From positions 1 through 44,121 of the forward strand of contig JAFSVB010000001.1 of the NCBI GenBank assembly GCA_017450325.1: DNA of 44,121 nt. The letters are read 5' to 3'. A program made the position numbers and the translations under genes. Below are positions 1-44,121 of this stretch, in pieces. Position 1 is the stretch's first letter. Each line of letters opens with the position of its first letter. The DNA is from Bacilli bacterium (GTDB lineage: Bacteria; Bacillota_I; Bacilli_A; RFN20; CAG-826). The notes under the pieces were generated by a model. It had not been told where the DNA came from and ran no database searches. It worked only from the letters and a program-made list of their open reading frames with translations.

Positions 1-456
1 ATCTAAAAATATTGTGATTATATTTGCATCAATAATATCTTGCGCATCATCGTTTTTTCTTATATCGTTATTTGAATAAATGAACCAATAAGAATTCTCC
101 CATTCATAAAAGAAATCATCAAAATCGATACTTTCAAACACATATGCACGAAAATAAGGAACTGGTGCAACAACACCTCTTTGGATACTCTTAACAGCAC
201 ACAAATGTTTAAAGGAAGATGATTTAATGTATTCAAAAACCAATTTTAAATATCCATCTTTTAATTCTTCACTACTGTTAACATAAAGGTCGCAATCACC
301 ATATCGAAGGATGCTACCTTCTGGGATAGGTAGCTCTTCAATTTCGTGCTCACAAAGAACTTTCTTATCGAAAAACGCGCCTTCCACATAAGAACTTCTA
401 CATGATGTGAGAACAAACAAAGGAATAATAGCAATTGCAAATTTATTAAATTTCAT
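1..456 (-). CDS. Partial lipoprotein of unknown function (C-terminus off the left edge)
   Basis: I translated this frame directly: 152 codons open from an ATG at 456 to the window edge with no stop, so the protein is cut at its C-terminus. Residues 1-19 are a lipoprotein signal: Met-Lys start, hydrophobic core and the lipobox LTSC (Cys19), followed by RSSYVEG. The rest is acidic and aromatic-rich (for example FYEWENSYWFIYS near 125-137) without a motif I recognise. An exported, lipid-anchored protein is well supported; its role is not. Base composition is clearly AT-richer than the genes right of the tRNA, matching the IS next to it, so it is probably part of an acquired segment. No strong Shine-Dalgarno sequence is visible (CAAAGATT before the ATG). 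Confidence 0.72.
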   Translation of the reverse strand, partial: MKFNKFAIAIIPLFVLTSCRSSYVEGAFFDKKVLCEHEIEELPIPEGSILRYGDCDLYVNSSEELKDGYLKLVFEYIKSSSFKHLCAVKSIQRGVVAPVPYFRAYVFESIDFDDFFYEWENSYWFIYSNNDIRKNDDAQDIIDANIITIFLD

Positions 457-818
457 AATCTTTGTATGTTCATTTTATACCTTATAACCAATATCAAAAA
501 CCCATTATTTCTAGTGACTCTTTGTGATTTTGCTTTTACTACACGGTAGTAACTTCTTTTCTATATCCGTAAACATGAATTATTTCGCATTGGATTTAAT
601 GTTAATTGCCAAACAATGAAAATTTATTTAGTGAACTTCCAGCAATCATTAACAGCCAACGGTTAAATAACTTTTTAGTGTGAATGTTATCATGCCAGTC
701 TGGAATGTAATGATTACTTATTGTTTTTATATACTTCTTCCGTCACTAATATCACTACATGCACGAATTATCTAACAACCACTTTTATAAAATGTAACTA
801 CCATGCAAAAATATATAT
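457..818. other. AT-rich intergenic stretch, no gene seen
   Basis: Between the partial lipoprotein gene and the left end of the insertion element I see no ORF with a start, ribosome binding site and credible composition. A reading frame does run from 721 into the transposase, but its first 46 codons cross the terminal repeat and lack protein-like character. The stretch must hold the promoter of the minus-strand lipoprotein gene (TATAAG/TATAAA-like hexamers near 471-483), but no convincing -35/-10 pair with normal spacing. Confidence 0.4.
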
Positions 819-841
819 GGATTCGGACCGATTGGACGTTA
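819..841 (+). repeat. Left terminal inverted repeat of the IS
   Basis: GGATTCGGACCGATT followed by GGACGTTA. It pairs with the reverse complement of 1842-1866 with one mismatch in the first 15 bases, a 2-bp gap and then 8 identical bases. Confidence 0.7.
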
Positions 842-858
842 AGCCAGAAAGGATAAAC

Positions 859-1821
859 ATGAATCGGACCGAAAAAATTAACAAATTAAACAAATTGATT
901 TTCATTTATCAAAACATCAACGCATCAGTATTTTCCTCAATTAAAGAGAAGGAAGTAGCGGTTAAACTCTTTCTCGAGAAATATAGCGACTACACATTTT
1001 ATGAAGTTTGTAGAGCAATTCAATTAAATAAGGGGACATATTACAACTTCATTCATAACAAGGTTGAAAGAAAGCAAAATCTTATCATTGATGACATATT
1101 AAAAATTGAGATAAAGAAAATCTATGATGAAACGAAAGGGAGAATCGGAACTCAAAAAATAAAGATTGAATTAGAAAAAAGAGGATTCAAAACCTCAAAA
1201 GAAAAAGTGTCAAAGCTATTAAAAGACCTCGGATTAAAAATTGTATTTGCTAAACATAAAAGAAAGGCGCCAGAACCAAACAAGAATGTCTTCTGCCACA
1301 ATTTATTAAGGCGTCAATTCTTTCAAAATAAGCCAAACAAAGTATGGATAAGCGATTTCACCGAAATAAAAGTCGAAGGTGCAAGATTCTATCTATGTGT
1401 AATTATGGATTTATTTTCAAGAAGAGTTGTTGGGTGGAGGGTTTCTCTTAAATGTGATGCAAATCTAGCCGTATTGACTTTTAAAGATGCGTACACTTCT
1501 AAAGGTGAACCAAAATTGGAACTGTTTCACTCAGATCAGGGTAGTCAATACACTTCTTTTGAATTTAGAAGCACGTTAAGAGCACTAAACGTCAAACAAT
1601 CATTTTCTAACCCTGGCACACCACACGACAATGCGGTAATGGAATCCTTCTATTCGATTAACAAAAGGGAAGAAATATATAGAAGGCAATATAAAGATTA
1701 CGACGATATTAAAAATTCAATAAACGAATACATTGTATTTTACAACGACAGAAGGCCACATAAGACTCTTGGATATTTAAGTCCTACTCAATATGAGGAC
1801 TCTTATAATCCAAAAGACTAG
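859..1821 (+). CDS. IS3-family (IS150-type) transposase, OrfB-like, DDE integrase core
   Basis: Catalyses cut-and-paste or copy-out transposition of its own element. From the ATG at 859 (AAAGGA five bases upstream) the protein is 320 residues. An N-terminal HTH-like region (about 25-75) is followed by an HTH_21-type segment (RIGTQKIKIELEKRGF, about 95-110) and an rve integrase core (about 155-310). The catalytic triad reads D166 (WISDFTEI), D226 (FHSDQGSQY) and E262 (NAVMESFY), giving the DD35E spacing expected of IS3. The C-terminus FYNDRRPHKTLGYLSP is the usual IS3 OrfB ending. The catalytic residues are intact, so the enzyme could be active, but the OrfA DNA-binding protein that most IS3 elements need is missing. 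A frame extends upstream to 721 but runs through the terminal repeat, so I reject that start. Confidence 0.88.
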   Translation: MNRTEKINKLNKLIFIYQNINASVFSSIKEKEVAVKLFLEKYSDYTFYEVCRAIQLNKGTYYNFIHNKVERKQNLIIDDILKIEIKKIYDETKGRIGTQKIKIELEKRGFKTSKEKVSKLLKDLGLKIVFAKHKRKAPEPNKNVFCHNLLRRQFFQNKPNKVWISDFTEIKVEGARFYLCVIMDLFSRRVVGWRVSLKCDANLAVLTFKDAYTSKGEPKLELFHSDQGSQYTSFEFRSTLRALNVKQSFSNPGTPHDNAVMESFYSINKREEIYRRQYKDYDDIKNSINEYIVFYNDRRPHKTLGYLSPTQYEDSYNPKD

Positions 1822-1828
1822 CACAACC

Positions 1829-1850
1829 AAAAAAAGGACTCTAACGTCCT
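1829..1850 (-). terminator. Intrinsic terminator downstream of tRNA-Trp, inside the IS right end
   Basis: On the minus strand AGGAC-GTTAGA-GTCCT is followed by seven T. The stem is only 5 bp, but position and T-run fit a rho-independent terminator for tRNA-Trp. It lies within the insertion element, so the IS would supply the tRNA's terminator. Confidence 0.55.
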
Positions 1851-1866
1851 AAATCGGTTCGAATCC
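1842..1866 (-). repeat. Right terminal inverted repeat of the IS
   Basis: Read on the minus strand: GGATTCGAACCGATT, then TA, then GGACGTTA, matching the left repeat. On the plus strand it contains GGTTCGAATCC (1856-1866), identical to a tRNA T-arm core. The inner part overlaps the hairpin that looks like the terminator of tRNA-Trp. Confidence 0.7.
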
Positions 1867-1881
1867 TTTTGCTAACTCAAA

Positions 1882-1955
1882 TGGCAGGGGTGGAAGGAAT
1901 CGAACCCTCATCAAAGGTTTTGGAGACCTCTGTTCTGCCATTGAACCACACCCCT
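1882..1955 (-). tRNA. trnW: tRNA-Trp (anticodon CCA)
   Basis: A 74-nt cloverleaf reads cleanly on the minus strand. The acceptor AGGGGTG pairs perfectly with CACCCCT. The D-stem is GTTC/GAAC and the anticodon stem GAGGT/ACCTT (one G-T pair) encloses the loop CTCCAAA with anticodon CCA. The variable loop is TGAT, the T-stem GAGGG/CCTTC holds TTCGATT, the discriminator is G and the 3' CCA is encoded. Anticodon CCA reads UGG only, consistent with TGA being a stop here. The gene marks a sharp change in base composition: AT-rich to its left, GC-richer to its right. Confidence 0.95.
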
Positions 1956-2007
1956 AGGTGGCCTCTTTCTTCGGACTCTTTGAGATTCCTCGATTCAGGC
2001 AAGGCAA

Positions 2008-2036
2008 ATTATAGACTCGCGCGCTAGCAAAGGGAA
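2008..2036 (-). promoter_or_regulatory. Candidate promoter of tRNA-Trp
   Basis: A perfect -10 TATAAT lies at 2013-2008 on the minus strand, about 52 nt before the mature tRNA 5' end. The hexamer 17 bp further upstream (TTCCCT) is a poor -35. Confidence 0.4.
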
Positions 2037-2056
2037 GAATTTTCGTATAGAAAACC
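2029..2056 (-). terminator. Weak candidate terminator after trkH
   Basis: Minus strand: GGTTTTC-TATAC-GAAAATT followed by CTTCCCTTT. The stem is AT-rich with two G-T pairs and the T-run is interrupted, so readthrough into tRNA-Trp is possible. Confidence 0.28.
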
Positions 2057-2061
2057 TTGCG

Positions 2062-3765
2062 TTATTCCTCCATGGAATTGACCGCTTCCGCTCTTCTCCG
2101 ACGACGGCGGAGAACATAATGGTATTTAATTTCCTCACCGATATTCGAAACCGCATAGAGGGCCGGAAACACCTCGAGTCGGCCAAGGAGCATGCCGACG
2201 GACATCAGCCAAATGACGCCGAGGGCCGCCACCGATCCCGTCTCGGCGTAGTCGGCGCTGACGACCCAGGATAGACCCGTGTTTGAAATAGCGGACGCCA
2301 CGTCGAAAGCGGCGGTTTCCACATCGTAATGCTTGGGGTCAATAAGACAAACTGAGGCGGTTATTGCGAAGAAAATGACCACAAAGATGAAAATGTAGTG
2401 ATGCGCTTCGTGGATGGTTTCCTCATCGAGTTCGCGATTCTTTCCATAGCGGTACGTGAGCTTCGGATAGTGCTGGTGGATGGAGGAGAAACGATAGCGG
2501 ATGGAATAATAAAGGCTGCGTAGCGCAATAGCGATGCGGTATTGCTTGATACCACCAGCAGAGGAGCCGGCGCCACCGCCGACGAGCATCGTCAAGATCA
2601 AAAGCAAGATATAGGAATGCCCCGCGAATGCGGCCGTCCCACCTGGAATGATGTTGATTGGGAAACTACCCGTCGTCGAGGCGAAGCCCGAGTTCGTCAT
2701 CGCGCCGATGATATAGAAGAAGTCCATGCGGAGCACTTCGCCCCAAGAGTTAAAGTAGTTCATGGTCGCCCCGTTTAAGGCAAGGAGGCAGCCGAAGAAC
2801 CCGATGAAGATAAATAGTCCGGCTGCGAAGAAAGCATAACGGATTTCATCATCCTTGAAGAAATCGCGGAAACGCCCACGGAGCAAGAATGTATGAAGCA
2901 TGAAGGAAATCGCGGAGAAGGTGACGAAGACGATGATAATGATTTCGATGGCAAGACTATTCACCGGCATGATCGCGCCTGGGAGCACTTCCCCTTCTAA
3001 CAAGCGGTAGGCGGCGACGTTCGCGGCGCGCGGAGAGAAGCCGCCGCCGGAAAGGGCGGACATCGCATGGGTGATCGCGTCGAAGAATGGCATGCCGGCG
3101 ATGAGCAAGGCAATCGTCCCTAAAACCGTATAGAAAACGTAGATGCCGAAGATGAGCTTGGCGGACTTCGCGATATTCGGAAGGAGATGGTCGGAGTGGC
3201 CTTCGGATACGTAAAGCGACATGCCGCCGCTCCCCGCACCGAGGACAGAAGCGACGAGCAAAACGAGCCCGACGCCGCCGATAAAGTTCATAAAAGCGCG
3301 ATGGAACGTATATACGTGCGGGCAGAAAGCTCCCTCGACGTCAATGAAATCGCGAAATACCGTAAGTCCTGTCGTAGAATAGCCCGACGTCGCCTCGAAG
3401 ATGGACATGGTGATGTTCATGTTCATCTCGCCCATGAGCTTGGCGATATAAAACGGCGCCGCGCCGGAGATGATCGCGCCGAGCCATGTAAGCATCAGCA
3501 ACAACGATTCCTGGTGACGCATGAAGCGCGAGCGCTTCCGCTTGTAGACCAACGAGAAGAAAAGGATAAACCCGACGACGATATCCGTAAGCGAAACGCC
3601 CCCGAAAATCAAAAGGGCGCGGTATTCGGACGGGTAGAACGGCACGACGAGCATCGGAATGGCCGAGATAAAGCCGATGAGCACCAAAAACATGCCGAAA
3701 TAACCGAAAACGAGTCGGAATCCGGTGATTTCTTTGCCATGGTGCATCTGGGCGGCGGCGGACAT
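2062..3765 (-). CDS. trkH: TrkH/KtrB-family potassium uptake channel subunit
   Basis: Membrane pore subunit of a Trk/Ktr potassium uptake system. The 567-residue protein has many hydrophobic segments and the four degenerate selectivity-filter loops of the family: SGYSTTG, SGGGFS, TNSGFAS and SNTGLS. This is longer than KtrB (about 450) and slightly longer than E. coli TrkH (483), with a basic C-terminal tail RRRRRR. The start is ATG at 3765 with AAGGA six bases upstream. A TTG at 3771 is in frame but touches the SD. It is last in an operon with two RCK subunits whose genes lie immediately upstream (the preceding stop is within 5 bp), so channel and gating subunits are made together. Confidence 0.93.
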   Translation of the reverse strand: MSAAAQMHHGKEITGFRLVFGYFGMFLVLIGFISAIPMLVVPFYPSEYRALLIFGGVSLTDIVVGFILFFSLVYKRKRSRFMRHQESLLLMLTWLGAIISGAAPFYIAKLMGEMNMNITMSIFEATSGYSTTGLTVFRDFIDVEGAFCPHVYTFHRAFMNFIGGVGLVLLVASVLGAGSGGMSLYVSEGHSDHLLPNIAKSAKLIFGIYVFYTVLGTIALLIAGMPFFDAITHAMSALSGGGFSPRAANVAAYRLLEGEVLPGAIMPVNSLAIEIIIIVFVTFSAISFMLHTFLLRGRFRDFFKDDEIRYAFFAAGLFIFIGFFGCLLALNGATMNYFNSWGEVLRMDFFYIIGAMTNSGFASTTGSFPINIIPGGTAAFAGHSYILLLILTMLVGGGAGSSAGGIKQYRIAIALRSLYYSIRYRFSSIHQHYPKLTYRYGKNRELDEETIHEAHHYIFIFVVIFFAITASVCLIDPKHYDVETAAFDVASAISNTGLSWVVSADYAETGSVAALGVIWLMSVGMLLGRLEVFPALYAVSNIGEEIKYHYVLRRRRRRAEAVNSMEE

Positions 3766-3767
3766 GA

Positions 3768-4496
3768 TCAATCCTTCTTTTTCTTATTCTTGTCGGCAAC
3801 GGGCTCCGCGGGTTTTGGGGCGGGCTTGCCGTCGGGGCGTTCGGTCTCGACGTATTTCATGAGGTTCTTCGCATTCGCGGGCGCGGTGACCATCAGCAAG
3901 GTGTCTTTGGGCTGGATGACGATGGAGCCACTTGGAATGATGATCTGGTAGTTGCGGTAAATCGCCGAAATGGAAGCGTATTTAGGGAAGCGGATATCCT
4001 TAATGGCCTTATAGCAGATCGCGTATTTGGAGAGGATGACCTTCTCGATGACGGCGATGCGGTTGTCATCGATGGAGAGGGTCTTGGTGAGCGATTCCAT
4101 CGAGGATTCCGACATGATGGATTGAGCGAGGAGGTACGTGGAGGAGATGACCGCATCGAGGCCGAGTTTCTTGAAGTACTCGACGTTGCTCGGGTTGTCG
4201 ACGACGCAGATGGTCTTCTTGGCGTTGAACATCTTCTTCGCCATCAAGCAAGCGGCATAGTTATCGGTGTCACGCTCGCATAGGGCGATGAAAACGTCCG
4301 CGTCGAAAGCGTTGGATTGTTCCAAGGCGATGCGGCTCCAGGGCTCGCCATGGTAGACCTTGACCTGGCACGCTTTTTTCAAGCGCTCCACAACGGACTT
4401 GGAGGGGTTGATGATGACGAGCTCGTTCTTGCGGCTCTTGTAACTTTTGATGATGTATTCGGCTTTGGAGTCGCCGCCGGCGATGACGATTTTCAT
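3768..4496 (-). CDS. TrkA-type RCK subunit, RCK-N plus RCK-C, with degenerate nucleotide-binding motif
   Basis: Cytoplasmic regulatory (gating) subunit of the potassium channel encoded next to it. The 242 residues comprise a Rossmann-like RCK-N domain (1-about 130) and a TrkA-C domain (about 145-222), then a Lys-rich tail. The usual GxGxxG is replaced by GGDSKAE near the N-terminus, so nucleotide binding may be lost or altered. The start ATG overlaps the previous gene's stop as ATGA and the stop lies just before trkH. With its upstream neighbour this looks like one tandem-RCK TrkA split into two proteins. Confidence 0.85.
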   Translation of the reverse strand: MKIVIAGGDSKAEYIIKSYKSRKNELVIINPSKSVVERLKKACQVKVYHGEPWSRIALEQSNAFDADVFIALCERDTDNYAACLMAKKMFNAKKTICVVDNPSNVEYFKKLGLDAVISSTYLLAQSIMSESSMESLTKTLSIDDNRIAVIEKVILSKYAICYKAIKDIRFPKYASISAIYRNYQIIIPSGSIVIQPKDTLLMVTAPANAKNLMKYVETERPDGKPAPKPAEPVADKNKKKKD

Positions 4497-4909
4497 TGCA
4501 CATCGCTCCCTTCTCTTAAGAGGGCAAGGCGGTCGCGGGTCAACTGGAACGGATAGACAGCCTTGATGTTGCTTTGGCCTTGGACGAGGATGCCTAGCGT
4601 CGGATCATCGAAGCGGACATAGACGTATGGGATCTCGAACTCAATCGCGCAGGCATGCGCCAAAAAGAGTGAAAGATTGTCGTTGCCCGTGGTGATATAG
4701 ACTTGCCCCGCGGACTCGATGCCAAGGTCGATCAAGGTTTCGAGGTCGCTCGCGTCCTCGACTTTCGCGTCGCCGGAGAAATCATCGTCCAGCATGGCGA
4801 AGGAAGACTCGTCCGGGTCGACGACGATGACCTCGAGGCCACGTCGTGAAATCTCGTTGGCAATGCTCGCGCCGAGCTTGCCACAGCCGATTACAAAGGT
4901 TCTTTTCAT
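4493..4909 (-). CDS. TrkA/KtrA-like RCK-N subunit lacking RCK-C
   Basis: Potassium channel regulator of 138 residues. It has an intact Rossmann motif (VIGCGKLGASIAN, residues 5-17) and an acidic residue at the end of beta-2 (VVDPDES), as expected for NAD(H)/ATP-binding RCK-N domains. The chain ends after the RCK-N fold, with no TrkA-C domain, whereas KtrA is about 220 residues. ATG at 4909 has AAAGGA nine bases upstream; an in-frame start at 4978 adds 23 residues that look untranslated. Both ends overlap neighbours by ATGA, so translation is probably coupled and it likely works as a heteromer with the 242-residue subunit. Confidence 0.85.
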   Translation of the reverse strand: MKRTFVIGCGKLGASIANEISRRGLEVIVVDPDESSFAMLDDDFSGDAKVEDASDLETLIDLGIESAGQVYITTGNDNLSLFLAHACAIEFEIPYVYVRFDDPTLGILVQGQSNIKAVYPFQLTRDRLALLREGSDVQ

Positions 4910-5547
4910 GGTTGTTTGTCCTTTTGAGACGACGGAATTATAAACTCCTCCGCGCGACGGGGCAATGCGCCAGCGCACGGGAGGCTGTCATAGACTTTGA
5001 CGCGGTCATGACGGGCGGTGATTTCTTCGTAAGCCTTCTTGGTGTCTTTCTTTTTAAGGCCGTCATATCCAAGGTCGCGAAAGCGCGTAAGGCACCATGC
5101 GACGTACTCCTTTGTGGCGTCGGACATCAGATAATGGTCGGCGCGGTCGAGGAAATAGTTCAGCGTCTTCTCGGGCGTGAAATGCTTCGGGTCATAGCAA
5201 AAAGAGGCCGAGAGCATATCACAGACATACTCGGTCGCGTAAATCCAAGGCATCGTCATCGCCAGAACATGGCCTTGGAAGAAGTCGGTCCAGTATTCCC
5301 AATGATGCTTATTTCGCTTTGTGTGGGCTTGGCAAATATAGGAAAAGTAGTCGTTTTTCAGGCGTTCTTCGTACACAGGAGAATGAGTGCCGTCGAAGTT
5401 TTTGACCGAACGTGAGAACTCGCGATGGGTGTATTTGCTCAGGTCATGGAAGAGGCAATGAAAGCCGATGCCGCAATGGACGCCATTGAGAAAGACGTGG
5501 TAACGGTGGCGGTTCACAAGACCGAGATGACGGAAGAAACGACTCAT
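4906..5547 (-). CDS. DUF5662 family protein
   Basis: I recognise the DUF5662 pattern: an N-terminal HRxHV...G segment, then FHDLSKYTHREF (about 33-44) and RNKHHWEYW (about 78-86), inside a helical 213-residue protein. His-Asp pairs resemble an HD-type metal site, so a metal-dependent hydrolase is conceivable, but the biochemical role of the family is not known to me. No signal peptide or membrane segment. It is the second gene of the Sir2-DUF5662-RCK-RCK-TrkH operon, overlapping both neighbours by 4 bp. Confidence 0.75.
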   Translation of the reverse strand: MSRFFRHLGLVNRHRYHVFLNGVHCGIGFHCLFHDLSKYTHREFSRSVKNFDGTHSPVYEERLKNDYFSYICQAHTKRNKHHWEYWTDFFQGHVLAMTMPWIYATEYVCDMLSASFCYDPKHFTPEKTLNYFLDRADHYLMSDATKEYVAWCLTRFRDLGYDGLKKKDTKKAYEEITARHDRVKVYDSLPCAGALPRRAEEFIIPSSQKDKQP

Positions 5548-6272
5548 GAGAGAATCGCCTCCAGCGTCTCCCCGATGTCTTCATGGGAGACGACGTCGAA
5601 TTCGCGGTCAAACGGGGTGGGTTCGGCGTTGATGAGAACGCTTATATCGCCGCGGAAATACTGAGGGATTGAGGCGACGGGGTAAACGCGTAGGGACGTT
5701 CCGCCGACGATGAGTACGTCCGCTTTGGCCACTTCGTCGATGCCTTGTGTCAGTTCCTCATAGGGAAGGGTTTCGCCATAGAGGACGACGTCAGGTTTCA
5801 GCATACCCCCGCAAGAAGGACAGACGGGCACGCCTTCGGGACGGATGTCCGATAAAGCGAAACGCTCATGGCATTTCAAGCAATGGTAACGCTGCACCGA
5901 ACCATGGAGCTCGTAGACGTTCTTCGATCCCGCGAGCTGGTGGAGGCCGTCGATGTTCTGGGTGAGCACCGCGATGTGGTGATGTTCCTCGAAATGTGCT
6001 AAAGCGAGGTGCGCCTTATTCGGCTTGGCTTTCGGGTTGACCATGCTCGACCAATAGAACTCGTAGAATCCCTTAGGATCGGCATAGAAATAATCGCTCG
6101 AAAGCAATTCCTCATAGGACATCCCGTCGGCCCTCTTCTGGCTATAAAGCCCGCCGGGGCTGCGGAAGTCGGGAATTCCCGAGGCGACGCTGACCCCCGC
6201 CCCTCCTAAAAAGGCGACGCGCTTGCTGGAAGCGATGGCCGTTCGAATGCGATTGAGTGTTTCTTTTTCCAT
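5544..6272 (-). CDS. cobB: NAD-dependent protein deacylase, Sir2 family
   Basis: Removes acyl groups from lysine side chains using NAD+, releasing nicotinamide and O-acyl-ADP-ribose; cytoplasmic. The 242 residues show the sirtuin motifs in order: GAGVSVASGIPDFR, TQNIDGLH, the catalytic-His ELHGS, a structural zinc site of two Cys pairs (CLKC and CPSC), and GTSLRVYP. Length is typical for bacterial class III or U sirtuins. I chose the ATG at 6272: the two upstream ATGs (6281, 6278) lie within or one base after a TGGGATAAT extended -10, and no clear SD precedes any of the three. The gene heads a five-gene operon with potassium transport genes, an unusual partnership. Confidence 0.92.
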   Translation of the reverse strand: MEKETLNRIRTAIASSKRVAFLGGAGVSVASGIPDFRSPGGLYSQKRADGMSYEELLSSDYFYADPKGFYEFYWSSMVNPKAKPNKAHLALAHFEEHHHIAVLTQNIDGLHQLAGSKNVYELHGSVQRYHCLKCHERFALSDIRPEGVPVCPSCGGMLKPDVVLYGETLPYEELTQGIDEVAKADVLIVGGTSLRVYPVASIPQYFRGDISVLINAEPTPFDREFDVVSHEDIGETLEAILS

Positions 6273-6279
6273 ACCCATC

Positions 6280-6288
6280 ATTATCCCA
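6280..6288 (-). promoter_or_regulatory. Extended -10 element placing transcription start at the sir2 start codon
   Basis: Minus strand TGG-GATAAT (6288-6280), then 7 bp, then ATG at 6272. This spacing predicts a leaderless transcript. Confidence 0.5.
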
Positions 6289-6404
6289 CTTACGCACGCG
6301 AGTGGGCATATGCAATCTTTTTCAGTTAAAATTCGGCGGGGTTTTGCGAAGGAAAACGCTCAAAAAAAGTTTTCTTATGACGGAGCGAGGCATATCCTAG
6401 AAGT

Positions 6405-7178
6405 ATGAATCCAGAACTGAAGAACCACATTTCTCACCTATCGACGGGCGTGGCGCACCGCGGGTTGCACGACCTTGCGCGCCCCGAGAATTCACGCGCC
6501 GCTTTCGAGCACGCTATTGAGGCGAACATCCCTTTTGAGTTCGATGTCCATCTATGCAAAGACGGCCATGTCGTAGTCTGCCATGACTCCTCTTTGCTTC
6601 GAATGACGGGCAAGGAGGGGATCATTGAGGAGATGACCCTAGAAGAAACCCAAGCCCACCATTACTTCGATGGCTCCTCTCCCATCACGCTGCCCGAATT
6701 GCTCACGCTGAATAACGGCAAGGTCCCGATGGTCATCGAGCTGAAGACGCGGGGCGGCAACGCCAAAGAGCTTGCCGAGGCCGCCGTACCGTTGATCAAT
6801 TCCATTCCGAATAAAGATCTATGCTACCTCATCAGCTTCGACGCGGATGCATTAAGGGAGGCCAAACGATGCGGCGTAACGCTGCCTTGCGGTTTCCTCG
6901 TCGGCACGGAAGCCATCAAGCACGCGAAAAAAGAACTGCTTTACGAGTTTGATTTCCTCGACGTCGAGGTCCACTACTCCTTATTGCCGCGTTTCCGCAG
7001 GTATCGCAAGGATGGCGGGATGCTCTTTTGCTGGACGGTGAAAAACCGCCTGACCCATAGCATTGGCAAAAAGCGATGCCACGTCTTGACTTGGGAGGAG
7101 GTCGATTCCGCAAAAGAGCCTCTGAAGGTCAACGCGTTTGTACGCGACCATCTCAATCCCTTTCACACCGACCGTTAA
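6405..7178 (+). CDS. Glycerophosphodiester phosphodiesterase
   Basis: Hydrolyses glycerophosphodiesters to glycerol 3-phosphate and an alcohol, in phospholipid recycling. The 257-residue protein has the GDPD signature: AHRGLHDLARPENS (17-30) with catalytic His and Arg, EFDVHLCKDG (about 44-53) with the metal Glu/Asp, CHDSSLLRMTG with the second His, and IELKTR. No signal peptide, so cytoplasmic, like YhdW/GlpQ-type short forms. The upstream DNA has no good SD, only TAGAAGT before the ATG. It converges on the YolD gene with stop codons overlapping in TTAA and no terminator between them. Confidence 0.92.
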   Translation: MNPELKNHISHLSTGVAHRGLHDLARPENSRAAFEHAIEANIPFEFDVHLCKDGHVVVCHDSSLLRMTGKEGIIEEMTLEETQAHHYFDGSSPITLPELLTLNNGKVPMVIELKTRGGNAKELAEAAVPLINSIPNKDLCYLISFDADALREAKRCGVTLPCGFLVGTEAIKHAKKELLYEFDFLDVEVHYSLLPRFRRYRKDGGMLFCWTVKNRLTHSIGKKRCHVLTWEEVDSAKEPLKVNAFVRDHLNPFHTDR

Positions 7179-7504
7179 CAAGCCAAGACTCTCAGTCCGA
7201 ACAAATCCTTCAGCGAAATCTTCAACTCGTCGATGAGGAGATAGCCTTCCTCGTAGACGAGTTTTCCTTTGCCTTCCGCAAAATAATAATGACCATTGGA
7301 AAAATACTTTGCCTCGAGCGTCTCGCCGCCTTGAAGCGAGGCGAGGATACTGGAGATGTTTCGCGCCTCCTCTTCGGCGAGGAAGCCCTTTTGCACCGCT
7401 TCTACCTCGAATTCTTTGGCAAGTAGAGCCTGGCGAAGGCCGCGCACCGCATCGAAGGGAAGAAACTGCTTGGCACGCTGGGATAAGGGCATTTTCTCAC
7501 GCAT
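7175..7504 (-). CDS. YolD-like protein, partner of the adjacent Y-family polymerase
   Basis: 109 residues starting MREKMPLSQRAKQFLPFDA, the typical YolD start: a basic patch then FxPFDA. YolD-like genes accompany UvrX/UmuC-type polymerases in Bacillota and are proposed to act like UmuD; no autocleavage domain is seen. ATG at 7504 has GGAGG eight bases upstream and overlaps the polymerase stop by 8 nt (ATGCGTGA). A longer frame to 7579 has no better start. A SOS-type role is inferred from the partner gene; I see no LexA box. Confidence 0.82.
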   Translation of the reverse strand: MREKMPLSQRAKQFLPFDAVRGLRQALLAKEFEVEAVQKGFLAEEEARNISSILASLQGGETLEAKYFSNGHYYFAEGKGKLVYEEGYLLIDELKISLKDLFGLRVLAC

Positions 7505-8792
7505 CTTCGTCTCCTCCATTATGACCACCGATAAATGTGTTGCGTTCTCTACGCGTCGCCTTGGCGGTGAAGTCCGCACCTTTCAAAACGGCGTTCTTCC
7601 CATATTTCTTCTCGATTTCCAGCAGGGAGTCGCGCAGGTTTTTCTGCTTGGTGATCTCATCGGTATCGTCGAAGAGGCTATAGGTCTCCCCTTCTCCTTC
7701 CACGACATTGGCAAACGATACCGCGACCGACTTGATCTGGGCGTCACGCGGCACTTTGCGTCGATAGGTTTCCACCGCCCCTGGCAAGAAAAGCGACGCT
7801 AGGTTTCCCTTTCCTTGGATATCGACGACGTAATGAATATCGGCGCGGTAGTTACCTCGAGTATGGCCATCAAGGAGCAATCCGACACCAAGGCGAGAGG
7901 AAACGAGCCCTTTCCGCGCCAAGTCAAGGCAAAGCGATTCAATCATTTCTTTGACGATAAGCTCCCCGTCGCGCCATGAATACGGGCAAGCGAGAATCTG
8001 GTTGGTAGAAATGCTATGGCTTTGGCTCTTGTACTGCTTGATATCGATCATGCGGGTCGGCTCGCGTCCATAAGCATGGTCGATCAATAGCTCTGCATTG
8101 ATTCCAAATTCTTTGTACAAGACTTCCTCGTCCGCGTCGCGAATGCCCTGCATATCCAAGATTCCATGCTTGGCAAGCCGTTGCTCGGTCGCGGAAGAAA
8201 TCATCCAAAACTGGCTTAATGGACGAATCGTGGAGCACTTTTGGAGGAAGCGTTCCTCGGTGAGCCAACCGATTCCCTGAGGGTCGTGTTTCGCAAGCAA
8301 GCCCGAGGCGACCTTGGCAAGATACATGTTCGTGCCGATGCCGGCCGTCGTCGGTATTCCATAGGTATCCCGAATCTCGTTCATGAGTTTCAGCGCGAAG
8401 TCCTTTGCGCGGATACCATAGAGTTTTAGATACGTAGTCGCGTCCAAAATACACTCGTCGATCGAGTAGACGTGGATGTCATCCTTGGAGATGTATTTCA
8501 GGTAAATGCCATAGATTCCAGCGGCGATTTCAATGTAGCGGCGCATCCGTGGCGGCGCGATGACGATGTTCGGATCCTTGGGGACATCGAAAAGACGGCA
8601 GCGGTTCTTCACGCCACGCGCCTTAAGATGCGGCGAGACGGCGAGGCAGATGGTCTTTTCCGTTCGCGTGGCATCCGCGACGACGAGGTCGACCTCCATC
8701 GGGTCGAGGCCGCGATCCACCGCTTCAACCGAAGCGTAGAACGATCGGGCATCAATAACGAAATATACGCGGGTTTCAGGTGCTAAGCTCAC
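7497..8792 (-). CDS. Y-family translesion DNA polymerase (UmuC/UvrX/DinB-like)
   Basis: Error-prone polymerase for copying past DNA lesions. The 431 residues have the palm motifs FVIDARSFYASVE (metal Asp near residue 14, steric-gate aromatic) and YSIDECILD (catalytic Asp-Glu near 110), then TTAGIGTNMYLAKVASGLAK-like DNA-contact helix-hairpin-helix regions and a C-terminal little-finger domain. Full length for UvrX-type enzymes. The start codon is GTG at 8792: the next in-frame ATG would remove the catalytic Asp. No SD precedes it, but a TACAAT -10 lies 7 bp upstream. Followed by and overlapping the YolD gene. Confidence 0.92.
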   Translation of the reverse strand: MSLAPETRVYFVIDARSFYASVEAVDRGLDPMEVDLVVADATRTEKTICLAVSPHLKARGVKNRCRLFDVPKDPNIVIAPPRMRRYIEIAAGIYGIYLKYISKDDIHVYSIDECILDATTYLKLYGIRAKDFALKLMNEIRDTYGIPTTAGIGTNMYLAKVASGLLAKHDPQGIGWLTEERFLQKCSTIRPLSQFWMISSATEQRLAKHGILDMQGIRDADEEVLYKEFGINAELLIDHAYGREPTRMIDIKQYKSQSHSISTNQILACPYSWRDGELIVKEMIESLCLDLARKGLVSSRLGVGLLLDGHTRGNYRADIHYVVDIQGKGNLASLFLPGAVETYRRKVPRDAQIKSVAVSFANVVEGEGETYSLFDDTDEITKQKNLRDSLLEIEKKYGKNAVLKGADFTAKATRRERNTFIGGHNGGDEDA

Positions 8793-8799
8793 GGGGAGT

Positions 8800-8805
8800 A
8801 TTGTA
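8800..8805 (-). promoter_or_regulatory. -10 box 7 bp before the GTG start of the Y-family polymerase
   Basis: Minus-strand TACAAT (8805-8800) within TATACAAT, followed by ACTCCCC and the GTG. No SD is present, so a leaderless mRNA is likely. The -35 (TCGCAA, 17 bp upstream) is poor. Confidence 0.42.
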
Positions 8806-8849
8806 TAAGAGGAGAAAGGCGATTGCGATAAGGGTGCCCTACTTTTTCT

Positions 8850-9287
8850 TTATTTATGTTCGTGATGATGGCGAACGTCCTCGCCTTGTAGGCAATCGGG
8901 GCATATACCATAGATCTCGGTGTTGTGGTCGAGGACGTGAAAGCCGGTCTCTTCTTCGATAGCCTCATTTACCTCGTGGTAGGGGCAGCCTTGAAGCGGA
9001 ACCCGCTTGCCACAGCGTAGGCACACCAGCATATGCTGGACTTCTTCTTTGTTGAGCGAGTAAAGATTTTCCTTCCTCGGTCCGATCTCCTTGCGGCAAA
9101 TGCCCACCTCGACGAAGCTATTCAGGCTACGATACACCGTGGAGAGGTCCGCCCCCCTGCCTTTCAGGGCGTTATGGAGGTTCTCGGCCGTAATCGGGGC
9201 ATCCAGGGAAGAAATGTAGCGCAGCACTTCAAGGCGCGCCTCCGTTGCCTTAAGGCCATGTTCGCGTAAGAGCTCTTTCTCGTCCAT
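8850..9287 (-). CDS. zur: Fur-family metalloregulator, probably zinc-responsive (Zur)
   Basis: DNA-binding repressor of metal uptake. The 145-residue protein has an N-terminal winged helix (LREHGLKATEARLEVLRYI and the recognition region ADLSTVYRSLNSF) and a dimerisation domain with two Cys pairs, CLRC and CPDC, the structural zinc site of Fur/Zur. It ends in a His-rich tail (RHHHEHK). Its divergence from znuACB across a palindrome points to Zur rather than Fur or PerR. I prefer ATG at 9287, with AAGGATGG eight to eleven bases upstream; an ATG at 9299 is also in frame but abuts the SD. Probably autoregulated from the shared region. Confidence 0.85.
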   Translation of the reverse strand: MDEKELLREHGLKATEARLEVLRYISSLDAPITAENLHNALKGRGADLSTVYRSLNSFVEVGICRKEIGPRKENLYSLNKEEVQHMLVCLRCGKRVPLQGCPYHEVNEAIEEETGFHVLDHNTEIYGICPDCLQGEDVRHHHEHK

Positions 9288-9320
9288 ATTGGTTGCCATC
9301 CTTAGATAAGACTGGTATAT

Positions 9321-9349
9321 TTTACACGCAAATGCAAATCATTTGCAAT
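9321..9349 (+). promoter_or_regulatory. Candidate promoter of znuACB
   Basis: TTTACA (9321-9326), a 17-bp spacer, and TGCAAT (9344-9349), 19 bp before the znuA ATG. The Zur-like palindrome overlaps spacer and -10, so a bound repressor would block RNA polymerase. Confidence 0.55.
9333..9347. promoter_or_regulatory. Zur-box-like operator between zur and znuA
   Basis: TGCAAAT-C-ATTTGCA is a perfect 7-1-7 inverted repeat, the architecture of Fur-family boxes. A further GCAAAT half-site (9328-9333) directly precedes it. It lies in the divergent region of a Fur-family gene and a metal ABC transporter and overlaps candidate promoter elements for both. Confidence 0.72.
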
Positions 9350-9368
9350 TAGAAAGGATAATGCGAAT

Positions 9369-10226
9369 ATGAAGAGGCTATTGCTTCTATTGCCGTCTCT
9401 GCTGCTTGCCTCCTGCGCTCCAAGTGGGAACGCCAAGCCGACCATCGTGGCCTCTTTTTACCCCATTTCGTTTCTCGCCTCCTCCATCGCGGGCGATAAG
9501 TACGACGTCGTTTGCCTAACCCCGAGCGGAGCCGAGCCCCACGATTTCGAGCTGACCCCGAAGAACGTCACCACGCTTTACGATTCCAAAGCCATCTTCG
9601 TCAATGGGTTAGGGATGGAAAGCTGGGTGGATTCTTTGCAAGAGAGCCTCAAAGAAAAGACCGTCACGCTAAGTGATGGACTCCCGACGAAGACCATCGA
9701 CAGCCGCATCGATCCGCACGTGTGGCTCGATACCCGCCTTTATGAAAAGATGGCGGAGAACATGGCCACCTCCCTTGCGAAACTCGATCCGTCCAACGTA
9801 CAATTCTACCGCGATAACTGCGCAACATTTTCCAAAAAGATGGCCGATTTGCGTGAATATTGCCATAAAATCGCGGATGCTTTCGAAGATAAAGTCATCG
9901 CGGTCAACCATGCCGCCTATGGCTATATGTGCAACGAATATGGCATTGAGCAACTCTACATCAATTCCATCTCTCCAGACGAGGAGCCGACCCAAAAAGC
10001 CATCGAAGACATCCTCAAGGCCGTCGAGGAGCGCGGCATCGACACAATCTTCTTCGAGGAGCTCGCAAGCGATGCCGTCGCGCAGAAAATCGCAAAAGAG
10101 ACCGGAGCCAAAACCGAAAGTCTCAATCCGTTGGAGGGCCTCACGGCAAAGGAAGAGCGCGAGGGAATGGACTATTTCTCCATTTATCGCCAAAACATGG
10201 ATAAGATCGCAAGGAGCAAACCATGA
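9369..10226 (+). CDS. znuA: Zinc ABC transporter, substrate-binding lipoprotein
   Basis: Captures Zn2+ (or Mn2+) outside the membrane and delivers it to the permease. The 285 residues begin with a lipoprotein signal ending LLASC (Cys16). Metal ligands of the cluster A-I family are visible: EPHDFEL (His near 58), DPHVWLD (His near 118) and NHAAYGY (His near 180), with a C-terminal acidic ligand region FFEELASD. There is no long His-rich loop between the domains, unlike many ZnuA proteins. SD AAAGGA lies 10 bases before the ATG. Followed by znuC with a 4-bp ATGA overlap. Confidence 0.92.
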   Translation: MKRLLLLLPSLLLASCAPSGNAKPTIVASFYPISFLASSIAGDKYDVVCLTPSGAEPHDFELTPKNVTTLYDSKAIFVNGLGMESWVDSLQESLKEKTVTLSDGLPTKTIDSRIDPHVWLDTRLYEKMAENMATSLAKLDPSNVQFYRDNCATFSKKMADLREYCHKIADAFEDKVIAVNHAAYGYMCNEYGIEQLYINSISPDEEPTQKAIEDILKAVEERGIDTIFFEELASDAVAQKIAKETGAKTESLNPLEGLTAKEEREGMDYFSIYRQNMDKIARSKP

Positions 10227-10882
10227 TTCGTTTTGATGATGTCGGTTTTTCCTATGATAACAAGGAGCTGCTTCGTCATGTCAATTTCCATATGGACGAC
10301 GGGCAGTTCGTTGGCATACTCGGCCCTAACGGCGGAGGGAAGTCCACCTTTTTGAAATTGACGTTAGGCATGCTCAAACCTCAAACGGGCAAAGTAACCA
10401 TCACCGATACCCGCATCGGTTATCTTTCTCAGACGACCTCGGTGCAGGAACGAAACCTACAATGCAGTGTGTGGGAGCTCGTTTGCCTCGGATTAGTCCA
10501 AGGAAGGAAACTCTTCTTAAGCAAAAAAGACAAAGCGAAAGCGCGCGCTGTCTTAGAAGAATTCGGCCTATGGGAGATTCGTCATCATCTTCTCTCCGAA
10601 CTCTCGGGTGGTCAGCTTCAGCGGGCCCGCTTGGCCAAGACGCTTGTGGTCGATCCCACGCTCCTCGTATTCGATGAGCCCGACGCAGGCATGGACGAGG
10701 AAAACCACCACCATCTTATTCACGTCATCGAAGATCTCCATAGGCAAGGGAAGAGCATTTTGTTCGTCTCCCATCACCCTCATGACCTAGAGTCGGCCGA
10801 CGCTGTGTATTTCATCGAAGATGGGGAACTGATTACCTATGAAGAAGAAACGCAAAGGGGGCACCACCATGTTTCACTATGA
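10223..10882 (+). CDS. znuC: Zinc ABC transporter, ATP-binding protein
   Basis: Energises zinc import. The 219 residues contain Walker A GPNGGGKST (34-42), Q-loop YLSQTTS, signature LSGGQLQRARLAKTL, Walker B LLVFDEPDAG and the H-loop SHHPHD. Length is typical for this subfamily. A His cluster (ENHHHLIH) and a C-terminal GHHHVSL are unusual extras that might bind zinc. Starts by ATGA overlap with znuA and overlaps znuB by 14 bp. Confidence 0.93.
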   Translation: MIRFDDVGFSYDNKELLRHVNFHMDDGQFVGILGPNGGGKSTFLKLTLGMLKPQTGKVTITDTRIGYLSQTTSVQERNLQCSVWELVCLGLVQGRKLFLSKKDKAKARAVLEEFGLWEIRHHLLSELSGGQLQRARLAKTLVVDPTLLVFDEPDAGMDEENHHHLIHVIEDLHRQGKSILFVSHHPHDLESADAVYFIEDGELITYEEETQRGHHHVSL

Positions 10883-11681
10883 GTTCATGGTCATCGCTTT
10901 CATCGTCGCCCTGCTCCTTGGAGCCGTCTTCCCCCTCCTTGGCGGCACGGTTGTCTATAAGCGTCTTTCGTCAAGCGGAGACGCCCTCGCCCACTCGTCT
11001 CTTGCGGGCGTGGCCATCGGATTGGTCGCAGGGCTAAATCCTTTATATATTTCCATCGCCGCATGCGTCGTATCCTTTTTAATCATCGGGTTGCTCCGCC
11101 GAAAGTTCGGGTCCCACGCGGAAATCGGCGTCGTCGTGGTCTTAAGCGCGGCCATAGCCGTTACGGGCATTTTGTCCGGCTATGCTTCCGCGGCTAATTT
11201 TGAATCCTATCTATTTGGCTCGATTCTTCTCATCTCCTATGAGGAGCTTTATATCGTCATCGGGCTAAGCATCGTCGTAGCCGCGTTCTATTTCCTCACG
11301 TACCAACGGCAGCTTCATTGCCTCTATAGCGAGGAAGAAGCCAAGATCGCGGGCATTCATGTCCGCTGGCTCGACTTCGCGCATTCTCTCTTGTTCGCCT
11401 TGACGGTCGCGATCGGGGCGAAGATCGTCGGTTCGCTCGTCGTTTCGTCGATGCTCGTCCTACCCACAGCTACCGCGCTGCTATTAAAAAAGAACTACCG
11501 CATCACCAGCATCGCGAGCGTCATCGTCTCCATCCTCTCCATGGCGGGGGGCGTCATCTTCTCCTATTATCTTGATTGGAAACCAGGTGCGACAAGCGTA
11601 GGCATCGCCGTTTTGTTGCTCTTGCTCATCCTTGCATACAAAGGGTTGTCGTTGCTTCTAAAGCGAAAGAAAACGGCGTAA
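10869..11681 (+). CDS. znuB: Zinc ABC transporter, permease
   Basis: Membrane channel of the ABC-3 (ZnuB/MntB) family, 270 residues with about eight or nine hydrophobic segments. Family features include GGTVVYKRLSSSGDALAHSSLAGVA near residues 20-45 and the conserved GAKIVGSLVVSSMLVLPTATALLL stretch (described here by its parts: GSLVV, LPTATA). ATG at 10869 has AAAGGGGG seven bases upstream; an in-frame ATG at 10839 would add ten basic residues inside znuC. The stop codon sits within the terminator hairpin. Confidence 0.9.
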   Translation: MFHYEFMVIAFIVALLLGAVFPLLGGTVVYKRLSSSGDALAHSSLAGVAIGLVAGLNPLYISIAACVVSFLIIGLLRRKFGSHAEIGVVVVLSAAIAVTGILSGYASAANFESYLFGSILLISYEELYIVIGLSIVVAAFYFLTYQRQLHCLYSEEEAKIAGIHVRWLDFAHSLLFALTVAIGAKIVGSLVVSSMLVLPTATALLLKKNYRITSIASVIVSILSMAGGVIFSYYLDWKPGATSVGIAVLLLLLILAYKGLSLLLKRKKTA

Positions 11682-11696
11682 ATCGCCGTCCTTTTT
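11673..11696 (+). terminator. Bidirectional intrinsic terminator between znuB and the CPBP gene
   Basis: ACGGCG-TAAAT-CGCCGT followed by CCTTTTT on the plus strand and by TTTTCTTTC on the minus strand. It ends two convergent units; the loop contains the znuB stop codon. Confidence 0.8.
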
Positions 11697-11705
11697 GAAA
11701 TCGTC

Positions 11706-12431
11706 CTAGTTCTTGCGCAGTTTTTTCCAATAGAGCAAAAAAGCAACCGCCGCCGCGACTAGGAAGCAGCCGATGTTCCAAGCAAAGAACGGGATGTCCC
11801 ACTTTCCACCGCCCATGCCGAGGTAGAGGTCGTTCTGCAAGAAGTTAAAGAAGAAGTGAATGCCGATGGCTGGAAGAATGCCGCCCACCTTAAACGCCAC
11901 CCCTACGAGTAAGCCGAGCAAGAACGTATAGCCGGCCTGCGCCAAAGAAGGCAGAATCGCTCCGCCGGCTAAGATGCCTAATGCATGGCATAAGCCAAAA
12001 ATAAGGGAAGAGACGAGAATATCCGCCTTTTTCCAGCTCGTATGCTGAAGCGCTCCGATCAGACCGACGCGGAAGACGATTTCTTCGACCGTCGCCGTGC
12101 CGAGGGTGAATAGGACCGCCTTCGTCATCTCGTTGGAATCCGGCGCGTTAAACCCGCCGCTTAAGAGCAACGAGATCATATTCCCGAAAGCGATGAATAG
12201 GATTGGAATGCATAGCCATGCCTTCTTGGTCTTCCCGAGTTCTAGGGAAAGGCCGTCATGTGCGAGGATCAGCCCGATTGGGGCGAGGACAAGAAAGCGG
12301 AGCGCCCCCGTAAACGACGTCTGGTCCATAAAAGGGGGAGCAGGCAGGCTCACGGCCAGAATGTATATGGCGACGCAAAGCAGACTATCGTAGAAAACCC
12401 GCGCAAAACCCTTCTCAATTTGAAGTCTCAT
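11706..12431 (-). CDS. CPBP-family intramembrane metalloprotease
   Basis: A 241-residue, seven-to-eight-helix membrane protein with the CPBP (Abi) motifs: ATVEEIVFRVGLIG (EExxxR, about 113-126), FGLCHALG (FxxxH) and IHFFFNFL (HxxxN). These provide Glu and His metal ligands of Rce1-like proteases. Substrates in bacteria are mostly unknown. SD AAAAAGGA precedes the ATG, and the gene overlaps the end of lgt by 17 bp, so both are made from one message. A link to lipoprotein processing is possible but unproven. Confidence 0.85.
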   Translation of the reverse strand: MRLQIEKGFARVFYDSLLCVAIYILAVSLPAPPFMDQTSFTGALRFLVLAPIGLILAHDGLSLELGKTKKAWLCIPILFIAFGNMISLLLSGGFNAPDSNEMTKAVLFTLGTATVEEIVFRVGLIGALQHTSWKKADILVSSLIFGLCHALGILAGGAILPSLAQAGYTFLLGLLVGVAFKVGGILPAIGIHFFFNFLQNDLYLGMGGGKWDIPFFAWNIGCFLVAAAVAFLLYWKKLRKN

Positions 12432-13194
12432 CGGATTCCTTTTTCGCGGCGATACGCTTATTCAAATAGAAGAAACGGAAGAGGAAATAACCGATGCCGA
12501 AAAGCACCAGCAGGATGCTCCAGAACTGCGAAGGCGTGATGCCTGGGATAAACGTGCCGCGATAATCGCCGCGCACGAACTCGATGCTAAAGCGCCAGAC
12601 GCCATAAGCGACGGCGTATATGGAAAGGCCATAGGGGCTTTTCTTCTTAAACGCGAGGAACGCTAGGCCTCCGCCGAGGATAAAAAGGAAGATGGCTTCA
12701 AAGAGGTTCGTGGGCACCACCGTCGTATCGGTGGTATGGAAGTGGACGCCGAACCATTCATGGGTCTCCACGCCATAGCAGCATCCTGCCATAAAGCAAC
12801 CGATGCGCCCGATGGCATGGGCCAAGGCGATGCAGGCAGGAAAAATCCAAAACAGCTTCTCGAGCGCGTCCGGATAGTGTTTTCGCACCCAGACAAAATA
12901 CAAGATGATAAACGTCCCGACCCCGAAGATAAAGCCACCATAGAATGTCAACGTCCAGCTCCAAGAATAATGGGCTGGGTCTTGGATGAAGTCATACAGG
13001 TTCTGAGTTAGGTAAGCGCCGAGGATGCCGATGGCGATGGAGATCAAGAGCGATAGCTCCACGTAATAGACCTTGCCCCCTGGCTCCTTCAGACATTTGC
13101 GGAAGAATATCTCAAAGACGGCGAGGGCGACGATAACGCCAAGGACGATCATCACCGTATAGCTTTCCAAAAACCCGAATATCGTTGGATACAT
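12415..13194 (-). CDS. lgt: Prolipoprotein diacylglyceryl transferase
   Basis: First enzyme of lipoprotein maturation: transfers diacylglyceryl from phosphatidylglycerol to the lipobox Cys. The 259-residue membrane protein carries the Lgt signature region HAIGRIGCFMAGCCYG (about 141-156), YGGFIFG with the conserved Gly-rich turn, and EFVRGDYRG near 205-213. It serves the many lipoproteins of this window. The ATG at 13194 has no SD; a TGGTAGTAT extended -10 ends 6 bp upstream, so the mRNA is probably leaderless. Co-transcribed with the CPBP protease. Confidence 0.93.
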   Translation of the reverse strand: MYPTIFGFLESYTVMIVLGVIVALAVFEIFFRKCLKEPGGKVYYVELSLLISIAIGILGAYLTQNLYDFIQDPAHYSWSWTLTFYGGFIFGVGTFIILYFVWVRKHYPDALEKLFWIFPACIALAHAIGRIGCFMAGCCYGVETHEWFGVHFHTTDTTVVPTNLFEAIFLFILGGGLAFLAFKKKSPYGLSIYAVAYGVWRFSIEFVRGDYRGTFIPGITPSQFWSILLVLFGIGYFLFRFFYLNKRIAAKKESDETSN

Positions 13195-13200
13195 GGGAAA

Positions 13201-13209
13201 ATACTACCA
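13201..13209 (-). promoter_or_regulatory. Extended -10 directly before lgt
   Basis: Minus strand TGG-TAGTAT (13209-13201), then TTTCCC, then the ATG. Six bp between -10 and start codon predicts transcription starting at or next to the ATG. Confidence 0.48.
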
Positions 13210-13245
13210 TAGCGTCGCGCATTATGGCATGGATATGCACGCGAA

Positions 13246-13285
13246 ATAAAAGAAAACGGCCACCGCAACTTCTTGAGATGGCCGT
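13246..13285 (-). terminator. Intrinsic terminator after the FAD/2Fe-2S reductase gene
   Basis: Minus strand ACGGCCA (13285-13279), a 16-nt loop, TGGCCGT (13262-13256), then TTTCTTTTATTT. Ends the PAI/CrtI-like/reductase operon. Confidence 0.72.
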
Positions 13286-13291
13286 ATTTCA

Positions 13292-14467
13292 TCAATCAAT
13301 GTTGATTTTGATTTTCAGATCGCTCGTCGGGTAGGTGGCGCAGGCATGGACGTATCCATAATCCTTATCCGCCCCGCGGCGTCCATCGCCGACCGGACAG
13401 ACATAGAAGTTGCCGGAGAGGACCTTGATGCGGCAATAGCCGCACGCCCCGCTTCGGCAGGCGGTATGGACCTTCAGACCCGCGCGTTCCAAGGCCACCG
13501 CGATCGGCTCATTCGCCTTCGCGGGGATGACGGTATGGTGGATACCCTGGCAGACGGTGAGGCGGAATTCCTCGCCCGCGAGTTCTTTGGGGTAGCCTTC
13601 GAACGTCGTGATGTCCCTCGGCGCACCGAAGACTTCGAAGCGGATGCGGCGGGCGGGGACTTTGAGTTCCTCAAGCGCCTTGCGGACGAAATCGTACATC
13701 ACTTGGGGGCCGCAGACGAAATACGTCGTGTCGCCCTGAGAGTACTTCTGGATGAGTTTGGCATCGAGGAAGCCGCGCTCCCCTTTCCAATTCGGGTTTT
13801 CGCCGCTAAGGACGTGGATGACGCGAACTTTGTCGCAGACGCACTCCTCGAGTTCTTTCCGAAGGATGATATCGTCCTCGCTGACGGAACCAAAGAGGAT
13901 GGTCAGGTTCATGTCGAGGTTGCCAAAGCGGATTTCGCGGGCCATGGATAAGAAAGGCGTGATGCCCGAGCCGCCCGCTAACGCGACGACGTTCTTCGCG
14001 TCCCGAATCGGACCGTAATGGAACTCGCCAAGCCCCACTTCTCCTTCGAATTCATCTCCGACTTTCACGTTATCGTAGAGATAGTCGGCCACAAAACCGT
14101 CTTTGCGTGGCTTGCGGACGGTGATCTCCACAAAGGGGTGCTCGCCACGGGTTTGGAAGGGCGAGGAACTGATGGAATAGGGTCTCGTGACGAGGGAATT
14201 GCCGATCTTCATGCGCAGGGTCATGAATTGCCCAGCCATGAAATAGGGGAAATGCGCACCTTCGAAACGGATGGTCTTCGCCGTCGGCGAGGCGTCGCGC
14301 ACCTCGGTAACGCGGAAATGGAGGAAGCCAGGATGAAGCGTCTTCGCAAGAGTGCCGATAGGATCGTAGGGCGCGGGATTCGCGGAGGCTTGGTCGAACT
14401 TCGCTTGGCGCGCCTTGGTGACGCGGCTCGCGCCGCCGACATCCTTCAAAAAGCCTTTGACTTTCAT
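13292..14467 (-). CDS. Flavin and 2Fe-2S NAD(P)H oxidoreductase (ferredoxin reductase family with C-terminal plant-type ferredoxin domain)
   Basis: Probably passes electrons from NAD(P)H through FAD to a 2Fe-2S cluster. The 391 residues divide into an N-terminal extension (1-45), an FAD domain with RPYS (95-98), an NAD(P) domain with GGSGITPF (165-172) and a closing FVCGPQVMYDF, and a [2Fe-2S] domain with Cys337, 342, 345 and 376 (CRSGACGYC...C). The same layout occurs in electron-transfer components of oxygenases and in anaerobic reductases. It abuts the CrtI-like gene (stop and ATG adjacent) with AAGGAGG eight bases before its ATG, so it is likely the redox partner of the two upstream flavoenzymes. 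Physiological acceptor unknown. Confidence 0.85.
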   Translation of the reverse strand: MKVKGFLKDVGGASRVTKARQAKFDQASANPAPYDPIGTLAKTLHPGFLHFRVTEVRDASPTAKTIRFEGAHFPYFMAGQFMTLRMKIGNSLVTRPYSISSSPFQTRGEHPFVEITVRKPRKDGFVADYLYDNVKVGDEFEGEVGLGEFHYGPIRDAKNVVALAGGSGITPFLSMAREIRFGNLDMNLTILFGSVSEDDIILRKELEECVCDKVRVIHVLSGENPNWKGERGFLDAKLIQKYSQGDTTYFVCGPQVMYDFVRKALEELKVPARRIRFEVFGAPRDITTFEGYPKELAGEEFRLTVCQGIHHTVIPAKANEPIAVALERAGLKVHTACRSGACGYCRIKVLSGNFYVCPVGDGRRGADKDYGYVHACATYPTSDLKIKINID

Positions 14468-16048
14468 TTATTTGCCCTCCTTGGCATCTTCTTCCATCAT
14501 GTCGAGGATGATCTTCGCGCCTTTGCGGCCGTTGGTGACCGCAGGACCCATGCCATCGCCCGAAATCTGATGGGCGCCCGCGAAGGAGAGTCCTTGGATG
14601 TAATTCTCCTTCTCGCCCATTTGCAAACGGGCGACGATGTGGTCGTCCATCGTGTGCATATAGCCGTATACCGAGCCTTGGTAAGCGCCCGTGTAATGAG
14701 AGATCGTCACGGGGGTCTCCACCACGATTTCCAGGATGTGGTCGCGGAGGTTCACGCCGAGCCTCTTCGACTCGAGGTCGATAAAGTGCTCCGCGTTCTT
14801 TTGCCGCATCTGACGATAGTTTTCTTCATTGACCCCGAACCAGCCCTCGGGACGAGGGAGCGTGGTGATGGAATAGATGCAGGTGCCCTTTGGAGAGCAG
14901 CCGGGGTTCGCCAAATTGGTACAGATCGAGGTGACGTAGTTATAGGGCCCTTCGGTGGAGCCTTCCTTCCAGATCTCGCTTAGGTCCATGCCTTCGGCGG
15001 CGTAGAAGGTGCTGTAGTCCTTGATGCCAAGCTCCTCGGCGCTCTTGTCTAAGAGCATAACGACCGAGAAGCAGGTGACGCCGATGGTTTTGGCGTTGAC
15101 GAACTTGATCGCGCCTTCGGGCACGGCGCTTAAGGGCTCGATCATCTGGGTATAGGCCTTATCCGGATAGGCGGAGCAGACGACATAGCGCGCCTTGATT
15201 TCTTCGCCGCTTGCAAGGCGCACGCCTTCGACGTGGCCGTTTTCGACAAGGATCTTATCGACGCGCTGGCCGAATTCGACCTGGCAGCCCATTTCCATGG
15301 CGCGTTCGCACATTTTCAATGACATCTCGTGTGAGAACTTCTTAGGAACATAGGAGCCATAGCCGAGGTAATCCGCCATCAAGACCGCCCAAATCGTAAA
15401 GGGCAGGTTCTCCAAGACGTCCCCGACATAAATCCAATAGGCGGAGAGGATATCGACCGCCTTTTGGGGCAAATGGAATGTGTCGATGACCTCTTTGGCG
15501 CTATAGCCCGCCGTCTTGACGAACTTCTCGTGCTTGAGGAGCATCTGCACTTTGGACATATGGGTGACCGAGAGGACGTTGACGGAATCGTAGACCGTAT
15601 TGCACAGTTGCAAAAGCTCGAGGATTTTCTGATAGAGTGAACCATCGGGATCACCACAGGCATCCGCGATTTCCTTCGCAGGCGTCTCGAAATTGCCATG
15701 GTCCCCCGGATGGACGAGGACGGAAGTCCCCGTCTTGCCATCGACGAATCGATAGGCGTCTGGGACGCGTAGCCACTCGATGTCCACGCCCATCTCATCG
15801 AAGAAGTTGCGGATTTTTAACGGGCACTCCTTCGGGCCGATGGACATCATTTCATGAAGCGTGCCTTCAATCTCAACACCACCACGGACAAAGGAAGTCG
15901 CGACGCCTCCGGGGAGGTTATGCTGCTCGAGGACGAGCACTTTCTTTCCTTTTTTCGCGAGGGTGAGGGCCGAGGCGAGGCCAGCGAGGGCGCCGCCGAT
16001 GACGATGACATCATAACGGTCCTCAAAGTATTTTTGTTTTTCTGGCAT
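14468..16048 (-). CDS. FAD-dependent oxidoreductase of the phytoene desaturase/RetSat (CrtI-like) family
   Basis: The 526-residue protein starts with a dinucleotide-binding fold (VIVIGGALAGLASALTLA, 15-32; VLVLEQHNLPGGVATSF, 37-53) and ends with the CrtI-type closing motif (GLSFAGAHQISGDGMGPAV, about 488-506). Family members desaturate, isomerise or saturate polyene chains: phytoene desaturase, prolycopene isomerase, retinol saturase. No carotenoid genes (CrtB/CrtE) are near, so carotenoid synthesis is unlikely. Between a PAI-like fatty acid isomerase and an electron-supplying reductase, a role in reducing or isomerising unsaturated acyl chains fits best, as inference. No signal peptide. SD AAAGGA seven bases before the ATG. 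Confidence 0.82.
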   Translation of the reverse strand: MPEKQKYFEDRYDVIVIGGALAGLASALTLAKKGKKVLVLEQHNLPGGVATSFVRGGVEIEGTLHEMMSIGPKECPLKIRNFFDEMGVDIEWLRVPDAYRFVDGKTGTSVLVHPGDHGNFETPAKEIADACGDPDGSLYQKILELLQLCNTVYDSVNVLSVTHMSKVQMLLKHEKFVKTAGYSAKEVIDTFHLPQKAVDILSAYWIYVGDVLENLPFTIWAVLMADYLGYGSYVPKKFSHEMSLKMCERAMEMGCQVEFGQRVDKILVENGHVEGVRLASGEEIKARYVVCSAYPDKAYTQMIEPLSAVPEGAIKFVNAKTIGVTCFSVVMLLDKSAEELGIKDYSTFYAAEGMDLSEIWKEGSTEGPYNYVTSICTNLANPGCSPKGTCIYSITTLPRPEGWFGVNEENYRQMRQKNAEHFIDLESKRLGVNLRDHILEIVVETPVTISHYTGAYQGSVYGYMHTMDDHIVARLQMGEKENYIQGLSFAGAHQISGDGMGPAVTNGRKGAKIILDMMEEDAKEGK

Positions 16049-16069
16049 GTTGCAGTCCTTTCATAGAGG

Positions 16070-16095
16070 CAAGGGGGCTCAAACGAACCCCCTTG
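16070..16095 (-). other. Perfect 8-bp intercistronic hairpin without T-run
   Basis: CAAGGGGG (16070-16077), 10-nt loop, CCCCCTTG (16088-16095). It lies in the 65-bp gap between the PAI-like and CrtI-like genes. Neither strand has a T-tract after it, so it is more likely an mRNA-stabilising or processing element than a terminator. Confidence 0.55.
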
Positions 16096-16113
16096 AGAAA
16101 TATTAATGAGTTA

Positions 16114-17541
16114 TTAGCGGAAGAAACGCTCGACAAGGTCGCGGGAATACTCCACGGTTTCGTCCATGTCGCCGAAGGACATGATCTCACCCGCGTAGTA
16201 CGTGTTGTTCTGGCCCTGCATGGCCTCGACTTTCTCGTACCAGCCGGCGGCATAGTCCTCGGAGAAAACGTGCGGGAAGTAATAAGCTTGGAATTCGTAG
16301 ATGATCTTATCCTTGCCTTCTTCCTTGATGGGCGGGATGCCGAGTTTGGCGATGTCCTCGAGGACGGTCTTCTTAGTCGCTTCGTATTCGAGTTCCGGAC
16401 GCGCCTTATATTGTTTTAGGCTCTCACTGGGATCTTTGTGCTTGCGAAGGACATAGGAGACGAGCGGCTGATCCGGCTCGTTGCCCCAGCGCATATAGAA
16501 CACCATGCCATGGCCAAGGGTCTCCGGCGTCATGTTGTCGACGACGTAGAAAGAGGCTTCCGGATAGTTTTCCTTCGCGGTGATATAAGCCATCGTGTCA
16601 TAACGCTCGTAGTCGATCTTGGAGAAGAGCTCGCGTTCCTTCTCGGTGACGTCGAGATAGGAATCAAGGCCTTGCGCGACGGGGTTATTGATCGTGCCGA
16701 CCTGAAGCGGGGCGGTGATGATGAGCTTGTCGAAGACTTCCTCTTTGCCGTTGACCGTGATGGTGACTTTCTCGCCACGGACGATCTTGGTGATGTTGGA
16801 ATTCAGAAGCGCGGGGTGCTTTAACTTGGCGTTGAGGGCTTCGTAGATACTCTGCGTGCCGTCTTTCCAAGTCCAAAGATTGACGTTAACGAAGTTCATC
16901 ATCGTCTGGAAGTCCAAGTATTTCAGGACATAAGCCGCGGGGATTTCGTCGAAATAGCCATAGCCAAACGACGTGAAGGGCTGGACCCAGATTTCGGTGA
17001 CGAGGGGGCACTTGTTGAGCTCACAGAACTTCTTGAAGGGCATCGCGAGGTCCTTCAGGTTCTCGTTCACACCAGAGACCGGCTCGCGCCCTGGGGTGAC
17101 CGCGAAGCCTTCATAACGGCCTTCGGAAACGCCGCGGTGTCCGCAGATGTCATATCCTTTATATTTCGTTTCGAGGATTTCGCCGAACTTCTTGATTTGC
17201 TTTTTCAGCTTCAGTAGATGTGGGATGTTGAAGAGTTTCTTGTCGAAACGGTGGTCGGGTTGACCGTTGGGGAGACGATAGGTGCGATGCAGGCGAGGTC
17301 CATTGTGGTCAACGCCGGCGAAAAGCTCGACATCGTGAACTGCGTAATAAGACGGAACGCCCATAATCGCGCCCATTTCATAACGCTTGCCATTCCAAGT
17401 GGGGGAGTGGCATTTGCCACCTACGTGATCGGTCTTCTCGAAGATCACATAGTTCTCGTAGCCTTTCTGCTCGAGATACATGCCGGCGCTCAAGCCAGCC
17501 GGCCCACCACCGATAATGGCGATTCGAATGTTCTTTTCCAT
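16114..17541 (-). CDS. Polyunsaturated fatty acid isomerase-like flavoprotein (PAI/linoleate isomerase family)
   Basis: The 475 residues match, as I recall the family, the Propionibacterium acnes linoleate isomerase PAI, which makes trans-10,cis-12 conjugated linoleic acid from free linoleic acid with FAD. Shared landmarks are the N-terminal fold (IAIIGGGPAGLSAGMYLEQ, 7-25; TDHVGGKCHSP, 37-47; YEMGAIMGVPSY, 54-65), the middle (FGYGYFDEIPAAYVLKYLD, LWTWKDGTQ) and the C-terminus (YYFPHVFSEDY, AGWYEKVEAMQG, YYAGEIMSFGDMDE). Several segments are nearly superimposable, so this is more than a generic amine-oxidase fold. Cytoplasmic, no signal. SD GGAAGGAT directly precedes the ATG. First gene of a three-gene redox operon, divergent from the acyl-activation genes. 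Substrate remains inference. Confidence 0.82.
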   Translation of the reverse strand: MEKNIRIAIIGGGPAGLSAGMYLEQKGYENYVIFEKTDHVGGKCHSPTWNGKRYEMGAIMGVPSYYAVHDVELFAGVDHNGPRLHRTYRLPNGQPDHRFDKKLFNIPHLLKLKKQIKKFGEILETKYKGYDICGHRGVSEGRYEGFAVTPGREPVSGVNENLKDLAMPFKKFCELNKCPLVTEIWVQPFTSFGYGYFDEIPAAYVLKYLDFQTMMNFVNVNLWTWKDGTQSIYEALNAKLKHPALLNSNITKIVRGEKVTITVNGKEEVFDKLIITAPLQVGTINNPVAQGLDSYLDVTEKERELFSKIDYERYDTMAYITAKENYPEASFYVVDNMTPETLGHGMVFYMRWGNEPDQPLVSYVLRKHKDPSESLKQYKARPELEYEATKKTVLEDIAKLGIPPIKEEGKDKIIYEFQAYYFPHVFSEDYAAGWYEKVEAMQGQNNTYYAGEIMSFGDMDETVEYSRDLVERFFR

Positions 17542-17619
17542 ATCCTTCCTTTCATCAATATTGGAAAACTTGTACCCTCATTGTACTCGTTGTTCTATGA
17601 TTTTTACATAAAAGCAAAT

Positions 17620-18960
17620 ATGATTTTCCACCGTTTTGAAACATTCTTTGGCCTTTTGAGGGCACAAGCATCCGAACGGATTGCTCTTAAATTTGAGCAA
17701 GACCACGTTTTATGCACTTGGACATTTGGGGAGCTCGTTCAGCGGATGGAGCATTTCCCATTGCCCGATTCCCGCTGCATTGGCGTATTCGCCTCGACCA
17801 CGCCGGAATCGATCCTTACTATTTTCGCGCTTGCGGGCAGGCGGAGGATCGTACTGCTAAACCCCGATGACCCCATCGAGAAACTGCGCATGCAGATTCG
17901 GGCCACGCACGTCGATATGCTCTTAGGAGACGAGGAGCTCGCGAAAGAGTTCGAGGGTGACCTCGACCACGACCACTTACGAGAAGAAAACGACATTCTC
18001 TTCTTCACCTCGGGCACGACCTCGAAGGCTAAGGCCGTCGTGCTGACGGAAGAATCCTTATGCTCCGCCGCTTATAACGGTGGATCGATGCTCCTTCTCC
18101 GTCCGGAAGACCGCTTTTTGTCCGTCTTGCCTTTGTCCCATGTGTTCGGTTTTGTCTGCGCTCTTCTATGGCCGTTATCCTTTGGGGCGTGTGTCTGCCT
18201 TGGGAGAGGGCTGCAGAACATTTTCTTCGACTTTGACTTCTTTCGCCCAACAGTCGCAAGCCTTGTCCCTCAGATGGCCGCTTTCCTATGCGCGAAAAAT
18301 TTGCTGAACGAAGAACTTTATTTGGTTCTTATCGGCGCAGGAGATTGCGACGATAGCGTCTTGCAAGCCCTGCAGGAAAAAGGAATCCGCGTGAGCTTTG
18401 GTTATGGCTTGACCGAGACAAGCTCTGGCATCGCCTTATCCGTAGGAATGAACCCGCGGGCCATGTCGATCTGCCCCGATTACCGCATCGAGATCGCTAA
18501 CGATGGCGAAATCCTCGTCCATGGAGGTCCGACCTTCATGAAGGGCTACTATGGAGATGAGATCAACACGCGCAGCGTCCTTTCCAAAGGGGTCCTCCAT
18601 ACGGGCGACCTCGGGAGGCTCGAAACGGGTTTGCTCTATCTGACGGGGAGAAAGAAAGAAATTCTTGTATTCAATGACGGAAGCAAGCTCTTCATTCCGG
18701 AATTCGAGGCGGATTTACGCGAATATTTGACTCCAGACGCCGATTTTGCCATCATGCAGGGAAAGCGTGGCGAAGTGGTTCTTTATATCCATAAACCCGT
18801 CGATGTCGAAAAGCAGGTCGCCGACTTCAATACCCATTATCCCCGCTCCCAACAAATCACAAGAATCATCTACGCCGACAAACCTTTGCCGCGAACGCAA
18901 ACCAACAAAGTCCAACGTTATTTGATCAACATCCATGAAGGAGCAAACCATGAATCGTGA
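17620..18960 (+). CDS. AMP-forming acyl-activating enzyme (acyl-ACP or acyl-CoA synthetase)
   Basis: Activates a carboxylic acid as acyl-AMP and transfers it to a thiol, here probably the carrier protein encoded next. The 446 residues show the ANL superfamily motifs: FFTSGTTSKAKAVVLT (128-143), YGLTETSSGIA (262-272), HTGDLGRL (327-334) and the C-terminal catalytic Lys in LPRTQTNKVQR (Lys430). It is shorter than typical fatty acyl-CoA ligases (500-560), with a compact C-terminal domain. The upstream 400 bases of open frame lie opposite the PAI-like gene and are rejected. No SD precedes the ATG at 17620; TACATA ends 9 bp upstream. Overlaps the ACP gene by 11 bp. Confidence 0.85.
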   Translation: MIFHRFETFFGLLRAQASERIALKFEQDHVLCTWTFGELVQRMEHFPLPDSRCIGVFASTTPESILTIFALAGRRRIVLLNPDDPIEKLRMQIRATHVDMLLGDEELAKEFEGDLDHDHLREENDILFFTSGTTSKAKAVVLTEESLCSAAYNGGSMLLLRPEDRFLSVLPLSHVFGFVCALLWPLSFGACVCLGRGLQNIFFDFDFFRPTVASLVPQMAAFLCAKNLLNEELYLVLIGAGDCDDSVLQALQEKGIRVSFGYGLTETSSGIALSVGMNPRAMSICPDYRIEIANDGEILVHGGPTFMKGYYGDEINTRSVLSKGVLHTGDLGRLETGLLYLTGRKKEILVFNDGSKLFIPEFEADLREYLTPDADFAIMQGKRGEVVLYIHKPVDVEKQVADFNTHYPRSQQITRIIYADKPLPRTQTNKVQRYLINIHEGANHES

Positions 18961-19201
18961 AGAAATCACCGAGAAGATCGCGGAGATCGTCCGCATCAAC
19001 ATGCCTGGATTTGACGACATAGAGCTCGTCGAATCCACGCGCATCAATAACGAGGCCGGTTTCGACTCCATGACCTTCGTCTATGTGATGTGCAAAATCG
19101 AGGCCGCTTTTGATATTTCTATTCCGAAACGCCGCTGGGAGAAGATGGCGACGCTTGGCGATGTCGTGGACGCGGTTGAAAAGGAACTCGCGAAAAAATA
19201 A
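18950..19201 (+). CDS. Acyl carrier protein
   Basis: An 83-residue acidic helical carrier with the phosphopantetheine site GFDSMTF (Ser40). The region after the Ser (MTFVYVMCKIEAAFDISIP) follows the ACP helix-II pattern. It is dedicated rather than the housekeeping AcpP, whose motif is usually DSLD. ATG at 18950 has AAGGAG six bases upstream; an ATG at 18935 lies before this SD and is rejected. Between an acyl-activating enzyme and an acyl-ACP thioesterase it probably carries the acyl chain through a short pathway. Its stop overlaps the thioesterase start (TAATG). Confidence 0.88.
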   Translation: MNREEITEKIAEIVRINMPGFDDIELVESTRINNEAGFDSMTFVYVMCKIEAAFDISIPKRRWEKMATLGDVVDAVEKELAKK

Positions 19202-19908
19202 TGTCTTCCTCCATTTACCAACTTTCTTTAACGCTTCGCGCGGGGCACGTCGATTTTCGTCGTCACCTCCGTCCATCCGAATTAATGCGTCTATTCCAAG
19301 AGTGTTGCATCGCCCACACCGAAGAACTCGGAATGGGGCGCGCCATGACGCTCGACAGAGGCTTTCTTTGGGTTGTTGATTCGCTTCATTTCAGCGTGAC
19401 CCGCTGGCCGGAATATGACGAGGACATAACCTTGAGATGCTATCCAGGTCGCACGCTCCACTACTTGTTCCCGCGTTATCTGGAGGTTGTGGATAGTCAT
19501 GGCGAGGTTTGCGTCCGAGCCACCTCCCTTTGGTCACTCATCGACGAGAAGACACGGTCTCTTATTGACCCTAAGGAAAAAGGCATCGTCATCGAGGGGA
19601 ATGAGCACGGCGACGAAATCGCTCCCGCCATGGGCATGCCCGTCCAGTCGATTCCCGATGTTCGGACGCTGGTCGCCCATTATTCCAACGTAGACATAAA
19701 CGGACATATGAACAATGCCGCCTATATGGATTTCATCATGGATTCTTTTTCCGAGGACGACCTCGAGAATAAGACCATAAAGGACATCGTTTTGTGCTTC
19801 AAAAAGGAAATCCGTCTGGGGCAAACCGTGGAAGTAACCATTGGAAAAATCAAGGACTCCTATTTCGCGTTTAGTCCCTATTTCTCTGCAAAAGTCGCAT
19901 TGATTTAA
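19201..19908 (+). CDS. Acyl-ACP thioesterase (FatA/FatB-like double hotdog)
   Basis: Hydrolyses acyl-ACP to free fatty acid. The 235-residue chain has two hotdog repeats: an N-terminal half (DFRRHLRPSELMRLFQE, 18-34) and a C-terminal half with NVDINGHMNNAAYMDF (163-178). The latter gives the Asp165, Asn167 and His169 set corresponding to the D-x-N-x-H site of plant and bacterial acyl-ACP thioesterases. Length is typical for bacterial members. Translation is probably coupled to the ACP gene through TAATG; no close SD. Last gene of the ligase-ACP-thioesterase unit. Confidence 0.88.
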   Translation: MSSSIYQLSLTLRAGHVDFRRHLRPSELMRLFQECCIAHTEELGMGRAMTLDRGFLWVVDSLHFSVTRWPEYDEDITLRCYPGRTLHYLFPRYLEVVDSHGEVCVRATSLWSLIDEKTRSLIDPKEKGIVIEGNEHGDEIAPAMGMPVQSIPDVRTLVAHYSNVDINGHMNNAAYMDFIMDSFSEDDLENKTIKDIVLCFKKEIRLGQTVEVTIGKIKDSYFAFSPYFSAKVALI

Positions 19909-19931
19909 AAACGAGGGCCCGAAGGCCCCGT
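19905..19931 (-). terminator. Intrinsic terminator after the hydrogenase gene
   Basis: Minus strand ACGGGGCC-TTCG-GGCCCTCGT followed by TTTTTAAAT, with one bulged base and one G-T pair. The UUCG loop favours stability. It also lies just past the convergent thioesterase stop. Confidence 0.7.
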
Positions 19932-19934
19932 GGA

Positions 19935-21362
19935 TTATTTAGGCAAATTCTCAATCGCTTCTTCAATGCTTTGCGCTTTGGCGAGCTTACCGTATTTGTC
20001 GACGTCGCCTTTATCGCGGGTCTCGTGCGTGAGACAACACGGCCCACCGATGCACCCACCGACGCAGCCCATGCCTTCAATGAAGTTGAAGTCGCGGTTC
20101 GGCGATTTTGCTTTCATCAAGGCGAGGCGGCAGTTATCAAGGCCATCGACGAAGATCGGTTTGGCTTCGAAGGTGGAGCCCTGCTCTTTCAAGGCTTCTT
20201 TCACCGCATCGGTCAAGCCGCCGGAGCGAGCGAAGATGCGGCCATAGTAGGAGGCGCTATCCAGAGCGGTCTCTTCGAGCGACTGTACATCGATTTCCTT
20301 CGCGTCGATCAAGGCCTGGAGTTCTTCGAACGTCAGCGCGACGTCGACATAGGGCTTGACGCGCTCGTCTTGGATTTCCTTCTTCTTCGCGATGCAAGGA
20401 CCGACGAAGATGATCTTGCTCTCGGGATGGTGTTCGCGAATCCATTTCGCGATGGTGGCCATTGGAGAGAGGTTATGGGAGATGTTATCGGCCAGAGCGG
20501 GGAAGTTCTTTTTGATGAAGGAGACGAACGTCGGGCAGCAGCTCGAGGTCAGGAATCCTTTTTCGGCGAGTTCCTTCGCCTCGGCGTAGCTAACCATGTC
20601 CGCACCGAGGGCAGCTTCCACGACTTCATGGAAGCCAAGGTGGTGCATCGCGGTGACGACCTGCCCTAGGGTAACGGATTTAAACTGACTCGCGATAGAG
20701 GGGGCGACGATCGCATAGACCGGATATTTCTTTGAGTATTCCGAATCTTTGAGAATGCCGATCGCGTCCTTGATGAAGGACTTATCCATAATCGCGCCGA
20801 AAGGGCACTGATAGACGCAAGCGCCACACTGGACGCACTTTTCGTCATCGACGACCGCGCACTTGTCCTCATCCATGGAAATGGCTTTGACCTTGCAGGC
20901 TTGGACGCAGGGACGGATGTAGTTCTGAATCGCGTTGTATTGGCAAGCCTTCGCGCACATGCCACAGTTGATGCAAAGGCTCTTGTCGATAAACGCGGCG
21001 CGGGTGCGCTCGTCAAAGTGGATGGCGCTGCGATGGCAAGCGCTGGAGCAGCGGTGTGCGATACAACCACGGCAGCGGCTGGTCACTTCATAGCCGCCGA
21101 GGGGGCATTCGTCACATGCGACGCGGATAACCTCAATGATATTGCTAATCGCCTTGTTGCCACCAAGGGCGAGCTTCATACGTTCATTCACGATTGCGCG
21201 CTCTTTGTAGATGCAGCAGCGGAACGACGGCTTTGGTCCCGGAACGATCTTCTCGGGAATCGAACCGTAGTCTTCTAACAAAGTATCGTTAAATAGTCCT
21301 CTGGCAATTTCCCTCAGGACCTTGTATTTCAATTCTTGGACGCGGGTATCAAATCGGTTCAT
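19935..21362 (-). CDS. Monomeric [FeFe] hydrogenase with ferredoxin-type N-terminal domains
   Basis: Interconverts H2 with protons and electrons, probably with ferredoxin. The 475 residues have a Cys-rich N-terminal half: CDEC/CRGC around 83-100, and two ferredoxin-like motifs, CINCGMCAKAC (130-140) and CVQCGACVYQCP (176-187). The H-cluster domain follows with L1 TSSCCPTF (272-279), L2 FVGPCIAKKKE (319-329) and L3 EGMGCVGGCIGG (429-440). L1 and L3 depart from group A (TSCCPxW; MACPGGC), suggesting a group B enzyme. No maturases HydEFG are in the window. ATG at 21362 has AGGAG seven bases upstream; the longer frame to 21458 is non-homologous. Electron disposal next to a fatty-acid redox cluster is suggestive, but it is a separate unit. 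Confidence 0.88.
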   Translation of the reverse strand: MNRFDTRVQELKYKVLREIARGLFNDTLLEDYGSIPEKIVPGPKPSFRCCIYKERAIVNERMKLALGGNKAISNIIEVIRVACDECPLGGYEVTSRCRGCIAHRCSSACHRSAIHFDERTRAAFIDKSLCINCGMCAKACQYNAIQNYIRPCVQACKVKAISMDEDKCAVVDDEKCVQCGACVYQCPFGAIMDKSFIKDAIGILKDSEYSKKYPVYAIVAPSIASQFKSVTLGQVVTAMHHLGFHEVVEAALGADMVSYAEAKELAEKGFLTSSCCPTFVSFIKKNFPALADNISHNLSPMATIAKWIREHHPESKIIFVGPCIAKKKEIQDERVKPYVDVALTFEELQALIDAKEIDVQSLEETALDSASYYGRIFARSGGLTDAVKEALKEQGSTFEAKPIFVDGLDNCRLALMKAKSPNRDFNFIEGMGCVGGCIGGPCCLTHETRDKGDVDKYGKLAKAQSIEEAIENLPK

Positions 21363-21474
21363 GTCGTATCTCCTGTTCAAGGCTATCTTACCCCACTTCC
21401 TTTGCCCGTGGTAGGCGCGCGCACGAAATAGACGATATTTGCAAATGAAGCCTGCCATATAATCAAGGGCGAAA

Positions 21475-21492
21475 TAAGCGCCTTTTTGCGCT
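21475..21492 (-). terminator. Weak candidate terminator after the HD gene
   Basis: Minus strand AGCGC-AAAAAG-GCGCT then TATTTC. Short stem, poor T-run. Confidence 0.3.
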
Positions 21493-21525
21493 CTCGTTTG
21501 AAAAATTACAGGCTTTTTGCGGAGA

Positions 21526-22143
21526 TTATCGGCCTATTTCGCGGAGATAATCACCGATAAAGCGCTCCGCTTCCCCGTTTTGTATCCACGCCCTTAACGT
21601 CGCGAGTCCGTCTTCGTTTATCGGGTCGTGCAGGAAGAGTTTCAAATACCCATTCGGGCCATACTTGTCCTTAAGGTGGCTCGAGGATATCTCGACGATT
21701 TCCTCGTTCGATGCAAGCGGATGATGGGCGAGCGCAAAGTCGACGCAACGCCGTAATACCCGCGCTGGGTTAAGGTCGCGGTCCGCTTCCGCGACGATCG
21801 CTCCATAGATGGTTCGAGGAGAGGACTTGCTCGAGGCGCGATGATCCTCCACCGCTTCAGCCATGGTCTGAATCTGCTCCGCCGAGAAGAATTTCAAAAG
21901 CTTTTCGTCTTCCCGCATCCATTTCGCGGAAGTCTTTTCATGGTCGTCTCGGCCAAAACGTATGCCGATATCATGATAAGCGGCAATGCAGTAAACCATG
22001 TCCAAATCGACGTCCAAAGCACCCGCGATGCGCAGACTGTTTTCCATCACCGTGCGAATATGAGAAAGGCCATGAGCGGGATCGACCCCTTCATAGCAAG
22101 GCAAAACCTGCTCTTCGATATACCGTTCCAATTCCTTGTTCAT
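21526..22143 (-). CDS. HD-domain phosphohydrolase of unknown substrate
   Basis: The 205-residue cytoplasmic protein has the HD metal-site order: HGLSHIRTVMEN (His near 29-33), AAYHDIGIRFG (HD near 65-66) and a later Asp in VAEADRDLNP (about 125). The DPAHGLSHIRTV start resembles YedJ/YfbR-like uncharacterised HD proteins; nucleotide or cyclic nucleotide hydrolysis is possible. It is not an HD-GYP protein. Start ATG at 22143; an upstream TGATAAAAT extended -10 leaves a short leader with GGATGG as weak SD. Divergent from the GGDEF gene across 97 bp. Confidence 0.78.
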   Translation of the reverse strand: MNKELERYIEEQVLPCYEGVDPAHGLSHIRTVMENSLRIAGALDVDLDMVYCIAAYHDIGIRFGRDDHEKTSAKWMREDEKLLKFFSAEQIQTMAEAVEDHRASSKSSPRTIYGAIVAEADRDLNPARVLRRCVDFALAHHPLASNEEIVEISSSHLKDKYGPNGYLKLFLHDPINEDGLATLRAWIQNGEAERFIGDYLREIGR

Positions 22144-22201
22144 CTCTATTTTCCATCCATTTTCCGACACTCGGTATTTTATCAAGAAGCAATCGTTCCT
22201 T

Positions 22202-22230
22202 TCGACTGCGGGCGTCTTTTGCTGTAATAT
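22202..22230 (+). promoter_or_regulatory. Candidate promoter of the GGDEF gene, near-leaderless
   Basis: TCGACT (22202-22207), 17-bp spacer, TAATAT (22225-22230). The ATG at 22241 is 10 bp past the -10, leaving a leader of about 3-4 nt and no SD. Confidence 0.48.
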
Positions 22231-22240
22231 ATTCTTGGCT

Positions 22241-23212
22241 ATGGAACATAACGCGAAGCAAATGATTGAGTCCTTTAACTCTCTGGTCCTATGCGAGCTT
22301 CCTTTAGGGCAGGACCCTTTCACCGCCCCGCTTCGTTATGTCCTCGGCGATTTTGACATCGCGAATCTTCCCCATTACCGCACCTTAAACGCCGTCATCG
22401 ACTCGATCAACCCCCACGCGGAGCTATCCATCGGCGTTGGCTTCGTCGCCTTTTGCCAGAAAATACGCAACGGCATCCGAGCCTGCAGCGACAAAGACGC
22501 CTCTTATTCTGTCATGTTACCGTTATGGGACGAACATGCAACACACATCTTCATGATGAAAGCAAGCAAGGGCAAAGACTGCCTGAATCTCCTGTTCTTC
22601 TACTATGAGCAATCCGGCATCACCTCGGAGATGGATGCCGTCGTCGCGGGCAGCTACAAGGACCAACTCACGGGCCTTTTCAACCGCCGCACGATGAAAG
22701 AGCACGTGAGTCAAAACCACAAGAACGGATATCTTTGCCTCTTTGACCTCAACAGATTCAAAGAAATCAACGATACCTTTGGCCACGCCGTTGGCGACGA
22801 GGTGCTCACGCTGATTGGGGAGTATCTCATCAGCATCGCCTCAGAGAACGAAGTCTTCTATCGTCGGTCGGGGGATGAGTTCATGTTCCTCTCATTTCTC
22901 CATGACCGCGCCTATGCCGATGACCTCATCGTCAAAATCGAAAAACGGATGGAGACGCTCTCGGAAAAAGAGCTATCCGGTCACCCAGGGCTAAATTGCT
23001 CAGCGTCTTTCGGCATTCTCGAACTCGTCTATGACGACGGATCCAGCATCGATGCCGAAACAGAGTTGAAGCTCACGGATCTTGCGATGTATCAGGCTAA
23101 GCGCGCGGGAAAGCGGTCGCACTATATCAACCACGATGACGCCCTGCGCATCTTAGAACAAGGAAACCTCGACGAGAGACTAAACGCCCTCGCCGCTTCT
23201 ATCCAACGATAA
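22241..23212 (+). CDS. GGDEF-domain protein (putative diguanylate cyclase)
   Basis: The 323-residue soluble protein has an N-terminal region of about 135 residues without a recognised sensor motif and a GGDEF domain (about 138-310) introduced by KDQLTGLFNRRTM. The active-site sequence reads RRSGDEF (208-214), that is SGDEF: the first Gly is Ser, a substitution seen in some active cyclases. Substrate and metal residues DLNRFKEINDTFGHAVGDE (169-187) are conserved, so c-di-GMP synthesis is plausible. No EAL or HD-GYP partner is in the window. The start ATG has no SD and sits just after a -10 box. Confidence 0.88.
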   Translation: MEHNAKQMIESFNSLVLCELPLGQDPFTAPLRYVLGDFDIANLPHYRTLNAVIDSINPHAELSIGVGFVAFCQKIRNGIRACSDKDASYSVMLPLWDEHATHIFMMKASKGKDCLNLLFFYYEQSGITSEMDAVVAGSYKDQLTGLFNRRTMKEHVSQNHKNGYLCLFDLNRFKEINDTFGHAVGDEVLTLIGEYLISIASENEVFYRRSGDEFMFLSFLHDRAYADDLIVKIEKRMETLSEKELSGHPGLNCSASFGILELVYDDGSSIDAETELKLTDLAMYQAKRAGKRSHYINHDDALRILEQGNLDERLNALAASIQR

Positions 23213-23245
23213 AAGTATCATTATCCACGCAAAAGCGGCTTGTTT

Positions 23246-25069
23246 TTATTTTTTGGCAGCAATGACTTCGATGACCGTGTTGTTCGTGTTGAGCACGCGT
23301 AGATACTTGAAATCGCTCGCGACATCGCGGACGACGTCGATGCCATGGAATTCGAATTCGCCCGCTTCGCTTGGCGAGAAACTCGTGGGGTCAAAGGCGA
23401 TGCCGTCATCGCGGATGCGCAGGATCAGCTTTTCGCCATCAAAGCAGAGGTTGATGTCCACATACTGCGCTTTCGTGCCTTTGGAGTAGCCGTATCGGAT
23501 GGTGTTGGAGACGATTTCCTCCGTAGCGATGGCAAGCATCGCGGCGGCCGTCTCGTTTTTGCTGACCTCCTCTGCGTAACGCTGAATCTCCTCGACCGCT
23601 TTGGTCATCTCCTGCTCTTCGCAAGGCAAAGATAAGTCGAGGCATTGGGCGTCCTTTTTCGCTTCGGGGAGACAAAGAATGCCTTTGCCTGGCAGTTTAT
23701 GCAAAGCGCGTGCGATGAAGACAAAGGCGATGGTTAGGCCAAACGTCAACGCTTCCATCCCCACGTTGCCGATCGCATACCCTAAGGCGCCAAGGTTCAT
23801 CATCAGCACATAAATCAGCGCGGGACCGATCGCACCGAGGCGGATGACGTTCGCGGTGATCCCCGGAGAATTCACCATGATGGAGGGGTAATAGTTGGCC
23901 AAGAGACGGTTGCAGGCATAGAAGAGGAAAGAGATGACGTATACGCGAATCACGAGCATCGGATCGTTTCCATAGGAAGGGTGGAAGACGGCAATCGTCT
24001 CTTGCAAATCGACGCCGAAGATCATGAAGAAAAGCTGCGGGAAGATGAGCGAAACCGCCATCAAGATAAGGGTAATCGCCCCCGTGATCAAGACGACGCG
24101 GCGGAACACCGAACGAATCCCGAAATAGTCTTTTTCACCAAATAAGGAGGAGATCACCGAAGGCATCAGCTGCAATACGCCGACGATGAACAAGTCGATG
24201 ACGAAGGAGAAATTGCTAAGCATCGCGAATACCGGCATTTCCCCTTCGGTGAGGAAAGCGGTCGCGGCGATGTTGATGATAAGATAAAAGACACCCGAAA
24301 GCAGCGTGAAAATGCCCGTTACGCTACCCGCTTTCAGAATGCCGACGAAATGGGAGAACGCGCCTTTCCAAGGCGCTTTGACATCCGCGGTCCGCGCCTT
24401 GGACTTAAAGTAAAACGGCAACACGACCAGTCCGGAGAGCATGCCTAAGCCCATGCAACCCGCGGCGACATAGACGCCATAGCCCGCGACCACGTCCTTT
24501 GGTGCGGCCAAAGCGAATATCGCGAAGGCGGCTAGGTGGATGATGTTGGCGATGACGAAGAAGGCCGCGCCGAGGTTGGGGCTATTATCGCTAGGAAGCC
24601 AATAGGCCACCACGAGACCAATCGCGAGCAAAGGCGCTTGGCAGCAATAGACTTTCACGTATTGGGCAATCAATGGGGTGAGGCCCGTGAAATTGCCCGC
24701 GAGAAGACTTGCGATGCCGTCACCGAAAAGCAAGCCGATCGGGATGAAAATGAGGCTGATCAGGAACGATAGCAAGAGGCTTAGCTTAAATACCTGCCCC
24801 GCTTCTAAAGTCTTGCGTTTGCCGATGTAGTTCGCCCCGACGATACTCGCGCCGACGGCCAAAGCGAAGCCAGGCACTTCGACGAAAAACACGACGGGGA
24901 TGGCTAAAGAGGTCGCGCTCAGGGCGTCGGCGCCGAGGAAGTTGCCGACCATAATCGCGTCGCCAAGCGACCCAAATTGCATGGCTAGGACCATCAACAC
25001 GGTCGGAATCAAATACTGATAGAATTTGCGTCGGATGATCCGGTCATTACGGGCATAGGAGATTTCCAT
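23246..25069 (-). CDS. MATE-family transporter fused to an RsbW/SpoIIAB-like ATPase domain
   Basis: Residues about 1-450 are a MATE/MOP-type multidrug exporter with about twelve membrane helices (starts RKFYQYLIPTVLMVLAMQ; GDAIMVGNFLGADALSATS). Residues about 465-607 form a cytoplasmic GHKL-type HATPase of the anti-sigma kinase class: N-box EEIVSNTIRYGYSKG, G1 box RIRDDGIAFDP and a closing G-x-D segment. This suggests that a serine-kinase or sensor function is tied to transport. No STAS (RsbV) or PP2C partner is nearby; a free RsbW-like gene lies at 36284. I take ATG at 25069 as the start: TATGAT lies 7 bp upstream, within which the earlier ATGs at 25081/25078 fall. Total 607 residues. Confidence 0.88.
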   Translation of the reverse strand: MEISYARNDRIIRRKFYQYLIPTVLMVLAMQFGSLGDAIMVGNFLGADALSATSLAIPVVFFVEVPGFALAVGASIVGANYIGKRKTLEAGQVFKLSLLLSFLISLIFIPIGLLFGDGIASLLAGNFTGLTPLIAQYVKVYCCQAPLLAIGLVVAYWLPSDNSPNLGAAFFVIANIIHLAAFAIFALAAPKDVVAGYGVYVAAGCMGLGMLSGLVVLPFYFKSKARTADVKAPWKGAFSHFVGILKAGSVTGIFTLLSGVFYLIINIAATAFLTEGEMPVFAMLSNFSFVIDLFIVGVLQLMPSVISSLFGEKDYFGIRSVFRRVVLITGAITLILMAVSLIFPQLFFMIFGVDLQETIAVFHPSYGNDPMLVIRVYVISFLFYACNRLLANYYPSIMVNSPGITANVIRLGAIGPALIYVLMMNLGALGYAIGNVGMEALTFGLTIAFVFIARALHKLPGKGILCLPEAKKDAQCLDLSLPCEEQEMTKAVEEIQRYAEEVSKNETAAAMLAIATEEIVSNTIRYGYSKGTKAQYVDINLCFDGEKLILRIRDDGIAFDPTSFSPSEAGEFEFHGIDVVRDVASDFKYLRVLNTNNTVIEVIAAKK

Positions 25070-25076
25070 GTGCAAC

Positions 25077-25085
25077 ATCATACCA
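25077..25085 (-). promoter_or_regulatory. Extended -10 directly before the MATE-ATPase gene
   Basis: Minus strand TGG-TATGAT (25085-25077), then GTTGCAC, then ATG at 25069. Predicts a leaderless transcript; no SD. Confidence 0.48.
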
Positions 25086-25090
25086 TACGC

Positions 25091-25115
25091 ATAAAGAAAA
25101 GAGCCACGCAGTGGC
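25091..25115 (-). terminator. Intrinsic terminator ending the galactan operon
   Basis: Minus strand GCCAC-TGC-GTGGC followed by TCTTTTCTTTAT, 12 bp after the stop of the cytoplasmic GH53 gene. Confidence 0.68.
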
Positions 25116-25126
25116 GGCCCCTTCGT

Positions 25127-26248
25127 TTATTTGTGTTTGGCGCAGAAGGCGTATAGCCCTTTCGTCGCATGCCCCTCGTAGTCGAAGAGACATTGGTTCA
25201 TCCACTCGTTATGGGGTGGCTTTTCGTGTTGATTGATATAGTCTTGGCCCTTTAAGGACGTCCAGTTAAGCCCAGGCAGAGGAAGCCAAAGTGGCTCCCA
25301 ATAATGGATTTCCTCAACGCCATGTTCCTCCGAAAGACGGATGAGCTCGCGCAAGAACCCAGCCTGTCCCTCTTGCGTGAACGGGAAGGGCGGCTCGTAA
25401 TGAAGGCCATTGATTTCCGTCTCCTCCACCCAAGGGGACCAGGACTCTCCGTTCACGTCCACGGCGTCCATCGTAAACGCATAGGCGGTCTCGACGATCC
25501 AAATCGCTTTGCCAAAGCGCTTCTTCAAAGCGTCGACGTTGGCGAAGAGCTGGTCGAAAGTACCGTGCCAATAAGGATAATAGGACATGCCGATCACGTC
25601 GAAGTCCAGGCCGCGATAAGTCATCTCGTCGAAGAATTCGCGGTAGATTTGCGCGTCAAAACTGCGTTCTAGGTGCACGACGATGCGGATGGATTCGTCC
25701 ACTTCGCGCACCGCTTTGGACGCTTTGGAGAGCAAGAGGAAGAGGTTCGGGTATCCTCGGCGGACGCTCTCCCCTTCCACCGCTTCGAGTCTGCCAAGAG
25801 GCCAGAGCATGCCATTGGTGATCTCGTTGCCGATTTGCACCCCATGAAGCGGGACGCCTGCATCGATGGTCTTGCGGAGCGTTTCCTTGGTGTACTCATA
25901 GACGTTGGAGGCGACTTTCTCAAGCGATAAGCCACGCCACGCCTTGGGCATGGTTTGCTTGCTCGGGTCGGTCCAGAAATCGCTGTAATGGAAGTCGAGC
26001 ACGATGCGGTACCCTTTCGCGACGCCCTCCTTAGCAAGTTCGAGGAACGTAGGATAATCCACGGTCCCTCCCTGATAAGGCTGTCCGTCCTCATCATAGG
26101 GATTTAGCCATAGGCGCAGGCGCATGGTGGTCACACCGAGTTCGTCATGGATGTAGGAGATGGGGTCCACCGCGACGCCGCGAGCAAAGTAGCGCGCGCC
26201 GGCGGAGCGCACTTCCTTCATCGTGGATACGTCGATGCCTAATCTCAT
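25127..26248 (-). CDS. Cytoplasmic GH53 endo-beta-1,4-galactanase
   Basis: Cleaves beta-1,4-galactan chains with retention. The 373 residues are a bare GH53 barrel. The N-terminus LGIDVSTMKEV and RLRLWLNPYD match the family, the acid/base is Glu142 (QIGNEITNG) and the nucleophile Glu253 (WIVETAYAF); HYSDFWTDP and SYYPYWHG are also typical. There is no signal peptide or lipobox, so it should act in the cytoplasm on imported galacto-oligosaccharides, a job usually done by a GH42 beta-galactosidase. AAGGAG precedes the ATG, which overlaps the zinc-ribbon gene as ATGA. Last gene of the galactan operon. Confidence 0.9.
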   Translation of the reverse strand: MRLGIDVSTMKEVRSAGARYFARGVAVDPISYIHDELGVTTMRLRLWLNPYDEDGQPYQGGTVDYPTFLELAKEGVAKGYRIVLDFHYSDFWTDPSKQTMPKAWRGLSLEKVASNVYEYTKETLRKTIDAGVPLHGVQIGNEITNGMLWPLGRLEAVEGESVRRGYPNLFLLLSKASKAVREVDESIRIVVHLERSFDAQIYREFFDEMTYRGLDFDVIGMSYYPYWHGTFDQLFANVDALKKRFGKAIWIVETAYAFTMDAVDVNGESWSPWVEETEINGLHYEPPFPFTQEGQAGFLRELIRLSEEHGVEEIHYWEPLWLPLPGLNWTSLKGQDYINQHEKPPHNEWMNQCLFDYEGHATKGLYAFCAKHK

Positions 26249-26505
26249 AGTTCTCCTTTTTTATAAGGATGGAACTTCAGCGGCTCATTGTCCGCGCCCA
26301 TCGGCTCGAGGCGATCGGCGAGGTGGCCGTATTTCTTTTTGCAGAGCTCGTTCCAATGCTCTACTTCCGCTTCGCTTCCATGGAAGCAGCAACGGATGCA
26401 GTAATATTCCTTCTTCCCCTCGTCATAGAACATGTCGATGTCGAGATCGCGTTCGAAACAGACGGGGCAACGGAAGTTCAGTTTGCCTTTTTTAGCTTGA
26501 GCCAT
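26245..26505 (-). CDS. Small zinc-ribbon protein of unknown function
   Basis: An 86-residue basic protein with two Cys pairs, CPVC (13-16) and CIRC plus Cys40 (36-40), spaced like a zinc ribbon. FHGSEAEVEHWNELCKKKYGHL resembles the short ribbon proteins that reduce or restore Cys pairs in phage Lar-like families, but I would not assign it. GGGAG lies nine bases before the ATG. It overlaps the 606-residue protein gene by 28 bp and the GH53 gene by 4 bp, so it is firmly inside the galactan operon. Confidence 0.72.
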   Translation of the reverse strand: MAQAKKGKLNFRCPVCFERDLDIDMFYDEGKKEYYCIRCCFHGSEAEVEHWNELCKKKYGHLADRLEPMGADNEPLKFHPYKKGEL

Positions 26506-28298
26506 GTGGTGACGCTCCCTTCTTGGATGGTTTTCTTACCGCTTAGGCGGAACATAGGAGAGAAGGCGATACCTTCCTCGACGCGGGCCTTTGTCCCTTC
26601 GCCGCCGACTTCGATAACGGAGTCGATTTGGGGGACGACGGCATAGGCGACGCCAGAATCTTTTTCGATATGGCGGCACTTGTAGAGATACGGAATCTCT
26701 TCGCTATCCTCGCCGCGCACGCCAAGGGTGATGCCTGTCATGTCGAGCGAGTATTCCTCTTTGCCATAGGTGCCGACGAGGTAATCCTCGATTTCCACTT
26801 CGAGATGGTTCGGGTTTTCGAGGATGATGCGCTCGAAGATGATCTTGCCCTCGCCTTTGATGAACGTGAACTTCGACTGCATCTTTAGCGTGCCGTCGGA
26901 GAACACAACGTCGAAGGGGTCGGTGGTCACGACCGTGTTCTCACCATCCTTGGAATAGGTGGCGAGGGTGCGCTCCAAAGCGAGGTCGGCGATTTCGCCG
27001 CCGTACTTCACCTGACAGGACTTCAACGTGCCTTGTCCCGCATAGTGGGTGAAATAGCCCGCGCGATAGTTGGCTTGGATGATATAGGGATAGGAGGCGT
27101 TATAGGCGTTGCCCGTGCCGATGCCGACGGGGATGTCGAGCTTGGCCGCGAAGTTGCGGAGGTCGATCATCGCGCCGCCTTGGTTGAAGTCGAGGCAGCA
27201 GCGTAGATACGGATCGTAGTACCAGAAGTACTGCTTTTGCGAGCCATAGAGGATATCTTGCCACAAAGCGACTTCCGGGGTCTTGTAGTCCGGATGCCTT
27301 TCGCGGTAATGATGGGCGTATTCCTCCATCGTCATGTCGATGAGCTTCCCCTGCTTCTTGAGCTTCGAATAATACTCGAGAGCGTCCTCATAGGACTTCT
27401 TGAGCAATTCATATGGGGCCTCCCAACGGCCGAGCTTATTGAGCCAGCCCGGACCGACGAACATCATGTTGTAGGCGTTGCCGTCGTTGTAGCGGGCTTG
27501 TCTGCGGAACATGTCAACGAGATTGAAGAAATACGGGAGCTCGTTGTCTTGGTAAATCATGCCGCGCAGGACGTTCTGCGGGTGTGTGCCGAAATTGGAG
27601 CCGTTGCCATCGAAACACGCCATGGGGTCGCGGCTAAGATGCGGAATGGCGACGATGCCGGAGTCCTCGGCCTCGTTTTCCGCGGGCATCGCGGAATTGA
27701 TCTTCGAGGGGATCCAAGGAGCCCAGGGGCCGCCGTCCATGAAGGTATACCAAGAGTTGTTGGTCGTGTGGTAGGCCTTCACGCCCTCCTCGAAGCAGGT
27801 CGCGACGGCGCAGACGACCATCGGGTATTTCTGCTTGATGTAGTTGATGGTGAAAGCGTCGAGATAATAGGAACCCGTGGAGGCGGGATAGAATCCGAAC
27901 TTCTCCTTGAAGAGGGCGAAGCAGTCATCGACGATGGCTTTCTTGTCTTCTTCCGAGAACATCCAGATGCAGAAGTCCTTGGTTTTGTACTTCTCCTCGA
28001 ACTGTGGGCAAGGAAGGCCAAGCAGCGTCAAGGCGATCTCATCGCCATAAAGCTCATGGTGCTTTTTGGCAAGGGCCACCACCTCGTCGGAGAACAAGGA
28101 GGCGTAGGTCATCTCAATCGTCGTCTTAATCCCGCGGGAGTGCGCGCATTCCTGCTGGAAGAGGAAGATAGAGAGGGACTCATCGAGAAGCGATGCGTCC
28201 CCCACGTCTTCTTTCTTGCCGGATTGCATGATTTTCTGGGCGTATTCCGGAGACATTTCCGGACGGTGAATGAGGGTTAAGATGAATTCTTCTTTCAT
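26478..28298 (-). CDS. Uncharacterised 606-residue protein, probable carbohydrate-active enzyme
   Basis: I do not recognise a named family. The first about 400 residues look like a glycoside hydrolase/deacetylase-type alpha/beta barrel: alternating strands and helices, an acidic segment ALFKEKFGFYPASTGSYYLDA near 128-148 reminiscent of polysaccharide deacetylase/GH57-like folds, and aromatic-rich stretches (GGPWAPWIPSK; QYFWYYDPYLRC) fitting sugar binding. The last about 200 residues read as beta-sandwich (FTFIKGEGKIIFERIIL). No signal peptide, so cytoplasmic. It lies between the secreted and the cytoplasmic galactanases. The gap to the upstream gene (13 bp) has no SD but holds a near-palindrome AACTGGTACCAATT. 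Confidence 0.8.
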   Translation of the reverse strand: MKEEFILTLIHRPEMSPEYAQKIMQSGKKEDVGDASLLDESLSIFLFQQECAHSRGIKTTIEMTYASLFSDEVVALAKKHHELYGDEIALTLLGLPCPQFEEKYKTKDFCIWMFSEEDKKAIVDDCFALFKEKFGFYPASTGSYYLDAFTINYIKQKYPMVVCAVATCFEEGVKAYHTTNNSWYTFMDGGPWAPWIPSKINSAMPAENEAEDSGIVAIPHLSRDPMACFDGNGSNFGTHPQNVLRGMIYQDNELPYFFNLVDMFRRQARYNDGNAYNMMFVGPGWLNKLGRWEAPYELLKKSYEDALEYYSKLKKQGKLIDMTMEEYAHHYRERHPDYKTPEVALWQDILYGSQKQYFWYYDPYLRCCLDFNQGGAMIDLRNFAAKLDIPVGIGTGNAYNASYPYIIQANYRAGYFTHYAGQGTLKSCQVKYGGEIADLALERTLATYSKDGENTVVTTDPFDVVFSDGTLKMQSKFTFIKGEGKIIFERIILENPNHLEVEIEDYLVGTYGKEEYSLDMTGITLGVRGEDSEEIPYLYKCRHIEKDSGVAYAVVPQIDSVIEVGGEGTKARVEEGIAFSPMFRLSGKKTIQEGSVTTWLKLKKAN

Positions 28299-28311
28299 AA
28301 ATTGGTACCAG

Positions 28312-30993
28312 TTATGCGGAGATTTTCGCTAATTCGATGTCCGTCATGCGGCCCCAGCTATTGGCTTTGCCCGCGAGGCGGAATCCAATTTCGATCTTCT
28401 CGGTTCCCTTGACATTGATGGTCGCGCTCGCGGCGACGCCTTCGGCTTTCCAACCTTGTAAGAAGGAGGACATGTCGAGGACGGTCTCGCTCTCGTCGCT
28501 GGCATTCTTGTAGTAAACGGAGAAGGACTCATAGGATGCGGCGACGTCGGACACGATGACGAAGCTCAGGGTATATTGACCCGCCTCGAGGTTCTTGACG
28601 TTCTGGTGGAACGCGAAGCTATAGGCGGCTTCGGACCACCACTTCACGAAGCGGTCGTTGGACGTACCCGTGATGGAATCGCCCGAAGTGGTATCGGCGA
28701 CTTGGAAGCCCGCGCCGTTATTCTCGGTTGTGACCCACGGGTCGGAAGGTTCCGCCCAAAGGGTCTGTGCGGCGAAGTTGCCATCGGCGAGGACGCCATC
28801 GGAAACATATTCTTCTTCTGGAACGTATTCTTTATGGGCGGCGAAGGACCATAGGTCACAATGTCCCCAACCGGTTCCGCCAACTTCGGCGGTGATGCCG
28901 ATGGTGACGTTAGCGCCACCGCTTGCCTCGGGGATCACGATGTTTCCGATCGCCGCGCGGTTCATGTAGCGCTTTAACGGGGCGCCCCAGCCCTTGACGA
29001 CGGTGTTCAGGATGTCGACAACGACTTTCTCCTGCTCGCCGATTTGATACCAGAGGTCGAACTTCGAGTAATCGCTCGGGAGGTCGCCAGCCATGATGTA
29101 GGTGGACAGGTCATAGCTTCCAGCGCGGACGCCGGTGAGGGTCTGGCTGAGGGTGAAATAGAAGTCGGAGTTATTGAACCAATGGAAGTACTTTTCGCCA
29201 TCGAGGTTGCCCTCGGACTTGGCTTCGATGCGGGCGGCGTTATCGATGGAGCATTCTAGTTGCCAATTATCGCCGCTTAAGGCCACCTGCTCGCCGTCTT
29301 TCTGCTCTTCGAAGGAGTAATCCTTAACGTAGTTCGTCTCGGCTTTGACATGGGCGACGATATCGTATTTGCCGTCGACCTTGCCATGGACGTCATAGTC
29401 TCCATCGCCACCGGCGAGGATGGCGTCGATCTCGGATTGCGTCCAACTGACCTTGCTACGGCGAAGGGCATCGAAGTCCGTGACGATGAGCGCGTCGCCC
29501 GGAAGGGTGATTTTGCCCGAGACGAGGTTGACGTTGACGTCGACTTCCGGCGTGCGGAGGCCGATGACGTGCTCCTCGGCGGTCTTGTCGCCCTCGATGA
29601 TGTGCTTATAGGTGGAAGCGCTCGGGAGGACTTTTCCGGTATAGGAGAACCAAGCCTGGTTGCTCCATGCGGGGCGGCAGGAGGCATCGCTATAGCCAGC
29701 GATTTGTTCCGCGGTGCCATCTCGGCCATGGTCGTTATAGAACTGACCGGCCTTGGACGCCCAAGTCGAACCGGCGACGGGGAGCCAAGCAGGTTCCCAG
29801 TAGAATACGCCCTGGCCATAGTTGTCCTTGACGCTGGAGAGGGTGGAGACGACGTCGGCGAGCTCGGTCGTTTGGCCTTGGATGGACGTGATGTATCCGC
29901 CCGGAGTCTCGAAGGTAGAGGAATGATAGGTGTTCGAGCAGTTCTCGTTCGGCTCGTCGGTGAAGCCATAGGAGGTTTCCACGACCCACGTCGGACGGTT
30001 ATAGGTATCGCGGATGTGGTTCATGACGTTGAGGAGATTCTCCTGCGTGCCATGCCAGAACGGGTAATAGGAAAGGCCGACGATATCATAAGGCACGGGC
30101 GTGTTCTCGCCATCCAAGCCTTTTTCCATCGCGTCGAGGAAGTTGTAAACGCCCTTGGGGGACTTGATGTTGGTAAGGTGGACGAGGGTCTTGATGTTGG
30201 GGAAGACTTCCTTCGCTGCGGCGACGCCAGAACGGACCATCGCGACGATCGTCTCGGCGCCACCGAGGAACTTTTCGCCGGCGATGCCATAGTTGGTCTC
30301 GTTGCCAATTTGGCAAGAATCTACGTAAATCCCCGCTTTTTTGAAAGCGTTGAGGGAATCACGGGTGAAGTCAGCGATGAGGTCCGGCTTGTCCATGGAA
30401 AGTTCATCCGCCCATGCTTTTGGGCAATGGAACTTCTGCGGGTCTGCCCAAGAATCGCTGTAATGGAAGTCAAGGAGTACCTTCATGCCAGCCGCTTTGG
30501 CGCGCTTGGCCAACGCGATGTCGGTCTCAAGATCGTTTCCGCCGCCGCCATAGGATTCGCCCGTCACAGCGGACTTGGGGTCGTTCCAAAGACGGAGACG
30601 GCAATAGTTGACCCCATCGGCCGCGAGGAGTTTGAAGACATCCTGTTCTTCGCCCTTCTCGTTATAGAAGACGCCGCCATTGCGCTCGACTTCCGCGATG
30701 ATGGATAAGTCGGCGCCAAAGGCAAAGTCATCGACGAGCGCCTTGGCGGGTTTGTTGACCTTGATGGACTCGTAGTCGTACTTCTCGTCATTGGTGCGCG
30801 TCCCGATGCCGGAGTCGCTGTCGAGGCTGACGTAGGAATACGACGAATCGTCGACAGGCGTAGAAGAGGATGCAGTTGGTTCTGTCGAGGTCGTCTTCGG
30901 CGCCGAGGAAGGCTCGGGGGAGGACGTCGCCCCACCGCAAGCGGTGAGCAGCAAGCCAGAGAGGGCGAGCGTCAGGATCGTTTTGCTCTTCAT
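28312..30993 (-). CDS. ganB: Surface lipoprotein arabinogalactan endo-beta-1,4-galactanase (GH53) with Ig-like and carbohydrate-binding modules
   Basis: Degrades beta-1,4-galactan side chains of pectin at the cell surface. The 893 residues begin with a lipoprotein signal (LLLTAC, Cys19) and a Ser/Thr/Pro linker (20-55). The GH53 barrel spans about 82-470 with acid/base Glu232 (QIGNETN) and nucleophile Glu339 (WVVETSYGF). A bacterial Ig-like domain (about 480-550) follows, then two jelly-roll modules (about 553-720 and 735-893) that resemble each other (DYSFEE/DGNFAA openings, W-rich), likely galactan-binding CBM61-type. ATG at 30993 has AAGGAGG eleven bases upstream; the longer frame to 31095 lies within araC. 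Confidence 0.92.
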   Translation of the reverse strand: MKSKTILTLALSGLLLTACGGATSSPEPSSAPKTTSTEPTASSSTPVDDSSYSYVSLDSDSGIGTRTNDEKYDYESIKVNKPAKALVDDFAFGADLSIIAEVERNGGVFYNEKGEEQDVFKLLAADGVNYCRLRLWNDPKSAVTGESYGGGGNDLETDIALAKRAKAAGMKVLLDFHYSDSWADPQKFHCPKAWADELSMDKPDLIADFTRDSLNAFKKAGIYVDSCQIGNETNYGIAGEKFLGGAETIVAMVRSGVAAAKEVFPNIKTLVHLTNIKSPKGVYNFLDAMEKGLDGENTPVPYDIVGLSYYPFWHGTQENLLNVMNHIRDTYNRPTWVVETSYGFTDEPNENCSNTYHSSTFETPGGYITSIQGQTTELADVVSTLSSVKDNYGQGVFYWEPAWLPVAGSTWASKAGQFYNDHGRDGTAEQIAGYSDASCRPAWSNQAWFSYTGKVLPSASTYKHIIEGDKTAEEHVIGLRTPEVDVNVNLVSGKITLPGDALIVTDFDALRRSKVSWTQSEIDAILAGGDGDYDVHGKVDGKYDIVAHVKAETNYVKDYSFEEQKDGEQVALSGDNWQLECSIDNAARIEAKSEGNLDGEKYFHWFNNSDFYFTLSQTLTGVRAGSYDLSTYIMAGDLPSDYSKFDLWYQIGEQEKVVVDILNTVVKGWGAPLKRYMNRAAIGNIVIPEASGGANVTIGITAEVGGTGWGHCDLWSFAAHKEYVPEEEYVSDGVLADGNFAAQTLWAEPSDPWVTTENNGAGFQVADTTSGDSITGTSNDRFVKWWSEAAYSFAFHQNVKNLEAGQYTLSFVIVSDVAASYESFSVYYKNASDESETVLDMSSFLQGWKAEGVAASATINVKGTEKIEIGFRLAGKANSWGRMTDIELAKISA

Positions 30994-30994
30994 A

Positions 30995-31807
30995 TTAGGA
31001 ATTGCCTCCTTTTGAACGGTAATGAAGCGGCGAGCAGCCGAAGTGAAGCTTGAACGCCTTAGAGAAATGCAAGGGGGATAGATAGCCGACGGCATGGGCG
31101 ATTTCCGCCACGGACGAAGAGGAGCTAAGCAGCATCGTGGAGGCCGCTTCCATCCTGGTATTCGTCAAGAATGCCTTCGGGGAGGGCTCGCCTTCCCGCT
31201 GGAAGAGGTTGGCGAGATAGTTGGGGGAGACGCCGACGCTTCGGGCAACGTCGGTCATGGTGATGGGGAACTGGAAGTTGTTGCGGATGTAGGACTTTGC
31301 CGCAAGGATATGACCGCGTTCGGACTCTTTGACGCCGCCGATTTTCGCGGAGTCGCTCATCGCGGCTAGCAAACCATAGACGTTGGAGAGGCTTTTTAAG
31401 TCGAAGGCGCCTTTTTGGTAATAGGATTCATAGATGCCTTCGAAGAAGCGTTTCCAGGCGAGGGCCTTGTCATGCAGGACGGGACGGCCTTGCCCAAAGC
31501 CGGCATAGGCGAGCAACGCGCTTCCTTTCGCCCCACCAATCCCGATCCAGTAATAGGACCAAGGCTGTTCCGGATAGGCGCGATAGGAGGCGGTCTCCCC
31601 CGCGGGGATGAGGAAGCAATCACCTGCCTTAAGCTGATAGTTCTTCCCTTCGTATTGGAAGGAGCCCATGCCCGCGTAGACATAGTGAATCAGGGGATAA
31701 GGCTTTGGGGTGAAGGAAATGGATTTATCCGCGATGCAGACCTCACGGCCCGCCTCGAGGATGCTCACGTCCAGGAAGGATGTGACGTCGACGACAGGAG
31801 AAGGCAT
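30995..31807 (-). CDS. AraC-family transcriptional regulator with cupin sensor domain
   Basis: Likely activates the galactan genes on sensing an imported galactoside. The 270 residues have an N-terminal cupin-like arm (HYVYAGMGSFQYEGKNYQL and GDCFLIPAGE, about 41-70) and a C-terminal pair of HTH motifs (ITMTDVARSVGVSPNYLANLF, described by its ends ITMTD and NYLAN, about 183-203; and VAEIAHAVGYLSPLHFSKAF, about 233-252). This is the classical AraC/XylS layout. SD AAAGGA, six bases before the ATG. Placed inside the operon between permease and galactanase genes. B. subtilis uses the LacI-type GanR for the same job. Confidence 0.9.
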   Translation of the reverse strand: MPSPVVDVTSFLDVSILEAGREVCIADKSISFTPKPYPLIHYVYAGMGSFQYEGKNYQLKAGDCFLIPAGETASYRAYPEQPWSYYWIGIGGAKGSALLAYAGFGQGRPVLHDKALAWKRFFEGIYESYYQKGAFDLKSLSNVYGLLAAMSDSAKIGGVKESERGHILAAKSYIRNNFQFPITMTDVARSVGVSPNYLANLFQREGEPSPKAFLTNTRMEAASTMLLSSSSSVAEIAHAVGYLSPLHFSKAFKLHFGCSPLHYRSKGGNS

Positions 31808-31810
31808 AGA

Positions 31811-33037
31811 CTATCCTTTCACCGCGCCGCCCGTGACGCCGCCAACGTAGTATTTCTGAACGAGCATGAATAAGACCGATAACGGGACCGCCACGATGAC
31901 GGAGCCCGCGGCGAAGACGCCGAACCAATCCACTTGGTTGCCCGCCGTGATGAGGTTGATGAGGCCCATCGCCACTGTGTAATGCGCCGGCAACGCGTTA
32001 TTGCCGAGGATGATCTTCGCGAAGACGAAGTCCACCCAAGGTGACATGAAGGCGGTGATGATGGTGTAGACGATAATCGGCTTGGAAAGCGGGACAAGGA
32101 TCTGGAAGAAGATGCGCGAGGAAGAAGCGCCATCGAGTTTCGCGGCTTCGTCGACGGCGGTCGGGATGGTATCGAAGAAGCCCTTCGCGACCAGATAGCC
32201 GAGGCCAGCGCCTGCCGAATAGGCGATGATGAGGCGGACAAGGCCCGACTGGATCTTGAAGACGTACTCAAAGAGGTAATAGGAGACCAGCATCGTGAGC
32301 ATGCCCGGGAAGAGAGCGATGATCATGGAGATGTTCATGAGCCCCTTTCTCTTCTTGAAGTTGAAACGCGAGAACGCAAACGCGGTCGCGAGCACGAACA
32401 GGGTCGAGAGAATCGTCGAGCAGACGGAGACGATCAGCGTGTTCATGAACCACGTCGGGAAGGCGTTGACGTCGCCCGTCTTTGTAAAGAGGTCGATGTA
32501 GTTCTGGAAGGTCCATACCTCGGGGAAGAACTTCGAGATATTCGCGCCATGCAAGTTGCCCGTAAAGCTGACGAGAATCAGCCAGAAAATCGGGATGAGC
32601 CAGGCGAACACGAGGACGGCAATGAAGAGGTTATGCAAGACAGTCAAGAGCAAATCCGTGGCTTTTTTGCGACGCATTTTGCCCAAATTATGCATTTGTT
32701 GTTGATGGAGTTTCGCGGATTCCGGCGTCGCGAGCAGAATGCTGCAACGCTCATTGCCTCGCTTGGCGGTGGAAAGATGGATATCGTAGGTGCCATCCTG
32801 CTCCACGACCATGATGCCTTCTCTCCCTTCGGAGCATTGGGCATCGTCTTTGTCGAGGCAGTTATAACGCAGGTCGCGAACGCCTCCGTCCAGGATGAGG
32901 GCGTCGCCTTTCTGCAAGTGAACGTCGAAGGCCACCACTTCATCTTCTTGGCTTGCGCCGCCAAGGAGCTTATGGGATATTTTCTTGCCCGCCCGCTCAA
33001 TGTTAAGGCGCCAAAGCTTTACACGGTCGTTTGCCAT
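31811..33037 (-). CDS. ganQ: Galacto-oligosaccharide ABC permease, MalG/GanQ-like, with N-terminal extension
   Basis: Inner-membrane half of a CUT1 sugar importer. The MalG-type core (about 125-408) has six membrane segments, the EAA loop DEAAKLDGASSSRIFF for ATPase docking, and the end motif QKYYVGGVTGGAVKG. The first about 110 residues are unusual: soluble, rich in charged residues and beta-strand-like (VAFDVHLQKGDALILDGG, YDIHLSTAKRG), where a typical MalG has about 15. This may be a sensor or ATPase-contact domain. TAATG overlap with the upstream permease and GGAGG eight bases before the ATG. Confidence 0.88.
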   Translation of the reverse strand: MANDRVKLWRLNIERAGKKISHKLLGGASQEDEVVAFDVHLQKGDALILDGGVRDLRYNCLDKDDAQCSEGREGIMVVEQDGTYDIHLSTAKRGNERCSILLATPESAKLHQQQMHNLGKMRRKKATDLLLTVLHNLFIAVLVFAWLIPIFWLILVSFTGNLHGANISKFFPEVWTFQNYIDLFTKTGDVNAFPTWFMNTLIVSVCSTILSTLFVLATAFAFSRFNFKKRKGLMNISMIIALFPGMLTMLVSYYLFEYVFKIQSGLVRLIIAYSAGAGLGYLVAKGFFDTIPTAVDEAAKLDGASSSRIFFQILVPLSKPIIVYTIITAFMSPWVDFVFAKIILGNNALPAHYTVAMGLINLITAGNQVDWFGVFAAGSVIVAVPLSVLFMLVQKYYVGGVTGGAVKG

Positions 33038-34578
33038 TATTGGAGCCTCCTTTCGCGGTCACCCTTGGTGCTTTGCGTGAACGTAATCAGGGTGAAGATC
33101 GTGGAGATCGTGAACATGATGATACCGACGATGGACGCCATGTAATATTCATGCTTGGCTCCGCCGGCGATCATGTTGTAGAGCCAGGTGATGAGCAAGT
33201 CGGATTCTCTGGCGCTGACGTCGATGTAGGCTTGGTTGGAGCTGACGCTGTCGGCGGTCAAGAGATAGATGACGTTGAAATTGTTGATGTTCGAAACGAA
33301 GCTGGAAATCAAATACGGGGTGCAGACCTGGAGGATGTAAGGCATGGTGATGGACCAAAACATCTTGGTCTTGCCCGCACCATCGATGCGCGCGGACTCA
33401 TAGAGGTCGGCCGGGATGTTGAGCAAAATGCCCGAAATCATCAACATTAAATACGGGAAGCCAACCCAGCAGTTCACCAAGATAATGGTGAATTTCGTGA
33501 TGGTCGGATCGGAGAGGAAGCCGATAGGTTTGTCGATGAGGTGGAAGGTGTAAATCAACAGGTTGTTGACGATTCCTTCGTCCGCGAGGAAGTAACGGAT
33601 GAGCATCAAGGAGACGAACTGCGGGACCGCGATGGTCAAGACGAAGCCCGTACGCCAAACTTTGGTGAAACGCGTGCGCTTCGCATTGAGAAGCAGCGCG
33701 AGCAATAAGCCGCCAAAGAAGCAGGTAATGGTCGCGAAGAAGGCCCAGATGACCGTCCAAAGCAGCTGCGACCCGAAGACAGAGAGGAAGGAAGACCCAC
33801 CGCCGATGGAGAAGAGGTTGCCCCAGTTACTGAAACCGACCCATGAGAAATTGTGAATCTGCACGGTCTCGCCGCCGGATTTGCCTCCGTAGTTGGTGAA
33901 GGCGATGAGAATCATCATCAAAGTCGGAACCAAGGTGAAGGTCAGAATACCGATAACCGGCAAGGCGAGGGTGGTGATGTAGAAATGCTCGTCGAGGAGG
34001 TCGTGAACGTCCTGACGGGCGCTTTTAATGGGCTTGCCTTCCTTAATATCGCATTCGCTGCGGTAAACGCCCTTCACCGACGAAAGGTGGATGAAGAGCC
34101 AGAAGACGAGGATCAGGATGGTCAGGATGGAGAACAAGACGATGAGGAACGCATTGTCTGGTCCGCCAGGCGGGCAGATTTCCTCAAAGTCTTCGTTGAT
34201 GGTGCATACCTGAAGGCTGTTCAAGGACAGCTTTGCGAAGTTCGGGACGCCCCAGAAGATGAGCGCCACGATGGCGAGCGCTTCCAAGGCGAGGTAGAAG
34301 ACCCCGCGCAGCCACTGGTTCACGTAGCGGCGGGACTTGATGGTGATGGATTTTGGATGGCCATCCTCGTCGGGGACGACGTCATGAGTCAGCACTTCTT
34401 GTTCATGGCCATGGAAGAAATATCCACAGCCGCTGAGGAGAAATGAGAGTTTCGTGAAGACATCGCCATGGATGAGCGCTTGGCCTAACGGTCGAAAATA
34501 CCCGCAAATCCCCCGCCAAATCTTGACGAAGGGATTTACCTTTTCGGCCTTTCTATTCGTAACGGCGCGCGTAGACAT
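33037..34578 (-). CDS. ganP: Galacto-oligosaccharide ABC permease, MalF/GanP-like
   Basis: Partner permease of the CUT1 importer, 513 residues. After a cytoplasmic N-terminus (1-about 85, with HGHEQEVLTHDVV) come two helices separated by a Cys-containing loop (CTINEDFEEICPPGG), then the core with the EAA loop ESARIDGAGKTKMFW. Length equals E. coli MalF rather than the shorter Bacillus GanP (about 420), but the extra sequence is N-terminal and in the first loop. Followed by ganQ with TAATG overlap. No ATPase gene lies in the locus, so a shared MsmX-type ATPase encoded elsewhere must power it. Confidence 0.9.
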   Translation of the reverse strand: MSTRAVTNRKAEKVNPFVKIWRGICGYFRPLGQALIHGDVFTKLSFLLSGCGYFFHGHEQEVLTHDVVPDEDGHPKSITIKSRRYVNQWLRGVFYLALEALAIVALIFWGVPNFAKLSLNSLQVCTINEDFEEICPPGGPDNAFLIVLFSILTILILVFWLFIHLSSVKGVYRSECDIKEGKPIKSARQDVHDLLDEHFYITTLALPVIGILTFTLVPTLMMILIAFTNYGGKSGGETVQIHNFSWVGFSNWGNLFSIGGGSSFLSVFGSQLLWTVIWAFFATITCFFGGLLLALLLNAKRTRFTKVWRTGFVLTIAVPQFVSLMLIRYFLADEGIVNNLLIYTFHLIDKPIGFLSDPTITKFTIILVNCWVGFPYLMLMISGILLNIPADLYESARIDGAGKTKMFWSITMPYILQVCTPYLISSFVSNINNFNVIYLLTADSVSSNQAYIDVSARESDLLITWLYNMIAGGAKHEYYMASIVGIIMFTISTIFTLITFTQSTKGDRERRLQ

Positions 34579-34595
34579 GGAGAAATCTCGATGGT

Positions 34596-36017
34596 TTATT
34601 TACCCGTTAATGTAGCGACGCAAGCGTTCAATGCGGCTTGAATCGCATCCATATCGAGGACGATGTCCGCGGTGCCTTGGCCGGACTTGATGAAGGAGGC
34701 ATCCGCACCGGCGTTACCGACGCAAAGCTGGTTGGAGAGACCGTTCGAGGGGTTCCAATAAGCTTCGTTGACTTTCTCGACGAAACCGCCCTTCTGCCAC
34801 TGCTCGTTCAGCGCCTTGACGCAGGCGTTGGTGCTGTAGTCGCATTGCTTAACGGAATCGGTGTTGGTCGGCGCCTCAGAAAGAGCGTCGAAGCGGAGAA
34901 TCTGGTTCTCATAGTTGGTGAGGAATTCGGCAAAGCGGCAAGCGGCGACAACGGTCTTGGCGCGAGCGCGGTTGATAACGGCGACCTTGAATCCCTTGAC
35001 GGACTGCATGCCATAGTCCTTATTGATGGAATCGACATGATAGGTCGGAAGGGTCGTGGCAGCGGCGCCGGTTCCCCAAGCGGCCTTCAGGCGGTTGTAG
35101 TTCCAGGTACCGTTAATGGTAGCGATGATTTGGTTTGGGGCGGAGTCGTCGACCTGGTTCATGAGAAGTTCCTGCTTTTGGGAGGTCCAATACTTCTCAT
35201 ATTGGCCATGGGCGAGCTTGACAAGGCTCGCGGCGACATCGACGCCTTTGACTTTCGTGCCAGAAGGATCGGTCGCTTCGCCGTTCCAGTCACATTCGAC
35301 GGTTGCTTTGCCCGCTTCGCCATAAACGCTGAAGCCCGCCGGACGGAACCAGCCATCAAGATACCAGCCGGAATTGCTCGGGAAGCCAAAGCGATAGTTC
35401 TTGCCCTTCTCTTCGGAGACTTTCTTAATGGCCGCGAGAAGTTTTTCGAAGCTCGTGGTGTCCTCAGCCTTGATGAGGTTGGAATTGTAATAGAGGATGT
35501 AGCCGTTGGAGGCAGAGACCGGGAACCCATAGGTCTTTTCCTCGCTTGTGAGGACTTCGATGGATTCCTTGCTGTTGCGGGTTTTGATCGAGTCGGCAAG
35601 GCCGGGGATTTTCTTTTCGAGTTGCTCGATGTTCTGGATGTAGTTCGACGAAATCATCGAGGGGATCTGGTCGTCGGCAGCGATTGCGAGATCCGCGGCG
35701 GTATCCGGGTTCTGAGCCCAGTCGCCCGAGACGGAGGATTCGCTGACGGGCTTGACTTGGATGGTGTAGTTGGACTTCGGGTTGGCTTTTTTGAAGTCTT
35801 GGGCCACAGTGCGGATAAAGTCGACGGAATCTTGAGTTTCGCCACCCCAAACATTCAGAGTGACTTCTTCGTCGGCGGTATCGGCATAGGGATTGGACCA
35901 GTCGATGGACCTGCGCGTATCGCTAGAGGAACCACCGATGGCCGAGGATGTTGCAGTTCCGCCGCACGAGGCTAACGCTACGACGGCGATTGAAGTGAGG
36001 AACAGTTTTGGATTCAT
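34596..36017 (-). CDS. ganS: Galacto-oligosaccharide-binding lipoprotein (solute-binding family 1, MalE/GanS-like)
   Basis: Captures oligosaccharides for the permeases downstream. The 473 residues start with a lipoprotein signal ending LASC (Cys18), then a short Ser-rich linker and a two-lobe binding protein: EEVTLNVWGGE near 50-60, YGFPVSASNGYILYYNSNL near 160-180 and NGTWNYNRLKAAWG near 320. High Trp/Tyr content suits sugar stacking. ATG at 36017 has GGGAG five bases upstream; an in-frame ATG at 36056 lies at the promoter and is rejected. First gene of the galactan operon, preceded by a cre-like site and a TATAAT. Confidence 0.92.
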   Translation of the reverse strand: MNPKLFLTSIAVVALASCGGTATSSAIGGSSSDTRRSIDWSNPYADTADEEVTLNVWGGETQDSVDFIRTVAQDFKKANPKSNYTIQVKPVSESSVSGDWAQNPDTAADLAIAADDQIPSMISSNYIQNIEQLEKKIPGLADSIKTRNSKESIEVLTSEEKTYGFPVSASNGYILYYNSNLIKAEDTTSFEKLLAAIKKVSEEKGKNYRFGFPSNSGWYLDGWFRPAGFSVYGEAGKATVECDWNGEATDPSGTKVKGVDVAASLVKLAHGQYEKYWTSQKQELLMNQVDDSAPNQIIATINGTWNYNRLKAAWGTGAAATTLPTYHVDSINKDYGMQSVKGFKVAVINRARAKTVVAACRFAEFLTNYENQILRFDALSEAPTNTDSVKQCDYSTNACVKALNEQWQKGGFVEKVNEAYWNPSNGLSNQLCVGNAGADASFIKSGQGTADIVLDMDAIQAALNACVATLTGK

Positions 36018-36054
36018 ATATTCTCCCTGCAGATAGGCCTGCGATTGTAGTGTC

Positions 36055-36060
36055 ATTATA
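36055..36060 (-). promoter_or_regulatory. -10 box of the galactan operon promoter
   Basis: Minus strand TATAAT (36060-36055), 37 bp before the ganS ATG. The 17-bp upstream hexamer (TATTTG) is weak, as expected for an activator-dependent (AraC) promoter. Confidence 0.6.
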
Positions 36061-36063
36061 GTA

Positions 36064-36077
36064 TGAAAGCGGTTTCA
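36064..36077. promoter_or_regulatory. cre-like site (catabolite repression) at the galactan promoter
   Basis: TGAAAGCGGTTTCA matches the Bacillota cre consensus TGWAANCGNTNWCA at every fixed position, on both strands. It lies in the -35/-10 spacer of the ganS promoter, so a bound CcpA-type (or other LacI-family) repressor would block transcription. Confidence 0.72.
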
Positions 36078-36245
36078 CAAATATGGCAAAATCTACTTAT
36101 AATTAATCATCATATCTATATTTTAAAATACATTTTAAATAGTTTAGGAAAAGTAATATTTCTATGTATTTTTCAAAGATTATCAATGGCAATTCTTAAA
36201 TTTGGATAACTCAAGAAATGTCGAAGGAGAAAATAAGGTAGGAAC

Positions 36246-36273
36246 TTCTCATGCGCACAGGGACGTTTATAAT
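36246..36273 (+). promoter_or_regulatory. Candidate promoter of the RsbW-like gene
   Basis: TTCTCA (36246-36251), 16-bp spacer, TATAAT (36268-36273). The ATG at 36284 is 10 bp downstream, giving a near-leaderless message. Confidence 0.45.
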
Positions 36274-36283
36274 GATAGCAGGC

Positions 36284-36685
36284 ATGAGGTCTTCTATTAC
36301 CGCAAAAGCAAGCCGAGACGAATCCGAACGTGTTTTTGATTTCGCAGACGAAGTCCTCGAATCTTTTAATGTCCCATACAAAGAGACAATGCGAATCCAC
36401 GTCGCGCTTGACGAAATCGTTTCGAACATCGTGAACTACGCTTACGAAGGCGAGGGCACATTTTCGCTTTCCCTTGACGTGGAGGAGAACGTCGTCACCA
36501 TGGAAGTGCGCGACCATGGTTTCCCCTACAATCCGCTGCTCGCGGATAAGCCGGATATCACCGCCCCTTTAGAAGAGCGCAAGATCGGTGGGTATGGCAT
36601 CTTCATCGTCCGCCAGATTATGGACGATGTTCAGTATGCGCGCGAAGGCGACGAAAACGTCCTTAAGATGATTAAAAAGTTCTAG
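36284..36685 (+). CDS. RsbW/SpoIIAB-like ATP-binding protein (anti-sigma or signalling kinase)
   Basis: A 133-residue GHKL ATPase with the anti-sigma kinase motifs: N-box ALDEIVSNIVNYAYEG, G1 box EVRDHGFPYNP and G2 segment KIGGYGIFIVRQIMD. Such proteins bind a sigma factor or phosphorylate a STAS partner. Neither is encoded nearby, so the target is unknown; stand-alone copies of this type are common in gut Bacillota. I prefer the ATG at 36284 because homologues begin MxxxITAKA at this point. An in-frame ATG at 36251 with AGGA seven bases upstream would add 11 residues. Same domain type as the C-terminus of the MATE fusion. Confidence 0.85.
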   Translation: MRSSITAKASRDESERVFDFADEVLESFNVPYKETMRIHVALDEIVSNIVNYAYEGEGTFSLSLDVEENVVTMEVRDHGFPYNPLLADKPDITAPLEERKIGGYGIFIVRQIMDDVQYAREGDENVLKMIKKF

Positions 36686-36695
36686 TTTTCTTCGC

Positions 36696-36713
36696 AAAAA
36701 GCCGTTGCTTTTT
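36696..36713. terminator. Bidirectional terminator between the RsbW-like gene and the subtilase gene
   Basis: AAAAAGC-CGTT-GCTTTTT is a perfect 7-bp stem whose own arms provide the T-runs on both strands. A second hairpin (36727-36750, ATAAAGCC...GGCCTTAT) follows and touches the subtilase stop. Confidence 0.7.
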
Positions 36714-36747
36714 CATTACAGTATGCGGATAAAGCCCCCTATCGGCC

Positions 36748-38250
36748 TTATTTATAGTTTCCGACAGCTCGTTGATTGTCGTTTAGCCATGCGGGCGAGC
36801 TATCTTTAATAGAGTAATAGAGGGAGCCGTCATGGAAATCCTCTAGGTTCAAAGTGATCGTTTCAGCACCCCAAGCTTCATCGTTCGGAGAGACGCGGAT
36901 AAAAACCAAATAATCGAACAAGGTTCTATCCACATTGAAAGTCCATAGCCTAAGCGTGCCTCTTGGATCCTTTGTTTTTGAAAAGGACTGTAGGAAGACA
37001 CTTCTCGCCCTACTCCAGGCGAATAGCCTCGTCGCCGCTCCGTCCGCATCCCACCACGATGCGCTTTCGAAGGCGATTTCCACTTCGGCGTCTTCGGGGA
37101 CTCCGTATTCCATCAAAGCCTGGATGTTTATCGCTCCATATCCACCCGCGCTTCCACCGAGGGAGTCCGCGGTGTTATAAAGGGCGCGTTCAAAATCTTG
37201 ATTGGTATGGGTTGGATGCTTTTGGAAATATAAGGCAGCAGCGCCGGCGACGATGGGTGAGGCGAAAGAAGTCCCGTTCCAGCCTCCATCATAAAGATAG
37301 CGCTTGCCATCGCGGGTGAAATTGCAGGCGTTGAACATGTCCTCGGATGGGGCGAATACATCGCAGAATTGGTACGCGCTTTCGGAATTGCGGCTCGATT
37401 CGGACCAGATGGTGGTCCGGCTGTTTTTCGCTAGACCCCCTACCCCAATCACATAATCGCAACCTCCGGGGTACGTATAGTCCACAGGGCGATAAAGCCC
37501 GCCATTTCCTCCAGCGGAACAAATGACGACGCCTTTGCGATATGCATATTCCAGCGAAGCGTCAAAGACCGACGTCAGGTCGCTTCCGTCGTTTTGCAAG
37601 TCGCCTTCGTAATCCGAATAGCTTCCGATCGAAATGGTGATGATGCGCGCGCCATTATCCGCTGCATAACGAAAGGCTTCGGCTATCGAGCGCGGCTTGG
37701 AATCCGTGGCGAGCAACATGAGACTAGCGTTTGGCGCGATGCCCACCGTTCCCTCTCCGGTCACGCTCGCCGCAGCCACCGCTGCGCAGAACGTGCCATG
37801 GCTATCGCCATTTGTCATCTTAGCGTGCTCTACCCCGACGTCGATGGCAACCGCGCCGCCTTCATGGTGGAAGCGGGCGGACTTAGGGGAGATCTTGCTG
37901 TATCCATCTTGATTTTGAAACTCACTATGGCCGACATCAAAGCCCGTGTCGATAACGGCAATGGTCTGTCCATCACCAAGATAATTCCTCCAAATCGAAT
38001 CCACGCCCCCCACGAATTTCAGATATCCCTGTTTGGAATACATGCTTTCTTTCGTGGGGTCTGGCAAAGACGAAACGGAAGAGGACGAAGGCATATCCGC
38101 CACGGATTCGGCAGAGGTCACGTCCGATAGAGTGGGCCCGACATCTGAAGCAAAAGAAGAAGGCGGAGACTGGCTTGATGATGCGTTTGTGGATCTGCAC
38201 GAAGTCATGCAAAGCACCAGCAGAAGAAAGGGGAATACGTGTTGTTTCAT
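36748..38250 (-). CDS. Subtilisin-like (S8) serine protease lipoprotein
   Basis: Extracellular, lipid-anchored endopeptidase of 500 residues. It has a lipoprotein signal ending MTSC (Cys18), a Ser-rich linker (19-65) and an S8 catalytic domain with Asp101 (AVIDTGFD), His151 (DSHGTFCA), oxyanion Asn249 (SAGGNGG) and Ser328 (NGTSFASP). A C-terminal beta domain (about 385-500) follows. No I9-type propeptide is evident between linker and catalytic domain. A TATGAT -10 sits 15 bp upstream of the ATG and there is no strong SD. It stands alone between two terminators, so no partner is implied. Confidence 0.92.
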   Translation of the reverse strand: MKQHVFPFLLLVLCMTSCRSTNASSSQSPPSSFASDVGPTLSDVTSAESVADMPSSSSVSSLPDPTKESMYSKQGYLKFVGGVDSIWRNYLGDGQTIAVIDTGFDVGHSEFQNQDGYSKISPKSARFHHEGGAVAIDVGVEHAKMTNGDSHGTFCAAVAAASVTGEGTVGIAPNASLMLLATDSKPRSIAEAFRYAADNGARIITISIGSYSDYEGDLQNDGSDLTSVFDASLEYAYRKGVVICSAGGNGGLYRPVDYTYPGGCDYVIGVGGLAKNSRTTIWSESSRNSESAYQFCDVFAPSEDMFNACNFTRDGKRYLYDGGWNGTSFASPIVAGAAALYFQKHPTHTNQDFERALYNTADSLGGSAGGYGAINIQALMEYGVPEDAEVEIAFESASWWDADGAATRLFAWSRARSVFLQSFSKTKDPRGTLRLWTFNVDRTLFDYLVFIRVSPNDEAWGAETITLNLEDFHDGSLYYSIKDSSPAWLNDNQRAVGNYK

Positions 38251-38337
38251 AATTAGTCCGAATTAATCATAGCCCCGAAAGAGAAACGCGATAAGAATCG
38301 ATTAAAGCGGAGCCCTCCCTTTTTCAAGTCTTGCCGC

Positions 38338-38366
38338 GAAAAGAAAGCCCCAATATGAATCGGGGC
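38338..38366 (-). terminator. Intrinsic terminator after glnS
   Basis: Minus strand GCCCCGAT-TCAT-ATTGGGGC (8-bp stem, one G-T pair) followed by TTTCTTTTC. Confidence 0.82.
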
Positions 38367-38385
38367 GATTTCCTTTATGACGGTA

Positions 38386-40029
38386 TTACTTGAACGAAGA
38401 CTTCAACGGGCAAGTGCAGTTGAACACCAAGCCATCTGCCGTAGAGTCTTTGTCCGTGCAGAAGTATCCGTTGCGGATGAACTGAAAATGGTCGAGCGGT
38501 TTTGTATCCTTCAAAGAGGACTCGACGAATCCCTGAATCTTGTTCCAAGAATTCGGGTTCAGTCTTTCGATGAAGGAGAGTCCTTTCGTTTCTTCCGTCT
38601 CATCAAAGATGAGCGGCTCATAGAGATTGAAGGTCGCAGGCAAAGCAGTCGAGGCCTCCACGAAATGGATGGTGCCATTCGGTTTGCGTCCGTCGAAGCT
38701 CGAGCCGGACTTCGTCTCGGGGTCATACGTGCAATGAACGACCGTGATTTCCCCGTTTTCGTCCTTGTCAACGGACACGGCGCGGATGAAATAGGCGTTC
38801 ATCAAGCGGACTTCGTCACCGATCGAGAGGCGTTTCCATTTCTTATTCGGCTTCGTCTCGATGAAATCCTCGCGCTCGATATAAAGCGTCTTGCTGAAGG
38901 CGATCTTACGGGTTCCCAGTTCTTCGTTTTCGACATTGTTGACCGCGTCAAGATATTCGACTTGCCCTTCCGGATAGTTATCGACAATGACCTTTAAGGG
39001 GCGAAGGACCGCCATCGGGCGAATCGCTTTAAGCTTCTGATCCTCGCGAAGGAAGACGTCGAGGTTCTCTGCTTCCGTCGTGGAATTTATACGGGATAAT
39101 CCAGTGTAGACGATGAAGTTCTTGATGGCCTCAGCCGTGAAGCCACGGCGCTTTAAGCCACGGAGCGTCGGCATGCGCGGATCATCGTATCCCGTAACGT
39201 AATGGCCCTCGACGAGTTGGCGGAGGTAACGCTTGGACATGATGGTGTTGGTGATGTTGAGCCTGCCCCACTCATACTGGTGGGGAACATGCTCCATCTC
39301 GCACTTCTCGACGAACCAGTCATAGAGAGGGCGATGGTTATCGTATTCAAGCGAGCACAACGAGTGAGTCACGCCTTCAAAGGCATCCTGCAACGGATGC
39401 GCGAAATCATACATTGGGTAGATGCACCACTTCGTCCCTTGGCGATGATGCGGGACGTGAAGGATGCGATACATGACCGGGTCGCGCATGTTGATATTCG
39501 GGGAGGCCATATCGATCTTTGCGCGCAATGTTTTTTCTCCGTTGGCGAATTTGCCATCCCTCATTTGTTGGAATAGCTCGAGGTTTTCCTCGACGCTGCG
39601 GTTGCGCCAAGGAGACTCGCGTCCAGGCTCGGTCAAAGTGCCGCGATATTCCGTCGTCTCTTCAGGGGAAAGATCGTCGACATAAGCGAGGCCTTTCTTG
39701 ATGAGGAGGATCGCCTTCTCGTATGTCTTCTCGAAGTAGTCGCTGCCAAAGAATACATTCTTAGGCGTGTAGCCAAGCCACTTGATGTCCTCGAGGATCG
39801 CGTCGACATATTCCGCCCCTTCGTTGACGGGGTTCGTGTCATCGAAACGAAGATTCGTGTATCCGCCGAACGCTTGGGCGAGTTCGAAGTCATTGACGAT
39901 GGCTCGGGCATGGCCGATGTGGAGATATGCATTGGGCTCGGGCGGGAAACGGGTCACGATCTGCTTGACCTTTCCTTCGGCCAGATCTTTCTCCATGATG
40001 GTCTTTATGAAGTTATTGATTTCTTCCAT
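38386..40029 (-). CDS. glnS: Glutaminyl-tRNA synthetase
   Basis: Attaches Gln to tRNA-Gln. The 547-residue class I enzyme has HIGH (37-40, in PPEPNAYLHIGHAR), the KMSKS equivalent TIMSKRYL near 264, and the GlnRS anticodon-binding beta-barrels in the C-terminal third. MASPNINMRDPVMYR and the PMYDFAHPLQDA region distinguish it from GluRS. Many Bacillota lack GlnRS and use GatCAB, so its presence is informative and fits transfer in some gut lineages. SD GAGGA nine bases before the ATG. Monocistronic, ending in a strong terminator. Confidence 0.95.
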   Translation of the reverse strand: MEEINNFIKTIMEKDLAEGKVKQIVTRFPPEPNAYLHIGHARAIVNDFELAQAFGGYTNLRFDDTNPVNEGAEYVDAILEDIKWLGYTPKNVFFGSDYFEKTYEKAILLIKKGLAYVDDLSPEETTEYRGTLTEPGRESPWRNRSVEENLELFQQMRDGKFANGEKTLRAKIDMASPNINMRDPVMYRILHVPHHRQGTKWCIYPMYDFAHPLQDAFEGVTHSLCSLEYDNHRPLYDWFVEKCEMEHVPHQYEWGRLNITNTIMSKRYLRQLVEGHYVTGYDDPRMPTLRGLKRRGFTAEAIKNFIVYTGLSRINSTTEAENLDVFLREDQKLKAIRPMAVLRPLKVIVDNYPEGQVEYLDAVNNVENEELGTRKIAFSKTLYIEREDFIETKPNKKWKRLSIGDEVRLMNAYFIRAVSVDKDENGEITVVHCTYDPETKSGSSFDGRKPNGTIHFVEASTALPATFNLYEPLIFDETEETKGLSFIERLNPNSWNKIQGFVESSLKDTKPLDHFQFIRNGYFCTDKDSTADGLVFNCTCPLKSSFK

Positions 40030-40050
40030 AGTCTAAAATCCTCGGACGTA

Positions 40051-40079
40051 ATTGTGGCATTGTCGGCGCGTTTCCTCAA
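40051..40079 (-). promoter_or_regulatory. Candidate promoter of glnS
   Basis: Minus strand TTGAGG (40079-40074), 17-bp spacer, CACAAT (40056-40051), 21 bp before the ATG. The -35 overlaps a small hairpin (GTTTCC-TTGA-GGAAAC). Confidence 0.42.
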
Positions 40080-40088
40080 GGAAACAAG

Positions 40089-40193
40089 TTAAGAAAAACG
40101 CAAAATCGCAGTCAAAGCGCGGAGCATCAACGGATGGCCTCGGGCCATTTCTTCCTTGCCGCTAAAACCGATCAAGACCGTTTTGGGAACCAT
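40089..40193 (-). CDS. Possible 34-residue small protein upstream of glnS
   Basis: A 35-codon frame from ATG (40193) to TAA (40089) with AAGGGA four bases before the start. The peptide begins MVPKTVLIGFSGKEEMA and ends LRFS; I recognise nothing in it. It is the only ORF with a ribosome site in the 226-bp gap between the ABC permease gene and glnS. It may be a chance frame or a decayed gene. Confidence 0.25.
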   Translation of the reverse strand: MVPKTVLIGFSGKEEMARGHPLMLRALTAILRFS

Positions 40194-40255
40194 ATTTCCC
40201 TTATTATCTCCGCAAAAAGGTATTCTTTTTTGAAAAGTAGCCTTGGAAATATATT

Positions 40256-40930
40256 TTAGAAATCCACGAGCTCCAGCCGCTTGGACGAGATGCGATATAC
40301 CACATAGTGGAGGGCGACATAAAGGACGAGCGCGCCTGCTAATAACCCAAACTGAACTCCTAAGCCACTATCGCAGAGGAAATGCGTATACCCTTCAAGA
40401 CCCGGGATATAGGGCAAGCCAATCGTGAAGATCGATAGGTATACGAGGAACCCAAGGATCATGAATAGCGTAGACATTACGATGGATTTTCCCTTCTTGT
40501 AATAAATTGGGAAGTAAATCATATCCGCGATGGAATAGCCGATGAAGGCAATAGCCAGAACAGAGACATACCCATTGAGGCCAATTCCAGGATTCTCGGT
40601 GCCAGGCAGATTCTTATGCATCAGAAGGGCCAGAGGCAGCAAGGCGGACATAATGGCGACGAAAGTGAACTGAAGGATCGCGACCGTGACGATGCGTGCT
40701 AAAACGATGTCTTTCTTCCGGACCGGCAGCAAGACGCTATAGAGCAAATCGTTGCTCTGCTGGCCTTTGTTTGCCCCAAGGAAAAGAATTGGATAGCAAG
40801 TCAAAACGTAAATGAAGCCAATCGCAAGAGGATAAGACGGGATGAGGATCATAAACGGGAACGCCAACACGAAAACATAGCAGATGGGATGCATCGCAAG
40901 GCGCATTTCTTTATAAATCAAAGCCTTCAT
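40256..40930 (-). CDS. ABC-2 type transporter permease
   Basis: A 224-residue membrane protein with about six helices, starting MKALIYKEMRLAMHP, the typical short cytoplasmic lead of ABC-2 permeases (PF13346-like). LLPVRKKDIVLARI is the conserved cytoplasmic loop of this group. Its partner ATPase is encoded immediately upstream with 20-bp overlap. Substrate unknown; relatives are linked to bacitracin-type peptide or lipid stress. SD GAGGAG eight bases before the ATG. Confidence 0.85.
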   Translation of the reverse strand: MKALIYKEMRLAMHPICYVFVLAFPFMILIPSYPLAIGFIYVLTCYPILFLGANKGQQSNDLLYSVLLPVRKKDIVLARIVTVAILQFTFVAIMSALLPLALLMHKNLPGTENPGIGLNGYVSVLAIAFIGYSIADMIYFPIYYKKGKSIVMSTLFMILGFLVYLSIFTIGLPYIPGLEGYTHFLCDSGLGVQFGLLAGALVLYVALHYVVYRISSKRLELVDF

Positions 40931-41780
40931 TGTCTTTGCTCCTCTCTAAGAACACCATGATTTGCTCGAGGTCCGGTTCGATCGGTTCAAGACCAAGGGG
41001 CGAGATGGCTTCTTGGTCTTTAGCATCGATCAAGCCCTCGATGCGATCATCGAGTTCTTTATAAGAAATATAGGTTTCGATGGCCTTTTTGTTTTTGCTC
41101 TTATCCGAGACGAATCGGTACGCGTCGATGAAACCGGCTTTAGTGCCCGTATAAAGAATGCGGCCGTCGTGAATGTAGGTGATGGCAGAGGCGCACTTAT
41201 CGAGGTCGCTGGTGATATGGGTTGAGAATAAGATCGCGCGATTGTCTTTCTTAACGATATCACGGAAGATATCGAGCACTTCATCTCTAGATACGGGGTC
41301 TAGGCCAGATGTTGGCTCATCGAGAATCAGCAGTTCTGCATGATGCGATAAGGCGACGGCGACGGAATATTTGACCTTCATGCCGCTGGAAAGCTCCTCG
41401 AGCTTCTTTCGAGTATCTAGTTTGAATAGGCGACAAGCTTCCTCGAACTTCTTTTCATCGAAATTCTTGTAGAAACGCTTGGTGACGCCCATCAGCTGGG
41501 CAATGGTTTTGTTGGGATAGAAATTGAGCTCGCTTAAGGCAAAACCGATGCGTTGCTTATTCTCAAGCTCGTTTCCCATCATCTCCTTTCCAAAAGCATA
41601 GACCGTTCCGGAATCGTAATGGACGAGGTTCATGATGCTTTTAAGCGTGGTGGTCTTGCCGGCGCCATTGCGTCCGATAAACCCCATGATTTCGCCTGGC
41701 TTTAGCGAAAAAGAAACATCCTTCAGCGAAAATGTCGGATAATTCTTATTCAAATTCTTAACAGAGAGTATTTCATCCAT
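40911..41780 (-). CDS. ABC transporter ATP-binding protein
   Basis: The 289 residues contain Walker A GRNGAGKTTT (36-45), the signature ELSSGMKVKYSVAVALS, Walker B LLILDEPTSGLD and the H-loop FSTHI. The signature is SSGMK rather than LSGGQ, as in the YtrB/EcsA-like exporter ATPases. A C-terminal extension of about 75 residues (from 215) is acidic. SD GGGGGA seven bases before the ATG; only 3 bp separate it from the abrB stop. Exporter with the permease downstream; substrate unknown. Confidence 0.9.
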   Translation of the reverse strand: MDEILSVKNLNKNYPTFSLKDVSFSLKPGEIMGFIGRNGAGKTTTLKSIMNLVHYDSGTVYAFGKEMMGNELENKQRIGFALSELNFYPNKTIAQLMGVTKRFYKNFDEKKFEEACRLFKLDTRKKLEELSSGMKVKYSVAVALSHHAELLILDEPTSGLDPVSRDEVLDIFRDIVKKDNRAILFSTHITSDLDKCASAITYIHDGRILYTGTKAGFIDAYRFVSDKSKNKKAIETYISYKELDDRIEGLIDAKDQEAISPLGLEPIEPDLEQIMVFLERSKDNEGFDL

Positions 41781-41783
41781 GGA

Positions 41784-41975
41784 CTATTCCCCCATGAGGC
41801 CATAGAACAAATCGGCCTTGACGATGGCGATGCCGCGTTTCTTATCCGCGAGAACCATCAAGGTCTCGCCTTCTTGGATGTCGAACATTTTGCGACACTC
41901 TGCCGGAATGGTAATCTGGCCTTTTGGGCCGACTTTCACGCTTGCAATGAGGCGGTCTTCTCTCTTATCAATCAT
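41784..41975 (-). CDS. AbrB/SpoVT-family transcriptional regulator
   Basis: A 63-residue swapped-hairpin DNA-binding protein with the family signature VGPKGQITIPAECRKMFDI and GETLMVL. AAAGG six bases before the ATG. First gene of the abrB-ATPase-permease operon, so it probably controls this operon in the place held by a GntR-type regulator in YtrA-like systems. A TTGCTG/TATAGA pair with 18-bp spacing lies about 25-60 bp upstream as candidate promoter. Confidence 0.88.
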   Translation of the reverse strand: MIDKREDRLIASVKVGPKGQITIPAECRKMFDIQEGETLMVLADKKRGIAIVKADLFYGLMGE

Positions 41976-42138
41976 GTCTTACCTTTCTTACTTTTCTTAT
42001 ATTCTATACTTCGGCCGCCTTCGTTTCAGCAATTATTGAGAAAAGAACCTTTGTTCAACAAAAACCGTCTCATCTAAAAGATGGATACGACTTCTGGAAA
42101 TATGCTCTATTATTACTTCGTTACGAAAGGACAACTAC

Positions 42139-44121
42139 ATGAAAGCAAAGCATATCCACCTTGCCCTCGCATCGCTCGTGCTCGCCTCTTGCGGCGGTTC
42201 AAGCTCCCCCTCAAGCAGCCCTGCTAGCATCGCTTCCTCCGAAGCCCCGACCGTTAGCTCGGACGCTGCCCCCTCTAGCGAAGCGGCGCCAAATAGCTCC
42301 TCTACCATCCCCGCCCACGACAAAGCGAAGACCATTGAGAATATTCTCGCCGCGACGACCTACCGCCTCGATAACTTCACGCACATCGAGACCGAAAACT
42401 CCGCCGAGCCGAATTCGAGCGCGTCCAGTTTTAAGGTTACTTCCATCATCGATAACCACAATTATTTTGAGGCCCATAACTATGACTGTGTTTATTGGGA
42501 AGAGACAAGCGCCGCTAGCCGCATGAAACTCAGTGAGTACCTTGCCCAAGCGCACATGACGTTGGAGCAATTCAAGGCAATGCTTCCTAGAATGGAAGCA
42601 GCGGGAATCAAGTTCACGATCGACGAAGAAAACGATCTTCTCCAAATGAGCATGGGCTCCCTCGCGCTCGATACCAGCAAGATATATGTATTCTATGACA
42701 CTGGCGCAAAGCAACATGAACAATACGTCTATACGCTCAGTGAAGAAGAAGGAGAAACCTGCACTGCTGCCGCTTACCTTCTCGATGGCGAGGCGGGCCT
42801 CCTCGACGTGCCCACGGCCGTCAACGAGCTCACTCTCTTCGCCCTGGACCAAGGCACGTTCAATCCCGCGGAATGCAGTTACACCATTGAGGATCTTAGC
42901 AAAGCCGAACTATCCCCCGTCCTTCAGGAGGGTATCGCGTCTATAGCGAAGAGCCTCACTTTGACCATCAAGGATGACTACCCCGAGAAACTGCTGCTCG
43001 ACGTCGACCTAGAGGCGCTTGGCGAGATGATGGGCGCTTCGGAAAACGCGAATATCATCGCTTCGGAATATGGCGTTGCCTTTGACTATAAGGGACCCTT
43101 TTTGGATTTAAGCGGCAAGCGTGCTGGCGTCGATTGCTCTTATCAGCATCACGGACATGCCCAATACGAATATTTGGAAGACGGCTACCGCGCCTATTGC
43201 GCTAACTGCAATAAGTATCTTGGTGAAAAGCAGAGCTACGCGTTTGACAGCACCTACCACGTCTGCGCCAAATCCGGTCGCATCGATGGTTTAAACCCCC
43301 ATGCGGACAAAACCTATGCGGGGCTGATATACGTCGATGAGCAAGAAGGCGTTGAGTACTACGCCTTCAGCTATGCAAATAACGAAAAATACGGCACCAA
43401 ATGGGACGCCTACACCTTCGAAGCGAAGAGAATCAACGAATCCGCTGACGAAAACATGGAGATTTATTCCCACTACGAAGAAGGAGTGTACTACAACTAT
43501 TGGCCCGAACAAAAAGCGCTCGTCGTCGAAAAAGGAATCGGCAGCGACCCGATTGCGAACAGCTGTCAACTTGTTTTCAAAAAGAGCTACTCTTTCTATA
43601 AGGATGTTGAAATCAATTATGAGTCTAGCGAGTGGACGCTCTCGAACGGCACGGCCCTCGCCGATGCCCTAGAAAGCATGACTCCGGCGGAATCCATTGA
43701 GGCGCTATCGCTCTCCGAGTACCACGAGCATGTTCATGACGTCACCTACAAAGGCGAAGATTGCGACGTTCTTCACGTTGAAGTCTGCGACGATTGCGGC
43801 GAGGAAGTCCATGCCTATTTCCGTTCCACCAATCACAGCTTCGAATACGGCGAGGTTCTCTCCTATGCGGACTTATCCGCCTTCTTGGAGGGTATGGAAG
43901 CATACAATCGCTGGGAAGAAGAGGATACGACGTTGATCGTCAAGGCAACTTGCACGAAATGCGAAGACACCATCATATTCGTCATCACTCCCGAATATTC
44001 CCAAAATGGGAATTACTGGATTGGCAGCATCGACGAATGGGGCGATTTCTCTTTCACGTTAACCAACGACCCGCTCCCTGGCCTTAAAGACGCCGAAGGA
44101 CAGCAGATCTTCCCAATTGTC
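42139..44121 (+). CDS. Large partial lipoprotein with repeated Cys-pair (zinc-ribbon-like) modules; C-terminus off the right edge
   Basis: I translated the frame from ATG 42139 (AAAGGA seven bases upstream) to the window end: 661 codons, no stop. A lipoprotein signal ends LASC (Cys18), followed by a Ser/Pro/Ala linker (19-60). Residues about 65-325 form a domain I do not recognise. Three segments then carry Cys pairs: YCANC (354-357, preceded by CSYQHHGH), CDDC (550-553, preceded by EYHEHVHD) and CTKC (605-608). The His-rich lead plus CxxC recalls surface-protein repeats and zinc ribbons. Paired Cys in an exported protein suggest metal binding or disulfides. It follows a divergent 163-bp gap and has no partner in view. 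Confidence 0.82.
   Translation, partial: MKAKHIHLALASLVLASCGGSSSPSSSPASIASSEAPTVSSDAAPSSEAAPNSSSTIPAHDKAKTIENILAATTYRLDNFTHIETENSAEPNSSASSFKVTSIIDNHNYFEAHNYDCVYWEETSAASRMKLSEYLAQAHMTLEQFKAMLPRMEAAGIKFTIDEENDLLQMSMGSLALDTSKIYVFYDTGAKQHEQYVYTLSEEEGETCTAAAYLLDGEAGLLDVPTAVNELTLFALDQGTFNPAECSYTIEDLSKAELSPVLQEGIASIAKSLTLTIKDDYPEKLLLDVDLEALGEMMGASENANIIASEYGVAFDYKGPFLDLSGKRAGVDCSYQHHGHAQYEYLEDGYRAYCANCNKYLGEKQSYAFDSTYHVCAKSGRIDGLNPHADKTYAGLIYVDEQEGVEYYAFSYANNEKYGTKWDAYTFEAKRINESADENMEIYSHYEEGVYYNYWPEQKALVVEKGIGSDPIANSCQLVFKKSYSFYKDVEINYESSEWTLSNGTALADALESMTPAESIEALSLSEYHEHVHDVTYKGEDCDVLHVEVCDDCGEEVHAYFRSTNHSFEYGEVLSYADLSAFLEGMEAYNRWEEEDTTLIVKATCTKCEDTIIFVITPEYSQNGNYWIGSIDEWGDFSFTLTNDPLPGLKDAEGQQIFPIV

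Follow-up and report, generated by a model that had tools for sequence, protein, structure and literature searches.

In Bacillus subtilis, GanA-type galactan use is encoded by ganSPQAB, in which a GH53 endo-galactanase is combined with a GH42 enzyme. The glycosidases known to have the barrel fold discussed below (GH38, GH57 and GH119) cleave alpha bonds. We have analysed a window of 44,121 nucleotides (the whole of positions 1 to 44,121 of contig JAFSVB010000001.1, assembly GCA_017450325.1, from a Bacilli bacterium), at which an operon resembles ganSPQAB by carrying an ABC importer and GH53 for beta-1,4-galactan, yet two genes that we call X and Z, together with an intracellular GH53, occupy the place of the GH42 gene. 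The operon reads from upstream as solute-binding lipoprotein, two permeases, AraC regulator, GH53 lipoprotein, X, Z and short GH53, composed of the following features:

34596–36056, minus strand: solute-binding lipoprotein of an ABC importer (PF13416, E = 1.9e-22)
33037–34578, minus strand: ABC sugar importer permease, MalF-like (PF00528)
31811–33037, minus strand: ABC sugar importer permease, MalG-like (PF00528)
30995–31807, minus strand: AraC-family regulator (PF12833, PF02311)
28312–30992, minus strand: GH53 endo-galactanase, lipoprotein, MKSKTILTLALSGLLLTACGG... (PF07745, E = 5.8e-94)
26478–28298, minus strand: X, 606 aa; predicted (beta/alpha) barrel at about 1–340 and mutarotase-like beta-sandwich at about 340–606
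26245–26505, minus strand: Z, zinc-ribbon protein, 86 aa; two Cys pairs, CPxCF...C-I/L-RC
25127–26248, minus strand: GH53 endo-beta-1,4-galactanase, 373 aa, no signal peptide (cytoplasmic) (PF07745, E = 8.8e-89)
25103–25115, minus strand: terminator-like hairpin after the last gene (consensus match only; such hairpins were about as numerous as expected in shuffled sequence)

The gaps between genes range from −28 to +17 bp with the start of the GH53 lipoprotein placed at 30992, where an ATG is preceded by AGGAGG as ribosome-binding site; the listed ORF extends to 31095. The short GH53 begins on the stop codon of Z, with 4 bp shared (ATGA). An earlier sequence-only reading of this DNA had described a 606-residue protein lying between two GH53 genes in one operon, and this is borne out by the position of the ORF and by the PF07745 matches of both neighbours. 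The scanned proteins of the window include no GH2, GH42 or GH35. In the whole source genome GH42 and GH35 were likewise not found, and four GH2 matches were detected, all of them on other contigs.

Elsewhere in the window, two ORFs are worth recording. At 23246–25081 on the minus strand, a MATE-type transporter is fused to a C-terminal HATPase_c_2 (RsbW-like) domain, which is an unusual fusion, and at 42139–44121 on the plus strand, a lipoprotein ORF of at least 660 aa with no Pfam match runs off the end of the window.

Sequence comparison and predicted fold of X

X has no visible signal peptide, and its comparison by sequence with Pfam, NCBIfam and PDB matched no family. GT_PLOD (E = 0.003) and DUF596 surfaced in these searches as chance-level matches and were discarded. 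The GH57 Pfam model matched neither X nor any of 20 relatives at E ≤ 0.1, and X and its relatives were equally missed by the Pfam models of GH38, CE4 and DUF3863/DUF3864 (PF12979/PF12980) and by the sequence models of GH2, GH42 and GH35. X is thus unclassified by Pfam, NCBIfam and PDB comparison, and a very recent CAZy family for which Pfam holds no model may include it.

An AlphaFold model built from 60 sequences (pLDDT 84.3, pTM 0.87), which supersedes an earlier one from 20 sequences (pLDDT 71), predicts a (beta/alpha) barrel of the GH57/GH38/CE4 type followed by a galactose-mutarotase-like sandwich. Model and fold searches both support the barrel-like N-terminal part and the beta-sandwich-like C-terminal part that had been proposed from the sequence alone. 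The top Foldseek match, over both domains, was 1k1x, the GH57 4-alpha-glucanotransferase of Thermococcus litoralis (E = 7e-14), followed by GH38 mannosidases, mutarotases and deacetylases. By VIA-align, the top match was 3LM3 (Z 30.7, rmsd 3.2, 381 residues); after it, residues 1–340 were closest to CE4 (Z 19–20) and GH57 (Z 17–18) structures, and residues 340–606 to mutarotase-like domains (Z about 15). The likeness to 1K1X lies in the arrangement of barrel and beta-sandwich, yet identity to X is about 8–10%, the domains are packed otherwise (global rmsd about 18–20), the GH57 Pfam match is lacking and the catalytic Asp motif is not evident in X. Similarly, GH38 alpha-mannosidases share the barrel superfamily and the beta-sandwich domains (Foldseek E down to 4e-8), although they are much larger than X, which escapes the GH38 Pfam model.

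The closest structure, 3LM3, is BDI_3119 of Parabacteroides distasonis, a DUF3863 protein, and no paper mentioning DUF3863 was found in the literature searched. Besides the fold, X and DUF3863/DUF3864 proteins have in common a "YPxS...PAQ...DP" motif and a weak direct profile match (E = 8e-4). Nevertheless, the two differ in several respects: identity to X is 14–16%, a true DUF3863 member scores 704 bits on the Pfam model against no match for X, the sandwich of X is mutarotase-like and longer than the short DUF3864, the residue at the place of Asp147 of X is not Asp in DUF3863, and X sits in a Bacillota operon with GH53 and Z. Two remote relatives were recovered. One, found by profile search, is a 794-aa frame (locus L109; hhalign E = 1.4e-9 over 314 columns) that adjoins an ORF labelled by eye as GH38-like; sampling of whole phyla gave no relative outside the X family besides this frame. 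The other, closer to X than DUF3863 is, is a 566-aa hypothetical protein on a Parabacteroides plasmid (locus L127; E = 1e-28 over 371 columns), which lies directly beside a DUF3863 protein in a Bacteroidota locus with SusC/SusD and GH2 (L127:11587–14707). Because of the 3LM3 fold match and these two profile matches, X can be regarded as a distant branch of a DUF3863-containing superfamily. The earlier statement that X cannot be placed in a known family therefore holds for Pfam and NCBIfam and gives way to a remote kinship with DUF3863/DUF3864 proteins. In short, X belongs to the GH57/GH38/CE4/DUF3863 superfamily as a remote branch that is unclassified and is paired with a zinc-ribbon protein.

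Asp147 (strand 4) and Asp224 (strand 6) are invariant in X relatives and are both kept in two remote homologues; in an alignment of six sequences with remote relatives, Asp224 was present in all six and Asp147 in five. When the catalytic residues of GH57 were sought in X by matching motifs by eye, Asp147 fell near strand 4 and an invariant Asn277 at the place of the acid/base Asp. The loops 168–186 and 231–246 show the highest conservation within the barrel (96–99%), yet they are the least confident parts of the model, which would fit ordering by a ligand or by Z. Asp147 and Asp224 are probably close to the active site of X.

The partner gene Z

In many loci, X and the short GH53 are separated by about 233–240 bp. 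This interval holds a conserved ORF, Z, whose start lies within the 3′ end of X with an overlap of 28 bp. Z was absent from the earlier account of the locus. Z is a real coding sequence: its reading frame is preserved in all relatives, most substitutions are at the third position of a codon, and 106 of 116 copies have a Shine-Dalgarno-like sequence in front. In database searches, it resembles generic zinc ribbons only.

Z was found at the fixed overlap in 115/115 X loci, some of which are second fetches of the same place. Moreover, among 145 related genomes it occurs in exactly the 25 that have X (Fisher p about 1e-28); three further matches in this set were weak and broken. Z is the obligate partner of X, and the two proteins may form a physical complex. 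The neighbourhoods of the remote relatives of X showed no zinc-ribbon motif. X was not found on viral contigs. Z itself begins one contig of a viral collection (L126:1–3534), where it is followed by GH53 and an integrase, so that a galactan locus here abuts a mobile element.

Distribution and linkage to galactan genes

Scanning one GTDB genome per species gave at least 578 stretches with a relative of X. All relatives sampled from these are Bacillota, and the 80 loci that we examined belong, judged by record title, almost wholly to Bacillota of gut and rumen. The 48 non-redundant relatives have a mutual identity of at least 57%. GH53 was counted at these loci with phmmer and tblastn, and by tblastn it lies near X in 78 of the 80; one of the two exceptions is a contig ending just after X and Z. 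In most loci a short GH53 with no signal peptide follows directly downstream of X. Among 145 relatives of the source genome, GH53 is present in 25/25 with X vs 9/120 without it (Fisher p about 7e-21, a value that overstates independence as the genomes are related). The link of X to the galactan pathway thus far exceeds what chance would give, and the genome context supports that X and Z belong to intracellular use of beta-1,4-galactan. Passages on galactan in papers on the galactan loci of Roseburia and E. rectale and on growth of L. phytofermentans on galactan (PMC5320581, PMC4230839) name no X-like protein.

GH42 was detected in eight of the 80 X loci, one of them labelled L. phytofermentans, and GH2, a broad family with many activities, in 24 of the 25 genomes with X; other exo-enzymes may thus act alongside X. 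Owing to this breadth, presence of GH2 was rejected as a discriminator of the role of X. A test of 12 X genomes gave no GH35. A genome of 0.8 Mb and 96% completeness (G056) has X, Z and four GH53 and gave no GH2, GH42 or GH35 match. The sequence-only reading had argued that X could finish galactan breakdown, or else remove arabinose or acetyl groups, since the locus has neither GH2 nor GH42. The absence at the locus stands, while the conclusion drawn from it is weakened by the four GH2 elsewhere in the genome and by GH42 in eight X loci, and strengthened by the small genome. Overall, that reading has partial support.

Other sugar genes also accompany X. A locus of a Clostridia MAG from rabbit gut (L074:3–11797) carries galT, galK, galE, an FGGY kinase gene, araA and galM directly upstream of X, as well as a likely araD (galT and araD being named by eye); it is the only one of the 80 loci with araA near X. 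Starch enzymes were counted at the same 80 loci, with GH13 amylase in 26, pullulanase in 14 and GH77 in 10. In L040, L055, L082, L086 and others, such starch genes stand beside X and GH53; perhaps there is a joint starch–galactan system with one importer at such loci.

Proposed role and alternative explanations

We think it rather probable that X and Z together make up a carbohydrate-active enzyme of two components, which works in the cytoplasm as part of the beta-1,4-galactan (arabinogalactan I) pathway and finishes the imported oligosaccharides. The secreted lipoprotein GH53 would cut galactan outside the cell, the ABC importer would take up the resulting oligosaccharides and the short GH53 would trim them inside the cell. 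X, carrying Z as a small subunit of structural or regulatory function, would then take off a terminal sugar, which would make galactose available to the Leloir pathway. Within the GH57/GH38/CE4 (beta/alpha)7 superfamily, X would found a new family of glycoside hydrolases, remote kin of DUF3863. Its active site would be situated where the barrel strands end C-terminally, close to Asp147 and Asp224, and be covered by the loops 168–186 and 231–246. The occurrence of galT, galK, galE, galM and araA at some X loci speaks for this role, as does the finding of GalK in every X genome tested for it (32); against it, starch enzymes (GH13, GH77) are found at up to a third of the loci, and no family of known reaction matches X by sequence.

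Fold and context suggest a glycosidase chemistry. The bond cut may quite possibly be the beta-galactosidic end of galacto-oligosaccharides, somewhat less possibly a bond of another kind, and more doubtfully an alpha-L-arabinosyl cap or branch. A beta-galactosidase reading fits the missing pathway step and the genome with four GH53, yet the alpha-bond chemistry of the known glycosidases of this fold argues against it. In its fullest form, that X–Z is the first (beta/alpha)7 glycoside hydrolase needing a zinc-ribbon subunit, cleaves beta-1,4-galacto-oligosaccharides in the cell and gives Bacillota of gut and rumen a new way to complete the use of pectic galactan, the proposal is tentative.

The same alpha-bond chemistry, seen in GH38 and GH57, would suit an alpha-L-arabinosidase, either an arabinopyranosidase or an arabinofuranosidase, by which imported arabinogalacto-oligosaccharides would lose their arabinose caps or branches before GH53 and a separate beta-galactosidase complete the breakdown. 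The rabbit-gut locus, with its arabinose and galactose genes directly before X, accords with such an enzyme, and the beta-galactosidase could come from other genes, GH42 or GH2. However, araA near X is confined to that one locus, and the genome with no GH2, GH42 or GH35 would have no galactobiose-splitting enzyme among the families tested; we therefore hold this explanation to be unlikely. It is improbable that X–Z acts instead as a phosphorylase or transglycosidase on galacto-oligosaccharides, saving ATP via galactose 1-phosphate. A cytoplasmic place beside an importer is indeed usual for known glycoside phosphorylases, and the top Foldseek match is a transferase, but we know of no phosphorylase with the fold of X. 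GalK, moreover, was present in each of the 32 X genomes examined, though other galactose sources could explain its presence; with GalK constant in this set, its absence could not serve as a sign of a phosphorylase.

Two further explanations are drawn from the fold and appear far less probable than the arabinosidase. Removal of acetyl groups from imported oligosaccharides by a CE4-like esterase or deacetylase, which the sequence-only reading had also entertained, would agree with the structural likeness of the barrel to CE4 enzymes, which are among its top matches (Z about 19–20), but inspection of the aligned X sequences did not reveal the CE4 metal motif (Asp and HxxxH), and the CE4 Pfam model matched none; acetyl removal is thus unlikely. 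As to a GH57-like alpha-glucan enzyme, whose GH53 neighbours would reflect a shared plant-carbohydrate locus, the fold similarity and the starch genes beside X lend it some appeal, yet GH53 stands at 78 of the 80 loci, and the unmatched GH57 model and the Asn277 found by eye in place of the acid/base Asp make it hardly credible.

Significance for gut and rumen Bacillota

Galactan is a common pectin side chain of diet and forage. Hundreds of genomes of Bacillota from gut and rumen carry X and Z beside GH53, and the Pfam and NCBIfam models searched recognise neither protein, so annotation pipelines would show a galactan operon minus its last enzyme. The Parabacteroides plasmid locus, at which an X-like protein and a DUF3863 protein are neighbours, may offer clues to what DUF3863 proteins do. 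If the proposed role is true, a glycoside hydrolase family would be added, the DUF3863-type proteins of Bacteroidota would gain a lead to their function, and X would exemplify an enzyme that has a small zinc-ribbon protein as its obligate partner.
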